From Spirochaetia bacterium (GTDB lineage Bacteria > Spirochaetota > Spirochaetia > Treponematales > Rectinemataceae), in NCBI GenBank assembly GCA_029975555.1, contig JARKOY010000109.1, forward strand, positions 1-64,000: DNA of 64,000 nt, written 5' to 3'. The position numbers and the translations under genes were made by a program. This document shows positions 1 to 64,000 of this stretch, one piece after another (within the stretch, counting starts at the first letter, position 1; every line of letters starts with the position of its first letter). The notes under the pieces are model-generated. The model saw nothing but the letters and a program-made list of their open reading frames with translations. It made no database searches and had not been told where the DNA came from.

Positions 1-2283
1 TTAGCGAAGCCGAAGCTGGAGGCGAATGGGGTATATGCGGAGATAGTGCGGCCGATTGGGGGAGGGAAGCATGAGTATGTGACGTTTGCGCCGCGGGAAG
101 TGGCGGCAGGGGTATACGACACGGAGTTGAAGGCGCGGGACCGGGTACGGTTGTACAGCACGGTGGCGCCGAAGGTGGTGGGTGGAGTGCAGGGGGCGGA
201 GCAAGGGGGGCAGGCGGTCCAGGGTGCGGCTGGTTTGGGGGTTGAAGCTTCGAAGGCGGGGGAGGCTGTCAGTGGGGAGGTAGCGGCCGGGGGTACGGCG
301 GGAGGGTCTGGGGCGACAGCAGCAAGCAGTGCTGCGGTGGCATCGACTCCAGCAGCTGCTGGTAATAGCGGCATAGAGACGGACCTCGGCCTCTACCTGG
401 AAGTTGTCTATGCGTCAGGCACCATCCGGTATGCAGGGCCGTACGCGCGCACGCCGAGCCTCATGCTCTCCTCGGTCGTCACTCCTGACCAGATACTGCA
501 GGACACCAACCTCGACTATGCCGAGCTGACGCGCCGCAAGGCCGACGGCAGCTGGGAATATCTCACCTTCTCTCCCCGGGAGGTGCTCGAAAAGACCTAC
601 GATATCCCCCTGCGCGCAATGGATTTTATTCGCTTCGTGCCCGTAAAATATCTTCCCGAGAAGATCGACTTCGACAAGTTCAGCAACGCAATCGCCATTC
701 AGGGCGCAGCGAATTTTCCAGGGCTGTACTCGTTCAGCGCACCGAAAATGCTCTCTGAGATACTGACGCCCGAACAACTGCTCTCGGCGACCGATATGTA
801 TTACGGCGAAATCGAGCGCTGGCAGAAGAGCGGCAGAGTCGACTATCTTACCTTCAATCCGCTCGCAGTGCTCAAGGGGTATCAGGACATACGGATCTAC
901 CCGAGGGATATCATCCGCTTCGTTCCGGCAGGCGATACCGGACAGAATCACGATTTTTCGAAGTATCCCGACACGGTGCTCCTCAAAGGCTCGATCCGCT
1001 ATCCTGGTCGCTATGCGTGGTACAAGGGGATGAAGCTTTCGGACATCGTACAGGAGAGCGACTTGCTCATCGATACCGAGACGAGTTACGCCGAAGTCCG
1101 ACGCTCCAGCATGGCGGGCGACAGCATCGTCAGTTTTGCGCCCGGTCAAGTGGTCGCGGCCCAGGCGGATGTCGAGCTGCGGCCGCGCGACACCGTGGTG
1201 TTCTATCCCAAGTATGCCCAGAGGCCCATCAGCATCGCGGGCGAGGTTGCGGATCCGAAGATCGTACCGTACTATGATCAGATCGAGCTGTCGTCGGTCC
1301 TTCGGTCCGTGACGCTCTCGCAGGACCTGACGAACCTCAAGGCTGAAATCAAGAAGGCGAGCGGCGAGACGACCGACGTCTACCTGGAGGATTACCTGAA
1401 ACGGCAGCCCACCGCGAAGGTTTTACTTTCGCCGGGCGACGCCATTACGATCAAGGCGCTTCTGCCCGATGAGCACCTGCCGGCGGTCGTGGTCCGCGGA
1501 GAGGTCAAGAGTCCTCAGACCCTCGCCTTTACCGAGGGGATGAGGCTCTCCGACGCCCTCGCCGCAGTGGGTGGCTATGCCTCCACCGCCTATCCCAAGG
1601 GCCTGGTGCTCATACGAAAATCCGTGGCCGCTGCCCAGCAGGCGCAGGTGGACAGGCTCATCGCACAGTACGAGGCGGCGACGGCGGCGGGGGCTGCGCT
1701 GCCCTCGATATCGAGTTCTTCATCCACTTCTTTGTCGGCATTCGCCGTGATTGCGAACATGCACGTCGATCTGGCGATACAGAAGGCCAAGCTCGGCACC
1801 CTAAAGCAGCTCTACAAGGAAGGCTTTGGGCGCATTGCGCTCGAGATACCGAATTCGCTCGAGGCGCTGAAGGGCTCCTCGAGCGACATCAAGCTCGAAC
1901 GCGACGACCTGATCTACGTGCCTAAGATGCCGACCTATGTCCTGGTATCCGGGGAAGTCTCGAGCCAGAATGTGGTGCTGTACAAGGAAGGCCTGACGGT
2001 GCGCCAGGCCATCACCGAGTCCGGCTGGGTCTTGGACGAGGCAGATTTGGCGCATGCATACATCATCCGGGTTTCGGGCAAGCTCGACAGCACGGAGGGC
2101 AAGGGCTTCCTCTTCTTCAAGCCGAACATCCTGAACTACAAGCTCGAGCCCGGCGATACGGTCTACGTGCCCACCAAATCGTCGAAAGTGTCGATGACCT
2201 GGGCGTACTTGAGCGATGCCTTTGAGATTGTCGGCACCATCCTGACGACCGCGCTGACGGCAAAGACACTCTTGGGCCTGTAA
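1..2283 (+). CDS. SLBB-domain polysaccharide export protein (5' end missing)
   Basis: The reading frame is open to the first base of the window, so the start lies upstream; the GTG at 46 falls inside an SLBB-like repeat and is not the real start. At least five units share the pattern YAE(V/L)xR...FxPxxV...(L/I)xxxDxIxF, typical of the soluble ligand-binding beta-grasp repeats of Wza/GfcC-type exporters. A hydrophobic segment closes the C terminus. The likely role is in the outer-membrane or periplasmic channel for exopolysaccharide export, together with the Wzz-type protein that starts 15 bp downstream. Bases of roughly 175-375 encode a Gly/Ala/Ser-rich low-complexity linker between two repeats, with much more G-rich codons than the rest. 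The family is sure; the transported polymer is unknown. Confidence 0.85.
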   Translation, partial: LAKPKLEANGVYAEIVRPIGGGKHEYVTFAPREVAAGVYDTELKARDRVRLYSTVAPKVVGGVQGAEQGGQAVQGAAGLGVEASKAGEAVSGEVAAGGTAGGSGATAASSAAVASTPAAAGNSGIETDLGLYLEVVYASGTIRYAGPYARTPSLMLSSVVTPDQILQDTNLDYAELTRRKADGSWEYLTFSPREVLEKTYDIPLRAMDFIRFVPVKYLPEKIDFDKFSNAIAIQGAANFPGLYSFSAPKMLSEILTPEQLLSATDMYYGEIERWQKSGRVDYLTFNPLAVLKGYQDIRIYPRDIIRFVPAGDTGQNHDFSKYPDTVLLKGSIRYPGRYAWYKGMKLSDIVQESDLLIDTETSYAEVRRSSMAGDSIVSFAPGQVVAAQADVELRPRDTVVFYPKYAQRPISIAGEVADPKIVPYYDQIELSSVLRSVTLSQDLTNLKAEIKKASGETTDVYLEDYLKRQPTAKVLLSPGDAITIKALLPDEHLPAVVVRGEVKSPQTLAFTEGMRLSDALAAVGGYASTAYPKGLVLIRKSVAAAQQAQVDRLIAQYEAATAAGAALPSISSSSSTSLSAFAVIANMHVDLAIQKAKLGTLKQLYKEGFGRIALEIPNSLEALKGSSSDIKLERDDLIYVPKMPTYVLVSGEVSSQNVVLYKEGLTVRQAITESGWVLDEADLAHAYIIRVSGKLDSTEGKGFLFFKPNILNYKLEPGDTVYVPTKSSKVSMTWAYLSDAFEIVGTILTTALTAKTLLGL

Positions 2284-2298
2284 CGAGAGGAGACGACT

Positions 2299-3501
2299 GT
2301 GGCTGAACCAACAGATGGAAAACACGAAGATTCCGATGAGATATCCCTCGTCGACTTGGCCGCGACGATCTGGCGGCAGAAGTGGCTCGTCGTCATCATT
2401 ACGGTGCTGGCCGCGGCGTGTTCGGTGGTCTATGCGCTCATGCAGCCGAACAAGTATACGGCGACGAGCACGGTCCTGCCGATTTCGGGTTCCTCTTCTT
2501 CGCTGCTCTCGCAGTATGCGGGGCTCGCTTCGCTGGCGGGCGTGAACCTTCCCAGCGCAAGCGCTTCGGACCCTTTGGTCAAGATTCAGGCCATCTTGGG
2601 CAGCCGGGAGCTGGCGGTCAAGGTCGTCGAGGAGCTCGACCTTATCCCGCAGCTCATCAAAAAGCCGGAGAAACTCAAGGAGGTGAGCCCCCTTTCGGCC
2701 GCCGTAGAGATATTCCAAAAAAGCGTTTTTTCCGTCTCGGTAGACACCAAGACATCGCTCATAAAAGTGTCGGCGAAGACAGAGCGGCCGGAACTCTCGG
2801 CCAAGATCGCCAATACGGCCATAGACCTTCTACAGAAGGACCTTGCGAACCGCGTGCTCTCCGCAAGCGGCAAGAGCATCGTGGTGCTGGAGCAGCAGGT
2901 CGCGGACCAGGAAAAGAAAGTGCGCGAGCTCCAGGCCAAGATGGAGGACTATCAGAAGAAGCACAGGCTCGTGGCGCCTGCGACCCAGAGCCAGCAGGGG
3001 CTCGACCTGTACCGCTCGCTCATCCAGCAGAGGATCACGCTCGAGATACAGATTTCCAGCCTGCAGAACGCGCTTTCGGCCGACAATCCGAAGCTCACCC
3101 AAGCACAGGCTCAGCTCGCAGCCGTCCAGAAGCAGATCGACGATTTCGAGCGCACGGGCGGCGGCGTGGGGCCCTCCATGAGCGAGACGCCCAAGGCCCT
3201 CATGGAATATGCGAACTTGCAGGCGGAGCTCGAACTGGCGACAAAGATCTACGGCGGCCTTCTGACGAGTCTCGAGAATCTGCGGCTGCAGAATGCGACG
3301 GATCAGGTGTTCGTTGAGGTGATCGACACGGCAGTGCCGCCGGAAAAGAAGAGCGAGCCTTCGCGGTCGATGATCTGCGTGGTGGGCACGCTGGCTGGCG
3401 GGTTTTTGTCCTTGCTGTTGGTCTTTGTGCGTGAGGCCCTGCAGAAGCTCCGCGCCGATCCGGAGGTGCGCGCGAAGTTCGCGAAGAGGCGTGAGGTGTA
3501 G
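2299..3501 (+). CDS. Wzz/chain-length determinant family protein
   Basis: Inner-membrane polysaccharide co-polymerase that would set chain length and connect polymerisation to export. It has the family layout: a short cytoplasmic N terminus, a first membrane helix near residues 28-48, a large periplasmic coiled-coil region (about residues 150-300, rich in Glu, Gln and Lys heptads), a Pro-rich approach and a second membrane helix near residue 360-382. There is no C-terminal tyrosine-kinase domain. The start is GTG with GAGAGGAG about 7 nt upstream. It follows the SLBB exporter by 15 bp and the pair ends at a strong terminator, so this is probably the tail of an exopolysaccharide operon lying mostly outside the window. 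Confidence 0.88.
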   Translation: MAEPTDGKHEDSDEISLVDLAATIWRQKWLVVIITVLAAACSVVYALMQPNKYTATSTVLPISGSSSSLLSQYAGLASLAGVNLPSASASDPLVKIQAILGSRELAVKVVEELDLIPQLIKKPEKLKEVSPLSAAVEIFQKSVFSVSVDTKTSLIKVSAKTERPELSAKIANTAIDLLQKDLANRVLSASGKSIVVLEQQVADQEKKVRELQAKMEDYQKKHRLVAPATQSQQGLDLYRSLIQQRITLEIQISSLQNALSADNPKLTQAQAQLAAVQKQIDDFERTGGGVGPSMSETPKALMEYANLQAELELATKIYGGLLTSLENLRLQNATDQVFVEVIDTAVPPEKKSEPSRSMICVVGTLAGGFLSLLLVFVREALQKLRADPEVRAKFAKRREV

Positions 3502-3551
3502 TGGTGATCCCTGACGCAGGGTTTTTGAACTGTTGAGGCCAAGAACTACAG

Positions 3552-3600
3552 AAGGCCGCGGGAATTCAGGTTTTGCTTGGATTCTCGCGGCCTTTTTTTT
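3552..3600 (+). terminator. Rho-independent terminator of the SLBB-Wzz operon
   Basis: A 13-bp stem (5' arm from 3552, 3' arm ending 3594, one G-T pair) with a 17-nt loop is followed by a run of eight or more T. The T run is on the + side only, so it ends the polysaccharide operon and not the gene arriving from the right. Confidence 0.9.
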
Positions 3601-3661
3601 GTGGGATTTATGGCTGTGGCCCAGGCGGCCCAGGCGCACCGTAGGAGGCCTTTGTTCGTGC

Positions 3662-4801
3662 TCAGGCCAAAAGCCGCCTCAGCAGCGCATCGAAGTCGAG
3701 CCTGTTTTTTTCGATGACTTCGTGAACGATGGATGTGGGAATGTTGAGGCTGCCGCCGGTCGCGAGTGCGTGCGCTGCGGACAGAGCGCCCGCAAGGGCT
3801 GCGATGGTGTCGGTGTCGCCGCCTACCGAGGCGCCCATGCGTACGGCGAGCCATGTATCGTCGCGGGCCGTCGAGAAAATGCACAGGGCCGCCGCGGCGA
3901 CGTCGGCCGACGCGAGGGTGGTGCCGTATACGTTGTAGAGAAAATCGAGGGTGGCCTCGATATCTTTGGTACCGGAGGCGCCTTGGCCGGCGGCGCCCTG
4001 GCTGGTGTCGAGGAATGCAGTCGTTTGTGTCTGAACGTGCGGCGCTATGCGCGGCGCCATGAAAGGACGCGCAATAAAATTGCGCACGCGCGCGGCGACC
4101 GAAGGCCCGCACTGAGGATAGGGTGCAAGGCGCGCACCCTCCGCCGCCCCGGCCTCGATTTCCGAGAGTGTGCGCTCGATGCTCTCTCCGCGCATGGCGG
4201 CGCGGAGGGCGTAGGCGTAACTCATGGCAGGCTCGAGGGCCAGCTGGGTGTTGTGGGTGGGAAGAAGGCATGCGCGCACGCACTCGGGCAAGGGCGCATC
4301 TCTGGCCACGGAGAAGAGCACGGCCGCAGGGCTGCGCATGACGCCGCCGCAGGTCGTCCCGCCGAGCCCCGCGCGTTCGGGGAGCTCCCCGCACTCGATG
4401 GCTTCGAGGGCTGCCTTGGAGCTCGGGCCTATGTAGTTTTTTTCGACCGCGCCGCTCTGCCTCATCCAGCGGAGGAGCCTCTGCGCGGTGTCGTTCGCGT
4501 CGACGCGGCCGCGCGTCCCGTACTCGTCGAGGAGGGCGCAGACCTGCTCGGTGTCGTCGGTGACGGACGCGCGCGGGATGGTGGGGTGGTTCTTGGACTC
4601 GCCTGGCTCGAGCAGGCGGTCGACGAGGCCGAACTTCGAGCGGATCTCCGCGCGGGTCATGAATTCGGTGGGCATGCCCATGGCGTCGCCCACGGCGTAG
4701 GCAGTGAGGACCGCGCGGAGAATCTCGGCCGAGATCGTGGGAGCAGGGGAATCACCACGGTCCTCGATGGGCGCGCCGCTGTTGTGGCGATTGCGGTTCA
4801 T
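3662..4801 (-). CDS. ADP-ribosylglycohydrolase family protein
   Basis: A hydrolase of the DraG/ARH superfamily, which cleaves ADP-ribose or related N- and O-glycosidic bonds using two metal ions. The metal-binding signatures are present: TDDT at residues 81-84 and GGDTDTIA at 327-334, with GDAMG near residue 39. The 379-residue length is slightly above the usual ~300. The excess is an N-terminal extension of ~25 residues and a Ser/Gln/Gly-rich insertion at residues ~257-280. It is the last gene of the SorC-regulated sugar operon; its start lies 6 bp after the preceding isomerase gene, so it is translated from the same mRNA. Members in sugar operons may act on nucleosides or other glycosides rather than on ADP-ribosylated protein. 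The substrate here is unknown. Confidence 0.85.
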   Translation of the reverse strand: MNRNRHNSGAPIEDRGDSPAPTISAEILRAVLTAYAVGDAMGMPTEFMTRAEIRSKFGLVDRLLEPGESKNHPTIPRASVTDDTEQVCALLDEYGTRGRVDANDTAQRLLRWMRQSGAVEKNYIGPSSKAALEAIECGELPERAGLGGTTCGGVMRSPAAVLFSVARDAPLPECVRACLLPTHNTQLALEPAMSYAYALRAAMRGESIERTLSEIEAGAAEGARLAPYPQCGPSVAARVRNFIARPFMAPRIAPHVQTQTTAFLDTSQGAAGQGASGTKDIEATLDFLYNVYGTTLASADVAAAALCIFSTARDDTWLAVRMGASVGGDTDTIAALAGALSAAHALATGGSLNIPTSIVHEVIEKNRLDFDALLRRLLA

Positions 4802-4807
4802 TGGCCA

Positions 4808-5605
4808 TTAGCCTCCGATCAACGCCGATATGAATGCGTATGCCCGGCTGAGCTTTTCTTCCGGATCCTCCAGGTAATAGCGGTAGAGCGGCTCGAGCGT
4901 GTAGTAGCCCCCGTAGTCGAACGTGCCGAGGGCAGCCTTGACCGCCTGCCAGTCCGTGTCGCCTTCGCCGGCGGGGATGTGCTTTTTCTCGCCCGCATGG
5001 TCGCTCAGGTGCAGGTGCGCTGGCCTTGCCTTCTTTATGAATTCTGCAGGGTCGATGTCGGCCTCGCAGGACTCCGTGGTGTCCACCGCAGGGCTGATCC
5101 GCGGAGCGCCGAGCGATGCGATGTACGCCAGAAGCCCCTCGGGAGTCCGCCCGACGCCTTTGGGGCTGTTCTCTATCACGAGGAGCACGCCCGCCTTATC
5201 GCACGCTTCCGCCAGGTGCAGGATGTTCTCCCGTATGGGCTGCTCGATCAGCGCCTGCATCGTGGGGTCCTGCTGCACCTCGTGGGGGTGGACGACGAGC
5301 ACCTCCGTCCCCAAGGCTTTGCAGAGCCGGACGAGCCCCGCCCCGAAGGCCCTGGCCTCGGCGGCCATCCCTGGACTTGCGTTGTAGAGCATCGAGAACA
5401 TGGCGAGCGGGTAGTGCACCGAAGCGACGTGAATTTTGATCTGCTCAACCTCGCGCGCAAAGGATTCGGATGCATCGGCGAAACATTGGGGCATCAGTTC
5501 GGCGTGCAGAAAGCCCGCGCCCGCGATGAGGCGCAGGCTCTCCAGGGCGCTCCTCGGATACAGCGCAGCCGTAGAGAAGGAATATTTGTTTGCAATATCA
5601 GCCAT
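4808..5605 (-). CDS. Sugar phosphate isomerase/epimerase family (xylose isomerase-like TIM barrel)
   Basis: A 265-residue single-domain TIM barrel of the AP-endonuclease-2/xylose-isomerase-like superfamily. Metal-ligand positions typical of the family are visible: HP...E in the segment around residue 117 (VVHPHE), an IENSP motif with Glu near 158, an AVDTTE segment, HLHLSDH near 210, and a C-terminal TLEPLY with the last Glu. It has no signal peptide, so it is cytosolic. It overlaps the upstream binding-protein gene by 8 bp and precedes the ADP-ribosylglycohydrolase. It probably isomerises or epimerises the sugar or polyol taken up by the operon's transporter, but the substrate cannot be read from sequence. 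Confidence 0.82.
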   Translation of the reverse strand: MADIANKYSFSTAALYPRSALESLRLIAGAGFLHAELMPQCFADASESFAREVEQIKIHVASVHYPLAMFSMLYNASPGMAAEARAFGAGLVRLCKALGTEVLVVHPHEVQQDPTMQALIEQPIRENILHLAEACDKAGVLLVIENSPKGVGRTPEGLLAYIASLGAPRISPAVDTTESCEADIDPAEFIKKARPAHLHLSDHAGEKKHIPAGEGDTDWQAVKAALGTFDYGGYYTLEPLYRYYLEDPEEKLSRAYAFISALIGG

Positions 5606-6842
5606 TTATTTCCGCCTGAAGTTCGTTGGCAGCCTTGTCGAGCGCCGCTTTGGGCGACAGGACATTCCGCTCGAGCGCGTCGAGTGCCTGCGCCAGAAGC
5701 TGGTCCATCGTGCCCATCTGCTCAAAGTGCCAGTACGACCACGCGGTATCGAGCTGATCGAAGGCCACGGAGTACATCTGATTGGAGGTGACCGCCTCTT
5801 TCGCCTCCGGCAGACTCAGGCCCGATTTCCGGATCGGCAGGTAGCCGGTCTTGAGCGCGAAGGTGGTCTGGTTCTCTTTGCTGGCGAGGAACTTCACCAG
5901 TCTCCAGGCGGCTTCCCTCGTCTTTTGGTCTGTGCTCAGAATGACCAGGACGTTCCCGCCCAGCGCGACCGAGGGGCGCTTGAAGTATGGCATCGGGATG
6001 GCGCCGATCTGGAGGGTCGAGTCTTTGGACCAGCGGGCGATGCGCGCCGAGGTGGCGACGAGGAAGGCGAGGTTGCCCGAAAGAAATTTTTTCTCCGCGT
6101 TCGAATGCTGGCCCACGGGCATGATCCTCTCGTCGATCAGTTTCTTCCAGAACGTGGCGACTTCGACGGCCTTGTCGTCGTTGAACGCGGGCGATATCTT
6201 CGTGCCTTTTACGGAGATGACGCTGTTGTCATTCTGGTAGAGCATGGTCTTGAAGAGCCATGCGACGTCCGTGACATCGAATCCCCAGAAGTCTGGGGAG
6301 CCGGAGACGTTTCCTTTGGCCTGCGCGGCCTTTGCGAGCGTGAGGAGCTCAGCCCAGGTTTTAGGGGGATTCTTGAGGTCTAGACCTGCTTTTGCCAGAA
6401 TAGCCTTGTTGTAGTAGAGCACAGGAGTGGAGATGCCGTAGGGCACCGCGCAGATTCTTCCGTTGTATTTCGCGTAGTCCCAGACGCCCGGGTAGATGTC
6501 GTCCTTGTTGAAGTCGGCGTCGTTCAGCTTCGTTTCGATGAAATAGTCGTTCCGTGCGCCGGTGTAGAGTGGGCCTGCGGCCATGAGCGCGACATCGGGC
6601 GCGGTGTTCGACATGAGGGCGGCGCTGACCTTCGTGGCCGTGTCCGCGTAGTTGCCCGAATATGAGTAGTCCAGCGCCACATCCGGGTTGGCAGCCTTGT
6701 ACTTTTCCAGCAGGGCCTTGAACGCCTCGCCCGAATCGCCGGAGATGGCGAACCACACCTTCAGTTTTGCCTGTGCGCCGACGGGAATTGCGGTGATCGC
6801 CAGCGCGAGCATGGCGATGGATATCATCACACGCTTTTTCAT
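5598..6842 (-). CDS. Sugar ABC transporter solute-binding protein (family 1)
   Basis: A periplasmic binding protein of the MalE/UgpB cluster (414 residues). The N terminus is a classic signal peptide (MKKR, a hydrophobic stretch, and cleavage after AQA near residue 25). The body has the two-lobe pattern of family 1, with an LKVWFA first strand and a DVALMAAGP hinge region. An AAGGAGG ribosome site lies upstream. It is in the same operon as two MalF/MalG-type permeases, and no ATPase gene is nearby. Two hairpins lie between the preceding permease gene and this one (6856-6898), perhaps stabilising this segment so the binding protein is made in excess. Confidence 0.9.
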   Translation of the reverse strand: MKKRVMISIAMLALAITAIPVGAQAKLKVWFAISGDSGEAFKALLEKYKAANPDVALDYSYSGNYADTATKVSAALMSNTAPDVALMAAGPLYTGARNDYFIETKLNDADFNKDDIYPGVWDYAKYNGRICAVPYGISTPVLYYNKAILAKAGLDLKNPPKTWAELLTLAKAAQAKGNVSGSPDFWGFDVTDVAWLFKTMLYQNDNSVISVKGTKISPAFNDDKAVEVATFWKKLIDERIMPVGQHSNAEKKFLSGNLAFLVATSARIARWSKDSTLQIGAIPMPYFKRPSVALGGNVLVILSTDQKTREAAWRLVKFLASKENQTTFALKTGYLPIRKSGLSLPEAKEAVTSNQMYSVAFDQLDTAWSYWHFEQMGTMDQLLAQALDALERNVLSPKAALDKAANELQAEING

Positions 6843-6855
6843 GGTACTACCTCCT

Positions 6856-6898
6856 TGAGGACTTCTTCCTCATATTTCTGAGCGCGCATGGCGCGCTC
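6856..6898 (-). other. Two tandem hairpins in front of the binding-protein gene
   Basis: On the minus strand, a perfect 8-bp stem with a 3-nt loop (6880-6898, arms GAGCGCGC/GCGCGCTC) is followed by a 6-bp stem with a 5-nt loop (6856-6872, arms TGAGGA/TCCTCA) placed just before the ribosome site. Neither is followed by a T run, so they are not ordinary terminators. RNA stabilisation or control of translation is an inference. Confidence 0.6.
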
Positions 6899-6908
6899 CG
6901 TTTCTGTG

Positions 6909-7736
6909 TCATGTCTTCAGCCCGGTTAGGGTTATCGACTGCACGAACTCCTTTTCCATGAACATGTACACGACGAGCACCGGCACGATCGCCATGAGCG
7001 AAGCGGCCATCAGCACTTGGTATTCGCTGTTCGTCTCCGTGACGAGATACTTGAGCCCGATGGGCAGTGTCCGCATCTTTACGTTGTTGGTGATGATGAG
7101 CGGCCACATGTAGCTCCGCCAGTGCGTGAGGAAGGCGAAGAGCGAGGCCGTGCCGATGGCCGTCTTGGAGTTGGGAAGGACGATCTTCAGGAACACTCTG
7201 AAGTATCCACAGCCGTCGACTTTCGCCGCGTCGACGAGTTCGTTCGGGATGGTCTGGAAAAACGAGAACAAAAGGAGCGTCGTGAACGCACAGTTCAGCT
7301 CCGCCACGATGAGGCCGGCGTAGGTGTCGACCAGCCCCGCGACGGCGGCGAGCAAAAACAGGGGAATGACCGTGACGATCTCGGGCACGAAGAGGCTGCT
7401 CTGCATGAAGGCGAAGAGTTTTTTCTTGAGCGGGAAATCAAGCTTGGCGAAGGCGAATGCTCCCATGGCGGATATCCATATCTGGAGCACAGTCTCGACG
7501 ACCGAAAGGCAGATGCTGTTCGCGTAGAAGCGGACAAAGGGTATCTTTTTGAACACCTCGGCGAAGTTGGTGAATTTGAAGGAGCTTGGAATCCACTTCG
7601 GCGGATAGTTGTAGACGTCCGCCGGGGTCTTGAATGCGGAGAGCAGCATCCAGACAAAGGGGAAGATCATGAGGGCGGCGCTGAAAAACAGGAAGATCGT
7701 CGTGAACGGGTAGCGCGGTCGCAGGTGTTTGCTCAT
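6909..7736 (-). CDS. Carbohydrate ABC transporter permease, MalG type
   Basis: A 275-residue inner-membrane permease with six predicted hydrophobic segments. It carries the EAA loop that contacts the ATPase (PNELVDAAKVDGCGYFRVF, residues ~160-178) and the MalG/UgpE-type ending with LTGLK. It pairs with the MalF-type permease whose gene ends 16 bp upstream. No ATP-binding subunit is encoded in this operon, so a shared MsmK/MalK-type ATPase elsewhere in the genome is expected. Confidence 0.9.
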   Translation of the reverse strand: MSKHLRPRYPFTTIFLFFSAALMIFPFVWMLLSAFKTPADVYNYPPKWIPSSFKFTNFAEVFKKIPFVRFYANSICLSVVETVLQIWISAMGAFAFAKLDFPLKKKLFAFMQSSLFVPEIVTVIPLFLLAAVAGLVDTYAGLIVAELNCAFTTLLLFSFFQTIPNELVDAAKVDGCGYFRVFLKIVLPNSKTAIGTASLFAFLTHWRSYMWPLIITNNVKMRTLPIGLKYLVTETNSEYQVLMAASLMAIVPVLVVYMFMEKEFVQSITLTGLKT

Positions 7737-7752
7737 AGTTCGGCCCTCCGCA

Positions 7753-8661
7753 TTATTCGAAACTCACTTCTTTGCGCCCCAGGATCCGCTGCAGCATGGT
7801 GAACGCAAAGATGACAAGAAAGAGCACGATGGCCGCGGCTGCCCCACGGCCCATTTTCCCCCTCGTGAACGACTGGTCGTAGATGTACGTGACCAAGAGG
7901 AGCGTGGACTCCAGAGGCCCGTGGTTGGGGGTCATGACGTCCACCTCGGTGAACACTTTGAAGCAGTTGATGATGCCCATCATCACGATGAAGGAGGTGA
8001 CCGGCGCCAGGAGGGGTAGTTTCACCTTGCGGAAGACCTGGCGCTCGTTCGCCCCGTCGATGCGGGCGGCTTCGAGGTAGGATTCGGGGATGCTCTGAAG
8101 CCCGGCCAGAAAGAGGATCACGTTGTACCCCAGGCCCTTCCACACCGAAAAAAGGATGACGGAAAGCAGGGCCGTCTTTTCGCTGTACAGCCACTGCAGC
8201 GAGGGCAGGCCCAACAGGTTCAAAAGCTGGTTCAAAGGCCCGATGCCCGGATCGTAAAACCACAGCCATATGAGGCTCGATGCCGTAATGGGCACGACGA
8301 CCGGCGCAAAGTGCGCAATTCTGAAGAAGCGCCTGAAACGGATTTTTCTGTCAAGAAGGATTGCGATGAAGAGCGCAAGCCCCGTGTCCACGACCAGCTT
8401 GATTCCTGTATAGAAGAGCGTGTTTCCAAAGGCCTTCCAGAACCGCCCGTCGTTCAGGACGAAGAGAAAGTTGCGGAACCCCACGTAGGCGCGGCTCGTC
8501 GTCGTCATGCTCCAGTTGGTGAAGCTCATGATGAGCACGAGGACCACCGGCAGGAGGAAGAGCAGCACGAGCGTGATCAAGAGCGGCGTCACCATGACGG
8601 CCGCAGCCCTCCGCTGTTCTTTTTTGAGGTCGTAGACCTTTGTGGCCTGGTTGTGCTTCAT
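7753..8661 (-). CDS. Carbohydrate ABC transporter permease, MalF type
   Basis: A 302-residue membrane permease of the MalF/UgpA family. It has an N-terminal membrane helix after a basic, Gln-rich tail, a further five hydrophobic segments, and the EAA loop with PESYLEAARIDGANERQVF. The start is ATG with an AGAGAGG ribosome site. Its first four bases overlap the end of the ATP-NAD kinase-like gene, which indicates coupled translation in the operon. Confidence 0.9.
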   Translation of the reverse strand: MKHNQATKVYDLKKEQRRAAAVMVTPLLITLVLLFLLPVVLVLIMSFTNWSMTTTSRAYVGFRNFLFVLNDGRFWKAFGNTLFYTGIKLVVDTGLALFIAILLDRKIRFRRFFRIAHFAPVVVPITASSLIWLWFYDPGIGPLNQLLNLLGLPSLQWLYSEKTALLSVILFSVWKGLGYNVILFLAGLQSIPESYLEAARIDGANERQVFRKVKLPLLAPVTSFIVMMGIINCFKVFTEVDVMTPNHGPLESTLLLVTYIYDQSFTRGKMGRGAAAAIVLFLVIFAFTMLQRILGRKEVSFE

Positions 8662-9734
8662 AGGTCCCTCTCTTGTCCTGCGCCGTTGGTTGCCGCTGGC
8701 ACGAGCACCTCTGCGATGTCGGGGCGGAGGCAGAAACGCACGACTTTCCCCTCTCTTTCGTACGGGTTGCCGTCGACGATGAGGTCGGCATCGGGGCCGA
8801 ACCCCTCTAGTTCGATGTAGTCGCCCGGCCCGAAGAGCAGGTGCTCGGCGCGCGCGGTGTCGATAAAGCCCCGGAAGGGGGCGGCGGCACGGACGACGAC
8901 CGTGTCGAAGAGCCCCAGCGCCGCGGCGCCCTCCATGAATGCGGCGTTGCAGAGCACGCCCGCGATGGCCCTGCCAAAGAATTCCCTCTTACCAAGCGGC
9001 GAGACGATGATCTGCGCCGGGCTCTCCATGGAAACCGCGATCGGCGCGCCGTTCTTACGCAGGCGAAAATTCTCACCCACGATGTGGGGCGAAGGCTCGA
9101 TCTGCAGTTTTCTGCCGCTGTGGAGCAGTTCCCTCGCGGAGATGTTGACGACCTCGCCCCCCAAGGTGCCTAGAAAAGAATTGCCTACGACCACATCGTT
9201 CAGACCGAAGGCGAGGTGGCGCCCATCCACGCACACCTCCACTGCGTCGATGCTCTTTCGTGAAGAAGTGACGAGCGCCTCGATGTCGAGCCTCGGAATG
9301 TCATCCGGCCCGAACGCTATCACCGGCCCGACATTGATGGTCCCCGAGGCGATGCCCAGAAGAGGTACTCTGTTGCCCCGTGCGCTGGGGGCTTGACCTT
9401 CCCGCTCGCGAGCGATCATCGCGTCGAGCACGTAGGAGCAAAGCCCGTCCCCCCCGATGCAGACGAGTATCTCCGAGCCCCACTCGAGGAGGTTCGCCAC
9501 GGAGGCGTACAGGTTTTTCACATAGTCTGTCGCCTGGAGTGGGCCACCAGAAAGGCTCTGCGTCAATTGGGGCCGCGCTGTCAGCCTGGACCATCCGGGA
9601 GGGAGTTCGTCGCAGCCGAACATGCCGCCGCAGACCGCGACCTTGCAGGTCCGAAGCTGGCTGGCAAGCAAGGCAATCGTTTCTGGCGCAGTGCCTTTTC
9701 CGGAAGCAGCGCCGATTATCACCCCGACTTTCAT
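8658..9734 (-). CDS. ATP-NAD kinase-like (AcoX-type) protein
   Basis: Resembles the NAD kinase/diacylglycerol kinase-like fold as used in the AcoX subgroup. There is an N-terminal GxIxGxxSGKG-like nucleotide motif (VGVIIGAASGKG), the hallmark GGDG within LVCIGGDGLCS near residue 95, and a GIASGTIN segment matching the NAD kinase GTxN region. At 358 residues the length fits the ATP-NAD kinase/AcoX group. AcoX proteins occur in acetoin and other catabolic operons and their reaction is unproven. Here it lies between the dehydrogenase and the permeases, suggesting phosphorylation of a small metabolite or a cofactor role. Substrate assignment is not possible from sequence. Confidence 0.72.
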   Translation of the reverse strand: MKVGVIIGAASGKGTAPETIALLASQLRTCKVAVCGGMFGCDELPPGWSRLTARPQLTQSLSGGPLQATDYVKNLYASVANLLEWGSEILVCIGGDGLCSYVLDAMIAREREGQAPSARGNRVPLLGIASGTINVGPVIAFGPDDIPRLDIEALVTSSRKSIDAVEVCVDGRHLAFGLNDVVVGNSFLGTLGGEVVNISARELLHSGRKLQIEPSPHIVGENFRLRKNGAPIAVSMESPAQIIVSPLGKREFFGRAIAGVLCNAAFMEGAAALGLFDTVVVRAAAPFRGFIDTARAEHLLFGPGDYIELEGFGPDADLIVDGNPYEREGKVVRFCLRPDIAEVLVPAATNGAGQERDL

Positions 9735-9743
9735 ACCCTTTCT

Positions 9744-10712
9744 CTATGGTTTCAGCACTATTTTCAACGCCTCACCCGAGGCGAGTAGATCGAAGGCTTC
9801 CTTCCCGCGCTCAAGGGGGTAGCGGTGAGTGATTATCTTCGAAAATGCCTCTCTGTGCGCATCGATCATGGATAAAGCCTCCTTGAAATGGCGCATCGCG
9901 TAGCCGAAGCTGCCTTTCAGGGACACCTGGCGGTAGTGGATCGAGTACGCCTCGACGGGCACCACTTCATCCCTTGCGAGCCCTGAGAACATGAGCACCG
10001 TGCCGGCGTCGGCGGCCAGGCCGATGTATTCGCCGACGAGCTCTTTTTTGTTGACCGCGACGACCACGGCGTCGTAGAGACCTTTTTTCACGTGGCCTGG
10101 CTCACACGTCTCGATGCCCCAAGAGGCGATTCTCTGCCTCCTGGGCGCGGAGGGTTCGACGACCGTCACGGGAATACCCTTGGTGCTGAAAAGGAGTGCG
10201 AAGAGAGCTCCCATCGGGCCAGCGCCGACCACGAGCCCCTTGCTCGTCGGCTTCAGGGTAAGCTGTTCTATCCCGTTGAGCACGCAGGCGAGCGGTTCGA
10301 CGAGCGTGTAGACGTCGTCTTTGTCTTTCACTGGAAAGACGCCCCGTTCGATGTAGCCCGCCGATAGTCCCACCCGCTCGCAGAACGCCCCGTCCTCGAC
10401 GTAGTGCTTGTGAGCACAGAGGGAGCCTGCGTCCCTCTGACAGACCTCGCAGGCGCCGCACTCCGCGTACGGCGCGACCACGACCGCATCGCCGATGGTA
10501 TAGCCGCAGCCTTCCGGCGCCTTCTCCACCAACCCGTAGAACTCGTGCCCCAAGATGGCGGGTGGCGGGAAGAGGTGGTGTCCTTTTTGGTACGTCTTCA
10601 GGTCGGTGCCGCATATGCCGCAGCCGAGGACTCTGACGACGAAATCTGAGGTGGGATCGGGGACATCCTGCATTGCCAGCTGCCCGATGCCGGTATACAC
10701 GAGGGCTTTCAT
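9744..10712 (-). CDS. Zinc-dependent alcohol/polyol dehydrogenase (MDR family)
   Basis: A medium-chain dehydrogenase of the threonine/sorbitol dehydrogenase type. It has catalytic zinc ligands in GCGICGTD and GHEF, a structural-zinc cluster CGACEVC plus Cys seven residues on, and a Rossmann motif GAGPMG for NAD(P). The start is ATG at 10712, with AAAGGA about 9 nt upstream. A longer frame extends upstream but lies inside the SorC gene. The ATG overlaps the SorC stop as ATGA. It likely oxidises a polyol or sugar alcohol delivered by the operon's transporter; the exact substrate is unknown. Confidence 0.87.
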   Translation of the reverse strand: MKALVYTGIGQLAMQDVPDPTSDFVVRVLGCGICGTDLKTYQKGHHLFPPPAILGHEFYGLVEKAPEGCGYTIGDAVVVAPYAECGACEVCQRDAGSLCAHKHYVEDGAFCERVGLSAGYIERGVFPVKDKDDVYTLVEPLACVLNGIEQLTLKPTSKGLVVGAGPMGALFALLFSTKGIPVTVVEPSAPRRQRIASWGIETCEPGHVKKGLYDAVVVAVNKKELVGEYIGLAADAGTVLMFSGLARDEVVPVEAYSIHYRQVSLKGSFGYAMRHFKEALSMIDAHREAFSKIITHRYPLERGKEAFDLLASGEALKIVLKP

Positions 10713-11746
10713 GCATGTTTTCCTTTCGCGGCCGCGCCACTGCGCGTCGGACACTGAACCATGTTCCTTGACGTCTCCTCCGTCGAATGTTCGCGGAGCA
10801 GCGTTAAAATCGCACAAGCAGTCTGTTCATCCGTGATTAAATCGCTTATGAACCCCGCCTGTGCCGCGGCGATAATCCCCCTGGCCTTCTGTTCGCCTCC
10901 GGCGAGACAGATCGAGCGTCGCAGCTTGGGCAAGTTCTGGATATCGAAGGCCAGCAGGTCGTATTCGTGTTCGGAGTGGAAGATGACTCCCTTCTGGTCA
11001 AAAAATTGTGCCAGAATGTCGCCGCAGGAAGCGCTCTTTTTCAACTCTTCCTTGTACTGTTCCGGCAGTTCGTCGATAATGTTGACGGAAGAGGACGGAG
11101 GCGCACCCAGCCCCACGACCGCCGCCTCAACCTGGTTCCAGTATTCTCTGAGGGCGTGCATGCGCTGCTCCTCGATGCCCGAGAGCGCGCTGCCCTTTTC
11201 GCGAACGGACGAGAGGTTGACGAACAGCCCCTTTGACCGAAAAGACGTGCTGAAGCGGTCGATTATGGTGTTGATCTGCAGGTTCGGGTTGGTGTCGCCT
11301 GAAAGCCCGATGAGGGGGACGAAGAGCGGCTTTCGGGCCTGCGCTGGATGGCGGGGGAGGAGCATTGCCGTCTCGTACACGGTTTTGCCCCAGCCTATGC
11401 CCACGACGCTGAAGGCCGGCAAGAGTTCGTCCAGAACATCCGCCGCGCGCGTCGCGATCGCCTTGGTAATTTCGTCCTGATCCGCAGATGTTCCGACCGG
11501 AACGACTGTCGCGGCACGAAGACCCAATGTTTCGACGAGCAACTCCGCAAGCTCGTCGGTGTGCTGTGTCGCGGGCGGCACCACCGTGATCTTCACCAGG
11601 CCCAGCGACTTCGCCTTCTCGATGAGCCTTGAAATCTGCGAGCGCGAAAAGCCTTCTTTGGCGGCGATATCTTCCTGCGAAAGCCCTTCAATATAGTAAT
11701 ATCTAGCAATTCTATATATCGTCGAGACATCATGTCCTGTTTTCAT
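10709..11746 (-). CDS. SorC-family transcriptional regulator
   Basis: A 345-residue regulator. The N-terminal helix-turn-helix is clear (ARYYYIEGLSQEDIAAKEG then FSRSQISRLIEKA, residues ~14-46). The C-terminal sugar-binding domain (~60-320) has the SorC/LsrR/CggR features, such as VVGIGWGKTVYE and AAVVGLGAPPSSS. Such proteins bind a phosphorylated sugar, so the inducer is probably an intermediate of the pathway. It sits second in the operon it likely controls, 40 bp after the aldolase gene. A palindromic candidate operator lies at 12574-12603. The ribosome site is GGGAGA, 9 nt from ATG. Confidence 0.88.
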   Translation of the reverse strand: MKTGHDVSTIYRIARYYYIEGLSQEDIAAKEGFSRSQISRLIEKAKSLGLVKITVVPPATQHTDELAELLVETLGLRAATVVPVGTSADQDEITKAIATRAADVLDELLPAFSVVGIGWGKTVYETAMLLPRHPAQARKPLFVPLIGLSGDTNPNLQINTIIDRFSTSFRSKGLFVNLSSVREKGSALSGIEEQRMHALREYWNQVEAAVVGLGAPPSSSVNIIDELPEQYKEELKKSASCGDILAQFFDQKGVIFHSEHEYDLLAFDIQNLPKLRRSICLAGGEQKARGIIAAAQAGFISDLITDEQTACAILTLLREHSTEETSRNMVQCPTRSGAAAKGKHA

Positions 11747-11786
11747 GACGCACGGTCTCCCGCTCTATTCACTATTCCCATGGTTC

Positions 11787-12515
11787 CTATCCCAAGATTT
11801 CTCTCAACGAACAAATGACCTTGAGGGGGGCGCTCGCCTGGAAAATGTTGCGGCCGAAAGCAAAACCGCGCGCGCCGCACTCGACCGCGTGCCGGGCGAC
11901 GATGCCAATGTCGCGGTCCTTCGGCCCTCCTGCGAGGATGACGGGGACCGGGCAACAGTCGATCACCTTCTCGAAATTGTCGACGTAGAAGGCCTTCACC
12001 ACGTCGGCGCCCAGCTCTGCGGCGATCCTGGCCCCGTGGTACTGGACGTCGAAGCTCGCGGTCTTGCTGAAGTCGGTGGCGAGAATTTCGACCACGACCG
12101 GAATGGAGCACTGGTGGAACGCATCGATGTCCGCCGCGAGCGCCTGAAGGCTTCGGTAGTCTTCCCCGCCGATGACCGCCATCATCAGCACCGCGTCGGC
12201 GCCGGCCGCCAGCGCGGTCTTGGGGCTGACGTGGTTGCGGTGGGCTGGTGCGTACGCCTCGGCGAGGCTCGAGCCTCCGAACGAGCTTCTGAGGACGAGC
12301 TTTTTGCGGAGGAACGGAGGCCGGGCTAGGTGTACGGCGAGGCCTATATTCAGGATGAATCCATCGAGCGGGGCGCCAGCGAACGCATTCATCAGCGCCG
12401 GCGTATCCTCAAGGCCAGGCATCACGCCGCTCTGCGCGTGATCGAGCGCCAACAGAAAGAGGTGGCCCCTCTCGTCGAAGAGCTTTTCGGTGTTCCTTTT
12501 CAGTCCGTCGGTCAT
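11787..12515 (-). CDS. Class I aldolase (DhnA/LsrF-type)
   Basis: A TIM-barrel aldolase similar to DhnA-type fructose-bisphosphate aldolases, deoxyribose-phosphate aldolases and LsrF. Features are LLALDHAQS near the N terminus, GADAVLMMA in the middle, a GADVVKAFYV strand with the likely Schiff-base Lys, VPVILAGGPK, and a C-terminal GARGFAFGRNIFQ phosphate-binding segment. The start is ATG at 12515, preceded by AGGGGGG about 5 nt away. An upstream ATG in frame (12590) lacks a ribosome site. It is the first gene of the nine-gene operon. The LsrF resemblance with a SorC regulator recalls the lsr system, but no LsrK kinase is present, so general sugar-phosphate cleavage is the safer reading. Confidence 0.82.
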   Translation of the reverse strand: MTDGLKRNTEKLFDERGHLFLLALDHAQSGVMPGLEDTPALMNAFAGAPLDGFILNIGLAVHLARPPFLRKKLVLRSSFGGSSLAEAYAPAHRNHVSPKTALAAGADAVLMMAVIGGEDYRSLQALAADIDAFHQCSIPVVVEILATDFSKTASFDVQYHGARIAAELGADVVKAFYVDNFEKVIDCCPVPVILAGGPKDRDIGIVARHAVECGARGFAFGRNIFQASAPLKVICSLREILG

Positions 12516-12573
12516 AGAACCCCCCTGCACAGACCACCGCCGCGGCGCACCGAAGGTGAGTGGCTCGCCACCC

Positions 12574-12603
12574 TTGCACATATAATGCAATTTTGTGCAT
12601 CAA
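12574..12603 (-). promoter_or_regulatory. Candidate SorC operator
   Basis: An inverted repeat, TGCACA (12575-12580) and TGTGCA (12594-12599), lies within a 30-bp element that begins TTGCA and ends CATCAA. It is just downstream of the predicted transcription start of the aldolase operon, where a repressor would block transcription. The SorC protein is encoded in the same operon. Binding is an inference. Confidence 0.45.
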
Positions 12604-12619
12604 TTATTCTCATATAATC

Positions 12620-12648
12620 AGAATACATCCGGGTTTCCGTGTTGTCAA
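12620..12648 (-). promoter_or_regulatory. Sigma-70-type promoter of the aldolase-SorC operon
   Basis: On the minus strand TTGACA (12643-12648) and TATTCT (12620-12625) are separated by 17 bp. The predicted start is near 12613, giving a ~98-nt leader that contains the palindromic operator candidate. Confidence 0.65.
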
Positions 12649-12771
12649 CAACAAAAAGCACAGCATGAGAAAAACGCCCATGATGCGGTTTGACCCGTGC
12701 TGTGAATGACGTCGTATGAGCGCAGGGATGCAATCGTGGCGCGCACCGATGTCCATCGGCGTGGTCGTTCC

Positions 12772-12800
12772 TTGTGTGGGGTCATCCTGAGTGCTATAGT
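12772..12800 (+). promoter_or_regulatory. Promoter of the bacterioferritin gene
   Basis: TTGTGT and TATAGT are spaced by 17 bp, giving a leader of about 60 nt before a strong AAGGAGG site. A perfect palindrome, CCGATG-TC-CATCGG (12746-12759), lies 12 bp upstream of the -35 and could be a regulator site. Confidence 0.6.
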
Positions 12801-12868
12801 AAAGACATGCAGTAGGCAGACCGCCGGATACCCGTGTCCGTTTCCGGCAATGTTTCAAGGAGGCGAAC

Positions 12869-13333
12869 ATGAAAAGCGACAAACGGATAATCGATGCGCT
12901 CAATGGCCTTTTGGCCGACGAGCTCACCGCGATCAACCAGTACATGGTTCATTCGGAGATGTGCGACGACTGGGGTTACGAGAAGCTCCACAAGCATTTC
13001 GAAAAGCGTGCGATCGACGAGATGAAGCACGCCGAGAAGCTCATCGGCCGCATCCTTTTCCTCGAAGGAACTCCCATCGTCAGCGAGCTGCGAAAGATCA
13101 ACATCGGCGCGTCCGTGGACAAGCAGCTCGAGAACGACCATGAGGCCGAATACATCGCGATCAAAGGATACAACGAGGCCATCGCCTTGGCCGCGGAACT
13201 CAAGGACTTTGCCACCCGCGATTTCCTTCAGGAGATCCTCAACGACGAAGATGCCCACATGGACACCATCGAAGCGCTTCAGTCCGAGATCGAGCACATG
13301 ACGCTGCCGACCTTCCTCTCGACGCAAGTCTGA
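12869..13333 (+). CDS. bfr: Bacterioferritin
   Basis: An iron-storage 24-mer subunit of normal length (154 residues). All ferroxidase ligands are present at canonical numbering: Glu18, Glu51, His54, Glu94, Glu127 and His130. Met52, the haem ligand between subunits, is also conserved, so this is the haem-binding, catalytically competent type. The ribosome site is AAGGAGG, 5 nt from ATG. It is a single-gene unit with its own promoter (12772-12800), divergent from the sugar operon. Regulation by iron or oxidative stress is likely from family knowledge; no clear Fur box was recognised. Confidence 0.96.
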   Translation: MKSDKRIIDALNGLLADELTAINQYMVHSEMCDDWGYEKLHKHFEKRAIDEMKHAEKLIGRILFLEGTPIVSELRKINIGASVDKQLENDHEAEYIAIKGYNEAIALAAELKDFATRDFLQEILNDEDAHMDTIEALQSEIEHMTLPTFLSTQV

Positions 13334-13376
13334 GAATTCATGGGGCGGGGGGCATATCCTATCTGTACATAATCGG

Positions 13377-14126
13377 TTATTGGTTCTTCTTTTCGGAATT
13401 TCCTTGAGACATCTTGAGCAGCTTTTTTACATTCTCGATATGCTTTTGGTATGCTCTTTCTGCGACACAGATGTCTCCAGACTCGGCGGCATCAATGAGT
13501 TCTTCGTGTTCGGCGACGCTCATGCCCCAGTCTCTGTAGGTGGCTTGGCATGCGGCGATCTCCTTGAGCAGGAAAGAACGAAGAATATTGTAGAAATCAA
13601 GAAAGAGGGTGTTGGAACTTGTTTTTATGATAGTGCCGTGAAAATCGTAATCGGCGTTTACTATCCCGAGAGGATCTTTCACGCTAACCGCCGCAGACAT
13701 AGAATTAAGAATCGATCGGAGCTCGGTTAAAGTAGGCGCAGCTTTTTCCGGAGCGCTTTTACAACTTTCGGTCAGTCGGAGATAACTCCAGAGTTCCATG
13801 GCTGCTCGGAGATCGATAATCATCTCGAGATCATCGTGACCTAATATGAGTGCCCAGGTGAGCACCTCTCGCGAGATGGCCTGGCGTTCACAAACAAAAG
13901 TTCCCACAGCAGACTTCGATTCGAGAACGCCGAGATGATTAAAAATTTTGATTGTCTCTCTGATTGAGGAGCGCCCGACGCCGAAAAGCGCGGCGAGTTC
14001 GGCCTCGGTTGGAAGTTTATCGCCTGGTTTGTAGGCTCCAGAGGAGATTAAGTCCTTGATCCTATCCATGACCTGGTTTACGATTGTCATTTTTTTTATT
14101 GAACTGAAAGGCTCCATTTGCTGCAT
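13377..14126 (-). CDS. GntR/FadR-family transcriptional regulator
   Basis: It has an N-terminal winged helix of the GntR family (residues ~15-80, with YKPGDKLPTEAELAALFGVGRSSIRE) and a C-terminal all-helical FCD ligand domain typical of the FadR subfamily. It follows the liv transporter genes on the same strand by 70 bp and probably controls them or a nearby amino-acid or organic-acid function. A consensus-like promoter (14132-14160) would start RNA almost exactly at the ATG at 14126, so its own mRNA may be leaderless. A TTG two codons earlier has GGGAGA upstream and could be used on read-through mRNA. Base composition is AT-richer than the bfr side. Confidence 0.88.
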   Translation of the reverse strand: MQQMEPFSSIKKMTIVNQVMDRIKDLISSGAYKPGDKLPTEAELAALFGVGRSSIRETIKIFNHLGVLESKSAVGTFVCERQAISREVLTWALILGHDDLEMIIDLRAAMELWSYLRLTESCKSAPEKAAPTLTELRSILNSMSAAVSVKDPLGIVNADYDFHGTIIKTSSNTLFLDFYNILRSFLLKEIAACQATYRDWGMSVAEHEELIDAAESGDICVAERAYQKHIENVKKLLKMSQGNSEKKNQ

Positions 14127-14131
14127 GATCA

Positions 14132-14160
14132 AGTATATCTCCCTTTTTTTTATTAGTCAA
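14132..14160 (-). promoter_or_regulatory. Promoter of the gntR gene, overlapping its start
   Basis: On the minus strand TTGACT (14155-14160) and TATACT (14132-14137) are spaced by 17 bp. The -10 ends 5 nt before ATG at 14126, so initiation would be at or next to the start codon. Confidence 0.6.
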
Positions 14161-14196
14161 AGAAATCGTTGTTAGACTCGCATAAAAGAGCCTTGA

Positions 14197-14913
14197 TCAT
14201 GACATGCCGAGATAACTTTTCTTTACGGCCTCGTCTGATCTAAGTCTTTCTGCACTGTCTGCCATAACAATCTCACCCATTTCGATTACATAACCTCTAT
14301 TGGCGATTTTGAGAGCGACATTCGAATTCTGTTCGACAAGCAGCACAGGGATCCCTTCGGCGTTGATCTTTTTGATGATCGAAAAAATATCCTGAATCAC
14401 TTTGGGAGCGAGGCCGAGGGATGGTTCATCCATCATGATCAGGCGTGGTTTTTGCATAAGAGCTCGGCCCACTGCGAGCATCTGTTGTTCACCACCTGAA
14501 AGTGTGCCTGCTCGCTGATCCCTGCGCTCGTACAGCCTGGGGAAGAGTGTGTAGACATGTTCTAAGTCGTGGGTGGCTTCCTTTGGACTTCTTAGGTACG
14601 CTCCCATATTCAGGTTCTCTCGGACTGTGAGATTGCCGAAGATATGTCTGCCTTCAAGACACTGTGCGAGGCCACGCGATGCAATCACGTGTGGCTTGAG
14701 GCCATCGATCCGTTCTCCGAGAAAGCGAATTTCGCCTGAGGTTATCTTGCCGAGAAGCCCTGAGATGGCGCGCAGAGTGGTAGTCTTGCCCGCCCCGTTA
14801 CCCCCGATGAGGGTGACGATTTCTCCTTCTCTAACCTCCAGTGAGACGCCTTTCAGAGCATGAATTTTCCCATAGTGAAAATGGAGATTTTTTACTTCGA
14901 GCAGATTAGTCAT
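14197..14913 (-). CDS. livF: Branched-chain amino acid ABC transporter ATP-binding protein LivF
   Basis: A 238-residue ATPase with Walker A GGNGAGKTTT, signature LSGGEQQML, and Walker B LIMMDEPSLGLAP, which is characteristic of LivF. It ends with the family-typical KKSYLG segment. Its start overlaps the end of livG by 8 bp. It is the last transporter gene of the liv operon. Confidence 0.95.
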   Translation of the reverse strand: MTNLLEVKNLHFHYGKIHALKGVSLEVREGEIVTLIGGNGAGKTTTLRAISGLLGKITSGEIRFLGERIDGLKPHVIASRGLAQCLEGRHIFGNLTVRENLNMGAYLRSPKEATHDLEHVYTLFPRLYERRDQRAGTLSGGEQQMLAVGRALMQKPRLIMMDEPSLGLAPKVIQDIFSIIKKINAEGIPVLLVEQNSNVALKIANRGYVIEMGEIVMADSAERLRSDEAVKKSYLGMS

Positions 14914-15667
14914 TTCGAGTATCCCCCAGGTAAGCAGCGATTACTTCCTGATTCTGCTGAATATCTGCTGGCTCGCCGAAGGCGATCTTTTTGCCATAGT
15001 TGAGCACACATATTATGTGTGTCACATTCATCACCAACTTCATGTCATGTTCGACAAGGAGCACAGTGACCCCCTTTTCGTTGATCCTTCTGATCGTTTC
15101 GCTGAGCTCTTCCTTCTCTCGGCCATTCATGCCAGCGGCAGGTTCGTCCAGAAGAAGCAGTTTCGGTTCACTTGCGAGCGCTCGGGCGATTTCAAGTCTC
15201 CGCTGTTCACCGTAGGAGAGATTCCGCGACTTGAAATCGATTTTGCTATCGAGCTGCATAAAGTGAAGTATATCGAGGCATTTTTCGCGTACCGACTTTT
15301 CTTCTGCGCGTTGCCGACGTGTGCGGAGAATGCTGGACATGAGGCCAGCACCGGTCTTCGTATGGCAGCCGACCATGACATTTTCTAGTACGGTCATCTG
15401 TTTGAAGAGATTGATATTCTGATATGTACGCGCAATGCCTAGTTTGTTTACCTTATAAGGAGGAATCCCTTGAATTTCCTTCTCTTCGAAGAGTACTCTA
15501 CCGCTTGTAGGGGCGTAAACGCCGCTAATAATATTGAAAAGAGTAGTTTTCCCGGCACCATTGGGACCGATGAGGCCGAAGATCGAGCCTTTAGGAACTT
15601 CCATATCGACTTCGTTGACTGCAGTGAGCCCCCCAAACCTAATGGTCACTTTTTCGAGTTTAAGCAT
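14906..15667 (-). CDS. livG: Branched-chain amino acid ABC transporter ATP-binding protein LivG
   Basis: A 253-residue ATPase with Walker A GPNGAGKTTLFN, the LivG-type signature LSYGEQRRLEIARAL, Walker B LLLLDEPAAGMN and the EHDMKLVM switch region. It overlaps livM upstream and livF downstream by 8 bp each, so the three are translationally coupled. It forms the heterodimeric ATPase with LivF. Confidence 0.95.
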   Translation of the reverse strand: MLKLEKVTIRFGGLTAVNEVDMEVPKGSIFGLIGPNGAGKTTLFNIISGVYAPTSGRVLFEEKEIQGIPPYKVNKLGIARTYQNINLFKQMTVLENVMVGCHTKTGAGLMSSILRTRRQRAEEKSVREKCLDILHFMQLDSKIDFKSRNLSYGEQRRLEIARALASEPKLLLLDEPAAGMNGREKEELSETIRRINEKGVTVLLVEHDMKLVMNVTHIICVLNYGKKIAFGEPADIQQNQEVIAAYLGDTRND

Positions 15668-16637
15668 TGTTCACCGCCTTATCGGTATGCTGCTTCCTTG
15701 AGCTTTCTTTTAGGCTCTCGATGATACCTACAACTCCATTGGGAAGATAGAAAAGGACAATGAGGATAAAGATCGCATAAATCAACATTTGGTAACTTAC
15801 GAAGCTTTGCATCAGTTCGGTTGTGGCAACGAGAATTGCAGAGCCGATCGCTGGTCCCACTAGAGAGCCGATCCCTCCGAACAAGAGCATGGTCATGAAT
15901 AGCGTGGATTGGGACGCCGTGAATGTATCGGGGCTTATAAAGCCCATGAGATGTGCATAGAGTGCGCCAGCGATACCTGTCAAAAATGCACTGACCGCAA
16001 ATGCAAGAATTTTGTAGTAACGGACATTAATACCCATTCCATTGGCTGCGTGCGGATTCTCACGGATCGCGATGAAAGCCCTCCCGACCCGAGAGTCTAC
16101 GATCCTTTTTTTGGCGATGAACACGAGGATGACGACGCCGAGCAATAGGAAGAAGTTGCTCTGGTTTGTAGAGAACGTATAGCCAAAAATCGAGATATGA
16201 GGGATGCCTACAATGCCAGAGGTGCCGTTCGTCAGGGGCACGGTGACTGCGATGAAGATGTAGACCATCTGACCAAATGCAATGGTCAGAAGAGAAAGAA
16301 AGTGCTTTACAAGCTTTGCAGCAGGGAACGCGATAATGACGCCAAAGAGCATCGAAACGAATCCGGCGATGATGACAGCGAGAGCGGGCGGTAGGTTCAG
16401 TCTGAGTGTCAATAAAGCCGAGGTGTAGGAACCAATTGCATAGTAACCTGCGTGGCCGAAAGAAACCTGGCCAGTATAGCCGAACAGAATATCGAGACCA
16501 GTGACTGCGATAATGTTGATACAAACGAAACAGAGTACAAGAGCCAAGTAGCGCTCCTTCAGCATCAAGCCGCACACGACTGTGATGATGGCCAGTGCTA
16601 TTAGAAGCCCTTTTTTCTCTTTCAGTCTATTGAGCAT
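15660..16637 (-). CDS. livM: Branched-chain amino acid ABC transporter permease LivM
   Basis: A 325-residue integral membrane protein with about eight to ten hydrophobic segments. It has the LivM motifs GLDILFGYTGQVSFGHAGYYAIG near residue 47 and AIRENPHAANGMGINVRYYK near 188. It partners LivH. A 29-bp gap separates it from livH, and it overlaps livG. Confidence 0.95.
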   Translation of the reverse strand: MLNRLKEKKGLLIALAIITVVCGLMLKERYLALVLCFVCINIIAVTGLDILFGYTGQVSFGHAGYYAIGSYTSALLTLRLNLPPALAVIIAGFVSMLFGVIIAFPAAKLVKHFLSLLTIAFGQMVYIFIAVTVPLTNGTSGIVGIPHISIFGYTFSTNQSNFFLLLGVVILVFIAKKRIVDSRVGRAFIAIRENPHAANGMGINVRYYKILAFAVSAFLTGIAGALYAHLMGFISPDTFTASQSTLFMTMLLFGGIGSLVGPAIGSAILVATTELMQSFVSYQMLIYAIFILIVLFYLPNGVVGIIESLKESSRKQHTDKAVNNA

Positions 16638-16666
16638 GCTTGATTCTCCTTTGAGTTGGGGAAAGG

Positions 16667-17539
16667 TCAGTCATCCATGACCTGCTCTTTGAAAAGACCC
16701 GTGGGCATAATGATCATCACTATGATAAGAACTGCAAACGAAATGAAATCCTTGTAAGTAACCGTGACAAAGGCGGAGATAAGGGTTTCGATGAAGCCAA
16801 AAAAGATTCCGCCGACGATCGCTCCGTACATATTCCCGTAGCCACCGACGACCGCTCCGGCAAAAGCTTTTTGGCCGATAAGCGCTCCCATAGATAGGTA
16901 CACGCCAAAAATAGGCCCGACCACGACTCCGATTCCACCGGCGAGCATGCTGGCGATACCCCAACTTGCTCCTTTTGTGAGGGGCACATTGATCCCGAGT
17001 GAACTCGCCGCAAGTTCATCCTGAGCCGCTGCACGCATGGAAGTACCAAATTTCGACTTGGTCATGAAAAAATGAAGGGCAAGCATACAGAATATCCCTA
17101 CACCGAGGGCCAGGAGATTCTCCGGAACAACCGAGTAGCCAAAAATATCTACAGTGGTTTTTTTGAATAATGGAGGGAATTGTTTGACGTTGGTTCCCCA
17201 TGCAAACATTGCAATATTCTGCAGCACCATCGCGACAGAAATGGTGCAGAGAATGATATACACTGTCTGTGCTCCTCGTTCGAGGAGCGTTGTCACAAGG
17301 ACACGCTCGATGAACAATCCCAAGCTGAACATGATGATCATCGTAAAAACTAGAGATACAACGAAAGGGAGATGCAAGTATTTATAGAATGTGAGTCCAA
17401 GGAATGCTCCTATCATCAGCATGTCTCCTTGGGCGAGCGTCATGAGGCCTGAAGCCTTGTAGATCATACCGTAACCAAGTCCAACGAGGCCGTAGACACT
17501 ACCAATCATGAGAGCACCGATCATCAACTGTACAAGCAT
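16667..17539 (-). CDS. livH: Branched-chain amino acid ABC transporter permease LivH
   Basis: A 290-residue permease with LivH features: YGLVGLGYGMIYKASGLMTLAQGDM near the N terminus, RAAAQDELAASSLGINV in the cytoplasmic loop, and GGYGNMYGAIVGG near the C terminus. It follows the binding-protein gene after a 126-bp gap that holds a strong hairpin. Confidence 0.95.
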   Translation of the reverse strand: MLVQLMIGALMIGSVYGLVGLGYGMIYKASGLMTLAQGDMLMIGAFLGLTFYKYLHLPFVVSLVFTMIIMFSLGLFIERVLVTTLLERGAQTVYIILCTISVAMVLQNIAMFAWGTNVKQFPPLFKKTTVDIFGYSVVPENLLALGVGIFCMLALHFFMTKSKFGTSMRAAAQDELAASSLGINVPLTKGASWGIASMLAGGIGVVVGPIFGVYLSMGALIGQKAFAGAVVGGYGNMYGAIVGGIFFGFIETLISAFVTVTYKDFISFAVLIIVMIIMPTGLFKEQVMDD

Positions 17540-17607
17540 GAGATATTCCTTCTGCCCTTAATGCAGGCTTTGCAAAAAAATATGCTGTATTTTATCTGCG
17601 CGAGAAA

Positions 17608-17646
17608 GGCTCCGACAGAGGACGTGCGTTTGCTTCCGTCGGAGCC
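17608..17646 (-). terminator. Intercistronic hairpin between the liv binding protein and livH
   Basis: Perfect 9-bp arms (GGCTCCGAC/GTCGGAGCC) enclose a 21-nt loop, followed on the minus strand by only three T. This suggests partial termination or 3'-end protection that raises the level of the binding protein over the membrane genes. Confidence 0.55.
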
Positions 17647-17665
17647 TACGAGGTCGCTCTACGAA

Positions 17666-18826
17666 TTATTTTTTATAGGTCTTTTTCCAGATGTCGTATG
17701 GCACATGCTTCATGTCCTGTATAACATAGGTACGGCACTGGGTCAGACCGTCGCCGGAAGCATCGGAGAAATCATAGATGCCCGCAATGCCAGGGAGACC
17801 TTTGATCGAGATGAAAGCCGCACGGATAGAGTCGGGATCATTGATGTTCTTGGCATTTTTGAGCGCTTCGCAGATGAGGTTGACGCTATCGTAGCCACGG
17901 TACGCCACATCGGAGACAGGAAGAGCACCATATTCTGCCACGAATGCCTTTAAGAATTCTTTTTCGACATCGTTCGCCGCGCTTTCTATGTTCTGCGGAA
18001 TGACCGCGCCTGAACCAAAGATGACCTTGTTGGCCGCTTCGCCAGCCACATTGTAGATATCTGGGACACCGAGTCCCTCAGGTCCGTAGATGAAGCCGTT
18101 AAATCCATTGCGGCGGAACTGCTTGATTGCGAGCGCAAGTTCGTTCGTCATGCCGTACACAACCACCGAGTCTGCTTTTGCGTTGATGATGCGGAAAATC
18201 TGGCCAGTGTAGTCCGTGTCTGTAGGTTGATACTGCACTTCGGCGACGATATCGAAGTCTTTTCCCATGAGAGATTTGACATTAGCAATACCAGACTTGC
18301 CGTATTCCGATGCAACATAGAAGAGTCCGACTTTTTTCGCTCCCATCTCCTTCATTGCTTTGACGAAAGCCTGATTCGGAAGTGCGGCATTTGCGGTACC
18401 GCGGAAAATATATTTGTAAGTTGTATGCGTATATGCAGGGCTCGTACCACATCCAACCTGGATTACTTTGGCCGCCTCGGATATCTGTGCAGCAGCGATG
18501 ATGTTGGGCGAAGAGTTGGAGCCAACAATAGCGATGACCTTGTCAACGTCTATCAGGCGGGTGACTGCTCTGACGGCTCCTTCGGGCGTCGATTTGTCAT
18601 CGTAGATGACAAGCTTGACGGGTATGCCGTTGATACCACCTGCGGCGTTGATCTTTTTGACCGCGAGCTGGGCGCCTTTTGACATCATTTCGCCGGCCAG
18701 GGCATTCGTGCCGGTAATAGTCCCATAAAGTCCGATCTTCAACTCTTTCGGTGTCTGGCTCTGTGAGAATACGGCCATCGATGAGAGGATGCAGAGCGCA
18801 AGCGCAGCAATGAGCCTCTTTTTCAT
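17666..18826 (-). CDS. Branched-chain amino acid ABC transporter substrate-binding protein
   Basis: A 386-residue periplasmic protein of the LivJ/LivK type with signal peptide (MKKRLIAALALCILSSMAVF, cleavage near SQS). Mature domain features are KIGLYGTITGTNALAGEMMSKGAQLAVKKINAAGGI and VIAIVGSNSSP, the latter the ligand-binding loop. It has an AGGAGG site 6 nt before ATG. It is the first gene of the liv operon and is preceded by a ~290-nt leader from a perfect-consensus promoter. Family members bind Leu, Ile and Val, but some bind other amino acids or amides, so specificity is not certain. Confidence 0.92.
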   Translation of the reverse strand: MKKRLIAALALCILSSMAVFSQSQTPKELKIGLYGTITGTNALAGEMMSKGAQLAVKKINAAGGINGIPVKLVIYDDKSTPEGAVRAVTRLIDVDKVIAIVGSNSSPNIIAAAQISEAAKVIQVGCGTSPAYTHTTYKYIFRGTANAALPNQAFVKAMKEMGAKKVGLFYVASEYGKSGIANVKSLMGKDFDIVAEVQYQPTDTDYTGQIFRIINAKADSVVVYGMTNELALAIKQFRRNGFNGFIYGPEGLGVPDIYNVAGEAANKVIFGSGAVIPQNIESAANDVEKEFLKAFVAEYGALPVSDVAYRGYDSVNLICEALKNAKNINDPDSIRAAFISIKGLPGIAGIYDFSDASGDGLTQCRTYVIQDMKHVPYDIWKKTYKK

Positions 18827-19040
18827 AATTACCTCCTAAAGAGAATTTTTTTTCGGCAGTAAACCGCCGACTAATTAATAGCTGGCAAATGCACAGCCTG
18901 TAATCAATGATGGTCGGAGCATTTTTACAGGCACGTTCTGCGTAAAAAACACTCCTGTTTTGCAGTCCTATTCCCACCAGCGGCAACCATATGATGGATA
19001 GCCTGCACACGTTCTCTTTCTTTTGGCTGGCAACATCTCC

Positions 19041-19082
19041 TCATGCCATGGGAAAGAGCAAGAACAAATAACATAAAAACAT
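19041..19082 (-). CDS. Possible 13-residue Leu-rich leader peptide of the liv operon
   Basis: Within the long liv leader, ~32 nt after the predicted transcription start, ATG opens a 13-codon frame with four Leu (TTA, TTG, TTG, CTC) and three Phe codons, ending TGA. No good ribosome site precedes it. No convincing terminator/anti-terminator pair was found downstream, although an 8-bp inverted repeat (GCCTGTAA/TTACAGGC) lies further along the leader. Attenuation is speculative. Confidence 0.2.
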   Translation of the reverse strand: MFLCYLFLLFPMA

Positions 19083-19120
19083 ATTTTCAGACTTTTAAAA
19101 ATCAGACTTACTGACTTTTG

Positions 19121-19148
19121 ATTATACCACCGAAATCGATGCTGTCAA
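19121..19148 (-). promoter_or_regulatory. Perfect sigma-70 consensus promoter of the liv operon
   Basis: On the minus strand TTGACA (19143-19148) and TATAAT (19121-19126) are exact consensus hexamers with a 16-bp spacer. Transcription from ~19114 gives a leader of nearly 290 nt before the binding-protein ATG. The interval 18827-19272 holds no recognisable gene apart from the tiny leader frame. Confidence 0.8.
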
Positions 19149-19272
19149 CTATCTTTTGTAAGATTCTTGTCTTAAAATTCAGTCGTGGTAGATGCCAAGA
19201 GCACTTTCTGTTAGACAGAATATGCAAAGCTCACCGGAGAACTGAGTGTGATGACCTCTTGCCGACAGCCTA

Positions 19273-19680
19273 TTATTCGTTTTTCTTTCGCCAATCTTCC
19301 ACTTGTAAGTCTTCTATCCTACTGAAGTGGCGCGCATTGTTTGTGACAAGGGACAAATTCATGTAGATGGCAGTCGCGGCAATCATGAGGTCCATATCTC
19401 CTATTTTTGTACCCGCTAATTCTAATTTTGTTTTAAGATCTGCAAAAACTTCTATTATCCCTCTATTGATATCAATAATCGGGAAGAGTTCGGCAATCCT
19501 GTTCGTTGTTGCGATATTTTTTGTGGGATGTGCAGATTTTTTGGCTCCATAGATGAGTTCACCATACGTAATGACCGAAATAAACTTCGGTATTGTTTGG
19601 TTGTCGAAGAACCATTGTTGTACACTCCTGTCGCCTCTGAGGCTATAGATGATGATATCCGTATCAATCAAATACGCCAT
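19273..19680 (-). CDS. VapC-like PIN-domain ribonuclease toxin
   Basis: A 135-residue PIN domain. The acidic active-site residues are visible: the first Asp in YLIDTDI near the N terminus, Glu in ITYGELIYG near residue 45, and Asp in IGDMDLMIAATA near residue 95, followed by the usual NNARHF and a late Asp/Glu. Such toxins cleave RNA, often tRNA or rRNA. The start is ATG at 19680 with GGAGAG upstream. It overlaps the antitoxin gene by 17 bp, the normal toxin-antitoxin order. Confidence 0.88.
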   Translation of the reverse strand: MAYLIDTDIIIYSLRGDRSVQQWFFDNQTIPKFISVITYGELIYGAKKSAHPTKNIATTNRIAELFPIIDINRGIIEVFADLKTKLELAGTKIGDMDLMIAATAIYMNLSLVTNNARHFSRIEDLQVEDWRKKNE

Positions 19681-19942
19681 TATTCTCTCCAAACCGATCC
19701 GAAGGGGTCCTATGGGTTTTTATATCGCTGATGATGTCGTCTGCTGTTCTCTCGTCTTTCCATGCACCGGAGAGCGCAAGGAATTCTAAGGTTGCGTTTT
19801 TTGGACTATTTTGAGGTGCATTGAGATGCTTTTGTATAATAGTAATGACTTCTTGGCTTATGGATCTGTTTTGGAGTTTTGCGGACGTTCGTAAATATTG
19901 ATATAGTCTGTCGTCGATGTCTCTGACTTGTAATGTGGCCAT
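19664..19942 (-). CDS. VapB/FitA-like antitoxin
   Basis: A 92-residue protein with an N-terminal ribbon-helix-helix DNA-binding segment (ATLQVRDIDDRLYQYL then SISQEVITIIQKHL) and a C-terminal tail that would wrap the PIN toxin. Of two adjacent ATG codons the second (19942) is better spaced from AGGAGG. It probably represses its own promoter at 19960-19988, where an 8-bp palindrome TTCATGAA lies in the spacer. Confidence 0.82.
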   Translation of the reverse strand: MATLQVRDIDDRLYQYLRTSAKLQNRSISQEVITIIQKHLNAPQNSPKNATLEFLALSGAWKDERTADDIISDIKTHRTPSDRFGENNGVFD

Positions 19943-19959
19943 CATGACCTCCTATAAAG

Positions 19960-19988
19960 AATATATCATCACATTCATGAAAAAGCAA
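19960..19988 (-). promoter_or_regulatory. Promoter of the vapBC-like operon
   Basis: On the minus strand TTGCTT (19983-19988) and TATATT (19960-19965) are 17 bp apart, with a short leader containing AGGAGG. The palindrome TTCATGAA within the spacer is a plausible autorepression site. Confidence 0.55.
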
Positions 19989-20108
19989 TCAAAATTCATG
20001 ATGCTGGGTAGGAATTGTGACATGGGCGGGGTGACCGCGGTCGCTTTGGTAGACTTCTCTGCGGGGAGCGATTCGTGTTTCAGGGAAGCTGCTGGTATTG
20101 CGGCCGAT

Positions 20109-21218
20109 CTATTCCTCGAAGAGCCGCACGTCCGCGTCGAGGCGAATCTGCATGGTCGCCGAGCCAGGTGTCTCGATGCTGTGGAGTAAAAGGCGGGCTG
20201 CTTCGTAGCCCAGTTGGTAAGCCGGCTGGACCGAGACGAGGGTGTCCCCGAGGCCATCGAGGGGAACCGCAAACTGGCCGTGGAGGTCTGGGCGAGTGAA
20301 TCTGCCGAGAGGAAATCCCATCCTGCAGAGCGCCAAGGCCGCACCTCGCAGGAGGCGTCCGTTCAGCGCCACAAAGCCACTCGCCCCGTCGACGTCGCCG
20401 AGGACTTTTTGTATTTCTTCAATGTAGGAGCTGTCGGGCCGAAGCTCCGGAAAGAGGAGGTTGTCGTTCAGCCGCACGATGCGCTGTTCGTCGGGATCGA
20501 GCCCAGCGGACCGCACAGCCTCAAGGAATCCTTCTTCTCGTTCGGCGATGCTCGAGCAGCTGACGCCCGTGACGAGTATGAGGCGTCGGTGCTTCCCCCG
20601 TGCGATGAAATCGCTCGTGAGGCGGCGCGAGGCCTCTCGGTGGTTGGTCGAGACGAAATTTTTGCGCGCATCGGTGATCGTTCGGTCCAGGAGCACGAGG
20701 GGTGTCTTCTGCCGGTCGAGCCTATCGATGATCGTACGGTTTTTTTCTTCGTAGCACTCGCTTTCGATGACCGGCGAAAAAATGACGCCGTCGATGTTCT
20801 GCTCCGACAGGGATAAAAAGTAGTCTTCCACTTTGCGAAAGTTACGGTCCACGTTGCAGATGATGGTGTGGTAGCGCCTGTTCCAGAGGCAGTCTTCTAT
20901 GCCCCTGAGGATGTGAGCCCCGAAGCTGTCCGAGATGTCGTCGATGGCAACGCCCACCAGTCGCGATTCCTTTCGGGAGACTATCCCTGGGAAAATTCCG
21001 GAATCGGGACGGACGAATGTCCCGTTTCGGTGGGGCGGGCGTTCGAGTACATTGCGTTCGACGAGCTCATCGAGGGCCTTTTGAACGGTAATTCTGCTCA
21101 CGCTGAAGAGTTCGGCGAGCTTGCGCTCGGCAAGAATCTGTGTCCCCGGTCCCCACTCTCCTGATTCGATCTTTCCGAGGATGCCGCGGATCACCATTTC
21201 GTATTTTTTGTAGCTCAT
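20109..21218 (-). CDS. GntR-type HTH with LacI-type ligand domain (AraR-like regulator)
   Basis: The N terminus is a GntR winged helix (residues ~1-70: LAERKLAELFSVSRITVQKALDELVERNVL). The remainder is a LacI/periplasmic-binding-like sugar sensor (VGVAIDDISDSFGAHILRGIE at the start; a VSVQPAYQLGYEAARLLL ending). This fusion is the AraR architecture, which responds to sugars. The start is ATG at 21218 with AGGACC upstream. It is divergent from the ferric/anion-type ABC transporter and GH63-like operon, which it probably represses. A 19-bp palindrome at 21276-21294 lies between the two genes. Confidence 0.87.
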   Translation of the reverse strand: MSYKKYEMVIRGILGKIESGEWGPGTQILAERKLAELFSVSRITVQKALDELVERNVLERPPHRNGTFVRPDSGIFPGIVSRKESRLVGVAIDDISDSFGAHILRGIEDCLWNRRYHTIICNVDRNFRKVEDYFLSLSEQNIDGVIFSPVIESECYEEKNRTIIDRLDRQKTPLVLLDRTITDARKNFVSTNHREASRRLTSDFIARGKHRRLILVTGVSCSSIAEREEGFLEAVRSAGLDPDEQRIVRLNDNLLFPELRPDSSYIEEIQKVLGDVDGASGFVALNGRLLRGAALALCRMGFPLGRFTRPDLHGQFAVPLDGLGDTLVSVQPAYQLGYEAARLLLHSIETPGSATMQIRLDADVRLFEE

Positions 21219-21275
21219 ATTTGGTCCTATATTTGGTATTATTATACTCGCATGAATATGAGATAAAGTCAAGAT

Positions 21276-21294
21276 GAATGTGAAAAATACATTC
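21276..21294. promoter_or_regulatory. Candidate operator of the AraR-like regulator
   Basis: Perfect 6-bp arms GAATGT/ACATTC with a 7-bp AT-rich centre lie in the divergent intergenic region. Two copies of ATTTGGT close to the regulator's start codon are a second possible element. Confidence 0.4.
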
Positions 21295-21342
21295 GTTTTC
21301 TGTGAAAAAGAACCAAAATTCGAGAGGGTTCCCTAAAAAAAC

Positions 21343-21371
21343 TTGACAGGATGCGCATAAGGCCGTACCAT
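21343..21371 (+). promoter_or_regulatory. Promoter of the ABC transporter-GH63 operon
   Basis: TTGACA (21343-21348) and TACCAT (21366-21371) with a 17-bp spacer, about 48 bp before the first start codon. Confidence 0.65.
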
Positions 21372-21418
21372 TAAGCATATCCAATAATTTTTTGGACATG
21401 TCCATATAAGGAGGTATC

Positions 21419-22375
21419 ATGAAACGCACATGTATTCTTGCCCTGCTCGTCGCGCTGGTAGGACTTATGCCTCTGGCGGCTGCTTCCAACACGGTGACCA
21501 TCTACACTATGAGCGGGCCGGAGATCACCACGCCCATACTCGACGCCCTCAGGGCGAAATATCCCTCGATCAATATCAACCTGGTGAAGGCCGGCACGGG
21601 AGAGATCGTCGCGAGGCTTCAGGCCGAAAAGCACAATCCTGCCGCGGACATTCTGTGGGGCGGGGACAATCTCGCCGTGTTCGACGGAAATTCAGACCTC
21701 TTTGCCGCCTACGATTCGCCTGAGGACAACTTCATGGTCTCGAAGGACCCCAACCGCAAGTGGCACGCGTTCACTATCTTTTGCCAGGCGATCCTGGTCA
21801 ACACGAACTTAGTGAAGCCTGCAGACTATCCTAAGAACGCAAAAGACCTTCTCAATCCGGCATGGAAGAAGGCAGGCGGTGTAGCCCTGGCCGATCCCAA
21901 CAAGTCGGGGACTGGCTACACCATCGTATCGGGACTTTCAAGCGCATTCGGCTGGGACTTCATCGAGAAGCTCGTGCAGAACAGCGTCGTGCTGCCTGGC
22001 TCCGACCAGATGTTCAAGGCGGTCAAGGACGGAGAGCTTCCGGTGGGCTTCATCAATGAAGACCTTGGGGCAACGTGGAAGGCGCAGGGCCTGCCCATCG
22101 AGGTCATCTACGCCAAGGATGCCGTCACCGTTCAGATGGACGCCTGCGGCCTCGTCAAGAACGGTCCAAACCCAGAGCTCGCCAAAAAGGTGCTGGATTT
22201 CCTCTGCTCCAAGGAGGCGCACACCATCGCCGTAAAGGTGATCAACCGCCGCTCCGCAAGGAATGATGTGGCGCCCCCTGCAGGGCTGCCAGACCTCGGC
22301 AACCTCAGGCTCTTTACGGCAACTGAGCCGAGAGAAGTAGTCAACGCAAAATTCACGAAGATATACGGTAAATAA
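21419..22375 (+). CDS. ABC transporter substrate-binding protein, ferric/anion type
   Basis: A 318-residue periplasmic protein with signal peptide (MKRTCILALLVALVGLMPLAAA). It has the fold signatures of the Fe(III)/phosphonate/hexose-phosphate family: VTIYTMSGPEIT first strand, TGEIVARLQAE, PAADILWGGD, and FSIFC-like domain crossing. It lacks the paired Tyr motif (YY near the C terminus) that binds iron in FbpA, so an anionic organic ligand is more likely than iron. It is the first gene of the operon, with AAGGAGG 4 nt before ATG. Confidence 0.85.
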   Translation: MKRTCILALLVALVGLMPLAAASNTVTIYTMSGPEITTPILDALRAKYPSININLVKAGTGEIVARLQAEKHNPAADILWGGDNLAVFDGNSDLFAAYDSPEDNFMVSKDPNRKWHAFTIFCQAILVNTNLVKPADYPKNAKDLLNPAWKKAGGVALADPNKSGTGYTIVSGLSSAFGWDFIEKLVQNSVVLPGSDQMFKAVKDGELPVGFINEDLGATWKAQGLPIEVIYAKDAVTVQMDACGLVKNGPNPELAKKVLDFLCSKEAHTIAVKVINRRSARNDVAPPAGLPDLGNLRLFTATEPREVVNAKFTKIYGK

Positions 22376-22403
22376 GTCGATCGCCCCGAGGGTGGGCTTG
22401 TAT

Positions 22404-22435
22404 CGGGAAACGGAGCTTCGGGCTTCCGTTTCCCG
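22404..22435 (+). terminator. Intercistronic hairpin with UUCG loop after the binding-protein gene
   Basis: An 11-bp GC-rich stem (CGGGAAACGGA and its complement), extended by two pairs after a bulged base, closes on a TTCG loop. It is followed by CTTTCTC and not by a T run. It probably protects the binding-protein mRNA 3' end or terminates in part. Confidence 0.6.
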
Positions 22436-22471
22436 CTTTCTCATCTGACAATGCACCATTGTGGAGGACTC

Positions 22472-24553
22472 TTGAAATTCGACAGAATGCATAGATTCAA
22501 AGACCCATGGAAATTTTTTACCCTGATCATGTTTCTTGTGCTCACCGTGCTGACGGTGGTGTCGCAGATATGGATACTGAAGACCTCGGTGCAGGAGAAG
22601 GGTGGGGCCTTTACGCTCAGAACGGGCCAGGCGAACCAGCCTGTGGAAATCGAGTCCGAGACACTGTCGGGGTTCACGGTGCGCAAGGATGCCCCCTCGG
22701 TCATGACGCTCCTGCGTGCGGGCCGCGATTTTTTTTCGATCGACGCTTCGGTTCCGGATCAGATCATCTTGAATTCCTCGGCCATAACCTTCGGAGAGCC
22801 TGCGCTGAACGAGGACGGAAAGCTTACGATTCCCTATAGGGTGGGCAGTGGAGCTCCGGCGCGGAAGTCGGGCACCAGCAGTCTTCAAATCGAACAGAAA
22901 GTCTTCGGCACGCTGTTTCAGTCTTCGGCTGGCCAAACGCTCAAATTCGAGCGCCTTTCTTCGGGGGGCCTGCGCATCTACCACGCGCCGAGGGCCTACC
23001 TCAACGTCAGGGATACAAGCGTGCGCTTCGGCCTAGGCAACTACATCGGCTTTTTTACCAGCAGCAAGTACCTCCACGCCGTCCTGAACAGCCTCATCAT
23101 CGCGCTGACGGCCACGGCCGTCGCTGGCGTCCTCGGGACCATGCTGGCGTACCTGTACGCGCGCTACAAGATGCCGATGACCAGCGCCGTCATTTCCCTC
23201 GTGACCATGGCCTCGGTCTCGCCTCCCTTCCTCGGGGCGTACGCGTGGCGCATGCTGCTCGGAAGTTCCGGCATAATAACCCGACACTTGGGCCTCAACT
23301 GGACCATCATGGGGATGCACGGCGTCGTGTGGGTCATCATCTGGCTCATTTTTCCCGTGGTGTTCCTTCTCTCGTACGACAGTTTCGTGTCGATCGACAA
23401 TTCCATGCGCGAGTGCTCGTACAGCCTGGGCGCGGACCGCAGGCGGACGCTCTTCAGGGTGGAATTGCCGCTCGCCGTTCCGGGCATCGTGACGGGGCTC
23501 TACATGGCGCTGATGACCGCATTCACCGATTTCGGCACGCCTTACATCATCTCCCTCGACCTCGGCACGCTGCCAGTCCTCATCTACAAGGAGTTCATGA
23601 GCGAAGTGGGTGGAGACTACTCCATCGCGAGCACGGGGAGCGTCGTCATGGTGCTCATCTCTTCGGCGATTCTCATGGCCCAGCGCCTGTATCTCGCCAG
23701 GCGCTCGTATGCTTCGATAAAGACGCAGCAGCCGTCGGCGCGCATGCCCTCGGCGGGAAAGAAGGTCGGCATAGAGACGTTTGCCGTGGTCCTCATCGCC
23801 ATGGCCTTCGTGCCACACCTCACGGTGCTGGTGACTTCGTTCTTCAAGTGGGAGGCGGGCATTCTCAGCACAACGCCCACGTGGGAGAACTTTACGCGGC
23901 TTTTTAATCTGAACCTGAATTCCATATGGGTGACGCTCACGACCGGCAGCGCCGCAACCTTTCTGACCTTTGCGGCGGGCATCGGCGTGGCCTACGTCAT
24001 CGTGAAAAAGCGCTACCCTTTTTTCGGGCAGGCCCTGAACATCCTCGTCATGGTGCCCTACATCATCCCCGGCACCGTGCTCGCGATCGGCTTCATCCTC
24101 ATATTCAACCAGCCGCCCCTTCTGCTCACGGGCACATGGCTCATCCTCGTGCTCGCGTATTTTGTCCGAAAGCTGCCCTACGCGGTCAAGAGCGCGGAGT
24201 CGGCCCTGTACAGGATTCACCCTGCCCTCGAGGAAGCCGCGAGGAGCCTCGGCGCCTCTCCCGCGAAGAGCTTTTGGGATGTCACTTTCCCGCTCATAAT
24301 AGGCGGCGTCATTTCGGGCGCAACTCTGTCTTTCCTCCAGATAATGACCGAGATCAGCGCGACCATCATGCTCTACCGGCCCCCCTGGAAGCCCATGACC
24401 GCGGTGATATTCGAGAACACGATAGACGCGGGCGCCGATTTCGGCGTGGCTTCAGCCATGACCGTGCTCCTCATGGTCATGCTCTACGTGCCGCTCTACT
24501 TCATAACCACGAAAACCCGGAAACCCAAGGAGACCAGCATTGAAGTACTATGA
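22472..24553 (+). CDS. ABC transporter permease, fused two-domain ferric/anion type
   Basis: A ~693-residue inner-membrane protein of the FbpB/AfuB type, with two permease halves in one chain. Each half carries an EAA loop: SMRECSYSLGADRRRTLFRVELP near residue 315 and PALEEAARSLGASPAKSFWDVTFP near 595. An ~150-residue extracytoplasmic segment follows the first membrane helix, more than usual for the family. The TTG at 22472 has GGAG five nt upstream; an ATG seven codons earlier (22451) lacks any ribosome site and is the alternative start. The gene overlaps the ATPase gene by 14 bp. Confidence 0.87.
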   Translation: MKFDRMHRFKDPWKFFTLIMFLVLTVLTVVSQIWILKTSVQEKGGAFTLRTGQANQPVEIESETLSGFTVRKDAPSVMTLLRAGRDFFSIDASVPDQIILNSSAITFGEPALNEDGKLTIPYRVGSGAPARKSGTSSLQIEQKVFGTLFQSSAGQTLKFERLSSGGLRIYHAPRAYLNVRDTSVRFGLGNYIGFFTSSKYLHAVLNSLIIALTATAVAGVLGTMLAYLYARYKMPMTSAVISLVTMASVSPPFLGAYAWRMLLGSSGIITRHLGLNWTIMGMHGVVWVIIWLIFPVVFLLSYDSFVSIDNSMRECSYSLGADRRRTLFRVELPLAVPGIVTGLYMALMTAFTDFGTPYIISLDLGTLPVLIYKEFMSEVGGDYSIASTGSVVMVLISSAILMAQRLYLARRSYASIKTQQPSARMPSAGKKVGIETFAVVLIAMAFVPHLTVLVTSFFKWEAGILSTTPTWENFTRLFNLNLNSIWVTLTTGSAATFLTFAAGIGVAYVIVKKRYPFFGQALNILVMVPYIIPGTVLAIGFILIFNQPPLLLTGTWLILVLAYFVRKLPYAVKSAESALYRIHPALEEAARSLGASPAKSFWDVTFPLIIGGVISGATLSFLQIMTEISATIMLYRPPWKPMTAVIFENTIDAGADFGVASAMTVLLMVMLYVPLYFITTKTRKPKETSIEVL

Positions 24554-25613
24554 ACGAAACGACGCCCAAGCGGTGTCGGTGACGATAGAGAAGGTGGTGA
24601 AAAAATTCGGCTCGTTCCAGGCTCTGGGAGGAGTTAGTCTCTCCATTCAGAGCGGAGAGTTCTTTACCCTCCTCGGCCCCTCAGGCTGCGGCAAGACGAC
24701 GCTGCTGCGCTGCACGGCCGGCTTTGAGCGTCCCACCAGTGGCCGGATACTCTTCAACGACGCGGACATGACGCTCATTCCGCCGTGGGAGAAGAACATC
24801 GGGTTTGTGTTCCAGAACTACGCGCTCTGGCCCAACAAGTCGGTGTACGCCAACATCGCCTACGGCCTCGAGATCCGCAAGAAAAGTGCATCCTTCATAC
24901 GCGAGAAGGTCCAGTGGGCGCTGGAGCTGCTCGGGCTTCCCGGCATTGGGGACAAAATGCCCGAGCAGCTGTCCGGAGGCCAGCAGCAGCGGGTGGCGAT
25001 CGCCCGGGCGCTCGTCATCGACCCAACCATCCTTCTTTTGGACGAGCCACTCTCCAACCTGGACGCCAAGCTCAGGATTTCCCTCCGCTTTCAGATCAGA
25101 GAGATTCAGAAAAAATTGAAGATTACGGCCATCTACGTCACCCATGATCAGGAGGAGGCCCTTGAGATTTCGGACAGGATAGCCGTAATGAATGCAGGAT
25201 CAGTGCTGCAGATCGGAACGCCCGAAGACATCTACGAGCGGCCAGCCCAGCGCTTTGTGGCCGATTTTGTAGGGAAGGCCAACATCGTACCGGGCAGGCG
25301 CGAGGGCGATGCCTTTGTCTGCTCGGAGAGATTCAGGATCAGCCTCGTGCCGGAATACCGCGCCCAGGTACCCGAGGGCCGCAGCGCCGAAATCATGTTC
25401 CGGCCCGAGGCGCTCCGCGAGGTGGGGAAGCACGGGCAGGCCGACCAGGCCGACATGGAGGGCCGGATCACCGATGTTCTCTATCATGGGAACATACGGC
25501 GCTACATGGTGGATGTGGGCTGTCCCGTACCCGTCGTCTACGAAACGAGTATCCCCCACAGCATCGGAGAATCCTTACACCTTGCCATAACTCACTACAG
25601 GTTGTACGCATGA
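24540..25613 (+). CDS. ABC transporter ATP-binding protein, ferric/anion type
   Basis: A 357-residue ATPase with Walker A GPSGCGKTTLLR, signature LSGGQQQRVAIARAL, Walker B ILLLDEPLSNLD and the THDQEEAL switch. A C-terminal TOBE-like regulatory domain (residues ~250-355) is present. The start is TTG with AAGGAG 7 nt upstream, inside the end of the permease gene. Its stop overlaps the start of the glycosidase gene (ATGA), tying the hydrolase to transport. Confidence 0.92.
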   Translation: MKYYERNDAQAVSVTIEKVVKKFGSFQALGGVSLSIQSGEFFTLLGPSGCGKTTLLRCTAGFERPTSGRILFNDADMTLIPPWEKNIGFVFQNYALWPNKSVYANIAYGLEIRKKSASFIREKVQWALELLGLPGIGDKMPEQLSGGQQQRVAIARALVIDPTILLLDEPLSNLDAKLRISLRFQIREIQKKLKITAIYVTHDQEEALEISDRIAVMNAGSVLQIGTPEDIYERPAQRFVADFVGKANIVPGRREGDAFVCSERFRISLVPEYRAQVPEGRSAEIMFRPEALREVGKHGQADQADMEGRITDVLYHGNIRRYMVDVGCPVPVVYETSIPHSIGESLHLAITHYRLYA

Positions 25614-28057
25614 ACACGAGCGAATTCTTCTCAAGACTGCCGCCTATGGACGCCCAGTTCGGAAACCTCATCCTCATACGCGATAAGCCCGACCGCAGGG
25701 AGGTCCCCGGGGCGCAGGAATGCTTTCTGTCCTCGGTCATACAGTTTCAGCCCCTCGCGCGGCTCAGCGTGTGCGGTCCTAAGGGCGAGGTCTCCCTGGC
25801 GCTGGTTTCGTCCTGCTCTGATCCGATCAGGGCGCGCAAAGTCTTCGAAGGCGAGGGGATCAGGCTCTCTCAAGAGCTCGTCGTGGCTGGCGATGAAGCG
25901 TCGTTGTGGCTCAGAGTGGAGAGAATGAATGGAGCTCTGAGCGAAGGGGCGGGGGAGTGTGCAGGCGGCCCCATTTTTACCCTCACCGTGGACGGCGCAT
26001 GCCTCTTCTCGCCGCAGGGCGTTCCCTATCACTGGCGGGAGGAGAGTCTCCTCTCCGTGCAGCGCGCCCGCGGCGGACAGGATGGCCTTGACGGTATGTG
26101 GAAGTACGGCGGGCTTTCCTTTTCACTCCGCTCATCGGTGCGGTTCGAGAACTTAGAGATCCGGAAGGTGGCGGACGACGAGATAATCCGGACGCACTAC
26201 TTTACCAGCTTTAATCTCAAGAAGCGGTACACCTACTGGGTGGAAAAGGGCCGTGAGCCGCGTGAGCTGGGCGGCCGAAGGGTGGACGGCAGACTGGCGG
26301 CCTGCAGGGCTGGCGGCCATGAGGCCAGCTATGGTCGGGGCAGCGCTTCAGATGCCGGGACACGCGCCGGCGCCTCGGCAGGAGGAACAGCCGCAGCCGA
26401 TGGCGCCGCAGGAAATGAGGCGCCCCTCATTACGGCGCGGAACGTGGGCTACATAGCCATGATCGACGTGGACGATCTGCGGCAGGCCCGCGACATAGTC
26501 CTCGCGTTCGGCATCGGGCGCGCGGCGGAAAGACTCGAAGCCTCGCCCAGACACCATGCGGCCTTGATCCGCCGTGCGGAGACGGACTGGGAGGATTTTC
26601 TGGAAGCTGTCCCCGGCTTTCACGCCGACGACAGGGAGCTCGAGCGCATGTACTGCACGAGCTGGTTCATCCTGAAGGCCAACCGCGTGCACTTCGACGA
26701 CCCGCGTTTTCCCTACCCCTTTACCTCTGTGAACAAACACCACTACTACAACCAGTTCTTCTGGGATTCGGCCTACCAGGCGATAGCATGGCTCTGGTAC
26801 AACAGGGCGGAGCCGGCCCAGGACGAGCTGCGGAACTTCGTGACGAACCAGTGGCGCAACGGCATGATTCCCTACGAACTGTTCATGTACCCCGTCAACG
26901 GTCGCGAGTGGATGGATGGCGATGGCACCTCCACGGGCATGACCCAGCCACCCGTCATCGGCATTGCACTGACTGAGATCTTCAAAAAATACGGAAACGC
27001 GGACTATCTCCGCTTTTTCTACGAGCCGCTCTTGCGCTACGAGGAGTGGCTCACTCTCTACCGCGACCTCGGAAAGCGCGGCCTTTCATGCTATCTCAAC
27101 ATATGGGAGACCGGCTGGGACAATAGCCCTCGCCTCGACGCCAGCGCTCGGAACCGCGTCCTAGACCCGGCCATCGAGAGCGCCGACTTCAACGCCTACA
27201 TCTACTTCCTGCGCCGTACCATACTCGAAATGGCCGCCGCGCTCGGCGAGACTGCGCCGGAGCGTGTCTCCCTGCGTATGGAAGCGACGAAGCGCTCGAT
27301 GAACAGTCTCATGTACGACGCCGCCGACGGCTTCTACTACGACGTGGTCGCAGGGACGAAGGAACGCATACCGGTCAAGACGGCCGCAGGCCTCATCCCG
27401 CTCATCACGGACATTCCGGACAACGCGGTGCGCGAGAGGATCGTTTCGGAGTATGTAGAATCGGAAAAGGAATTCATGTCGGGCTGCCCGGTCCCCTCGG
27501 TGAGTCGCTCGGAGTCCACCTACAACCCTGTGGATTTCTGGAGAGGCGCAACCTGGCCGCAGATCACCTGGACGATCATCTTTGCCCTCGCCGATTCCCA
27601 CCCCGAGGCAGCGGGAGCGGTCCTCCATAGGTTCCTTGCGTCCACTAAAGGCAACAGCACCTGTTACGAATACTACGACGCCGAGACCGGCAAAGGTGTC
27701 GGCATGCCCTTCCAGGGCTGGGGAGCCCTCTACACCGACATGATCATGCGCTTCGTGGTGGGCATTGTCCCTGAGCCCAAGGGACTGCGCTTTCACCCCC
27801 TCCCTGCGGCGCTCGGCGATTTTTCGGTCGACACAGTCAGGCTCAAGGATATCGCCCTGAACGTCAGCCGGAATGGCAGTACGTGGACCTTTAGATTCCA
27901 CGGCTTTGGCGGTTTTGCCATGGAAGATGTCCACGACTTCCGTGCCACTCCGGCCGCCGACGGCTCGAAGCTCGTCGTCGAGTTCGGACCCGGATGCGAC
28001 GAGGCCCTGGTGGTGCCCCTCCCCGGGGAGAGCAGGCTGGAGTTCAGGTTTGGATAG
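25610..28057 (+). CDS. GH63-like alpha-glycosidase (cytosolic)
   Basis: An 815-residue protein whose C-terminal two thirds is an (alpha/alpha)6 barrel of the GH63/trehalase-like clan. Key segments are FFWDSAYQAIAW (383-394, general-acid Asp candidate), IWETGWDNSPR (498-508) and FWRGATWPQ (643-651). The N-terminal ~200 residues form a beta-sandwich-like domain. There is no signal peptide, so it acts on imported substrate. It overlaps the ABC ATPase gene by 4 bp. GH63 members from bacteria hydrolyse glucosylglycerate or mannosylglycerate, anionic solutes that would fit this anion-type transporter; this is an inference. A Gly/Ala/Arg-rich insertion occupies residues ~216-270. The 3' end overlaps the convergent GDPD gene by 14 bp. 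Confidence 0.8.
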   Translation: MNTSEFFSRLPPMDAQFGNLILIRDKPDRREVPGAQECFLSSVIQFQPLARLSVCGPKGEVSLALVSSCSDPIRARKVFEGEGIRLSQELVVAGDEASLWLRVERMNGALSEGAGECAGGPIFTLTVDGACLFSPQGVPYHWREESLLSVQRARGGQDGLDGMWKYGGLSFSLRSSVRFENLEIRKVADDEIIRTHYFTSFNLKKRYTYWVEKGREPRELGGRRVDGRLAACRAGGHEASYGRGSASDAGTRAGASAGGTAAADGAAGNEAPLITARNVGYIAMIDVDDLRQARDIVLAFGIGRAAERLEASPRHHAALIRRAETDWEDFLEAVPGFHADDRELERMYCTSWFILKANRVHFDDPRFPYPFTSVNKHHYYNQFFWDSAYQAIAWLWYNRAEPAQDELRNFVTNQWRNGMIPYELFMYPVNGREWMDGDGTSTGMTQPPVIGIALTEIFKKYGNADYLRFFYEPLLRYEEWLTLYRDLGKRGLSCYLNIWETGWDNSPRLDASARNRVLDPAIESADFNAYIYFLRRTILEMAAALGETAPERVSLRMEATKRSMNSLMYDAADGFYYDVVAGTKERIPVKTAAGLIPLITDIPDNAVRERIVSEYVESEKEFMSGCPVPSVSRSESTYNPVDFWRGATWPQITWTIIFALADSHPEAAGAVLHRFLASTKGNSTCYEYYDAETGKGVGMPFQGWGALYTDMIMRFVVGIVPEPKGLRFHPLPAALGDFSVDTVRLKDIALNVSRNGSTWTFRFHGFGGFAMEDVHDFRATPAADGSKLVVEFGPGCDEALVVPLPGESRLEFRFG

Positions 28058-28889
28058 GGGGAGGTGCGGGGCGGCTGCCTGGTTTTCCTCTCTCCTTCAC
28101 CAGGCGGGCCAGCCTCTCGGCGTAGTGCGTCGTAATAGCATCAGGTCCGTACCCGAGCGCGCGTTCCATGTCGGGTTCTGTATCTACCGTCCACAGCATG
28201 ACAAAGAGACCTCTCTTGTGGATGAAGCGTACCATAGCCTCGGAAGCTTTTGTCCATTCGAGGTTTATGCCCTTGCATCCATGGCGGAGTGCAAGGGAAC
28301 AAGCTTCTTCGAGCCGAGCCTCTTTCTGTTCTGTCTGCCTTGGGTCGGGCAGAAGAAGGCCGTCTGCGTTGAAAAAATAGGCCATTTCCGGAATGCAGAG
28401 GGCTGCCAGCGCAATACCCCGCTCATCGAGACCTGAGAACATTACTCTGTGCTCCAGTGTGTGAAGGCGGACAATCGTGGCGGTCGAGGGTAGGGCCGAA
28501 GGGTCCTTTATGTCGAGGTTGAAAAAGGGCCTCTTGGTGATGGAGGGGCATTGCGAAGTGTCGTGCTCAAGCTGTTCGATAAGGTCGCAGAATGCCTCGA
28601 CGCTGAGGACTTCACCTCCTTGCCTGGATTGGGTCACGTTCCGTATTTCATTCCACGACAGATGGTCTAAAGGGATGATTTCATTGTCCGACAGCGCCAG
28701 CGCGTTGTCGTGCATCAGAAAGGCAACGCCGTCGGTGCTTACGCGGACATCGACTTCCACGATGTCCGCGGGCGAATTGTAGGCGGCGACGATCGATTCG
28801 CGGCTGTTTGGTTCCGTCCCCTCGCAGCCAGCATGCGCGGTAATGAGAGGCGTGCCCTCGTGGGGCTCTGATATGGCAAAGAGTTCCAT
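28044..28889 (-). CDS. Glycerophosphodiester phosphodiesterase family protein
   Basis: A TIM-barrel GDPD-like protein (281 residues) that would release glycerol-3-phosphate from glycerophosphodiesters. Conserved elements are ITAHAG (His19), IVEVDVRVSTDGVAFLMHD (Glu45, Asp47, His60, Asp61) and the C-terminal GPDAITTHYAERL. The usual HRG at the first motif is HAG here (Arg replaced by Ala20), which may alter phosphate binding. It has no signal peptide, so is cytosolic. It is the last gene of the Ugp-like operon, 30 bp after the second permease. Confidence 0.85.
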   Translation of the reverse strand: MELFAISEPHEGTPLITAHAGCEGTEPNSRESIVAAYNSPADIVEVDVRVSTDGVAFLMHDNALALSDNEIIPLDHLSWNEIRNVTQSRQGGEVLSVEAFCDLIEQLEHDTSQCPSITKRPFFNLDIKDPSALPSTATIVRLHTLEHRVMFSGLDERGIALAALCIPEMAYFFNADGLLLPDPRQTEQKEARLEEACSLALRHGCKGINLEWTKASEAMVRFIHKRGLFVMLWTVDTEPDMERALGYGPDAITTHYAERLARLVKERGKPGSRPAPPPIQT

Positions 28890-28919
28890 GTTGTCAACCT
28901 TTCACTTGTGTATTTCGGG

Positions 28920-29753
28920 TCACTTGAGTCCCAGCGAATAGGCGCTTGTCATCTCTCTGTAGACGAAGCGCACGAAGACGATGATGGGAATGATCGCCAG
29001 CACGCTTATGGCCATGAGCTGGCCCCACAGCGTCTCAAATTCGCCGATGTAGCTCACGATCGCCAGCGGGAGCGTCTGCAGTTCCGGGCTGCGGATGAAC
29101 AGCATCGAGAAGAGGAATTCGTCCCATGCGACGATGATGCTGAAGATGGCGGTGGCGATGATTCCTGTCTGCACCAGAGGAAAGACGATGAGTCTCACGA
29201 TCTGGAGTCTCGAGGCGCCGTCGATTTCCGCAGCCTTTTCGAATTCGAGCGGTAGGGATTTCAGAAAGCCGTACAGCATCCAGATGCAGTAGGGGAGCGT
29301 GTAGACTTGGAAAATGAGGACGAGACCCCACAGGTTGTTGATGAGCTTCATCTTCGAGAACATTTCATAGAGCGGCACTGCCAGCACGACGGGAGGCAGC
29401 ATCTTTACGATGATGATCCACACCAGGAAGACCACGTTGAACTTGAGGGGAAACCTATATCGAACGAGGGCGTACGCAGCAAGAAAGCCAAGGATGAGGG
29501 AAAAGAGTGTGGACGCCGTCGTCACAAACACGGAATTCAAGAGGTTGCGCAACGATCCTCCGAACAGTACTTTTTGGTAGTTTTCGAGGGTGGGCTTGTG
29601 TGGATAGAGCGTTGGAACGGGCAGAATGTTCTCCACTGGTGTCTTGAGCGAGGTGACGACGATCCAGTAGATGGGGAACAGCGTGATCACGAGAATCAGG
29701 GCCATAAAAATGGGGAATAGTGGCGAATGCTTTGTGGTGACATAGGATGCCAT
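28920..29753 (-). CDS. ABC transporter permease, MalG/UgpE type
   Basis: A 277-residue membrane permease with six hydrophobic stretches and the EAA loop PLEFEKAAEIDGASRLQIV. It ends with YSLGLK. It starts 2 bp after the UgpA-type gene. The GDPD gene downstream suggests transport of glycerol-3-phosphate or glycerophosphodiesters, though the permease alone cannot be told from sugar permeases. Confidence 0.88.
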   Translation of the reverse strand: MASYVTTKHSPLFPIFMALILVITLFPIYWIVVTSLKTPVENILPVPTLYPHKPTLENYQKVLFGGSLRNLLNSVFVTTASTLFSLILGFLAAYALVRYRFPLKFNVVFLVWIIIVKMLPPVVLAVPLYEMFSKMKLINNLWGLVLIFQVYTLPYCIWMLYGFLKSLPLEFEKAAEIDGASRLQIVRLIVFPLVQTGIIATAIFSIIVAWDEFLFSMLFIRSPELQTLPLAIVSYIGEFETLWGQLMAISVLAIIPIIVFVRFVYREMTSAYSLGLK

Positions 29754-29755
29754 GG

Positions 29756-30640
29756 CTACGCCTCTTTTGAGTTGAGCATTTTACGGAGATAGAAGATCGA
29801 CATGAGGACCACGGCAGCGAGTGTAATCATCGAAGCCGCCGACGAGCGCCCCAGGTTGAAGTACTGGAAGGCTTCCCGGTACACAAAGAGTGACGTCGTC
29901 TCCGTCGCATTGCCAGGACCTCCGCCGGTGAGGGCAAAGACCTTTGCAAACACCTTGAAGGTATCGATAGTCCGCAAGAGACATAAAAGAAGTATTTGAT
30001 CCTTCAGAATAGGCAGAGTGATCCTCAATAGCCTCTGCTGATAGCTCGCGCCGTCTACTACCGATGCTTCAAACACCTCCTGCGGTATCGACAAAAGGCC
30101 TGCCTGCATGACGATGAAGGCGAACGGCGTCCACTGCCAGACGTCGACGAGGACGATGGACCACAGTGCAATGTGAGGATCGATGAGCCAGCCCACCCGC
30201 ACCAGTCCGATTCGGGAGAGTATGGTATTCAGAAGTCCGATGTCGTAATGGAAAAGAGTCTTCCATACAGAAGAGACGACCATGGTGGAGAGCATCATTG
30301 GCAGTATGAGCAGTATCGTGAAGACGCTCTTTCCGCGGAAATTGCCGTAGAATACCAGCGCTAGCACCGTTCCTAGAAGGACTTCGAGGAACGTCGTCGA
30401 AAAGCAGTAGACGATGGTATTCTTGAAGGAGGTGAGAAAAACCTGATCTGCCAGAATGTTTTTGTAATTGCCGAGGCCTATCCAGCTGCGCCGGCCCGAA
30501 ATGTAATTGTAATTCTGAAACGATGTCAGAAATACGGTGATCATCGGATAGAGAGTAAGCCACAGCATCACAATGAGTGCAGGAAGCAGGATAGACCAAT
30601 AGAACAAGGCTTTTCCCTGCATTTTTCCTTTTGATTTCAT
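29756..30640 (-). CDS. ABC transporter permease, MalF/UgpA type
   Basis: A ~294-residue membrane permease with EAA loop PQEVFEASVVDGASYQQRL and the family-typical ALTGGGPGNATETTSLFVY segment. The start is taken at ATG 30640. A second ATG six codons on (30622) has AAAGGAA just upstream and is an equal candidate; upstream extension to 30739 lies in the intercistronic hairpin and is unlikely. Confidence 0.88.
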   Translation of the reverse strand: MKSKGKMQGKALFYWSILLPALIVMLWLTLYPMITVFLTSFQNYNYISGRRSWIGLGNYKNILADQVFLTSFKNTIVYCFSTTFLEVLLGTVLALVFYGNFRGKSVFTILLILPMMLSTMVVSSVWKTLFHYDIGLLNTILSRIGLVRVGWLIDPHIALWSIVLVDVWQWTPFAFIVMQAGLLSIPQEVFEASVVDGASYQQRLLRITLPILKDQILLLCLLRTIDTFKVFAKVFALTGGGPGNATETTSLFVYREAFQYFNLGRSSAASMITLAAVVLMSIFYLRKMLNSKEA

Positions 30641-30704
30641 GCCTGTAAGACCCCGATTCGTTGTTGAATGATATGTGAAGGATTTTTTGATTTTGGGCAG
30701 AAAA

Positions 30705-30744
30705 GGCCTGTCCCGGGATGACCGCAAGGTCGACGGCACAGGCC
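30705..30744 (-). terminator. Intercistronic hairpin after the Ugp-type binding-protein gene
   Basis: Inverted arms AGGCCTGT-type (30705-30711 with 30738-30744, 7 bp) are followed on the minus strand by TTTT. It lies between the binding-protein gene and the first permease and may act as a partial terminator. Confidence 0.5.
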
Positions 30745-30764
30745 CTGTTCCCCCTGTGAGGTAC

Positions 30765-32018
30765 TTACTTTAGAATCTCAGCCAGTTTGGCATTCGCCTC
30801 ATTGAGGGCCTGCTCCGGTGTCTTTTGGCCAATGAGGGCTTCTTGGACCAGAGCACCCATCGTGTTCTCGATCTCGGCCCAGTACAGGGTCCGCGGCCGG
30901 GCTACGCCGTTTTCCAGCGCATCGAGGATAGCCGGATACCACGGATACTTGCCGAGCACATCCTTATCCTCAAACACCGAGACGCGGGAAGGAGGAAGAC
31001 CCGCCTTCAGGACCATGAGCTTCTGTGTCTCTTTACTCGTGAGGAATGTCAAAAAGTCGAAGGCCGCATCCTTGTTTTTGGACGCAGCAGGAATGGCCAC
31101 GTGCCAAATGCCGATCATCGGAGAAGATTTTTTGACCTCGGCAGGGTGCTTGGTTATTTTGACCTTGCCCACTACTTTGGACTCGTTCGGATCATCGATC
31201 TTTCCAAGCCAGGCTGGCCAGACTTCGGGCGCTATGCCGACTGTCCCAGCGAGCAGACCATCGCGCACCTGGGCGGTGTTGTTCATGGGCGTACTCTTGG
31301 GGCCGTATTTGGCAAGCTCGAGGAAGAACTTGAGCGCCTTCACCGCTTCCGGCGAATTGACGATGGGGTTGCCGGAGGCATCCAGAAAATCGGCGCCGAA
31401 GGACCAGAATATCGGCAGGAATGCGGTGAGGATCGGGTTTCCCTTGACGCCGCGGAAGGATACTCCGTCGACGCCAGACTCCTTCTCCGAGATTATCTTG
31501 GCCGCAGAAAGAACGTCGTCCCAGGTTTTCGGTGCGGCAAGCCCGTACTTGGCGAAAAGATCTGCACGGTAGGCGAAGAGCGACACGTTCCCGACAAACG
31601 GTAAGCTGTACAGCTTGCCCTTGGCATTGTTGGGATAGCGACAAAGGTCTATCACCGTGGGAATAAAGTCAGAATCCAGGGTTTTTCCAGCCTTTTTGAA
31701 CATGGCGTCGAGATCGGTAAGCCATCCGGCCTGCTGGTATTGCAGAGCCTTGGGGTCATCGATGAGGATGAGATCGTACGTGCCCGTGCCGCTTTTCAGG
31801 TCGATGACGGTCTTCTGATACACATCGTCGCCCGAGAGCTTGAGCACATCGAATTTGATGTTGGGGTTCTTCGCCGTATAGGCATCTACCGCGATCTGCA
31901 TTGCATTACCATAATCGCCATCGCGACCAGCAATTACCAGCTTGACTTGTTTCTGAGCCGATACACCACTGAGCACAAGGCACAGCGACACCAGAAGCAT
32001 TGTCGTTCTCTTCATCAT
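30765..32018 (-). CDS. ABC transporter solute-binding protein, family 1 (UgpB-like)
   Basis: A ~417-residue periplasmic binding protein with signal peptide (MKRTTMLLVSLCLVLSGVSAQ). It shows the family 1 pattern: VKLVIAGRDGDYG first strand, IDLKSGTGTYDLILIDDP hinge, and the C-terminal TLYWAEIENTMGALVQEAL helix. The ATG at 32018 has AGGAGGGG 6 nt upstream. It is the first gene of the operon that continues with two permeases and the GDPD enzyme; no ATPase gene is present. Confidence 0.9.
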   Translation of the reverse strand: MMKRTTMLLVSLCLVLSGVSAQKQVKLVIAGRDGDYGNAMQIAVDAYTAKNPNIKFDVLKLSGDDVYQKTVIDLKSGTGTYDLILIDDPKALQYQQAGWLTDLDAMFKKAGKTLDSDFIPTVIDLCRYPNNAKGKLYSLPFVGNVSLFAYRADLFAKYGLAAPKTWDDVLSAAKIISEKESGVDGVSFRGVKGNPILTAFLPIFWSFGADFLDASGNPIVNSPEAVKALKFFLELAKYGPKSTPMNNTAQVRDGLLAGTVGIAPEVWPAWLGKIDDPNESKVVGKVKITKHPAEVKKSSPMIGIWHVAIPAASKNKDAAFDFLTFLTSKETQKLMVLKAGLPPSRVSVFEDKDVLGKYPWYPAILDALENGVARPRTLYWAEIENTMGALVQEALIGQKTPEQALNEANAKLAEILK

Positions 32019-32051
32019 ATCAAACCCCTCCTTTATCAAAGGTGAAGGAAT

Positions 32052-32079
32052 TTTATAGTGAAATTTTTACGCACGCAAA
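32052..32079 (-). promoter_or_regulatory. Possible promoter of the Ugp-like operon
   Basis: On the minus strand TATAAA (32052-32057) is preceded by the weak hexamer TTTGCG (32074-32079) at 16 bp. Position fits the operon, but the -35 is poor. Confidence 0.35.
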
Positions 32080-32128
32080 GAAAATCGATGATATACTTTT
32101 TATAGATAATTCACATAAAGTCCAATTT

Positions 32129-32157
32129 TTGCATGCTATGCCAATAATGCATAACAA
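32129..32157 (+). promoter_or_regulatory. Promoter of the DeoR-like regulator gene
   Basis: TTGCAT and TAACAA are spaced by 17 bp. The hexamers lie within a pair of inverted TGCAT/ATGCA arms (32130-32134, 32147-32151), so the regulator might bind here. Confidence 0.45.
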
Positions 32158-32190
32158 GCTTTATACGAATTAAAGAAGGGACAACGTTGC

Positions 32191-33165
32191 ATGGCGGATA
32201 GAAAAGAAGATACATCAAAACACCGGCTCAAGCAGAAAGACCTCGTCGCCCTGCTCTTGACGCTCTTTTCCGAGGAGTACGACAAGGCGCAGGTGGACTC
32301 CATCACCGACATACTGCTGCCCATGGGCACCATCAAGGCCTACCTGCGACAGAAAGTGGGTATTTCATATACGAGCGACGCGTGGATCATCACCCAAGTG
32401 CGAAAGTACGAGGAGGAAATCGGCACGACACTTTTCCGCAAAGCCGTGTCAGGAGAAGGGGCGGCCCTCGGCCTCTATCAGAACATCACCACCTACGAAC
32501 AAAAGCGTCACCTCTATATTTCACAGAAGATCAGGGCGGCAAATGGGGTATTTGATCTCATCCGTAACTCGGCCGAGAAGCGGCCTTCCGGCGATACTGT
32601 CAGTCTCCTCTTGGAAGCCGGAAGTACGGTCACGAGAGTCGCCGAGATCATCGCGCAGAACCTTCAGCTGCTGCCACTCAAGTGGGACATCTGTACGCAC
32701 AACCTCGGCGTCATCGAGTGCCTTGGAAAGACCTCTTCTGTCTACAACAACGTGTCGATCTCGGTGCCGCAGGGCAAGTTTGATCCGGTGACGCATCTCA
32801 TCCTGAGCGATAGACTCGAACTCTACTTGGAGAGGAACTTCGACTGGATCATTCAGGGGACATCGTTCCTTACAGAGGGAAAACTCTACGTCGAAAAGCC
32901 AGAGGAGGCCCATCTCAAGGCCACAATACTCCATGAATGCATAGGTAAAAAAGTCTTAGTCTTGACAGGGCACGAGACCACGTCGCACCTGCCCGGCCCC
33001 GCCGAACCTTTCGGCCTGGTCTCCGATTATGATTATGTCGTTTATCCCGCAATGGACAGCGGCTCTTCTGCGGCGGAGAGGATGGATAGAGAGATGACTC
33101 GTTGCGCGGATATCCTGCCCGTGATGATAAAAAACTGGAGCTATGTCATCCTGGCCCGCCTATGA
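32191..33165 (+). CDS. DeoR-like sugar-phosphate sensor with non-standard N terminus
   Basis: A 324-residue protein. Residues ~135-300 match the DeoR C-terminal (ISOCOT) sensor: EAGSTVTRVA (142-151), CTHNLG (168-173), FDWIIQGTSF (217-226), LKATILHE (242-249) and KKVLVLTGHET (253-263), together forming the sugar-phosphate pocket. The first ~110 residues are not the usual DeoR winged helix; a helix-turn-helix may be hidden in residues ~35-75 (DILLPMGTIKAYLRQ...). It is divergent from the Ugp/GDPD operon and has no other partner gene, so it is probably that operon's regulator, sensing glycerol-3-phosphate or similar. The ribosome site is GAAGGGA. Confidence 0.7.
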   Translation: MADRKEDTSKHRLKQKDLVALLLTLFSEEYDKAQVDSITDILLPMGTIKAYLRQKVGISYTSDAWIITQVRKYEEEIGTTLFRKAVSGEGAALGLYQNITTYEQKRHLYISQKIRAANGVFDLIRNSAEKRPSGDTVSLLLEAGSTVTRVAEIIAQNLQLLPLKWDICTHNLGVIECLGKTSSVYNNVSISVPQGKFDPVTHLILSDRLELYLERNFDWIIQGTSFLTEGKLYVEKPEEAHLKATILHECIGKKVLVLTGHETTSHLPGPAEPFGLVSDYDYVVYPAMDSGSSAAERMDREMTRCADILPVMIKNWSYVILARL

Positions 33166-33181
33166 CGGAGGGCGGCACACC

Positions 33182-34066
33182 TCACTCCGCGCCGAAGACC
33201 ACTCTCACCACTAGCCCGACAAGAAAGGAGAAGAATGCGACGCCCAGGCTGATCCCTGCCATTTCGAGGAAGCGGGGCTTGAAGGCCTGGCTCTTCGCCA
33301 CCGACACGTAGAAGTTGAAGCCGGCGATGATGCCGACGGCGATGAGGAGGGTTATGCCGAGGCTCGCGTAGATCCAGAAGCCCGTCTGCGGCACGATGAG
33401 ATAGGGCAGCACCAGGAGTATGACGGTGATGAGGTAGGCACCTCCCGTGTAGAGGGCTGCCTTTTTCGCCTTGGGATCGTCCTCGGCCTTTGAGGCGAGA
33501 TAGTTCGAGGCCGCCATGGACAGTGCGGCCGCGATGCCCGTGATGATCCCGCTGACGGCGACGAGCGTTCCCCTCTGGAACGCAAAGGTCAGGCCTGCCA
33601 GGGTTCCCGTCAGCTCCACCAGCGCGTCGTTGAGGCCGAGCACAATCGAGCCGACGTAGGAAAGCCGCTCTTCGTCGATCATGTCGAGCAGGGCGTCCTC
33701 ATGCTGTTCTTCCTCCTCGCCTAATTTTTCGGCGCCGGGATGGATGGATGCCACGCGGGCATAGTCGGCCGCCGTCACCTCTTCGCCCTTTTCGAGGAGT
33801 TTGAGCGCGAACGTCAGGCCGAGGACCTGCGCCAGCAGGGTGAAAAGCATGACCTGCCGTCGGTTCGGAGCGACTTCCTGTCCTGAAATGCGCTTCCAGA
33901 AGGCGTAGTGGTGTCGTTCGGCTTCGGCCATGTCGGCCAGGACCGCCGCGTTGTGCGTATCCTTGCATTTTTTCGCAAGTTTCGCGTAGATCACCGCGCC
34001 GGTGATTTCCTCGCCCTGGAATCGAAGGACATCGCTCAGTAGCGTTTCATCTATTTTATTGTTCAT
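33182..34066 (-). CDS. Ferritin-like/VIT1 fusion protein (MbfA-type iron exporter)
   Basis: A 294-residue protein with an N-terminal ferritin/rubrerythrin-like helical domain (~1-135) and a C-terminal VIT1/CCC1 membrane domain (~135-294, about five hydrophobic helices). The first domain shows GEEITGAVIY (Glu19/Glu20), DMAEAERHHYAFW (Glu48/Glu50/His52-53) and EEEEQHEDALLDMIDEERL, fitting a di-iron site. Such fusions export iron or manganese to prevent toxicity. It converges with the DeoR-like gene (17 bp). Together with bfr it gives the organism two iron-detoxification proteins in this window. Confidence 0.87.
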   Translation of the reverse strand: MNNKIDETLLSDVLRFQGEEITGAVIYAKLAKKCKDTHNAAVLADMAEAERHHYAFWKRISGQEVAPNRRQVMLFTLLAQVLGLTFALKLLEKGEEVTAADYARVASIHPGAEKLGEEEEQHEDALLDMIDEERLSYVGSIVLGLNDALVELTGTLAGLTFAFQRGTLVAVSGIITGIAAALSMAASNYLASKAEDDPKAKKAALYTGGAYLITVILLVLPYLIVPQTGFWIYASLGITLLIAVGIIAGFNFYVSVAKSQAFKPRFLEMAGISLGVAFFSFLVGLVVRVVFGAE

Positions 34067-34342
34067 AGTGGATCCTCCTCAGAATGGGACGATGTATCAT
34101 ACCCTGTCTGTCCGGAAGACTCCAGGGTCGGGGCCGGGCATCAATCAAGTCCTTAGATCGTGGCATTGTCGAAGTCCTGGGGTGCGCGAAGGTGTTCCTC
34201 GAACAAGACGGTATTAGCCGCTCCTTTCTAGAGGTTCTGGAGGTCTTTTGGTCCAGCCTCGCCCTCTGGTCCCTTTCGCCCATTACTCCTTCTGCCCCCT
34301 GTTTTCACCGCTGTCGAAGCCAGCGGCATCGCCCCATCTCTC

Positions 34343-34560
34343 TTGCGCCATGTCCTCACAGCGCCTGAAAAGAGTATTTTTGTCAGATCGCATGCATGGA
34401 AGGCTCGTGAGAGAAAGCTATTGCTTGAAAGTTTTGAGTGGCAAAAGATTGTGCAGAGATTTCTGAGAGGCTACCGAGTATTTATGCAGACGGACAGGTA
34501 CGCAGGGTATCAGGAGGTGGGCGTACGCCGGGAGTGAACTATGTGGGCCTGTCGGGGTGA
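34343..34560 (+). pseudogene. IS66-type transposase remnant
   Basis: One frame reads FLRGYRVFMQTDRYAGYQEV, close to the IS66 TnpC segment FLxGYxGxLQTDGYAGYxA. The frame then stops, but a shifted frame continues with TPGVNYVG, which matches the following PGxxHVGC motif. The rest of the element, its ends and its other genes are not seen. This is a short frameshifted relic. The remaining interval 34067-34613 holds nothing else I can identify. Confidence 0.6.
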
Positions 34561-34613
34561 AATTGACAGATACGAAATATATAGTGCGCTTGCCCTACGC
34601 ATAAGTATCTTTT

Positions 34614-34757
34614 CTATTTTCTATTATCAAGGATAAAGACAAGCACCTTCTTTCCCGATATGGTGTAGAAAAGCCTATAGTCTCCGACTCTGAACCGAGT
34701 AATTGAGTGCTGCGAATTCGATGGAGTGAGAGGCGGCGAAGCAATTTCCAGGATCAC
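34614..34757 (-). pseudogene. RelE/ParE-type toxin fragment (C-terminal half)
   Basis: A 47-codon frame ends SITRFRVGDYRLFYTISGKK plus VLVFILDNRK, the typical C-terminal strands of RelE/ParE toxins (RVGDYRxxY). The N-terminal half with the first helix pair is missing, and an in-frame stop lies just upstream of the GTG at 34757. No antitoxin gene is adjacent. It abuts the broken ATPase gene. Confidence 0.6.
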
Positions 34758-35663
34758 TCATGCGATTTTCCCGGACCACAGCTGCTCGAGAAACTCCCGC
34801 CATGGCAGTATGTCGATGCCGTCCACTTTTCGAGCACGCTCTTCTCTGCAGACGAGGATGAACCGCTTCACCACATTTTCCTCACGGAGCGCCCCTAATC
34901 CTGCAAGGTGCCTTTCTTGCGCAATACTGGTTGCCTTGACTTCGATTGCAACCTCGTTGTCGATAATGAAGTCGACTTCAAAACCAGATTCCGATTGCCA
35001 GTATGAAAGCTGCGCTCCAGGAAATCGATAATCGATCCACGCCTTGAGTTCCATGAATAGGTAGTATTCGAAAAATTCGCCAAAATCGACACTCTCCGGC
35101 TGTATTGGCGGCAGCCTTCTCAGAGTCCGCACAATACCAAAGATCGAAAAAGTAAAATTTCGCCGTCTGAATTGCTTTTCGCTTTCTGGTTGCTGTGAAG
35201 GGCACTAGTTCGACCCGAGATGGTGTCGATCAGCACCTGCATCCAGAGCGTCACTGTAGGAGACTCCGACAAATAGTGAGGGAGGCAGCAATCCGCGCTC
35301 CATGTTTCTTTCGAGCAGATTCGTCCCAGCGCGCTTCAGTGTTCGCACGCTTGATCCAGTGAGCAGAAACCGTATTCCTCTCTCCTCAATCAGCAGATGT
35401 ACTTCATCGAGAAGACCTGGGCATTTTTGGATTTCATCAATAAAAATGACACAATTGCGCAGATTCTTTGCTTGCACATGCTGTCGAATCAGTGTTGGCT
35501 CAGCGAGCAGCCGCACCCGCAGCCCACCGTCGAGAAGATTGTAGCTCAAGGGGGATGGTACAATGGTGAGCTGTTCCCTCACGTAGGATGATGTTCCTGT
35601 CTAGCGAGGGCCGAAAAGAAACACCGATGTCTGTTGCGAGCGATGGATGAGGTTTCTAATAGA
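34758..35663 (-). pseudogene. Broken AAA ATPase with DUF4143 domain
   Basis: Pieces of an archaeal/bacterial AAA_14-DUF4143 protein are spread over three frames. The P-loop region reads SVFLFGPR then a TAG (35601-35603) where Gln is usual, and TGTSS in place of TGK(S/T), so the Walker lysine is lost. The next part (35205-35582) has the Walker B segment CVIFIDEIQKCP and FLLTGSS. A middle portion of roughly 90 residues is missing, and frameshifts follow near KRKAIQTAKFYFFDL. The C-terminal part (34758-35132) keeps the DUF4143 signature ESGFEVDFII and AIEVKAT. Cannot encode an active enzyme. Confidence 0.82.
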
Positions 35664-35711
35664 CTACAATTTTTGCTATCAGCTTTTGCTGGGGTAGAAA
35701 AAGTCTGAAAT

Positions 35712-35785
35712 TGGGCCCTGCTGGACTTGAACCAGCGACCTACGGATTATGAGTCCGCAGCTCTGACCGACTGAGCTAAGGGCCC
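35712..35785 (-). tRNA. tRNA-Ile2 (anticodon CAT, lysidine type)
   Basis: 74 nt with a full cloverleaf: acceptor GGGCCCT/AGGGCCC, a standard D arm, anticodon loop CTCATAA, and a T arm with CTGGTTCAAGTCCAG. CAT could mean Met, but the T arm and variable loop (GGTCGCTGG) match the bacterial Ile2 type read as AUA after lysidine modification. CCA is not encoded. Confidence 0.85.
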
Positions 35786-35864
35786 GCAATGTGTCGTGGC
35801 CGGGACAATTGCGTGGAAGCCACGTCTCCGGCGCCCGGCGAACCTCATTTGTAAAGTGCACTTG

Positions 35865-35893
35865 AATGTATCAGCAGCGGGCAAAAAAGTCAA
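35865..35893 (-). promoter_or_regulatory. Promoter of tRNA-Ile2
   Basis: On the minus strand TTGACT (35888-35893) and TACATT (35865-35870) are 17 bp apart, about 80 bp before the tRNA. Confidence 0.5.
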
Positions 35894-36046
35894 CGGAAGG
35901 GGCTGGGCGCTTTCATACGCCCTTGCCCCTCGCCCGCCGCGCGGCACATTGAGCGGAAGTCTGCTCCACCCACCTACCCCCTTGGACAGGCGTGTAGCCC
36001 TTGTGTTCGGTACTCCCACCTGCTCCCTCGATGCGGCCTTTTTTGC

Positions 36047-36052
36047 TACAAT
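36047..36052 (+). promoter_or_regulatory. Extended -10 promoter element before the B3/4 gene
   Basis: TACAAT with an upstream TG (TGCTACAAT) ends 8 nt before the ATG at 36061. No -35 and no ribosome site are visible, so a leaderless transcript is suggested. Confidence 0.45.
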
Positions 36053-36060
36053 GCATCATC

Positions 36061-36993
36061 ATGGACATCGAACTGCAGTTTGCCGACGATGAGCGACTCA
36101 GAAAAATCGAACTCGCTATTGTCAAGCTTAGGGGGATCGACTGGGCGCGCGCAGGCGAAGTGGTGCCGCTCTCGCTCCGGGATGAGGTGTTGCGGGGTGC
36201 GTGCGAGGCAGGCACCAAAGGGTTTGAGACGCGCATCAAGGCCGTCCGGGACATGCTCCGCAACGGCAGGTACAAGCCGGCCGGCCGCGCCAAGCCCTCG
36301 AGCGAATACCTCCTCGCGGCAGCCCTCGACGGCAGCTTCCCCCGCGTCAACCCCCTCGTGGACGCGGTCAACCTGGCCAGCCTGAAGTACATGTACCCCA
36401 TGAGCATCTTCGACGCCGACAGGGCGGGGCAAGCCCTCCTGTGCCGGCTTGGCGCGCCGGGCGAGGACTATGTATTCAATAGCTCGGGCCAAAAGATCGA
36501 CGTTGAAGATTTAGTCTGTCTGTGCGCGTTGAAACCGGCATTTGCGGCGGCGGAGGGCGCTGCGGAGGCCAGCACGGTGGCCACCCCCGCGGTAGTTCCA
36601 AATGTTTCTGGAACAGAATGCGGCGCTGCTACTGCAAAAAGCGCCCTTGCATGGGGCCTCGGTGTCGAGGCATCCCGAAGTGCTCCGGCAGGCGGGTGCC
36701 CGTCTGCCTCATATGTACAGCCCTCACAGCCGGGGCCGCCCCCACCGGCCTCCTCTCAAAAAATCTCGCAGCCAGCGCCGCGGCCTCAAGGAGTGCCGAT
36801 CGTCAACCCCGTGCGCGATTCAATGGCGACAAAGCTCTTTGAGGGCGCGCGCAATGCGGTCATCGTGATCTATGCGCCCAGCGGTCCTTACGAGGCCGAA
36901 GGCAGGGACATCAAGGCCGCAGCCCAAGACCTCGCCGCTTGGTGTGGCCGCGCGGCGGAATGTGCGGCCGTCGAATTCGCTTCCTTGCCATAA
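36061..36993 (+). CDS. B3/B4 tRNA-binding domain protein with a large low-complexity insertion
   Basis: A 310-residue stand-alone relative of the B3/B4 editing domain of phenylalanyl-tRNA synthetase beta chain. Conserved segments are ARAGEVVPLSLR near residue 29, PSSEYLLAAALDGSFPRVNPLVDAVNLASLKYMYP (79-113, the core motif), RLGAPGEDY (129-137), and VNPVRDSMATKLFEGARNAVIVIYAP (248-273). Residues ~160-243 are an Ala/Ser/Pro-rich segment inserted where the family normally runs straight on to the NPTSDS-like motif. Role may be proofreading mis-charged tRNA or binding amino acids; unproven. No ribosome site precedes the ATG. Confidence 0.78.
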   Translation: MDIELQFADDERLRKIELAIVKLRGIDWARAGEVVPLSLRDEVLRGACEAGTKGFETRIKAVRDMLRNGRYKPAGRAKPSSEYLLAAALDGSFPRVNPLVDAVNLASLKYMYPMSIFDADRAGQALLCRLGAPGEDYVFNSSGQKIDVEDLVCLCALKPAFAAAEGAAEASTVATPAVVPNVSGTECGAATAKSALAWGLGVEASRSAPAGGCPSASYVQPSQPGPPPPASSQKISQPAPRPQGVPIVNPVRDSMATKLFEGARNAVIVIYAPSGPYEAEGRDIKAAAQDLAAWCGRAAECAAVEFASLP

Positions 36994-37013
36994 CGATGAA
37001 GAATGCATAGTAT
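36985..37013 (+). promoter_or_regulatory. Promoter of the Sua5 gene, close to its start codon
   Basis: TTGCCA (36985-36990) and TAGTAT (37008-37013) with a 17-bp spacer; the -10 ends 8 nt before ATG at 37022. Confidence 0.5.
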
Positions 37014-37021
37014 TGCTGGTC

Positions 37022-38065
37022 ATGGAGATTTTGAGCACCAGCGAGATTGATCTCGAAAGAGCAGCGCAGGCCCTCCGCGCAGGGAAGCTCGTGGCGATAC
37101 CGACCGAGACGGTGTACGGCCTTGGCGCGAACGCTTTCGACGAGTCGGCGGTCGCGCGCGTCTTCGAGGTGAAGGCCAGACCCACCTTCGATCCTCTCAT
37201 CGTGCACATTGCCAGCATCGATGCTCTCGGCATCGTCGCGCGCGACGTGCCACAGTCCGCACTCACGCTCGCGCGAGCCCTCTGGCCGGGCCCGTTGACC
37301 ATGATTCTCCCCAAAAGACCAGAAGTGCCTGACATCGTCACCGCAGGCCTGCCCACGGTCGCAGTGCGTTTTCCAAAACACCCCGTCGCGCAGAGCATCA
37401 TCGAACGTGCCGCCGTGCCTGTGGCGGCGCCAAGCGCTAACCCCTTCGGTTACATTTCGCCCACGACAGCGGCCCACGTCATCTCGATGCTCAAGGACCG
37501 TGTAGATTTTGTTGTGGACGGAGGCCCCTGCGACGTGGGTGTGGAATCGACCGTCATCGACATGACCGGCGCAAGGCCCGTACTCCTGAGGCCGGGCGGC
37601 ATGGCGCTCGAGACCATCGAAGCGGTCATCGGACCCGTGGTGATTCCGAAGCGGACTGCGCACCAAGCCGGCGAGGCGCTCTCAAGCCCTGGCCAGTCCT
37701 TGCGCCACTACGCGCCATCGACGCCGCTCTACCTGTTTGAGATGGGGGGATTGGAGGATGCTCTTCGTGGTGCGAGCTTCTCAGAGGCGCCGGGCTCCGA
37801 AGATCGTGCTTCAGGCATCCTACACCCCTCGGTCGCCCTCGTGTACAGTCCTGCCCGCGCCCACGAGATCGAGACGCTGCATCTGTTCGACGCGGTGGAA
37901 GTTCTCGCTCCGAGCGGAGACATGCGCGAGGCGGCGGCGCGCCTCTTCTCGCTTCTGCATGAGTTCGATTCCTGCAAGTTCCGGGCCATCTATGCCGAGC
38001 GCGTGCCTGAGGCCGGTCTGGGAAGGGCGATCAACGACCGCCTGTATCGTGCTTCGAAGAAGTGA
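37022..38065 (+). CDS. L-threonylcarbamoyladenylate synthase (Sua5/YrdC)
   Basis: Makes threonylcarbamoyl-AMP for t6A37 modification of ANN-decoding tRNAs. The YrdC domain covers residues ~10-200 with AIPTETVYGLGANA, KARPTFDPLIVH, WPGPLTMIL, VAAPSANPFG and a GVESTVID substrate-binding segment. The Sua5 C-terminal domain (~215-347) makes this the long form. ATG at 37022 matches the family start; a longer frame upstream overlaps the previous gene and lacks support. No ribosome site is seen. The nearby MtaB and KsgA genes are also RNA-modification functions. Confidence 0.93.
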   Translation: MEILSTSEIDLERAAQALRAGKLVAIPTETVYGLGANAFDESAVARVFEVKARPTFDPLIVHIASIDALGIVARDVPQSALTLARALWPGPLTMILPKRPEVPDIVTAGLPTVAVRFPKHPVAQSIIERAAVPVAAPSANPFGYISPTTAAHVISMLKDRVDFVVDGGPCDVGVESTVIDMTGARPVLLRPGGMALETIEAVIGPVVIPKRTAHQAGEALSSPGQSLRHYAPSTPLYLFEMGGLEDALRGASFSEAPGSEDRASGILHPSVALVYSPARAHEIETLHLFDAVEVLAPSGDMREAAARLFSLLHEFDSCKFRAIYAERVPEAGLGRAINDRLYRASKK

Positions 38066-38156
38066 CGCAGCACTTGGTGCGGCGTCCGGCCGATCTACGC
38101 CCAGGCTGCGCCCCACGGTAGTGTCGAGCGTGATGCGCGCCGCGAAGCCGCAGCCT

Positions 38157-40901
38157 TTATGGCCCAGGGGACCCAGATGGCGCTGCGGGCTGGCCTGATT
38201 CTGCCGGCGTGGCGCTTGTCGTCCTCAGTGTCTGGCTCGTTCCTCCCGCCGCTGCCCCCTGCGCAGCTTCCGCTGCGGACTGACCCGATGCCCCCAGTGC
38301 CGCCTGCTGCGGCAGCGGCTTTATTCCATAAAGAAAATCAAGCATTTCCTTCGCCGAGATGCCGTAGTAGAGCTTCCCGTAGCAGAGCGCGGCAGACGTG
38401 ATGTTCTTGGTGTACTGGCGCGGCTCGGCGACAGGGTAGAGCTCGATGAGGATGTCGTCTTCGAGGCTCCCCCAGTCGCGCGCCCACTGTGCCATGCGCG
38501 AGGGGCCCGCGTTGTAGGCCGCGATGGCGCGGACGGGCCTACCGTCGAAGCGCTGGAGCATATAGCCGTAGTAGGTGAGTCCTATGGTCAGGTTGTCCTG
38601 CGGGTTGAAGAGTGCGTACTGGGTCATTTTCAATCCGCGCGCTGTCTCCGCGGCGGTGGAGGGCAAAAGTTGGCTTAACCCCATCGCGCCGGAGCGTGAG
38701 ACCGCTCTCTGGTTGAAAAGGCTCTCGGATCGCACAATGGCGTAGGCGAGCGGCTCCGCAATATTGCGGGGTGCGGTGAGGGCACTGAAGTGCTCGGGCC
38801 ACGCGCGGGGGTAGAGCAGCGCATATCCGAGTTCGGGCCTCGTCGCGGATGCGCGGCCGAGCACCTCGCGGCCGATGCGCAGGGCGGGGTAGTACTGCTC
38901 GTGCTGCGTGAATTTCATCGCCAGCCACAGAAGCGCGTCGGTGCTGAAGGGCGAGAGCGCGGCGACCTGATCGGCGGCCAGCGTTTCGAGGCCATAGTCG
39001 AGCGACTGGCCGATGAAGTCGAGCAGGCCTTTGAGCGTGTCGTCGCTGACGGGAGGATTTTGCGCATCCGGATATAGGCTTGAAATTGCGGCGACCACAT
39101 CGAAGCTCCTGTCGAAGACCGGGATGTTCGTGAGGAAGGGCGGATCGATGCCTAATCGCCATGCGGCGAGGGTCCGATAGTGCTCCTCAATGCCGCTTTC
39201 GCGGAGAATGGCCTGGTAGAACAGCGAGGCATTCTGGGAGGCGCCTTGGGAGGTGTTTAAGAGCCCGGCGGTGCTGCCTTGGTTCCCGTTCTCCTGATGC
39301 TCGTGCTGCGCACCCGCCGGGGCGCTCGCCATGGTTGTCTGCGAAGGAGACAGCCATTTCCAGAATTCGCTGTCCGAGGAGAGATCGACAGTTGCCCGCC
39401 CCGTCTCGAAGAGCCTTCCTGAGAGGTAGAGGAGTGGACCGCGCATCGCGCTCGTCAATTTCCGGCTCATGAGCGCGCAGAGTCTGACCAGGTCGTCCCA
39501 TGCCCCTTGCCGAAGCAGTCGCCGCATGTAATCCGCCACGATATCCTCAAAGTAGGAGGGGCTCTTCCAGAGCGTCGCGGCCTGCGAGAGCGCCGACAGT
39601 TCGAGGGCGCGCTTGGCGTGCATCGCGTTTGCCTCGTCCTGTCCTAGTTCGTTCAGCAGGGAATCCGTGGCGGCGATCGAGTCCATCGTGATGTTGAGCC
39701 AGTACCAGAGCGCCGAGTCCGAGTCCTCGCCCGAAAAGGCCAACGGCACGAGCTCGATGAAGATGCTCGCCGCGGTCTGACTGTCGCCCAGTCCCTGGTA
39801 CATGCGCGCGAGGTAGAAGGCCATAACCCACGAGAGCTCAGAGGGAATGCGGCTGCGGTCGAGGGATGGAGGGGTGGCGGTAGGCTTTTGCGCGCCCCCG
39901 GTAGGTTCGCCATTGATGTCGGCAGAGGCGGCCGCCGCACCGTTTTGTGCGGCGCCATCGGATGCTCCAGCCTTGGTGGCGGAATTCGGGCCCCCCATGT
40001 CGAGCGCTGCGGAAAAGAACTCAAGTCCCTGCCGCCACGCGCCCGCCCCATAGAAGCTTTTTCCCAGCTCCGAAACCCACGCGCGCGGCGTATCCGGCAT
40101 GGAGAATGTCGGCAGAATGGGCAGTGCGTTGGCCAGGGCTTCGGTATATTTTTTTTCGGTCGCCGCTGCCCGGAACAGGGCAAGCGCCGCGCTAGCCTGC
40201 GGTACGTCCGGCGCCGCGGCGTAGAGTCTGTATATCTTCGCGACATAAGAATCCGGCGCCTTGTTCCTGATGAACGGCGGACCGTTCGCGGCCCAGCCGA
40301 AGTCTCGCATCGCTGAGCGGGCGTTGTATTCCATCCAGGCGAGTTCGGTCGGTCGGCTCTTCGCCTGCCCCGGCAGGGCCGAAGACAGTTCCGAGACCAC
40401 GGCGAGCGCCTCAGCGCATGAACCCTGCGCCATCAGGGCATCGTAGAGGTTGCGATACATGTTCCAGTCGGGACCGAAGGACTGGATCCACTCGCGCGCG
40501 ACGGCGGCCGCCTCTGCAAACTTCCCGCCGTCCGAAAGAAGGCTGAAGAGCGATTTTCCGGCCTCCTTGGCGGCGGGGTTTTTCGCGAAGCGGAGGGCGA
40601 GTGTATACATGAATTCGGCAAGCTGCTGCTGGTCGGCCGTCATTCCGGCGTCTTTGGCCTGTGCACGCAGCTGGGCTGCGGCGAAGAAAAAGCCCGAAGG
40701 GTCGGCCGGGTCGCTCAAGGTGGGCAGCATGAGCGGCGCCTGAGGCAACGCCGGGGATGCAGGCGAGCCCTCCTGTGTCGGCGCGATGGTCTCAGGTTGA
40801 GGGACAGGTTGCCTCTGAACCTCGTCGGGATCGAGCGCAGCCAGCGAGGATGGAACAGCGCAGAGCAGGATGGCGAGGCAAAGCCCACACAGCTGTTTCA
40901 T
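38157..40901 (-). CDS. Soluble lytic murein transglycosylase (Slt70-like)
   Basis: A 914-residue periplasmic protein with signal peptide (MKQLCGLCLAILLCAVPSSLAA). A long helical, TPR-like region (~70-700) is followed by the SLT domain (~705-870). The catalytic Glu is in AYAIVRSESLFN (Glu726), followed by SGAMGLSQLLPSTA and AIAAYNAGPSRMAQW. It would cleave peptidoglycan to anhydro-muropeptides. Ala/Gly/Ser-rich insertions occur at ~302-348 and ~522-558, and the C terminus is a Ser/Pro/Ala tail, so it is longer than E. coli Slt (~645). The gene starts 4 bp inside the end of the methyltransferase gene. Confidence 0.9.
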   Translation of the reverse strand: MKQLCGLCLAILLCAVPSSLAALDPDEVQRQPVPQPETIAPTQEGSPASPALPQAPLMLPTLSDPADPSGFFFAAAQLRAQAKDAGMTADQQQLAEFMYTLALRFAKNPAAKEAGKSLFSLLSDGGKFAEAAAVAREWIQSFGPDWNMYRNLYDALMAQGSCAEALAVVSELSSALPGQAKSRPTELAWMEYNARSAMRDFGWAANGPPFIRNKAPDSYVAKIYRLYAAAPDVPQASAALALFRAAATEKKYTEALANALPILPTFSMPDTPRAWVSELGKSFYGAGAWRQGLEFFSAALDMGGPNSATKAGASDGAAQNGAAAASADINGEPTGGAQKPTATPPSLDRSRIPSELSWVMAFYLARMYQGLGDSQTAASIFIELVPLAFSGEDSDSALWYWLNITMDSIAATDSLLNELGQDEANAMHAKRALELSALSQAATLWKSPSYFEDIVADYMRRLLRQGAWDDLVRLCALMSRKLTSAMRGPLLYLSGRLFETGRATVDLSSDSEFWKWLSPSQTTMASAPAGAQHEHQENGNQGSTAGLLNTSQGASQNASLFYQAILRESGIEEHYRTLAAWRLGIDPPFLTNIPVFDRSFDVVAAISSLYPDAQNPPVSDDTLKGLLDFIGQSLDYGLETLAADQVAALSPFSTDALLWLAMKFTQHEQYYPALRIGREVLGRASATRPELGYALLYPRAWPEHFSALTAPRNIAEPLAYAIVRSESLFNQRAVSRSGAMGLSQLLPSTAAETARGLKMTQYALFNPQDNLTIGLTYYGYMLQRFDGRPVRAIAAYNAGPSRMAQWARDWGSLEDDILIELYPVAEPRQYTKNITSAALCYGKLYYGISAKEMLDFLYGIKPLPQQAALGASGQSAAEAAQGAAAGGTSQTLRTTSATPAESGQPAAPSGSPGP

Positions 40902-41734
40902 CTGCGCCTGCCACTCCTCTGAAGCTTGTTCCGTCCGGGCTCAGGCTTCCGGGCCACTGCCACGAGCATCTCTGCGCGCTGATCGTAGGGACGGCCGTCG
41001 AGATCGCCGTAGAGCGCTGCGGTCTCGAAGCCTGCGCCGAGGAGAAGACTTCGAAGCTCCGTTCCCGCATAGAGCCGTATGGCGAAGGAGCGTTCGTAGA
41101 CTGTGCCCTCTTTTTCAGCTCTCCACGCGTTGCCGAGTTTTTCCCAGTCGCCGAGCACGCGGTAGCGCGCGCTGACCGTCCAGCCGTCGCGCTCCACGGT
41201 TTCCGACTCGACAAAGGCGCGCGCCGCAGTCTCTTTTCCGATCGTTTCCAGTACGAGGACTCCGCCTGCCGCAAGGTTCTCCTGGCAGCGCCGCAGCATC
41301 AGCGCATCGTCGTCCGCATTCGAAAAGTATCCGAAACTTGCGCCCAGATCGACGCAGAGCGCGAATTCGCCAGGCCTTCGAAAGGCGCGTCCATCCTCGT
41401 GGATAAACTCGATCTCAAGGTTCTCTGCGGCGGCGCTTTCCTTTGCAGCCTCAAGGTAGCTGGCCGTGAGATCCACGCCCGTCACCGTAAATCCACGGCG
41501 CGCAAACGCAAGGCTGTGTCGCCCCACGCCGCAGCACAGGTCGAGCACCTTCGCGGGCGGCTCGACCCCAGAAAGCACACGTATCTGCTCCACCTCGGTC
41601 TCTGCCATGGCCCAGCGAGCCTCGTCGAACATGAAGGGCGCAAACTCGTCCCAGAAACGCTCGTCTTGAAACCACTCCTTTTCATGTCGAGAGCGATTAT
41701 TTTTTAATTCATCGTCGTGAATCGTCGTATTCAC
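40898..41734 (-). CDS. Class I SAM-dependent methyltransferase
   Basis: A Rossmann-fold methyltransferase of ~278 residues. Motif I is VLDLCCGVGRHSLAFARRG; motif II is VTGVDLTASYLEAA; an acidic loop (FIHEDGRAF) and LCVDLGASFGYF follow. The start is taken at GTG 41734, which overlaps the stop of the preceding gene (GTGA); a longer frame upstream lies within that gene. The substrate is unknown; a small molecule is as likely as RNA. It is in a four-gene minus-strand run with the CPBP protease, a small protein and the transglycosylase. Confidence 0.8.
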   Translation of the reverse strand: MNTTIHDDELKNNRSRHEKEWFQDERFWDEFAPFMFDEARWAMAETEVEQIRVLSGVEPPAKVLDLCCGVGRHSLAFARRGFTVTGVDLTASYLEAAKESAAAENLEIEFIHEDGRAFRRPGEFALCVDLGASFGYFSNADDDALMLRRCQENLAAGGVLVLETIGKETAARAFVESETVERDGWTVSARYRVLGDWEKLGNAWRAEKEGTVYERSFAIRLYAGTELRSLLLGAGFETAALYGDLDGRPYDQRAEMLVAVARKPEPGRNKLQRSGRRR

Positions 41735-42090
41735 AATGCACCGTAATCCATGATGAGCGACATCGCGTAGGTGACGATCTCCATGTCGAGTTCGTCCGCG
41801 CAGTCCGAAACCATATCTCGAAGCTCGCGCCATTCCGAGAGCGTGAGAGGCGTTTCGTCGTACTGTCTGAGCAGCACGCCGGCAAACGTGGCGATGACGA
41901 GGGGCCCCCGCGAAGGGTTAGCCTTGAGCTTTTCGTCGGCGAGGCCGATCAGCAGTTCCATCGCCGAGCGGGGAATTGTCGGCAGGGCTCTCTCGAGCGC
42001 GTTCGAGAGTTCCTGTGTCGTCCAGCCCCGGGCGGCGAGCGCCGAGAGCGCATCGAAGAGGTCGTTCATCGCTTTTATTTCAGGTTTCAT
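41731..42090 (-). CDS. Conserved-looking small protein of unknown function
   Basis: 119 residues, mostly helical and acidic, without signal peptide or membrane segment. I do not recognise a family. The start is put at ATG 42090 (MKPEIKAMNDLF), which has GGGAG 9 nt upstream; an ATG three codons earlier leaves no spacing. Its stop overlaps the start of the methyltransferase gene, indicating coupling. Codon choice matches the neighbours, so it looks like a real gene. Confidence 0.6.
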   Translation of the reverse strand: MKPEIKAMNDLFDALSALAARGWTTQELSNALERALPTIPRSAMELLIGLADEKLKANPSRGPLVIATFAGVLLRQYDETPLTLSEWRELRDMVSDCADELDMEIVTYAMSLIMDYGAL

Positions 42091-42169
42091 GGCGTACATC
42101 TCCCGCTCGTCATTCTTATTATCGACAGCATGGGGCTATCTCTCAATCATGCAATCCTGAGTATCCACT

Positions 42170-42868
42170 TCACGCCAGTGCGATCGAGAGTATGATCGCA
42201 TCGTAGAGCGCATGTCCGAGCGCGAGGGCGTGAAGACCATACCCCCGGAACCTCAACGCCGTATACAAGGCTGCGAGCAAACCTGCGAATGCGATGCCGA
42301 ATACACCCTGTGCATAGTGGGACAGCCCGAAGACGATGATCGAGACGATCGCGGCCGTGCCGAGGGGGACGTCCGCCTCGGTCAGCCCATCGATCAGAAA
42401 AAATCGGAAGAACAGCTCTTCTGCATATCCCACTGAGAGGCTCGACGCCAGGATGAGCGGCAGCAACATCAGGCCCGAATCATGCCGGTACCGAAGGAAA
42501 AGAGGATTCGACAGCCCACTCAACCACGATGCCACCATGCCGATCGCCGCACAGCCCACGCTGAGCAGCATCACGGAGAGGGCTCCGCGCAGCTCCGAGC
42601 GCGACGGAAGATGCGCGAAGGTGCGCGTCCACCGATGCGCCGTAAAGATCGACATCTGAAGGGCGATGTAGCGCACGAAGACGATCCGGACCGTATTCTT
42701 GAGTGCGCTGACGATGAACCACAAGGCCGAGAATGGGGCCGGTTCGGGTATGGAGAAAATGACATCCGCCCATACGGCGGCATAGGCAAGAAACAGCGCG
42801 ATATAGGTGGAACATCGCTTTACGAAAAGCTCGGGCATGGCTACACCGCACGATACTACGGATTTCAT
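42170..42868 (-). CDS. CPBP-family intramembrane metalloprotease
   Basis: 232 residues with about six to seven hydrophobic helices. It has the three motifs of CPBP (Abi/Rce1-like) proteases: EELFFR with paired Glu in YAEELFFRFF (~155), FGLSHYAQG (~180) and GHALYDAI near the C terminus, giving Glu, His and His/Asp metal ligands. Its substrate is unknown. ATG at 42868 has GGTGA upstream; ATG at 42838 is an alternative. It is divergent from comEC. Confidence 0.82.
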   Translation of the reverse strand: MKSVVSCGVAMPELFVKRCSTYIALFLAYAAVWADVIFSIPEPAPFSALWFIVSALKNTVRIVFVRYIALQMSIFTAHRWTRTFAHLPSRSELRGALSVMLLSVGCAAIGMVASWLSGLSNPLFLRYRHDSGLMLLPLILASSLSVGYAEELFFRFFLIDGLTEADVPLGTAAIVSIIVFGLSHYAQGVFGIAFAGLLAALYTALRFRGYGLHALALGHALYDAIILSIALA

Positions 42869-42954
42869 TTTCTGTCACCGCATTTTTGAAGCAAAGCGCG
42901 AGTTCTGTGCGTCTTTTTTATGCAGTGATCGTATTTCGACGTGGAGCGCTGTAT

Positions 42955-44586
42955 GTGCGAATACTGTGGCGGGCTCTCGGGCGCCGTGCTCCGCCGATCT
43001 GTCTGGCCGCCTTCGGGCTCTGGGTTGGCCTCGCCTGCGGGGGATGCGGGGCGTTCCAGCTCGGTTTCGCAGGAATCTTTGGCGCCTTTGCGGTGAGCTG
43101 GACGGCGCTGCGGGAGCCGTGGAAGTGCGGGCGCTTGCTCCTCTGCGCCCTCTGTGTGGGTGCTGCGCTCAGTGCAGGCGTGCTTCGATTTCAGGGCCAG
43201 GAAGGGACGCTTGCAGGCGCGCTGCTGTCTCTAGAGTTGTCCGGATCAGGCGAAGGCTCGGTATCGGGCGAGGGAGTATCGAAGAGCAGAATACCCGCGC
43301 GGTGTCTCATGCCCAAAGCCGTCGAAGGCAGGCTCGACATCGATTCTCAGACGACGGCCAGGAAGAATCGCAGGATTGAACTCAAGGTACAGGCGCTGGA
43401 GTTTGTTGGCCCGAATGCATGGGTTCGCTGCGAGTGGAAAAGGGCTGTGTTTCGTCTGTCTCTGCTCTCGGGCGCAGGGCCGAGGCTCTCCGCCGGGACG
43501 GAGATCAGGGCAGAGTCGCTGCGTTCCCCGGTCCGCGGCGGGGATTTTTTCTGGGTCGACGCGCGTGGCATCCGGCAACTGCGGGAAGCGAGACCTTTTG
43601 CCCAGCTACGGGCGCTGTTCGCAGGGCATTTTGCCCGGGGCATATCGATGGCTGCGGGCAAGGCCGGTCCCCTCGCTCAGGCCTTGCTGCTCGGCGTCAA
43701 GGATGAGCTCGACACCGAATTCAAAGAGCTTTTTCAGAATGCGGGCTGTGCGCACTTGCTCGCACTTTCCGGCCAACACCTCTCGATCATCTGCGCCCTG
43801 GTGATGCTCGTGGGACGCCGCATCGCGCGCAGGGAGAAGTGGACGCGTCGGGCATCGCTCGCCTTCGCGTGGCTCTTCGTGTGGTTGGCTGGTCCTGGGC
43901 CTTCTCTCCTGAGGGCCGTGTGGATGCTTACGGTCTCAGAAGCCGCCAAGGTGCTCGATAGGCCGCAGTCGTCTTTGGCCGTGCTCTCGCATGCCTCCGT
44001 GCTGCTTTCACTGTGTGCGCCGTCTTCGATCAATGCTCTGTCGAGTGTGTATTCGTTCAGCGCCATGGCGGGGCTCATACTGTTTTCGTCTCGATTCTCC
44101 GATATGCTGAGGCCCTATCTGCCCACTTCGATCGCGCAGGCGCTCTCCGCATCGCTTGCGGCCGTCTGCGGAACCGCGATGGTCTCTGTGCTCAGCTTCG
44201 GAAGCTTTATTCCAGCGGGTATTCTTGCAGCGACTGCGGCGGGGCCTGCCATGCTCGCGTTTATGTGGACTGCGCTGGCAGGAGGGCTCCTCGCAGGCTT
44301 TGTACCCATGATCGCGGCTATTACGGCGCCAGTGCTCGAGCTTCTGCAAGGCATTCTCACCTCGATGCTTGCATTTGGCGCCTCTTTGCCAGCGATACAG
44401 CTGGGAACAAGTGTGGTGCGTCGCATCCTCGCCTGTGCACTCATTGCGTCGCTCGTGGCCCTCATGTATGCTGTTCCCCGGCTGCGGTGGCGAAAGGCGC
44501 GCCGCACAATGGAGTGCCTGAGGGCCCGCAATCCGCGCCTTCGGGCGAGGGGCGGGTGTCTACTGTTCGAACTGCAGGAAGAGTGA
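42955..44586 (+). CDS. ComEC/Rec2-family membrane protein lacking the nuclease domain
   Basis: 543 residues. The N-terminal part has membrane helices and an OB-like DUF4131 domain (~100-200). The middle is the Competence domain with the signature LLLGVKDELDTEFKELFQNAGCAHLLALSGQHLSII (~250-285), followed by about eight hydrophobic helices. The chain ends soon after the last helices, so the usual C-terminal metallo-beta-lactamase domain is absent. It may form the DNA-uptake channel. The start is put at GTG 42955 with GGAG 8 nt upstream; a TTG at 42886 gives a longer form without a ribosome site. Confidence 0.87.
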   Translation: MRILWRALGRRAPPICLAAFGLWVGLACGGCGAFQLGFAGIFGAFAVSWTALREPWKCGRLLLCALCVGAALSAGVLRFQGQEGTLAGALLSLELSGSGEGSVSGEGVSKSRIPARCLMPKAVEGRLDIDSQTTARKNRRIELKVQALEFVGPNAWVRCEWKRAVFRLSLLSGAGPRLSAGTEIRAESLRSPVRGGDFFWVDARGIRQLREARPFAQLRALFAGHFARGISMAAGKAGPLAQALLLGVKDELDTEFKELFQNAGCAHLLALSGQHLSIICALVMLVGRRIARREKWTRRASLAFAWLFVWLAGPGPSLLRAVWMLTVSEAAKVLDRPQSSLAVLSHASVLLSLCAPSSINALSSVYSFSAMAGLILFSSRFSDMLRPYLPTSIAQALSASLAAVCGTAMVSVLSFGSFIPAGILAATAAGPAMLAFMWTALAGGLLAGFVPMIAAITAPVLELLQGILTSMLAFGASLPAIQLGTSVVRRILACALIASLVALMYAVPRLRWRKARRTMECLRARNPRLRARGGCLLFELQEE

Positions 44587-44613
44587 ATTTTTGAAGAGAG
44601 GTGCCTTGTTCCT

Positions 44614-45516
44614 ATGGAGAACGGTGTGTTGAATTACGATTCTCCCGCGGCCATCCGTGCGTTCCTCGAGCGCAACGGACTTGCGACGAATCGGCGCTTC
44701 GGCCAGAATTTTCTCGTCGACCGACAGGTGCGCGAACGGATCATCGAGGCCCTCGGCGTGGAGGCGGGCATGCGCGTGTGGGAAATCGGGCCGGGCCTCG
44801 GCGCCATGACCGAACTCATTCTGGAAAGGGGAGCGATCCTCACCGCCTTCGAGATCGATTACGGCTTTGTGCGGCTCCTCAAAGAACTTTTTGCCGGCCG
44901 TGACAATGTTTCGATCGTGCAGGGCGACATGCTCAAGACGTGGCGCGCCCAGGCCGTGCGCCCCGAGCGCATTTTCGGAAACCTCCCCTACAATGCCGCC
45001 TTCGACATCATCGCGGACCTCATCGTGCGAGGCTGCGTTCCACCTCGCATGGTGTTTACGCTGCAACGAGAGGCTGCATCTCGCATGACCGCCCGGCCGG
45101 GCAGCAAGGATTATTCCGCGTTCACCGCCTTCTGCGCTTCCGTGTGCGACGCGCGCATCCTCTTCGATGTCGGGTCGAGCGCCTTCTGGCCCCAGCCGCG
45201 GGTGACGAGTACCGTGGTCCAGCTTGTGCCAAAAGGTGAGCCCGTGCCCCTCGACCAGCGCAGGCAGTTTTTCGATTTTGTGCGGGCAGCCTTTTCCTCT
45301 CGGCGCAAGACGATGCGCAATGCGCTGCATCTCTGGGCCCGCACGGCCTTCGCCTCTCTGAAAGAAGACGAATTCGAGGACCTTTTGCAGGAAAGCCTGA
45401 AGCACATCGGTTTCGGCGCCGATGTCCGCGCAGAGGAGCTCGGGCCCGAGGAGCTGTTGGCACTGTACCGCACATTGATGCGTGCCTGGCGCCCCGACGA
45501 GCCTTGTCCTCCGTAG
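44614..45516 (+). CDS. rsmA: 16S rRNA (adenine1518-N6/adenine1519-N6)-dimethyltransferase
   Basis: KsgA/RsmA, 300 residues. Features are RRFGQNFLVDRQV near the N terminus, motif I VWEIGPGLGAMT, acidic ILTAFEIDYG, IVQGDMLKTW, and catalytic motif IV NLPYNAAFDII. The C-terminal helical domain has RRKTMRNAL. It dimethylates two adenines at the 3' end of 16S rRNA. It begins 27 bp after comEC on the same strand. Confidence 0.95.
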   Translation: MENGVLNYDSPAAIRAFLERNGLATNRRFGQNFLVDRQVRERIIEALGVEAGMRVWEIGPGLGAMTELILERGAILTAFEIDYGFVRLLKELFAGRDNVSIVQGDMLKTWRAQAVRPERIFGNLPYNAAFDIIADLIVRGCVPPRMVFTLQREAASRMTARPGSKDYSAFTAFCASVCDARILFDVGSSAFWPQPRVTSTVVQLVPKGEPVPLDQRRQFFDFVRAAFSSRRKTMRNALHLWARTAFASLKEDEFEDLLQESLKHIGFGADVRAEELGPEELLALYRTLMRAWRPDEPCPP

Positions 45517-45564
45517 AGCACACGCCGCGTTCGGTCCTGCCCAGAGGGCCATCGGAGGGACTTC

Positions 45565-45593
45565 TTGCTGAAGAACGACTCTTCCTTTATCAT
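45565..45593 (+). promoter_or_regulatory. Promoter of the bactofilin gene, close to its start codon
   Basis: TTGCTG (45565-45570) and TATCAT (45588-45593) with a 17-bp spacer; the -10 ends 9 nt before ATG at 45603. Confidence 0.5.
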
Positions 45594-45602
45594 ATTGTCT
45601 CA

Positions 45603-45956
45603 ATGGAAGAAGAAGTTAAGCTGAGCGTCGTCGACGAGGAGGAGGTCGACACGGTGCTCGGCTCAGAGATCGAATTCGAGGGCGACATCGAATCTTCGAA
45701 ATCACTCATGATTAAGGGAAAGGTCAGCGGAACCATCCGCTGCGCCGCCGAACTCTATATCACCGAACAGGCCGAGGTCCACTCCAACATCCACGCCGCC
45801 ACCGTAGTGATCCGTGGCAAGGTGTATGGCGACATTTCCGCCGATTCTCTCATTGCGGTCCTCGACTGGGGGCACGTCGAGGGGAGCCTCTCCGCGCCGG
45901 ACATCTATCTTTCGCCGGACTGTTTTTTCAAAGGGACGACGGTTCTCACATCATGA
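45603..45956 (+). CDS. Bactofilin family protein
   Basis: A ~117-residue bactofilin: a short acidic N-terminal tail followed by the repetitive beta-helix core with period near 17 residues (FEGDIESSKSLMIKGKVSGTI...AEVHSNIHAATVVIRGKVYGDI...GHVEGSLSAPDIYL). Such proteins polymerise into membrane-linked filaments that place cell-wall or polarity factors. The ATG at 45603 is not preceded by a ribosome site; upstream frame sequence within the intergenic region does not look like protein. It overlaps the next gene by 4 bp (ATGA). Confidence 0.9.
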   Translation: MEEEVKLSVVDEEEVDTVLGSEIEFEGDIESSKSLMIKGKVSGTIRCAAELYITEQAEVHSNIHAATVVIRGKVYGDISADSLIAVLDWGHVEGSLSAPDIYLSPDCFFKGTTVLTS

Positions 45957-46633
45957 AGCAGAGATCATCGGAAGTGGCCAGAATTGCGGTGTTGGGCGCG
46001 TTGCTGTGGTGCCTGGCCGTATTGGGAGTATCGGCCCAGACTGCGGTTGCGGCGATCAACGTTCCTACCGGCATGATGGGCTCGGACATCCTGCGCATGA
46101 GCCAGGAAGGAAGGCACAGCGAAGTTGCCCTGATTGCCCCCGAAATACTCAAAAAAAACCCCCAAGACATCGATGCGTACATAGGCTATGCATGGAGCCT
46201 CAACGCGCTCAAGGAGTACCAGAGGGCCAGAGATGTCGCGCAGGCAGGGTATGCGAAATTCAAAGACCCCAGACTCGCCCAGGCGCTCGGCGAGGCCCTC
46301 TATTATCTCGGCGAAAACGAAGCCGCCCTCGCCAACCTTCAGGAATATCTGGCGAAGCTTCCGGAAGGCAGTAAGGCGGCCGTCACATTCTACCTCTGCG
46401 GCGAACTCTTCGTGCGGATGGGAAAGTTCAACCATGCGGACATCGCCTTCAGCACGGCGCTGCAGTATACCCCCAGCAATGCCCGGTGGTGGGCTCGCCT
46501 CGGGTGGGTGAGGGAAAAAATCGCGCGGTATCTTCCCGCGCTCAAGGCATACGAGCAGGCCGTCACCCTCAACCCCAATCTCCAGGATGCGCTCAGCGGA
46601 AAAACGCGCATGCTCGCCAAGATTCAAGACTGA
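45953..46633 (+). CDS. TPR-repeat periplasmic protein
   Basis: 226 residues with an N-terminal signal-like hydrophobic segment (VLGALLWCLAVLGVSAQ) and about four to five TPR-like helical pairs (YIGYAWSLNALKEYQRARDVAQAGY; ALGEALYYLGENEAALANLQEYL; CGELFVRMGKFNHADIAFSTAL; RLGWVREKIARYLPALKAYEQAVTLNP). It is translationally coupled to the bactofilin gene and may link bactofilin filaments to envelope proteins; this is an inference. Confidence 0.8.
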   Translation: MKQRSSEVARIAVLGALLWCLAVLGVSAQTAVAAINVPTGMMGSDILRMSQEGRHSEVALIAPEILKKNPQDIDAYIGYAWSLNALKEYQRARDVAQAGYAKFKDPRLAQALGEALYYLGENEAALANLQEYLAKLPEGSKAAVTFYLCGELFVRMGKFNHADIAFSTALQYTPSNARWWARLGWVREKIARYLPALKAYEQAVTLNPNLQDALSGKTRMLAKIQD

Positions 46634-46652
46634 TGCAGGAGCTCTTCCTCGT

Positions 46653-48008
46653 ATGATTCGACTGCGCGTCGCCTTTCAGACCCTTGGCTGCAAACTCAAC
46701 CAGCTCGAGACCGAATCCGTGGCGGACACATTCCTCGATGCGGGGGCGGAGATCGTCCCCTTCCACGTTCCTGCCGACCTCTATGTGGTGAACACCTGCA
46801 CCGTCACTTCCAAGGCCGAACAGAAGGCGCGGCACGACATTCGGGCGGCGCTCGCCAGAGTGCCCCACGCGGTCGTCGTGGCGACGGGCTGCTATGCGCA
46901 GATGGAACCTGCCGCCCTCGCCTCCCTCGGATCGAGGGTCGTCGTGATATCCGGAGACCTGAAGGCGAGCATCCTCTCGCTTGCCCGGTGGCTGTCGGAC
47001 AACTGGCAGGGTCACGGGGACCTGTACCACGCCGTGCTCGAATGGCAGGCGACGCTTCGCGGCGATGCGGCCTCGCTGGATCGATTCGCCTTTCACCCTG
47101 AGCATTTCGCGATGCATTCCAGACCGGCCCTCAAAGTCCAAGACGGCTGCAACAATCGCTGTTCCTACTGTCGGGTCTGCCTCGCCCGCGGTCCTTCGGT
47201 TTCTCTTTCGGCACAGGAAGTGCTTGCGCGCGTGCGCAGACTCGAAGAGGCCGGCAAGGCCGAGGTCGTGCTCACGGGCGTCAACCTGGCGCAGTACCGC
47301 AGCGAAGGCTTCGATTTCCCAGGACTCCTCTCGTTTTTGGCCGAGGAGACGAATTCCATCAAATTTCGGATTTCCAGTTATGAGCCCGAGCGCGTCGACG
47401 ACGCCTTTCTCGCGGCTTTTGCCAACCCGCGCGTGAGGCCGCACCTGCACCTCTCGGTGCAGTCGGGCTGTACGGACACCCTGCGCCGCATGGCTCGTCC
47501 CTATGGCGCCGAAGAGGTGCGCCGCGCCGTGCAGGCGCTCCGCGCGGTCCGCGAAGACCCCTTCCTTGCGGCCGACATCATCGCGGGTTTTCCCGGAGAG
47601 ACCGACGCCGAGTTCGAGACTTCCTTCAGCCTGTTGTCCGAACTCGAGTTCGCCTGGATTCACGCCTTTCCCTTCAGCCCGAGGCCCGGCACGCGCGCCG
47701 CGACCATGCGGCCCCACGTCCCCGAGCGCGTCGCCCGCCTCCGCGTCGATCGTCTCCTTGCGCTGGCCGCCTGCGGCAAGGCCGCCTACATCGGTCGCTG
47801 GCTCGGCCGCGAGGTCGAGATGGTCGTCGAACACGAAACTGCAGGCTTGCAGAGAATTATTGGTACTACCGAGAATTACCTCAAGGCTAAACTCGTCGGC
47901 GACGAGCATGGCGATCTTTCCCCAGGCAGGGCGGCCAGAATCGTGCTCCAGGGTGCTTCGAAGAGCGGGTACGCCGACATTACGGCGTGCCGGGCCGCAT
48001 CGGCATAA
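46653..48008 (+). CDS. mtaB: tRNA t6A37 methylthiotransferase MtaB
   Basis: A radical-SAM methylthiotransferase (451 residues) that turns t6A37 into ms2t6A37. The N-terminal UPF0004 domain has the three Cys of the second Fe-S cluster in LGCKLN (Cys13), NTCTVT (Cys49) and TGCYAQ (Cys80). The radical-SAM CxxxCxxC is at Cys166, Cys170 and Cys173. A TRAM-like C-terminal region follows. The CKLNQ form is typical for MtaB rather than MiaB or RimO. The ATG at 46653 has AGGAG 11 nt away. It acts after the threonylcarbamoyl pathway, to which Sua5 in this window contributes. Confidence 0.92.
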   Translation: MIRLRVAFQTLGCKLNQLETESVADTFLDAGAEIVPFHVPADLYVVNTCTVTSKAEQKARHDIRAALARVPHAVVVATGCYAQMEPAALASLGSRVVVISGDLKASILSLARWLSDNWQGHGDLYHAVLEWQATLRGDAASLDRFAFHPEHFAMHSRPALKVQDGCNNRCSYCRVCLARGPSVSLSAQEVLARVRRLEEAGKAEVVLTGVNLAQYRSEGFDFPGLLSFLAEETNSIKFRISSYEPERVDDAFLAAFANPRVRPHLHLSVQSGCTDTLRRMARPYGAEEVRRAVQALRAVREDPFLAADIIAGFPGETDAEFETSFSLLSELEFAWIHAFPFSPRPGTRAATMRPHVPERVARLRVDRLLALAACGKAAYIGRWLGREVEMVVEHETAGLQRIIGTTENYLKAKLVGDEHGDLSPGRAARIVLQGASKSGYADITACRAASA

Positions 48009-48042
48009 ACGCGCCACACGCCGAATAATCCCGATTTTTCCT

Positions 48043-48070
48043 TGATTTTTGCCGAAACTGCACTACAATC
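48043..48070 (+). promoter_or_regulatory. Promoter of the lipoprotein-UPF0164 operon
   Basis: TTGATT (48043-48048) and TACAAT (48065-48070) with a 16-bp spacer, with a ~45-nt leader and a strong AGGAGG site. Confidence 0.65.
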
Positions 48071-48123
48071 ATTACTGTACAATAATTTTTTGCGATACAA
48101 AAAGGTATTCTAGGAGGGTTGGT

Positions 48124-48951
48124 ATGGGAAGAAGAAATGCCGCATGCGCGGCACTGTTGGCAGTGGTCATATTGCTCTTTACCGGCTGCGACGCGCTGAT
48201 CGGTAATGTCTTCAAACAGGCGAACCTCGGGCAACCGAGCCCCGAGAAGCTCAGGGCGGCGGATGCCGCCACGCTCCTTGCGCAGTCGGGCATCACTTCC
48301 GGTTCCGTGTCGGACACCTTCATCCAGACTATTCTCAGCGATGATGCCACAAAGACCGCCGTGCTTGCGACGCTGCAGACCACCGTCACCAACGGCACGC
48401 CGAGCGAAGCGCAGGCCGCTCAGTCGCTCATTTTGGAGATCAGGCTCGCCGACATTGGGGCTGACCAGGTCATGAACAACCTCAACAGCGTGATAGGACA
48501 ACTTGCGAGCCTCAGCAACGACGATGGCGAAGAGGTGGAACCCGCCGACATCATCGATGCGCTCCTTCCTGCAAGCCTTGCCGACAACACGGAGAATCTG
48601 GCCAAGTTCATCGATGATATGAAGGCGCTGGCAGCAGATGTCGACACGCTCGCGGCGAAGATACAAGCCAACGGGGGTGTCGTGGCCGAAGGCCTCGATA
48701 TCGCCACCGTGGCCCAGGCTGCGGCGATCGTGAAGTTCGTCGACATCGTCGAGCCCGCTGCGGGATACAGCACGGGCGAGGCTGTCGCCCAGGCCGTCGC
48801 GGACCTCAAGGCGGACCCCAATGCCGACGTGAGCAAATATTTTTCATCGCAGCCGGACATCGCCTCCCTTGCGAACGACGATACGCTGAAGACGCTCTTT
48901 ACCGCGGCTGGCCTGGGCGATTTGCTCGCCAAGTTGGGCGGCAGCAACTAG
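48124..48951 (+). CDS. Putative lipoprotein of unknown function
   Basis: 275 residues. The signal peptide ends in a lipobox LLFTGCD with Cys near residue 20, so it is probably lipid-anchored. The mature part is Ala/Asp-rich and helical without recognised domain; possible coiled-coil near residues 150-190 (NLAKFIDDMKALAADVDTLAAKIQ). ATG at 48124 has AGGAGG 7 nt upstream. It is the first gene of an operon with the UPF0164 protein that begins 24 bp later, so may help that outer-membrane protein. I do not recognise its family. Confidence 0.7.
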   Translation: MGRRNAACAALLAVVILLFTGCDALIGNVFKQANLGQPSPEKLRAADAATLLAQSGITSGSVSDTFIQTILSDDATKTAVLATLQTTVTNGTPSEAQAAQSLILEIRLADIGADQVMNNLNSVIGQLASLSNDDGEEVEPADIIDALLPASLADNTENLAKFIDDMKALAADVDTLAAKIQANGGVVAEGLDIATVAQAAAIVKFVDIVEPAAGYSTGEAVAQAVADLKADPNADVSKYFSSQPDIASLANDDTLKTLFTAAGLGDLLAKLGGSN

Positions 48952-48975
48952 CAGGATACAAAAAGGAGCACTTGT

Positions 48976-50142
48976 ATGAAACGAAAAGCATTGATAGTCA
49001 TATTGTCGATCGCGGCGCTCGCATCTGCCTCCGCACAGATCAAATTTTCGCAGATCATGCCGAAAGATGCGCGTTCCATGGGCATGGGCGGGACCTTCCG
49101 CGTCTTCAGTCAGGGGTACTCGAGCTTCTTCGGAAACCCGGCAGGATTCGCGGGGTCGACCAGCTCTCTCACGATCGCCGATGTCAGCGCCTGGGCATAT
49201 CTGGCCCCTACGTCTGAGAATCTGGGGCGAGTACAGAAGATAATCAGCAAGACCGCGTCCGATGCGGATATCACCAACTGGGCGGGCGACTGGATCGTCA
49301 AGAACCACGGCCTAGGTGCCGGCGCCTCGGTAGGTGGCGGCTGGGTCGGCAAGAAGGGTATCGCCGTGGGCGTGACCTTAGTAACCGACGAAGTGGCGTA
49401 CGGCGATTCCCTCCTGGGATCGAAACTGGTCAGCGCCACCCAGGCGAACGCCGTCATCGGCCTTGCGTATCCCATCAATCTCGGGCCGGTGTGGTTCAGA
49501 GTCGGCGCCGACGGCCGCGTGTTCTACCGAGTTCAGTCGGATCCGACGACGGGCTGGCCCTTCAGCACAATCCTCAACGATTACCTGAACGGCAGTATCT
49601 CTTACTCTTCTATTAAATTCCTCGGGGGCTACGGTTTTGCGGCCGATGCGGGCCTCGTGTTCGGCATCGGGCCTGTCATGCTCGGGTTTACTGCCCGCGA
49701 TTTCGGCCTGGAATTTAAGGTCGGCTCTTTTACGGCGCAGGATATCATCGACAAAAACATCGGCGCCCTGCCGCTCTCCGGCACGACGGCTGCCGCCCTC
49801 ACGCCGAGCTACACCGCAGGGCTTGGCCTGCGGCTCTTTGAGAACACGAAGTTCGAGCCGAGCGTGTACGCGGAGGTGGACGATCCCATCGCGCTTTTCA
49901 GCAGCAGCGATATTTTTACGGACCTCCTCAAGTCTCTGCACGCGGGCGCGCAGCTCCGCATCTTGAATTTCCTCAACATCCGCGGGGGCCTGAACAAGGG
50001 CTGGTACAGCGTCGGGGCCGGTTTTGACCTCTCGTTCCTGGAGATCGACGCTGCCTTCTTCACCGAAGAGCTGGGGGCTTATCCTGGGGATAAAGGAAGA
50101 AGCGGGATGTCTGTCCAGGCCGCAATCCGTTTCGGCAGATAA
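48976..50142 (+). CDS. UPF0164 family protein (FadL/PorV-like outer-membrane beta-barrel)
   Basis: 388 residues with signal peptide (MKRKALIVILSIAALASASAQ). The mature start IKFSQIMPKDARSMGMGGTFRVFSQGY with FFGNPAGFAG is the signature of the Treponema UPF0164 family and resembles FadL/PorV N termini. The rest alternates short hydrophobic strands and ends with a barrel-type terminal strand ending VQAAIRFGR. T. pallidum relatives are considered FadL-like fatty-acid channels; this role is by family only. A strong terminator follows at 50186-50219. Confidence 0.85.
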   Translation: MKRKALIVILSIAALASASAQIKFSQIMPKDARSMGMGGTFRVFSQGYSSFFGNPAGFAGSTSSLTIADVSAWAYLAPTSENLGRVQKIISKTASDADITNWAGDWIVKNHGLGAGASVGGGWVGKKGIAVGVTLVTDEVAYGDSLLGSKLVSATQANAVIGLAYPINLGPVWFRVGADGRVFYRVQSDPTTGWPFSTILNDYLNGSISYSSIKFLGGYGFAADAGLVFGIGPVMLGFTARDFGLEFKVGSFTAQDIIDKNIGALPLSGTTAAALTPSYTAGLGLRLFENTKFEPSVYAEVDDPIALFSSSDIFTDLLKSLHAGAQLRILNFLNIRGGLNKGWYSVGAGFDLSFLEIDAAFFTEELGAYPGDKGRSGMSVQAAIRFGR

Positions 50143-50185
50143 GGTGCACGGTGCCCTGCTCCGGTGGGGCGCAGGTTGTCCTAAT

Positions 50186-50219
50186 GCCGCCGACGCCTAC
50201 GACGCCGGCGGCTTTTTTT
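50186..50219 (+). terminator. Rho-independent terminator of the UPF0164 operon
   Basis: Arms GCCGCCG (50186-50192) and CGGCGGC (50206-50212) with a 13-nt loop are followed by seven T. Confidence 0.88.
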
Positions 50220-50307
50220 CGCACATTGGGGTAAAGGCCGTGAGGCATTGTTTCCGATTATATATTGTACATATTCTATGAACGCACATTTGAGACGGAG
50301 GTCATCG

Positions 50308-51462
50308 TTGAGCATGCGCCACGGGCGGCTGGCGACCGTTGCCGTCTTCGTCGCCCTCTGTTCGTTTTCGCTCTTTGCTCAACCCAGCCTGTCGAACCTT
50401 TTTCCGAAAGACGCGCGCTCGATGGGGATGGGCGGCTCGTCCTTAGTGTTTGCGGAGGGCTACGGCGCGCTGTGGGGAAATCCGGCGGGGCTCGCCGACA
50501 AAAAATCGCTCACGCTCGTAGATTCATCCACGTGGATGTACATAAAGCCGACACCCCTCAACATCAAAAACATGCTCGCCGTGTTGAACAGAGAGAAGAG
50601 CCACGACGAAACCGCTTCGATCCTCGACGAGCTCATCGCCGAGAACGGCTTTGGGGGCGGAGAATGCCTCGGCTTCGGGTGGACAGGGGACGGCATGGGG
50701 CTCGGGCTGACCTCGATCACAGATGCGGTGGTCAGCGGAAGCGGGCTGTCGAATTCTGCGCTAGCAATACAAAGCCAGGTAAACGCGGTCTTTGGAATGG
50801 CGTGGCCGATCCGCTTCGGGCCTTTCGAACTCGACGTGGGTGCGAGCGTGCGGGGCTATTACCGCATGGAGACATCGTCCGGTGGGTGGGCCTTCAGTCC
50901 TTTCGCCGAAGCTGTCATGACAGGCTCCGACATCTACAGTCTCATCTATCCGAACAAGGTGATGGGAGGCTTCGGCCTGTCCCTCGACGCAGGTGCGACG
51001 CTGTCCCTTGGGCCGCTCGGGCTTGGATGTATGGTGCGAGATATTGCCGACAGGTTCGCGATGAAAGAATCGACGATACAAGAGATCGCAGATTCCTATA
51101 TGGTCCCCTCGGGCGGGAGCGACTATTATTCCGTTTCGCCGGTCTACACGGCAGGGCTATCGCTCAGCCTGAACAAAGATGCCCCGCTGTCAGCTTCGTT
51201 CTTTGCGGAGGCGGATGACCCTGTGTCGCTGTTTTCCCACATGGAGTCGGCGCTCTACAAGCTGCACATGGGTGCCGAGGTCACATTGCTCCGCTTCCTC
51301 GCCATGCGCGTCGGCTACAATCAGGGCTATGTATCGTTTGGCGCGGGATTGAAGCTGTGGTTTTTAGACGTGAATGCCGCCATGTTCACCGAGCCTGTCG
51401 GCGTCGGAGATCAGACAGTGGGACGCACGGGCATCGTGGTACAGGCTGCGATCAGGTTCTGA
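50308..51462 (+). CDS. UPF0164 family protein, second copy
   Basis: ~384 residues, a divergent paralogue of the preceding gene. It has the same N-terminal signature (FPKDARSMGMGGSSLVFAEGYGALWGNPAGLA) and the same C-terminal VVQAAIRF. The TTG at 50308 has GGAGG 6 nt upstream and gives a signal peptide (LATVAVFVALCSFSLFA). ATG at 50278 is a possible earlier start. It lies after the terminator of the first copy, so it is separately transcribed. Confidence 0.83.
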   Translation: MSMRHGRLATVAVFVALCSFSLFAQPSLSNLFPKDARSMGMGGSSLVFAEGYGALWGNPAGLADKKSLTLVDSSTWMYIKPTPLNIKNMLAVLNREKSHDETASILDELIAENGFGGGECLGFGWTGDGMGLGLTSITDAVVSGSGLSNSALAIQSQVNAVFGMAWPIRFGPFELDVGASVRGYYRMETSSGGWAFSPFAEAVMTGSDIYSLIYPNKVMGGFGLSLDAGATLSLGPLGLGCMVRDIADRFAMKESTIQEIADSYMVPSGGSDYYSVSPVYTAGLSLSLNKDAPLSASFFAEADDPVSLFSHMESALYKLHMGAEVTLLRFLAMRVGYNQGYVSFGAGLKLWFLDVNAAMFTEPVGVGDQTVGRTGIVVQAAIRF

Positions 51463-51495
51463 GTTGGGCCAGGCGCTCGGCAGCGTATGGATTCC

Positions 51496-51524
51496 TTGAC
51501 ATTTCCTGCCATTTCCGCTAGTGT
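51496..51524 (+). promoter_or_regulatory. Promoter of tRNA-Lys
   Basis: TTGACA (51496-51501) and TAGTGT (51519-51524) with a 17-bp spacer, 21 bp before the tRNA. Confidence 0.5.
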
Positions 51525-51545
51525 TACAACCCGCGACAAACGCGT

Positions 51546-51618
51546 GGGCCGCTAGCTCAGTAGGCAGAGCAACGCCCTTTTAAGGCGTGGGTCCCCAGTT
51601 CGATCCTGGGGCGGCTCA
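51546..51618 (+). tRNA. tRNA-Lys (anticodon TTT)
   Basis: 73 nt cloverleaf with acceptor GGGCCGC/GCGGCTC (one G-T pair), anticodon arm ACGCC-CTTTTAA-GGCGT and a standard T arm. CCA is not encoded. The interval 51619-51837 up to malQ holds nothing recognisable. Confidence 0.95.
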
Positions 51619-51837
51619 AAAAGCAAAACATTGTATTTTAATCAAACAGCTCTCTTCTGCGTGGTGGCTGTTTCGCCTGTTCCTGGCAACTGACAATTTA
51701 TTGACGATGCATATCCTTGCGGGGCATGTGCGATGGGGAGTGCTTTTGTCCCGCAATAAAGCGCTGGCCGCCGTCCACAAAGAGATTGTTGATCGACACA
51801 GGCGCCAGCACCCGCTGAATAGTAACGATTACCGCTT

Positions 51838-53346
51838 TTATCCGCCCCTCTTTTCTCTGAAATAGACCCGCGAGAGCCGCCGTATCTTTCGGCCGAGCGC
51901 CCCCGTCAGACCTTCGGGATTCATGCGCCAGCGCCACCAGCCTGCTGCGGTTCCCGGAAAGTTCATGCGCGCCTCGGAACCGAGGCCTAAGAAATCCTGC
52001 ATGGGGGCGACGGCGAGCATCGCGGGGCTTGCCCAGGCAGTGCGGATGAGGTCCCAAGAAAAGGTCTTGGCGCTCGCGCGCATATACGCGAGGGCGCGCC
52101 TTTTGGCGGACTCGGAAGCGTGCGAAAACCACCCTGCCGCGGTGTCGTTGTCGTGTGTCCCAGTGTAGGCGACGCTGTGCCGGGGATAGTTGTGGGGGTA
52201 GTCCGGATTGTCCTCTTCCGATTCAAAGGCGAACTGGACAATCCTCATGCCCGGAAAGCCAAGGTCGTCGCGCAACTTGGTCACTTCAGGGGTGATGAAC
52301 CCGAGGTCCTCCGCAATGATCGGCAGTTCCCCCAGCGCCTCTTTCAGCGCCTTGAAGAAGCTGTACCCCGGCCCCTTCTCCCAGCGGCCGTGTTCGGCGG
52401 TCGGCTCTTCCACGGGAACCGCCCAGTATGCTTCAAAGCCGCGGAAGTGGTCGATCCTGATTGCATCGACGAGCTGGAGCGCGTGGCGGACGCGCTCGAT
52501 CCACCACGCATACCCCTGTTTTTTATGGACGGGCCAGTTGTAGAGCGGGTTTCCCCAGCGCTGCCCCGTGGCGGTGAAATAGTCGGGCGGCACTCCCGCC
52601 ACATGGGTGGGCCTTCCTTCGGCGTCGAGCCTGAAGAGTTCGGGGTGTGCCCACACGTCGGCGGAGTCGTAAGCGGCGAAAATCGGCATGTCTCCGATGA
52701 TCTTCACGCGCTGTGCGTGCGCGTATTCTCTGAGTGCATGCCACTGCGAGAAAAATAGGAATTGTGAAAATTTTATGCGCCCGACAGAGTCTGCATGCTC
52801 CTGTGCAAACCGTACAAGGGCGCCTCGATCCTTACGTCTGAGCGCTGAGGGCCATTCGTTCCATGCTTGGTAGCCTTCGGTCTCCTTGATCGCAGCGAAG
52901 AGCGCATAATCGTCGAGCCAGGCCGCATGTGTGCTGCAGAACAGTTCGAACTCGGTCTGGAGCTGTGGTCGTGTCTTAAAGCGCCGCCACGCCCTGTCCA
53001 TGAGCACTCTGTTCATGACGAAGAGCCTGCCATAGTCGATGCTCCCTGATGCTCCTGTCGAAGCATCGGCGCGGTACGAATCCAGTTCTTTCGAAGTAAG
53101 AAGCCCACACTCCACAAGTGGCTGCGGATCGATGAGGTAGGGGTTTCCGGCAAAGGCCGATGGACTCTGATAGGGCGAATCGCCGTAGGCTGTGGGCCCC
53201 AGGGGAAGAACCTGCCACCAGCCGATGCCTGCCTCTGCACAGAAATCGACGAATGCCCGCGCTTCTTTGCCCAAGGTCCCGCAGAGCCAGGGGCCGCCAA
53301 GGGACAGCGGATGAAGGAGCACGCCGCAACTGCGAGGAATATTCAT
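51838..53346 (-). CDS. malQ: 4-alpha-glucanotransferase (GH77)
   Basis: A 502-residue amylomaltase that transfers maltodextrin segments. It has the GH77 features: RSCGVLLHPLSLGG start, WWQVLPLGPT, LVDAIRIDHFRGFEAYWAVP (nucleophile Asp), LPIIAEDLGFIT (acid Glu) and YTGTHDNDT (stabilising Asp). The length is normal. No clear ribosome site precedes ATG 53346. It is a single gene between tRNA-Lys and the chaperone-usher locus on the minus strand. Confidence 0.95.
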   Translation of the reverse strand: MNIPRSCGVLLHPLSLGGPWLCGTLGKEARAFVDFCAEAGIGWWQVLPLGPTAYGDSPYQSPSAFAGNPYLIDPQPLVECGLLTSKELDSYRADASTGASGSIDYGRLFVMNRVLMDRAWRRFKTRPQLQTEFELFCSTHAAWLDDYALFAAIKETEGYQAWNEWPSALRRKDRGALVRFAQEHADSVGRIKFSQFLFFSQWHALREYAHAQRVKIIGDMPIFAAYDSADVWAHPELFRLDAEGRPTHVAGVPPDYFTATGQRWGNPLYNWPVHKKQGYAWWIERVRHALQLVDAIRIDHFRGFEAYWAVPVEEPTAEHGRWEKGPGYSFFKALKEALGELPIIAEDLGFITPEVTKLRDDLGFPGMRIVQFAFESEEDNPDYPHNYPRHSVAYTGTHDNDTAAGWFSHASESAKRRALAYMRASAKTFSWDLIRTAWASPAMLAVAPMQDFLGLGSEARMNFPGTAAGWWRWRMNPEGLTGALGRKIRRLSRVYFREKRGG

Positions 53347-53364
53347 AGTTAAACCGATTTACAT

Positions 53365-53393
53365 GATGTACGCCACAAACCCGATTCTGTCAA
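53365..53393 (-). promoter_or_regulatory. Promoter of malQ
   Basis: On the minus strand a consensus TTGACA (53388-53393) and a weak TACATC (53365-53370) with 17 bp between. The leader would be only ~12 nt. Confidence 0.45.
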
Positions 53394-53444
53394 GGGCGGC
53401 GCACGCTCACCCGCGTCCGCGCTGAGGGCTCTTTTTTAAGCCCG

Positions 53445-54368
53445 CTAATTGGCCGTCACCGTAAAATTGAGACTATCGGAGTACTGGCCAGCCTCAACAT
53501 CTTGCCCGCTGGGGACCGTGATCGTTCCCAGCAATACTTTGCTGTAGAGCGCCTTCGAAGTCTGACTGTCGATCGTCACGCTGGGGCCTGGTGTGTAGCT
53601 TTTGCCGTTGATGATCAATGAGTATTTGATCTTGTCGTTCGTCGTGCTGGAGGTGAGGTAGCCTCCCGACGCCGCGTTCATCGTCAGAGTATATCCCGTC
53701 GTGCCCCTCACAAATATTCCAAAGCTTGCGCTCGCCCCCTGCGAGAGTTCTCCGAGGTCGAGGCTGTAGAGATTCTCGCCCGTGTCGAAGGTGCCGTTCG
53801 AAGGCCCGACCCTCACCTCCACCGTCTGTTCGACGACTGCGGTGTAGTAGATAGTCTCGGTATCTCTTAGAATACCAGTTGGAGTCCTGCTCTGATATAG
53901 TTTTATGGAAAAAGTCCCAGTATAGTTTCCCCAGGGTGCGCTCTGGCCTTTGGCGATGCGGGGATACACGGTGAAAGTCTGAGTGAGGACGGTTGTTTTA
54001 CTTGCAAATGACCCGGCAATATAATAAGAAGGAGAATAATTTGAGGTGCTCTTTATCTCCGTGGTATATGATGAGTCCTTATAGAAGCCTATAGTGAGGC
54101 TGTTGGAAGATGAAGTCAACGCCCTCGATGCTGGAGAGCTTGATCCGTCGATCACTACGGAAAAATAGACCTTCTTATTTGGCTTGCTACTCAGCTTTAC
54201 GGTGAATGTGAACTGAGGACAATACGTGTCGTTCCCGGAATAAGGGTCATACGTGACGGGGCTGGGCATTATCGATGAATCGACGAGCGACACTGTCTGG
54301 CCACTCACCGAGATTGTCATGACCGTGCACACCAATGCAAGGCATAAAATTTTATTTCTCATGGACAT
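53445..54368 (-). CDS. Two-domain spore coat U-like (SCPU) secreted subunit of the chaperone-usher locus
   Basis: 307 residues with signal peptide (MSMRNKILCLALVCTVMTISVSGQ). Two Ig-like SCPU-type domains lie in tandem. The first (~24-160) has the family-like opening SIMPSPVTYDPYSGND and closes with GNYTGTFSIKLY. The second (~185-307) shows YSLDLGELSQGASASFGIFV, GYTLTMNAASGGYL and the closing AGQYSDSLNFTVTAN. SCPU proteins are pilins or adhesins of archaic chaperone-usher systems, for example Csu of Acinetobacter, where the tip adhesin is also two-domain. It is the only subunit gene, 20 bp after the usher. AT-richer than the flanks. Function as surface adhesin is inferred. Confidence 0.75.
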   Translation of the reverse strand: MSMRNKILCLALVCTVMTISVSGQTVSLVDSSIMPSPVTYDPYSGNDTYCPQFTFTVKLSSKPNKKVYFSVVIDGSSSPASRALTSSSNSLTIGFYKDSSYTTEIKSTSNYSPSYYIAGSFASKTTVLTQTFTVYPRIAKGQSAPWGNYTGTFSIKLYQSRTPTGILRDTETIYYTAVVEQTVEVRVGPSNGTFDTGENLYSLDLGELSQGASASFGIFVRGTTGYTLTMNAASGGYLTSSTTNDKIKYSLIINGKSYTPGPSVTIDSQTSKALYSKVLLGTITVPSGQDVEAGQYSDSLNFTVTAN

Positions 54369-54388
54369 ACCCTAGTTTCATTGTAATG

Positions 54389-56863
54389 CTATTTCGTGTT
54401 CATGTGTATCACGGTATCCCCTAGATCGATACTATCCTCTTCCATTTCGGGCAGTTCGAACTGAACCGTTCCATAGCCTTCAGGCCACTCGATGCTGTAC
54501 TTCCCCGGCAAAATGTCGTAGATATCGAATCTTCCTGTTTCGTCGGTGAATGTCGACGTCACCAGAGAACCGCCGATATCGTACACATTGCCCGGCAGAT
54601 ATGCGATCGGTTTGCCATTCTGGTCAACGAGGCGTCCTGTGATCATGTACCGCCGTATCACATCGCTCTGAAAGAGGATGCCACTGCGGTATGAGGGCGA
54701 GACGACCACATAGGGATAGCGTGGGGTGAGATTGAGGGATGCCCCTACCAGATCGTTGGAGATGACGGCCGTCGTATAGTTCGTCAGCGGTATGACGATG
54801 TTTTGGCCGCGCTTCGCGAGATATTGTGCGCCGTTGTTGACTTTGTAGGACGACACAAGCTCATCTTCCTTTACGTTAGGGGCGCTGATCAGCAAAAAGG
54901 AATCGGGAATTTGCCGTGTGAATCCGATATGGTTTCCGACGAACGCCATGGTCGTCCTCAGCTGCAGATATCCGTTTGCATAATAGGTGTTTGTGCTGGT
55001 CGAATAGCCGAGCGTCCCGCTCACGCCGGCGTCGAATAGATCCGAATTAGTGCGGACACCTACAGAGATGGAGCTGTTGTCCTTTGAGCCTGGAAGGAGA
55101 TTGTTCGCGTTGAGGCTTACGTCGTAGAGACTTCCAAAGATAGGCGTTTTTTCCAGTATCGCAAGGCTCGTCTCCCCTGAAGAAGTATGCAGATAGTTGA
55201 GCGAACGCTGGTATCTATCCTTTGGTATGATGCTGAAGGCCAGTAGCGCCGAGAACGTGGGCATTCCAGATGTGGGGATGGAAAGCTGCCCAGAAAGGCT
55301 GAGGTTCCCGCCGGTTCTTAAATTCTGACTGATCGATGCACGCACGCCGTGGCTCATGCTCGGGGGTGAGCTTTCGGTACGAGTGAAGGAATACCCGACG
55401 CTCACGCCTGTCCGTGGAAAAATCCTTGCATAGAGGTTGGCCGAGAGCGTGAAGTAGGCGTCCGGCGCCGAGCCGCTCGGCGCCGAGGTGTTCGGCGCCG
55501 AGAAACCGTAGCCGCGGTAGCTCCCGTAAATTCCAAGGGAAGGAATATACTCTTTTTCCGGTCTTGAAAAGAGATAGCCGATGGATGCCGCCGGCGCGAA
55601 CATCTCTCCCCACCCATCCCAGCGGCCCACGAGGGAAACCGAACCGTTCACGTTGCCGATCGGCAGCGCAATGGTCCCCGTAAGGCCCGCCATGGCGGAG
55701 CGCTTGTCCGCCTGAAGATTGAACCCGCCCGAGAATGTCGGCAGAAAACCGTACAGATAATAGCCCGACGCGAAGAATTCATCCCATGCGCTGGTCGAAG
55801 TTCCCGCAGAGAGTGCAAATTCCGAAGTTCCCACTTGCAAGATGTCGTTGTCGCGCGGAATGAGGCGGCGGAAGACCTGCACGTTGCCGTCCGTCTCTTC
55901 GATGCGGAGGACGAACTCGTTGAGGCCCGTGGTGAAAGGTAGATCGAGAATCCGGTAATTCCCAGGCGCCAAAAGCACTTGCCGAATAGGGCGGCCGTTC
56001 ACCTCCACGGTGACTTTCGCAAGCTTGTGAATGGTGAACTCGGTGGTGTCGTCGATGAAGCCCTGGCGCACAATGTAGCGGTGATTCTCGATGCTTGAGA
56101 ACGAAATGGCGTAGAGTTGGGGCTGCGACTGAAACCCTGTGCCGGGGATGGTGATCATGCCCAGCGATATATGCATCTGTTGGGCATTGTTCTCCCAGAG
56201 GGCATACAGGCTGTCGAAATAGTAGGTCTTTGTCGTCCCGGACAGCGAGAGGTACCCGGACGAGAAAAGGTGCGTGCCAAGGATATTGATGACAGAATAG
56301 AGTGTTGTCGAGAACAAGAGGCTGTTGCCCGAAGTCGTCGACACCTGCAGGTTTGTCTCGTCCTGGATGAACCCTGCAAAAGGCGCCGGCCTGAGGATGG
56401 GCTTGTAGTTTGGCACTTCTTCAGGCACAAAGTCGATGTCCACGACGGGCGCATATTCAGGGGGTATGGTGATGCTGATGGTGAGCTGCGATGAGTCGAA
56501 TACAAAGCTGATGCCGGCGATCGCGAAGTCTTCGGTGCTGAGCCACGAAAGGCTCTTGAACAGCGTGTCGAAGATAGTCGAATAGATGTCGGGGCGCAGG
56601 TAGTCGATGAGAAGGGACGCCGCGAGCTTTTTTTCGATGATCGCTTCGTCGTGCCACACCCCCGCATCGATTTCGCCTATTGTCTTGCCGTTGATCATCA
56701 GCGTGAGGCTGATGGTGAGTTCCGGCGTTATCGTGTCGTGGGCAATCGGTATGTTGGGGAGCTCGTCCTCCATTCTCTTAAGGTCGGGGTTCTGACCGAA
56801 AAGCAGGCTCATCCCCACGACGAGGAAAAGCAGCACCAACAGAGGGATTTTTTTTGTGGCCAT
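54389..56863 (-). CDS. Outer-membrane usher protein
   Basis: 824 residues with signal peptide (MATKKIPLLVLLFLVVGMSLLFGQ). An N-terminal region of ~200 residues would bind chaperone-subunit complexes. The usher signature VTVEVNGRPIRQVLLAPGNYRILDLPFTTGLNEFVLRIEETDG lies at ~275-317 (the start of the barrel/plug region). A long stretch of alternating beta strands follows (~350-690), then the C-terminal domain YMITGRLVDQNGKPIAYLPGNVY...TDETGRFDIYDILPG, typical of archaic ushers. An in-frame 15-bp repeat (55463-55502) encodes xxSAP units. It lies 68 bp after the chaperone gene and drives export of the SCPU subunit. Confidence 0.85.
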   Translation of the reverse strand: MATKKIPLLVLLFLVVGMSLLFGQNPDLKRMEDELPNIPIAHDTITPELTISLTLMINGKTIGEIDAGVWHDEAIIEKKLAASLLIDYLRPDIYSTIFDTLFKSLSWLSTEDFAIAGISFVFDSSQLTISITIPPEYAPVVDIDFVPEEVPNYKPILRPAPFAGFIQDETNLQVSTTSGNSLLFSTTLYSVINILGTHLFSSGYLSLSGTTKTYYFDSLYALWENNAQQMHISLGMITIPGTGFQSQPQLYAISFSSIENHRYIVRQGFIDDTTEFTIHKLAKVTVEVNGRPIRQVLLAPGNYRILDLPFTTGLNEFVLRIEETDGNVQVFRRLIPRDNDILQVGTSEFALSAGTSTSAWDEFFASGYYLYGFLPTFSGGFNLQADKRSAMAGLTGTIALPIGNVNGSVSLVGRWDGWGEMFAPAASIGYLFSRPEKEYIPSLGIYGSYRGYGFSAPNTSAPSGSAPDAYFTLSANLYARIFPRTGVSVGYSFTRTESSPPSMSHGVRASISQNLRTGGNLSLSGQLSIPTSGMPTFSALLAFSIIPKDRYQRSLNYLHTSSGETSLAILEKTPIFGSLYDVSLNANNLLPGSKDNSSISVGVRTNSDLFDAGVSGTLGYSTSTNTYYANGYLQLRTTMAFVGNHIGFTRQIPDSFLLISAPNVKEDELVSSYKVNNGAQYLAKRGQNIVIPLTNYTTAVISNDLVGASLNLTPRYPYVVVSPSYRSGILFQSDVIRRYMITGRLVDQNGKPIAYLPGNVYDIGGSLVTSTFTDETGRFDIYDILPGKYSIEWPEGYGTVQFELPEMEEDSIDLGDTVIHMNTK
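55463..55502. repeat. Three 15-bp tandem units inside the usher gene
   Basis: The 10-mer CGGCGCCGAG occurs at 55463, 55478 and 55493, each 15 bp apart with variable 5-bp spacers. The units are in frame and encode a Ser-Ala-Pro-rich run, so copy-number change would not break the protein. Confidence 0.75.
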
Positions 56864-56883
56864 GCGGCGATTGCCCCCTACAT

Positions 56884-56930
56884 CACATTTTTAGATCAAC
56901 TTTTACAATTAATCGGCGCCGAAAAATGTG
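56884..56930. repeat. Nested inverted repeat between the chaperone and usher genes
   Basis: Perfect 9-bp arms CACATTTTT (56884-56892) and AAAAATGTG (56922-56930) enclose 29 nt that end in the 10-bp palindrome TCGGCGCCGA (56913-56922). It could form a hairpin in the polycistronic mRNA between the two genes. Confidence 0.55.
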
Positions 56931-56931
56931 C

Positions 56932-57672
56932 TTATTCGATCGTCGCCGACAGTGTGCCAGAGTAGCTCGTGTTCGGACTTGCGCCGTCATACGGGATGAA
57001 GAAGCGCCGCACGTTGCCTGGGAGCAGGTTCTGACCCTGAAGGGCTTTTACCTGGTCCTCGGTGAGCGTGATCGAGCCCGAAGGGCCGCCGGAGATCTTC
57101 AGTACGGGGTCGTTGATGAGGGCGTGACGGGTGCCGCTGTTCGTGAGGGTCACCCAAAAGCCTTTCTTTCCGTCCTGTTCGGCGTATTCGACTTTCGACA
57201 CGGACAGCATCTCTTTGACGTTTGGTGGAGCCACGTAGAGCGCGGCGATATACCTAAACAGCACCTTTACCCCTGAGCTCTGCTGTTGAACGAAATCGAT
57301 GGGGACCTGCTCTGCGATGATGCGGTACGCCATTTCCTTGGTGAGCTTGGTAGTGCCTTTGTACTGCACTTTTATATTTTGGAAGGAGTTGGGCTGGATG
57401 ACGACTTTCGTCGGGAATATGGTGAAATCCTTGTCCGCAGGCTCATTTATTTCATTTCCGTTTTCGTCGATCGAGCGTGTCATGGCCTTGATCGAAATGG
57501 CTATTTGCTGAGCAGAATCGTTGGTCAGACGGAAACTGGCAACGCTTTGCGCGCCGCTTGGCGAAATCGAAACGGACATCGGCATGAACGTAAACGCAAA
57601 CACCGAGGCTCCCACTATCATGAACAGCGCTGCGAAGACCAACCTTCTACAACGGCGCAAAGTGTTGTGCAT
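56932..57672 (-). CDS. Periplasmic pilus-type chaperone (PapD-like, archaic class)
   Basis: ~246 residues with signal peptide (LVFAALFMIVGASVFAF). The mature protein shows two Ig-like domains: FMPMSVSISPSGAQSVASFRLTNDSAQQIAISIKA at the first strands, IFPTKVVIQPNSFQNIKVQYKG, and KEMAYRIIAEQVPIDF, which matches the EqaYRlxxeelP motif of archaic chaperones. FWVTLTNSGTRHALI marks the second domain. It delivers subunits to the usher by donor-strand complementation. ATG at 57672 has GGAGG 5 nt upstream. It is the first gene of the locus. Confidence 0.87.
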   Translation of the reverse strand: MHNTLRRCRRLVFAALFMIVGASVFAFTFMPMSVSISPSGAQSVASFRLTNDSAQQIAISIKAMTRSIDENGNEINEPADKDFTIFPTKVVIQPNSFQNIKVQYKGTTKLTKEMAYRIIAEQVPIDFVQQQSSGVKVLFRYIAALYVAPPNVKEMLSVSKVEYAEQDGKKGFWVTLTNSGTRHALINDPVLKISGGPSGSITLTEDQVKALQGQNLLPGNVRRFFIPYDGASPNTSYSGTLSATIE

Positions 57673-57695
57673 GTATTCCTCCATTAACGTCTGCT

Positions 57696-57724
57696 ATTGT
57701 AAACACAAATCTATCAAAAAGCAA
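57696..57724 (-). promoter_or_regulatory. Promoter of the chaperone-usher operon
   Basis: On the minus strand TTGCTT (57719-57724) and TACAAT (57696-57701) with a 17-bp spacer, giving a ~17-nt leader with GGAGG. Confidence 0.6.
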
Positions 57725-57758
57725 TTCTTTCCGACGATACTTTTATTCTGGGGGTCGC

Positions 57759-57788
57759 TTGACATGTTCTGTGCCTGTCTGATATAAG
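57759..57788 (+). promoter_or_regulatory. Promoter of the tRNA-Val/tRNA-Phe unit
   Basis: TTGACA (57759-57764) and TATAAG (57783-57788) with an 18-bp spacer, 25 bp before tRNA-Val. Confidence 0.7.
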
Positions 57789-57813
57789 AGCTTTTGTTGT
57801 CTGCGGTCGATAT

Positions 57814-57887
57814 GGGCGGTTAGCTCAGTTGGTTAGAGCACCAGTATGACACGCTGGGGGTCGCAAGTTCGACTCTTGCACCGCCCA
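57814..57887 (+). tRNA. tRNA-Val (anticodon GAC)
   Basis: 74 nt cloverleaf with acceptor GGGCGGT/ACCGCCC and anticodon arm CCAGT-ATGACAC-GCTGG. CCA is not encoded. Confidence 0.93.
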
Positions 57888-57905
57888 TTCTTTTGACCAC
57901 CGCAC

Positions 57906-57978
57906 GCCGCTGTAGCTCAGTTGGTAGAGCAATGGACTGAAAATCCATGTGTCACCAGTTCGATTCTGGTCGGCGGCA
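57906..57978 (+). tRNA. tRNA-Phe (anticodon GAA)
   Basis: 73 nt cloverleaf with acceptor GCCGCTG/CGGCGGC (one T-G pair) and anticodon arm ATGGA-CTGAAAA-TCCAT. It is 18 bp after tRNA-Val and shares its promoter and terminator. Confidence 0.95.
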
Positions 57979-57982
57979 TTTC

Positions 57983-58013
57983 AGCCACCTCGCAATGAGG
58001 TGGCTTTTTTTTT
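57983..58013 (+). terminator. Rho-independent terminator of the tRNA unit
   Basis: A perfect 9-bp stem (AGCCACCTC/GAGGTGGCT) with a 5-nt loop is followed by about ten T. Confidence 0.95.
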
Positions 58014-58141
58014 GTGGATTCCCCGGCAGAGCACCAAGAGCTTCGGCAGCGCTGAGAGGCGATTGTTGCGCTCTCATGCGCTCTGCGATACAGTAGCAAT
58101 GACTCAATCAGTGGATCGTAGTTTTCTGGAGGGGTACCTGC

Positions 58142-59134
58142 ATGCGCGTGCTTGTCATCGGAGGCGCCGGGTATATCGGCAGCCATGTAGTGCGATTCTT
58201 TGCGGACCGAGGCCTTAAGGTCGATGTGCTCGACAATCTGTCTACGGGCACCAAAGAAAATCTGTTTTCGGATTGCGGCTTTTTCGAAGAGGACATTCTC
58301 AATTACCGGGCGATTGCGGCGATCATGCAGAAAGGGTACGAGGCGGTCGTGCACCTCGCCGCGGCCAAGGCCGCAGGAGAATCCATGCTACGGCCCGAAA
58401 AATATGCCGTTCAGAACCTGACGGGCACGATCAACATCCTCAATGCCGCGTGCGAGGCGAAGATACCGCGCCTCGTGTTTTCTTCTTCGGCGGCGATCTA
58501 CGGCGAGCCGAAGTATCTGCCTATCGATGAGGCGCATCCGAAGGAGCCTACCAATTTTTACGGTTTTACCAAGCTTGAGATCGAGCGCTGTCTCGAGTGG
58601 TACGACAGGCTAAAAGGGCTCAAGTTTGCGGCGCTGCGCTACTTCAATGCGGCAGGATACGACCCGGAGGGCAGGGTGCGGGGGCTTGAGAGAAATCCTG
58701 CGAACCTGGTGCCCGTCATTATGGAGGTCGCGGTGGGCCTCAGGCCGCACCTCGAGGTGTTCGGCACCGACTATCCTACGCCCGACGGGTCGGGCGTGCG
58801 CGACTATATCCACGTCACCGACCTCGCCGAGGCACATTACGCCGCGCTCATGCACCTTGTAGAGGAGCCCAGGAGCTTTGCCGTCAACTTAGGATCCGAG
58901 CGCGGGCTCTCCGTGCTCGAAATCCTCGAAGCTGCGCGGAAGATCACCGGCCGCCCCATCCCCGCAGTGATGACGGGGCGTAGGTCTGGGGACCCTGCGA
59001 AGCTCGTCGCCTCAAGCGCGACGGCCAAAAAGCTCCTCGGCTGGGAAGCGAAACATTCTGATCTTGCGAGTATCATCGCCACGTCGTGGCGCGCCTATGC
59101 ACGGCATTTTGCACATGAAAAGGAAAGACCATGA
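58142..59134 (+). CDS. galE: UDP-glucose 4-epimerase
   Basis: 330 residues. NAD-binding GGAGYIGSH at residues 6-14, VVHLAAAKAAGES, FSSSAAIYGEP with catalytic Ser, and the YGFTK catalytic Tyr-xxx-Lys. The C-terminal sugar-binding region has NLGSERGLSVLEI. It interconverts UDP-glucose and UDP-galactose for polysaccharide or glycolipid synthesis. The ribosome site is GGAGGGG. It overlaps the following peptidase gene by 4 bp. Confidence 0.95.
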   Translation: MRVLVIGGAGYIGSHVVRFFADRGLKVDVLDNLSTGTKENLFSDCGFFEEDILNYRAIAAIMQKGYEAVVHLAAAKAAGESMLRPEKYAVQNLTGTINILNAACEAKIPRLVFSSSAAIYGEPKYLPIDEAHPKEPTNFYGFTKLEIERCLEWYDRLKGLKFAALRYFNAAGYDPEGRVRGLERNPANLVPVIMEVAVGLRPHLEVFGTDYPTPDGSGVRDYIHVTDLAEAHYAALMHLVEEPRSFAVNLGSERGLSVLEILEAARKITGRPIPAVMTGRRSGDPAKLVASSATAKKLLGWEAKHSDLASIIATSWRAYARHFAHEKERP

Positions 59135-60363
59135 CTGAACTTTCGCAGATACGGCAATTTCTGGATTCGCAGGAGCAAGGTGTCATCGAGCTTGAAACGC
59201 TTCTCACCTCTTATCCTGCGCTTGCTCCCGAGTCTGGCGGCATCGGAGAGATCGAGAAAGCCGCGGCGCTCGAAGCCTGGCTCAAGAAGCAGGGCATCAC
59301 GGAGATCGAGCACTACGACGCGCCGGATCCCCGAGTTCCTTCCAACATTCGCCCGAACATGGTGGCGACCATCCGTGGCAAAAAACGGGCAGACAGTCCG
59401 GTTTGGATCATGTCCCACCTCGACGTCGTGCCGGAAGGAGAGCGCCGCCTCTGGGAAAGCGACCCGTGGAAAGTCGTCGTGAAAAACGGCAAGGTCTATG
59501 GTCGTGGCGTGGAGGATAACCAGCAGGGCGTCGTTGCATCGGTTTTTGCCGCCCTCGCGTTTCTCAAGCTCGGCATCGTCCCGGAGCGCACGATAAAACT
59601 TCTCTTTATTGCGGACGAAGAAGTCGGCTCCAAGTTCGGCATACAGTATCTGCTCGAGCATTACAACCTCTTCGGGAAAGACGACACCATCCTCATTCCG
59701 GACGGAGGCTCGGCCGATGCGACCGAAATCGAGGTCGCCGAAAAAAACATCTGCTGGCTCAAGGTGACGACGAAGGGCAAGCAGACCCACGCGGCGATGC
59801 CCGACAGAGGCGCCAACGCATTTCTTGCCGCGAGTGATCTCGCCCTGCGCATCCACCGGCTCGAGAAGTCCACGTTCACCGCCCGCGATCCTCTGTTCAA
59901 CCCAGATCGGAGCACGATCAATCCCACTAAAAAAGAGGCGAACGTGCCTAACGTGAACACCATCCCCGGCGAGGACGTGTTCTATGTCGATATGCGCATT
60001 CTGCCGGTCTACCCTGTAGCCGCCGCCCTCGAAGAAGTTTCCAGGTTGGCGCGCGCGATCGAGGCGGAGTACAACGTGAAAGTCCAGCTCGATGTCCTCC
60101 AGTCCACCGAATCGAGGGCGACGCCTGCGGACGCGCCGACGGTCAGGCTGCTCGCCGAGGCGATCCGTCAGGTCTATGGCGTGGAGGCAAAGCCGATCGG
60201 CATCGGCGGCGGCACGGTGGGCGCGTACCTGCGCAAGGCCGGACTCGACTGTGTGGTGTGGTCCAAGATCAACGAGACGGCCCATCAGCCGAACGAGAGC
60301 GCCGATATCGCGAACATTCTCGGCGATGCGAAAGTGTTTGCGACGCTCGCGATGATGTCGTAA
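59131..60363 (+). CDS. M20-family metallopeptidase (dipeptidase-like)
   Basis: 410 residues. It has the M20 zinc-site pattern: MSHLDVVPEG (His-x-Asp), GRGVEDNQQG (bridging Asp), LLFIADEEVGSKFG (catalytic and ligand Glu), DGGSAD, and a C-terminal NETAHQPNE with the last His ligand. A central lid/dimerisation domain follows TKGKQTHAAMP. It likely hydrolyses dipeptides or an N-acyl amino acid in the cytosol. It is coupled to galE (ATGA). Confidence 0.9.
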   Translation: MTELSQIRQFLDSQEQGVIELETLLTSYPALAPESGGIGEIEKAAALEAWLKKQGITEIEHYDAPDPRVPSNIRPNMVATIRGKKRADSPVWIMSHLDVVPEGERRLWESDPWKVVVKNGKVYGRGVEDNQQGVVASVFAALAFLKLGIVPERTIKLLFIADEEVGSKFGIQYLLEHYNLFGKDDTILIPDGGSADATEIEVAEKNICWLKVTTKGKQTHAAMPDRGANAFLAASDLALRIHRLEKSTFTARDPLFNPDRSTINPTKKEANVPNVNTIPGEDVFYVDMRILPVYPVAAALEEVSRLARAIEAEYNVKVQLDVLQSTESRATPADAPTVRLLAEAIRQVYGVEAKPIGIGGGTVGAYLRKAGLDCVVWSKINETAHQPNESADIANILGDAKVFATLAMMS

Positions 60364-60500
60364 GAGGCGCACATGGGGCGCCTGACTGCGTCGCACCATC
60401 CGGCCGCGGCGCGGCATCCGGGTACTGCGCGGCGCTCGTCCGCCGCGCCCACATTTCCGGGGGAATCGGAGTAAAACCTTCCAGAGCGAGTACCGCGCGA

Positions 60501-61979
60501 TCAGGGCACGGTCGGGACTTTCAACTTTTGTCCGATCCTCAAGGTCGAATTCAGATCGATGCCGTTGAGGTTCGCCAGCGTTTTGGCCGTCGTGCCGTAT
60601 CGCCTCGCCAAGCCGTAGAGCGTGTCGCCTTTTTGTACGGTGTACGTCGAGGTTTGGATGCTGCTCGGACCACCTCCGTCCGAAGCACGCGAGCCTTGAA
60701 GCGGCTGCAGCGAAAGCGGAATCATGAGCTTCTGCCCGATCTTGAGGCGGTCGGGATTAAGGCCAGGGTTCACCTTGGCGATCATCGAGATGGAAATGCC
60801 GTAACGCTTCGAAACGGCGGTGAGCGTATCGCCTTCTTTCACTTTGTAGATTTCGTAGCGCACGAGAGGAGCGTTGGGATCTGAGAGTATCGCCTTCACT
60901 TGTTCGGATTTATCGGCAGGAATTTTCAAGACGTGTGTATTCTCCGGCGGTGTAATGGTATAGTGCAATTCGGCATTGCCGAGCTTCAGCGTGTCGATCG
61001 GAATTTCTGCCTTTGCGGCGAGGAGCTTAATGTCCACTTGCCGGTCGAGGGGAATAGTCTCCCATTTGATGGATGACGAGGGTAGCTCCAGACCATAGAG
61101 CTCCGGGTAGCGCAGAATCGAGGCCACTGCAAGAAATTTTGGCACATAATCCATCGCCTGCCTTGAAACGAGGCCCTTTTCGTAGATTTTCCAGAAGTCG
61201 GCGTCGCCACCCATGGCATCCACTGCCCGCCGCACGGCACCGAGCCCCGCGTTGTATGCGGCGATTGCGAGCGGCCAGTCCTTCACATCGTTGTAATTGT
61301 CGATGAGCTTCTTGAGCGCCGCATCGGTGCTCTTCATAAAGTCGCGCCGTTCGTCCACCCACTCGGTGATGCTCATCCCATACCCACCGATGGAGTTCCG
61401 CATGAATTGCCAGATGCCCGTCGCCCCGCTTCTCGACACCGCAAAGGGAGAAAAGGACGATTCGATGACGGGCAGATAGGCCAATTCCTGGGGGACGCCG
61501 TATTCGGTCACTTTGGATTGAATGTAGTCCATGAAAGGCGCGGCCCGCTGCATCGTCGCAAGAAGGATCTTGCGCCCCCCGTCGCTCAGGTAGTATTGTC
61601 GATATTTTTCGAAAAGCTCATGCCCCCAGGGCATGGGGATGTCGTAGTGGAGATTCTTGGCCTTTTCCTCAATGCTCGGTGCTTCGGGCGGAAGCTGGCT
61701 CAGATCGGGCGTCTGCAGGTTTTCTTCAAGGGCCGTGTCCGGAAGTTCTTCAGGCGCTTCGAGAGGCGCTTCGATGGCCTGGTTTTCGGAGGTGCCTGGC
61801 TCTGTCGGGCTTCCTCCAGGACTCACCGGGGATTGGGCCGAAGATGGTGGACCCGAAGGCACACTGATTTCCGGACTCACCGCGGAGAGTGTCGTCGCAG
61901 TCTCGACTTCCTTTGCCGACACAAGCGACAGTGCGGCACACAGCAAAAGAGAAAGAACAGTGTGTCGAAGTTTTGTCAT
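60501..61979 (-). CDS. LysM-containing lytic murein transglycosylase (MltD-like)
   Basis: ~492 residues with signal peptide (LRHTVLSLLLCAALSLVSA). After a Pro/Glu/Ser-rich linker, the SLT domain (~170-310) has LPVIESSFSPFAVSRSGATGIWQFM (catalytic Glu) and AIAAYNAGLGAVRRA. Two LysM domains form the C-terminal part (YKVKEGDTLTAVSKRYGISISMI...; YTVQKGDTLYGLARRYGTTAKTL...), binding peptidoglycan. The start ATG 61979 has GGAG upstream and overlaps the stop of the preceding lipoprotein gene (ATGA). Confidence 0.93.
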   Translation of the reverse strand: MTKLRHTVLSLLLCAALSLVSAKEVETATTLSAVSPEISVPSGPPSSAQSPVSPGGSPTEPGTSENQAIEAPLEAPEELPDTALEENLQTPDLSQLPPEAPSIEEKAKNLHYDIPMPWGHELFEKYRQYYLSDGGRKILLATMQRAAPFMDYIQSKVTEYGVPQELAYLPVIESSFSPFAVSRSGATGIWQFMRNSIGGYGMSITEWVDERRDFMKSTDAALKKLIDNYNDVKDWPLAIAAYNAGLGAVRRAVDAMGGDADFWKIYEKGLVSRQAMDYVPKFLAVASILRYPELYGLELPSSSIKWETIPLDRQVDIKLLAAKAEIPIDTLKLGNAELHYTITPPENTHVLKIPADKSEQVKAILSDPNAPLVRYEIYKVKEGDTLTAVSKRYGISISMIAKVNPGLNPDRLKIGQKLMIPLSLQPLQGSRASDGGGPSSIQTSTYTVQKGDTLYGLARRYGTTAKTLANLNGIDLNSTLRIGQKLKVPTVP

Positions 61980-63076
61980 TGTAGTTTTTCTCCAAAGTAG
62001 ATGCCAGCCCACTCCCAATTGCCGTGGACCTTGGGGTCGGCCGGAAAATTGACTCTCCGGAAGTAGAGATACCAGAGAGGTATGTAGCCTGTCCACCCGG
62101 ATGTGCGGAGGAAGGCTTCCGAATCGTTGTAGGATCGATCGAGGGTAGGCGCCACGGAGATCGGGCCACGCGTCATAAAATTGCTGAAGTTGAAAAGGAC
62201 GTTGGAGTTTGCATCCTCTCCTCCTTCCTTATACCATGACATGGCGAAAAACCCCGCCTTCGACATGTACGTTCTGAGCTTCTGAGGGGAGCGGGCCACG
62301 ATGGCCCTGCGGATGCCGTTCACAAGCTCGTCGAGATCGGGGTAGGTCCAGTCTTTTGGGCTGTCGTTGAATTCGACGATGTTCCGTGCATAGTCGTGGG
62401 CATCCGGATACCCCGGGACGGAGACTCCGAAATAGGGCAGAAATTGACGATATTCTTCTATCGCCTGAGACCAGAGACCGAGTTTTTCATACTCTTTAGC
62501 CAGCAAAAAATGGAAAGGCCCGACTTCGTCCGCGTCGGGGAAGCGGCGGATGAACTCGCGGTACCATACGGCCTTTTTTTCCGGCCGGTTGTCGCTTTGG
62601 AGCAGTTTCGCCAGGCAGGTGCGGTGGATCGATTGACCCTCTATCGTCATGTCCGGCAGGGTGTTGATGATGCGCTCGTAGAACAGCTGCGCGATGGGGC
62701 CGCTGTCCATCGATTCGTACACGGCGGCGGCGGCGAAAAGGTACCACGCTTCGTACGCATCGTGTTCTTCGGCAAGCGAAGAGAGGAACCTCGCTGCCTC
62801 CGCTTTTTGGCCGTCTTCGATGAGAATGGTGCTGATGCGTCGCGCCGCGAGCATCCGCTGCACAGGATAGTAGCCACTCTTTTTCAGTGGGGAGGACTGC
62901 AGCACTTCGAGGGCGTCGCGCAGGTTTTTTCTTTGGGTTTTGTCCGAAACAGAAAACGCATGAGTTCCGACAAAGAATGGCACATGGAGATTGTCGCTGC
63001 AGGCACCCAGCACAAGCACAATCAGCATAGACAGAGCAAGGAGTCCTGTGGCTCTTTTTCCCTGCGGTTTCCTCAT
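61976..63076 (-). CDS. Lipoprotein with TPR-like region
   Basis: 366 residues. The signal peptide ends with lipobox LVLGAC, Cys near residue 26. The body is helical with TPR-like pairs (AYEAWYLFAAAAVYESMDSGPIAQLFYERI; GPFHFLLAKEYEKLGLWSQAIEEYRQFL). The C-terminal ~100 residues are a mixed, Trp/Tyr-rich domain I do not recognise. It is translationally coupled to the lytic transglycosylase and probably works with it in the envelope. Confidence 0.75.
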   Translation of the reverse strand: MRKPQGKRATGLLALSMLIVLVLGACSDNLHVPFFVGTHAFSVSDKTQRKNLRDALEVLQSSPLKKSGYYPVQRMLAARRISTILIEDGQKAEAARFLSSLAEEHDAYEAWYLFAAAAVYESMDSGPIAQLFYERIINTLPDMTIEGQSIHRTCLAKLLQSDNRPEKKAVWYREFIRRFPDADEVGPFHFLLAKEYEKLGLWSQAIEEYRQFLPYFGVSVPGYPDAHDYARNIVEFNDSPKDWTYPDLDELVNGIRRAIVARSPQKLRTYMSKAGFFAMSWYKEGGEDANSNVLFNFSNFMTRGPISVAPTLDRSYNDSEAFLRTSGWTGYIPLWYLYFRRVNFPADPKVHGNWEWAGIYFGEKLQ

Positions 63077-63127
63077 CCAGCTACCTTACCATGCATTGTT
63101 TTTTGGGAGCAAGCATCGGCGCTTTCC

Positions 63128-63156
63128 TTGTAACCTTCGCCGGTTTGCATTACTAT
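63128..63156 (+). promoter_or_regulatory. Promoter of the 63169 gene
   Basis: TTGTAA (63128-63133) and TACTAT (63151-63156) with a 17-bp spacer; the -10 ends 12 nt before ATG. Confidence 0.45.
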
Positions 63157-63168
63157 AAACAACTGAAC

Positions 63169-64000
63169 ATGAAGATTCGCTTCAGATTTTTGGCGACAAT
63201 TTTCGATCTCCTTCTTGCAAGCGTCCTGCTGGGAGGAGTGCTGACCTTTGTCCTGCCCGATATTGCCTGCGCTCAGCAAAGCATACCGAAGCTCGATGCC
63301 GAAACGCTCAAAAAAATAACAAGCGAAGCGTCTGCGCTCGAAGCGCTGATAGTCATGGCTACGCCGCAATCGATTGCACAGGCTCAAGCGCAAATCCGAA
63401 CATCTCCCTATCTTTCGGACCCTGATAAAGCTGCCCTCGACGTCATTGCCTGCGGTGTCAACCTTGCTGTGTATGGCACGAAGACTGCACGCATCGAGGT
63501 GCCGCCGGGGGCACAGGGCGCAAATACAAAATATATCACATGGTTGGTCGGGCTCATCGATGCGTTGTCAGGGAATCTTCCTCAGATTTTTCAGAACACC
63601 GGCTCCGCGAGGATGTCCGAATTCATCTCCTCCCTGGCCTTCTTCAGAGCTTCGCGGAACGAGACGCAAGAACAGGCGCTTGCTGCCTTGGCGCGGTTTG
63701 AGGCCCTGGGCGGCGCGTCGGTTGTCCCCATGCTCATCAGAGGGCAGATCGCCCTCGAATCGAAGCGCTATGACGACGCCGCGCAACAGTTTCGGAAGGC
63801 GCTCGAGCTCGATCCGCAGTCGCAGAAGGCTGCCTGTGGGCTTGCGCGGTCGTTGCTCGCCCTAGAGAAGCCGGAGGATGCGAAAAAGGCGCTCGATCCG
63901 ATTGTGGCGCAGGCCGGGGTAGGCGTGGCAGGTGCAGCGGCGCAGAACAGCCTGAGCGCCGAACTCAAAACGTTGTATGGGATGAGTCTATATAGCCTCA
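63169..64000 (+). CDS. Secreted TPR-repeat protein (3' end missing)
   Basis: An ATG at 63169 opens a frame that runs without a stop to the end of the window (277 codons), so the gene continues beyond it. A signal peptide-like start (DLLLASVLLGGVLTFVLPDIACAQ) is followed by a helical body. TPR pairs are visible at ~200-260 (PMLIRGQIALESKRYDDAAQQFRKALELDPQSQKAACGLARSLLALEKPEDAKKALDP). It diverges from the lipoprotein/transglycosylase pair. No ribosome site is evident; a promoter ends 12 nt before the ATG. Function unknown. Confidence 0.72.
   Translation, partial: MKIRFRFLATIFDLLLASVLLGGVLTFVLPDIACAQQSIPKLDAETLKKITSEASALEALIVMATPQSIAQAQAQIRTSPYLSDPDKAALDVIACGVNLAVYGTKTARIEVPPGAQGANTKYITWLVGLIDALSGNLPQIFQNTGSARMSEFISSLAFFRASRNETQEQALAALARFEALGGASVVPMLIRGQIALESKRYDDAAQQFRKALELDPQSQKAACGLARSLLALEKPEDAKKALDPIVAQAGVGVAGAAAQNSLSAELKTLYGMSLYSL

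Follow-up and report, generated by a model that had tools for sequence, protein, structure and literature searches.

The window analysed here, a stretch of 64,000 nucleotides from the draft genome (3.27 Mb, 99% complete) of a free-living spirochaete of the Rectinema group, carries on its minus strand three genes that an earlier note on this DNA had read as a complete, archaic-type chaperone-usher locus. All three open reading frames were recovered as described: a PapD-like periplasmic chaperone of archaic type with a signal peptide and a PapD_N domain (CHA; 56932-57672, the open reading frame being listed to 57684), an outer-membrane usher of 824 aa (USH; 54389-56863) and an SCPU protein of 307 aa (SUB; 53445-54368). 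The chaperone and usher genes are separated by 68 bp, and the usher and SUB genes by 20 bp. Profile searches, which the note had proposed as a check, gave significant Pfam matches for all three products, each passing its curated cut-off (PapD_N, E 1.2e-8; Usher, PF00577, E 2.8e-9; SCPU, E 3.7e-10); phmmer searches of the single window proteins against the PDB returned no useful match. Translation of the chaperone more likely begins at an inner ATG, at 57672 and with GGAGG ahead of it, than at 57684. The operon had also been credited with a promoter of its own, a claim not supported by a scan upstream of the chaperone, which found no promoter-like site, the count of sites equalling that in shuffled sequence. 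A tRNA-Val and tRNA-Phe pair (57813-57978, plus strand) lies outside the system. The usher's close relatives, at 60-85% identity, are encoded by Rectinema subterraneum SURF-ANA1 and by spirochaete metagenome-assembled genomes. In comparison with the closest relatives, the chaperone and usher have dN/dS values of 0.06-0.12, and SUB one of about 0.25. All three proteins are thus under purifying selection, and the higher value of SUB fits a surface adhesin that evolves faster.

The chaperone family profile finds CsuC and EcpB only as weak matches; the profile-profile comparison with reference chaperones gives a probability of 99.3 over 215 columns. Two residues, Arg121 and Pro91, are invariant in 28 spirochaetal chaperones. 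The former aligns with the KEQSYR segment of CsuC, where it corresponds to CsuC Arg89, and the latter is equated with CsuC Pro59 by its conserved place, not by alignment. The arginine is confined to archaic and alternative chaperones, while the proline is invariant across the superfamily (PMC4654587). By these residues the protein is predicted to be a chaperone of the archaic/alternative type, in agreement with the motif that the earlier note had recognized. In CsuC, two further residues, Tyr196 and Arg174 of domain 2, grip the C-terminal carboxylate of the subunit.

The usher can be divided into a predicted signal peptide, an N-terminal domain, a plug-containing barrel region and a C-terminal domain. 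A profile built from 22 relatives matched FimD, PapC and other solved ushers at E-values of 2e-13 to 5e-5, and the profile-profile comparison with six reference ushers (probability 100, E 1e-45, 718 columns) was colinear from the N-domain to the C-terminal domain. Because the window usher is divergent, its Pfam match is limited to the plug region. An AlphaFold2 model of the usher, based on five sequences, reached a pLDDT of only 37 and was left out of fold searches, so that the barrel is assigned from homology alone. A C-terminal regulatory-like domain had been proposed on the basis of the sequence. At residues 741-793 there is indeed a match to PF13620 (CarboxypepD_reg), below its cut-off and found likewise in 19 of the 22 relatives. 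In the profile-profile alignment, this segment coincides with the ordinary C-terminal domain of the reference ushers (approximately residues 740-824; 54389-54646, minus strand), and there is therefore no extra regulatory domain.

SUB consists of a signal peptide followed by two domains, D1 (approximately residues 25-181), with an Ig-like fold, and D2 (approximately 185-307), a pilin domain. The AlphaFold2 model of SUB has a pLDDT of 71, with most of D1 at 75-95 and D2 lower, at low confidence. In structural comparisons with VIA, this model matched self-complemented CsuA/B (6fm5) over 138 residues (Z 13.1, rmsd 2.7). The alignment with the tip adhesin CsuE (6fjy_B) spanned both domains, over 234 residues (Z 10.5, rmsd 6.7), and the remaining best matches were other chaperone-usher pilins and adhesins. 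Both CsuE and CupE6 combine a complete first domain with a pilin-like second domain (PMC10104325). The model and its matches suggest that SUB is probably a two-domain tip adhesin resembling CsuE and CupE6.

No small pilin gene is present in the window operon. Upstream of the chaperone, other genera and families encode secreted proteins that are approximately 150-200 aa long and have a conserved ending of the type Y-x-D-T/x-x, and a profile of such pilins identified five SCPU-like genes elsewhere in the source genome (E 2e-43 to 4e-17). PilA and PilB are adjacent on contig C23; PilC and PilD lie at C65:183-186 kb, approximately 130 kb from the operon; and a fifth gene, on C20 at 84.7 kb (L203:1462-2010), is flanked by peptidyl-prolyl isomerase-like and OsmC-like genes. 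Four of the five had themselves contributed to the profile, so their E-values are not independent, whereas the C20 match (4e-17) is. Taken singly, the small pilins fall below the Pfam SCPU cut-off and are not significant. As a family they compare well with reference SCPU proteins (mature pilin profile; probability 96.4, E 1e-9), the controls, eight column-shuffled profiles and the chaperone family, giving values of at most 0.2. They are also homologous to D2 of SUB by profile-profile comparison (probability 98.7), and a small-pilin profile built without SUB still matches D2 at 2e-6 in the source-genome search. After the signal peptide, PilA, PilC and PilD contain no cysteine and PilB contains one.

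These pilin genes are conserved across the genus. PilA and PilB stand side by side in six other genomes of the genus, pilins of the PilC/PilD type occur in most, and in one genome (G004) all of PilA to PilD, together with the receiver gene, are found on a single 5.1-kb contig. Relatives of PilC, at about 30% identity, are the immediate upstream neighbours of the chaperone in four loci (L047, L048, L057 and L063) and are close by in a fifth (L062). The gene between PilC and PilD (C65, approximately 184 kb; L140:8155-9753) encodes a 532-aa protein with a CHASE sensor and a receiver, which is retained in several Rectinema genomes and is possibly a regulator. Elsewhere, in the loci L052 and L053, a pilin-like gene is flanked by two chaperone genes of the same operon. 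The description of the window locus as complete accordingly goes too far, since the small pilins are encoded at other sites in the genome.

In an evenly drawn sample of 393 Spirochaetota genomes, the Pfam usher model found matches in nine, three of them over its cut-off. With our dedicated usher profile, 38 genomes (approximately 10%) gave matches that covered most of the profile, a count that leaves out matches with weak E-values covering the C-terminal domain only; surveys relying on the Pfam model will therefore have missed these ushers. Strong matches to the chaperone profile came from essentially the same genomes, all belonging to one class, and several of the usher-positive genomes are single contigs. 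A maximum-likelihood tree of ushers (39 rows, unrooted) is divided by a branch with support of 100/99. On one side are the spirochaetal ushers with those of Leptolyngbya, alphaproteobacteria and Vibrio alginolyticus; on the opposite side are those of Acinetobacter, Deinococcus and Variovorax and the classical ushers, so that, in this unrooted tree, Csu-like and classical ushers lie together. The classical (FimD/PapC) ushers form a clade of their own (100/100), to which the window usher does not belong. Its position is deep among the spirochaetal ushers, none of which nests in a proteobacterial group. The Spirochaetota ushers group together at only 73/68, a value that speaks neither for nor against a single origin in the phylum, and an ancient transfer of the usher into the class is conceivable.

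One family in the sample, f13, which we take to be the Sphaerochaetaceae, has ushers of a different build. All 20 examined (L104, L105 and L108-L125) are 1041-1307 aa long and begin with membrane helices, one in L121, L122, L124 and L125 and two to seven in the other 16. The helices are followed by an acidic-rich linker of approximately 90-270 residues, containing proline in some, and in none of the 20 is the usher part directly preceded by a strongly hydrophobic segment. Such ushers may be anchored in the inner membrane. The one-helix forms could instead have a long cleavable signal peptide, which is hardly conceivable for the polytopic ones. As a tentative proposal, of which we are less than half persuaded, spirochaetes may hold an old, separate branch of the chaperone-usher pathway with two new layouts, one being the Rectinema operon for assembly and tip with dispersed pilins and a CHASE-receiver gene between two of these, and the other the inner-membrane-tethered usher of f13 with a linker of periplasmic length.

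Among known systems, the Csu pilus of Acinetobacter baumannii (CsuC, CsuD, CsuA/B, CsuE) is like the window locus in its archaic chaperone residues, its usher and its SCPU-type subunits, and in that the usher gene is followed by one for a two-domain tip protein, with the fold of SUB matching CsuA/B and CsuE. It differs in that the pilins of the window system are unlinked, the window usher lies in a separate clade (100/99) and PilA, PilC and PilD are without cysteines after the signal peptide. The CupE pilus of Pseudomonas aeruginosa, likewise of the archaic class and with a two-domain tip adhesin, CupE6, has its pilins in the operon, and CupE1 has a conserved disulfide (PMC10104325). Plasmid-borne usher loci of Leptolyngbya, Indioceanicola, Niveispirillum, Qipengyuania, Novosphingobium and Vibrio alginolyticus fall in the same usher clade as the window. 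Their gene order is mostly pilin(s), chaperone, usher and a protein of approximately 300 aa, of which the window shares the chaperone-usher-SUB part, and their approximately 300-aa protein is homologous to SUB (probability 99.8, 263 columns). In contrast to the window, these loci have linked pilins, belong to other phyla and show only approximately 20-25% usher identity. The spore-coat protein U of Myxococcus is an SCPU-domain cargo of a chaperone-usher system; at the window locus there is no sporulation context, and SUB has two domains. Judged from its sequence, then, the locus is a genuine archaic-type chaperone-usher system, a new spirochaete member with an unusual, split gene layout. In the usual archaic layout the pilins belong to the chaperone-usher operon, whereas here they lie either on different contigs or at a distance of about 130 kb. 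We regard this as variation in layout because every protein-level archaic feature that was tested is present, and it cautions against labelling such loci incomplete.

With considerable confidence, we propose that the operon and the unlinked pilin genes together specify a chaperone-usher pilus of archaic type. The chaperone would bind subunits as they emerge from the Sec translocon and complete their Ig folds with a strand of its own, and the outer-membrane usher would receive the chaperone-subunit complexes, carry out donor-strand exchange and extrude the subunits as a thin fibre. SUB would pass through the usher ahead of the other subunits and form the end of the fibre as its tip adhesin, with D1 outermost and D2 as the incomplete pilin domain, while the small SCPU-like pilins from the PilA/PilB, PilC/PilD and C20 loci would form the body of the fibre. 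The pilus would presumably function in adhesion or biofilm formation. Some points count against this reading: the pilins are tied to the usher by homology and context and not by gene linkage, the D2 half of the SUB model is of low confidence, and PilA to PilD have at most one cysteine each after the signal peptide, in contrast to the conserved disulfide reported for CupE1 (PMC10104325).

A simpler device is conceivable, in which SUB, singly or as a short oligomer, is all that the usher secretes or displays, the small SCPU-like proteins serving some other purpose. SUB is the only subunit encoded with the machinery in Rectinema loci of the window type, and the SCPU family owes its name to a spore-coat protein, not to a pilus. 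The homology of the small pilins to D2, their conservation in the genus and the presence of PilC relatives inside the operon in other genera all speak against this reading, which we consider unlikely. So does the search for a second chaperone-usher system in the source genome, which found none and hence no other such exporter for the small pilins. That the locus is a decaying or silent relic is far less probable still. A related locus in the genome G017 (L050:9462-11890) does have its usher split into two frames, which may reflect a pseudogene or a sequencing error; the frames in the window are intact, and the dN/dS values of its chaperone and usher are those of genes under constraint.

It is equally improbable that the operon was recently acquired from a proteobacterium or that the contig is a contaminant. 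The earlier note had favoured horizontal acquisition, citing the adjoining tRNA genes and AT-richer DNA, and had named a contaminating proteobacterial contig as a possible refutation. The distribution in the phylum is patchy, and the R. subterraneum isolate genome has been dropped as contaminated (PMC12236494), for which reason our argument does not rest on that genome. The locus is nevertheless present in all nine relatives examined in the genus and, wherever the contig is long enough, occupies the same site, in the order OMP-OMP-MalQ-[SUB-USH-CHA]-GalE-M20 peptidase-MltD-TPR, with the exception of R. subterraneum, where the GalE side does not adjoin the operon. In two loci from two other genera of the family (L048 and L050), the GalE-M20-MltD-TPR side has the same order. 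Between chaperone and GalE, the tRNA-Val/tRNA-Phe pair is also conserved in the syntenic loci; the tRNA genes are therefore part of the ancestral surroundings and do not point to an insertion, and acquisition beside them is rejected on account of the shared synteny and of their occurrence in other genera. The same context in independent genomes across the genus, and partly in two more genera, fits neither contamination nor recent acquisition. The usher tree, well resolved inside the family and with no spirochaetal usher within a proteobacterial group, likewise speaks against both. As for composition, the GC content of the operon is indeed below that of its neighbours, but this is mainly a matter of amino-acid composition, since the usher and chaperone, with a GC3 of 0.70, differ little from the flanking genes (0.71-0.75), SUB being at 0.63. 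A stronger candidate for foreign DNA than the operon lies at 13000-20000 of the window, where GC is 0.40-0.51 against approximately 0.60 around it. Separately, one of the nine relatives assigned to the same genus (G006, locus L051) has a divergent locus with linked pilins and 30% usher identity, which groups with genus g13; genes may have passed from one genus to another, or the genus may be wrongly delimited.

Spirochaetes are not usually thought of as makers of chaperone-usher pili, and the earlier note knew of no characterised case among them. We likewise found no literature description of a spirochaetal chaperone-usher locus, in a search that covered few subscription journals; the phylum is not absent from the record, for a table in a 2016 catalogue already places Spirochaetae among the phyla with ushers (PMC4827864). 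The archaic pathway is usually placed in proteobacteria, Cyanobacteria and Deinococcus-Thermus (PMC4654587), and a spirochaetal system would extend it in deep time. If it is conserved in about one in ten of the sampled genomes of the phylum, the system would provide environmental spirochaetes with a route to attachment and biofilm formation.
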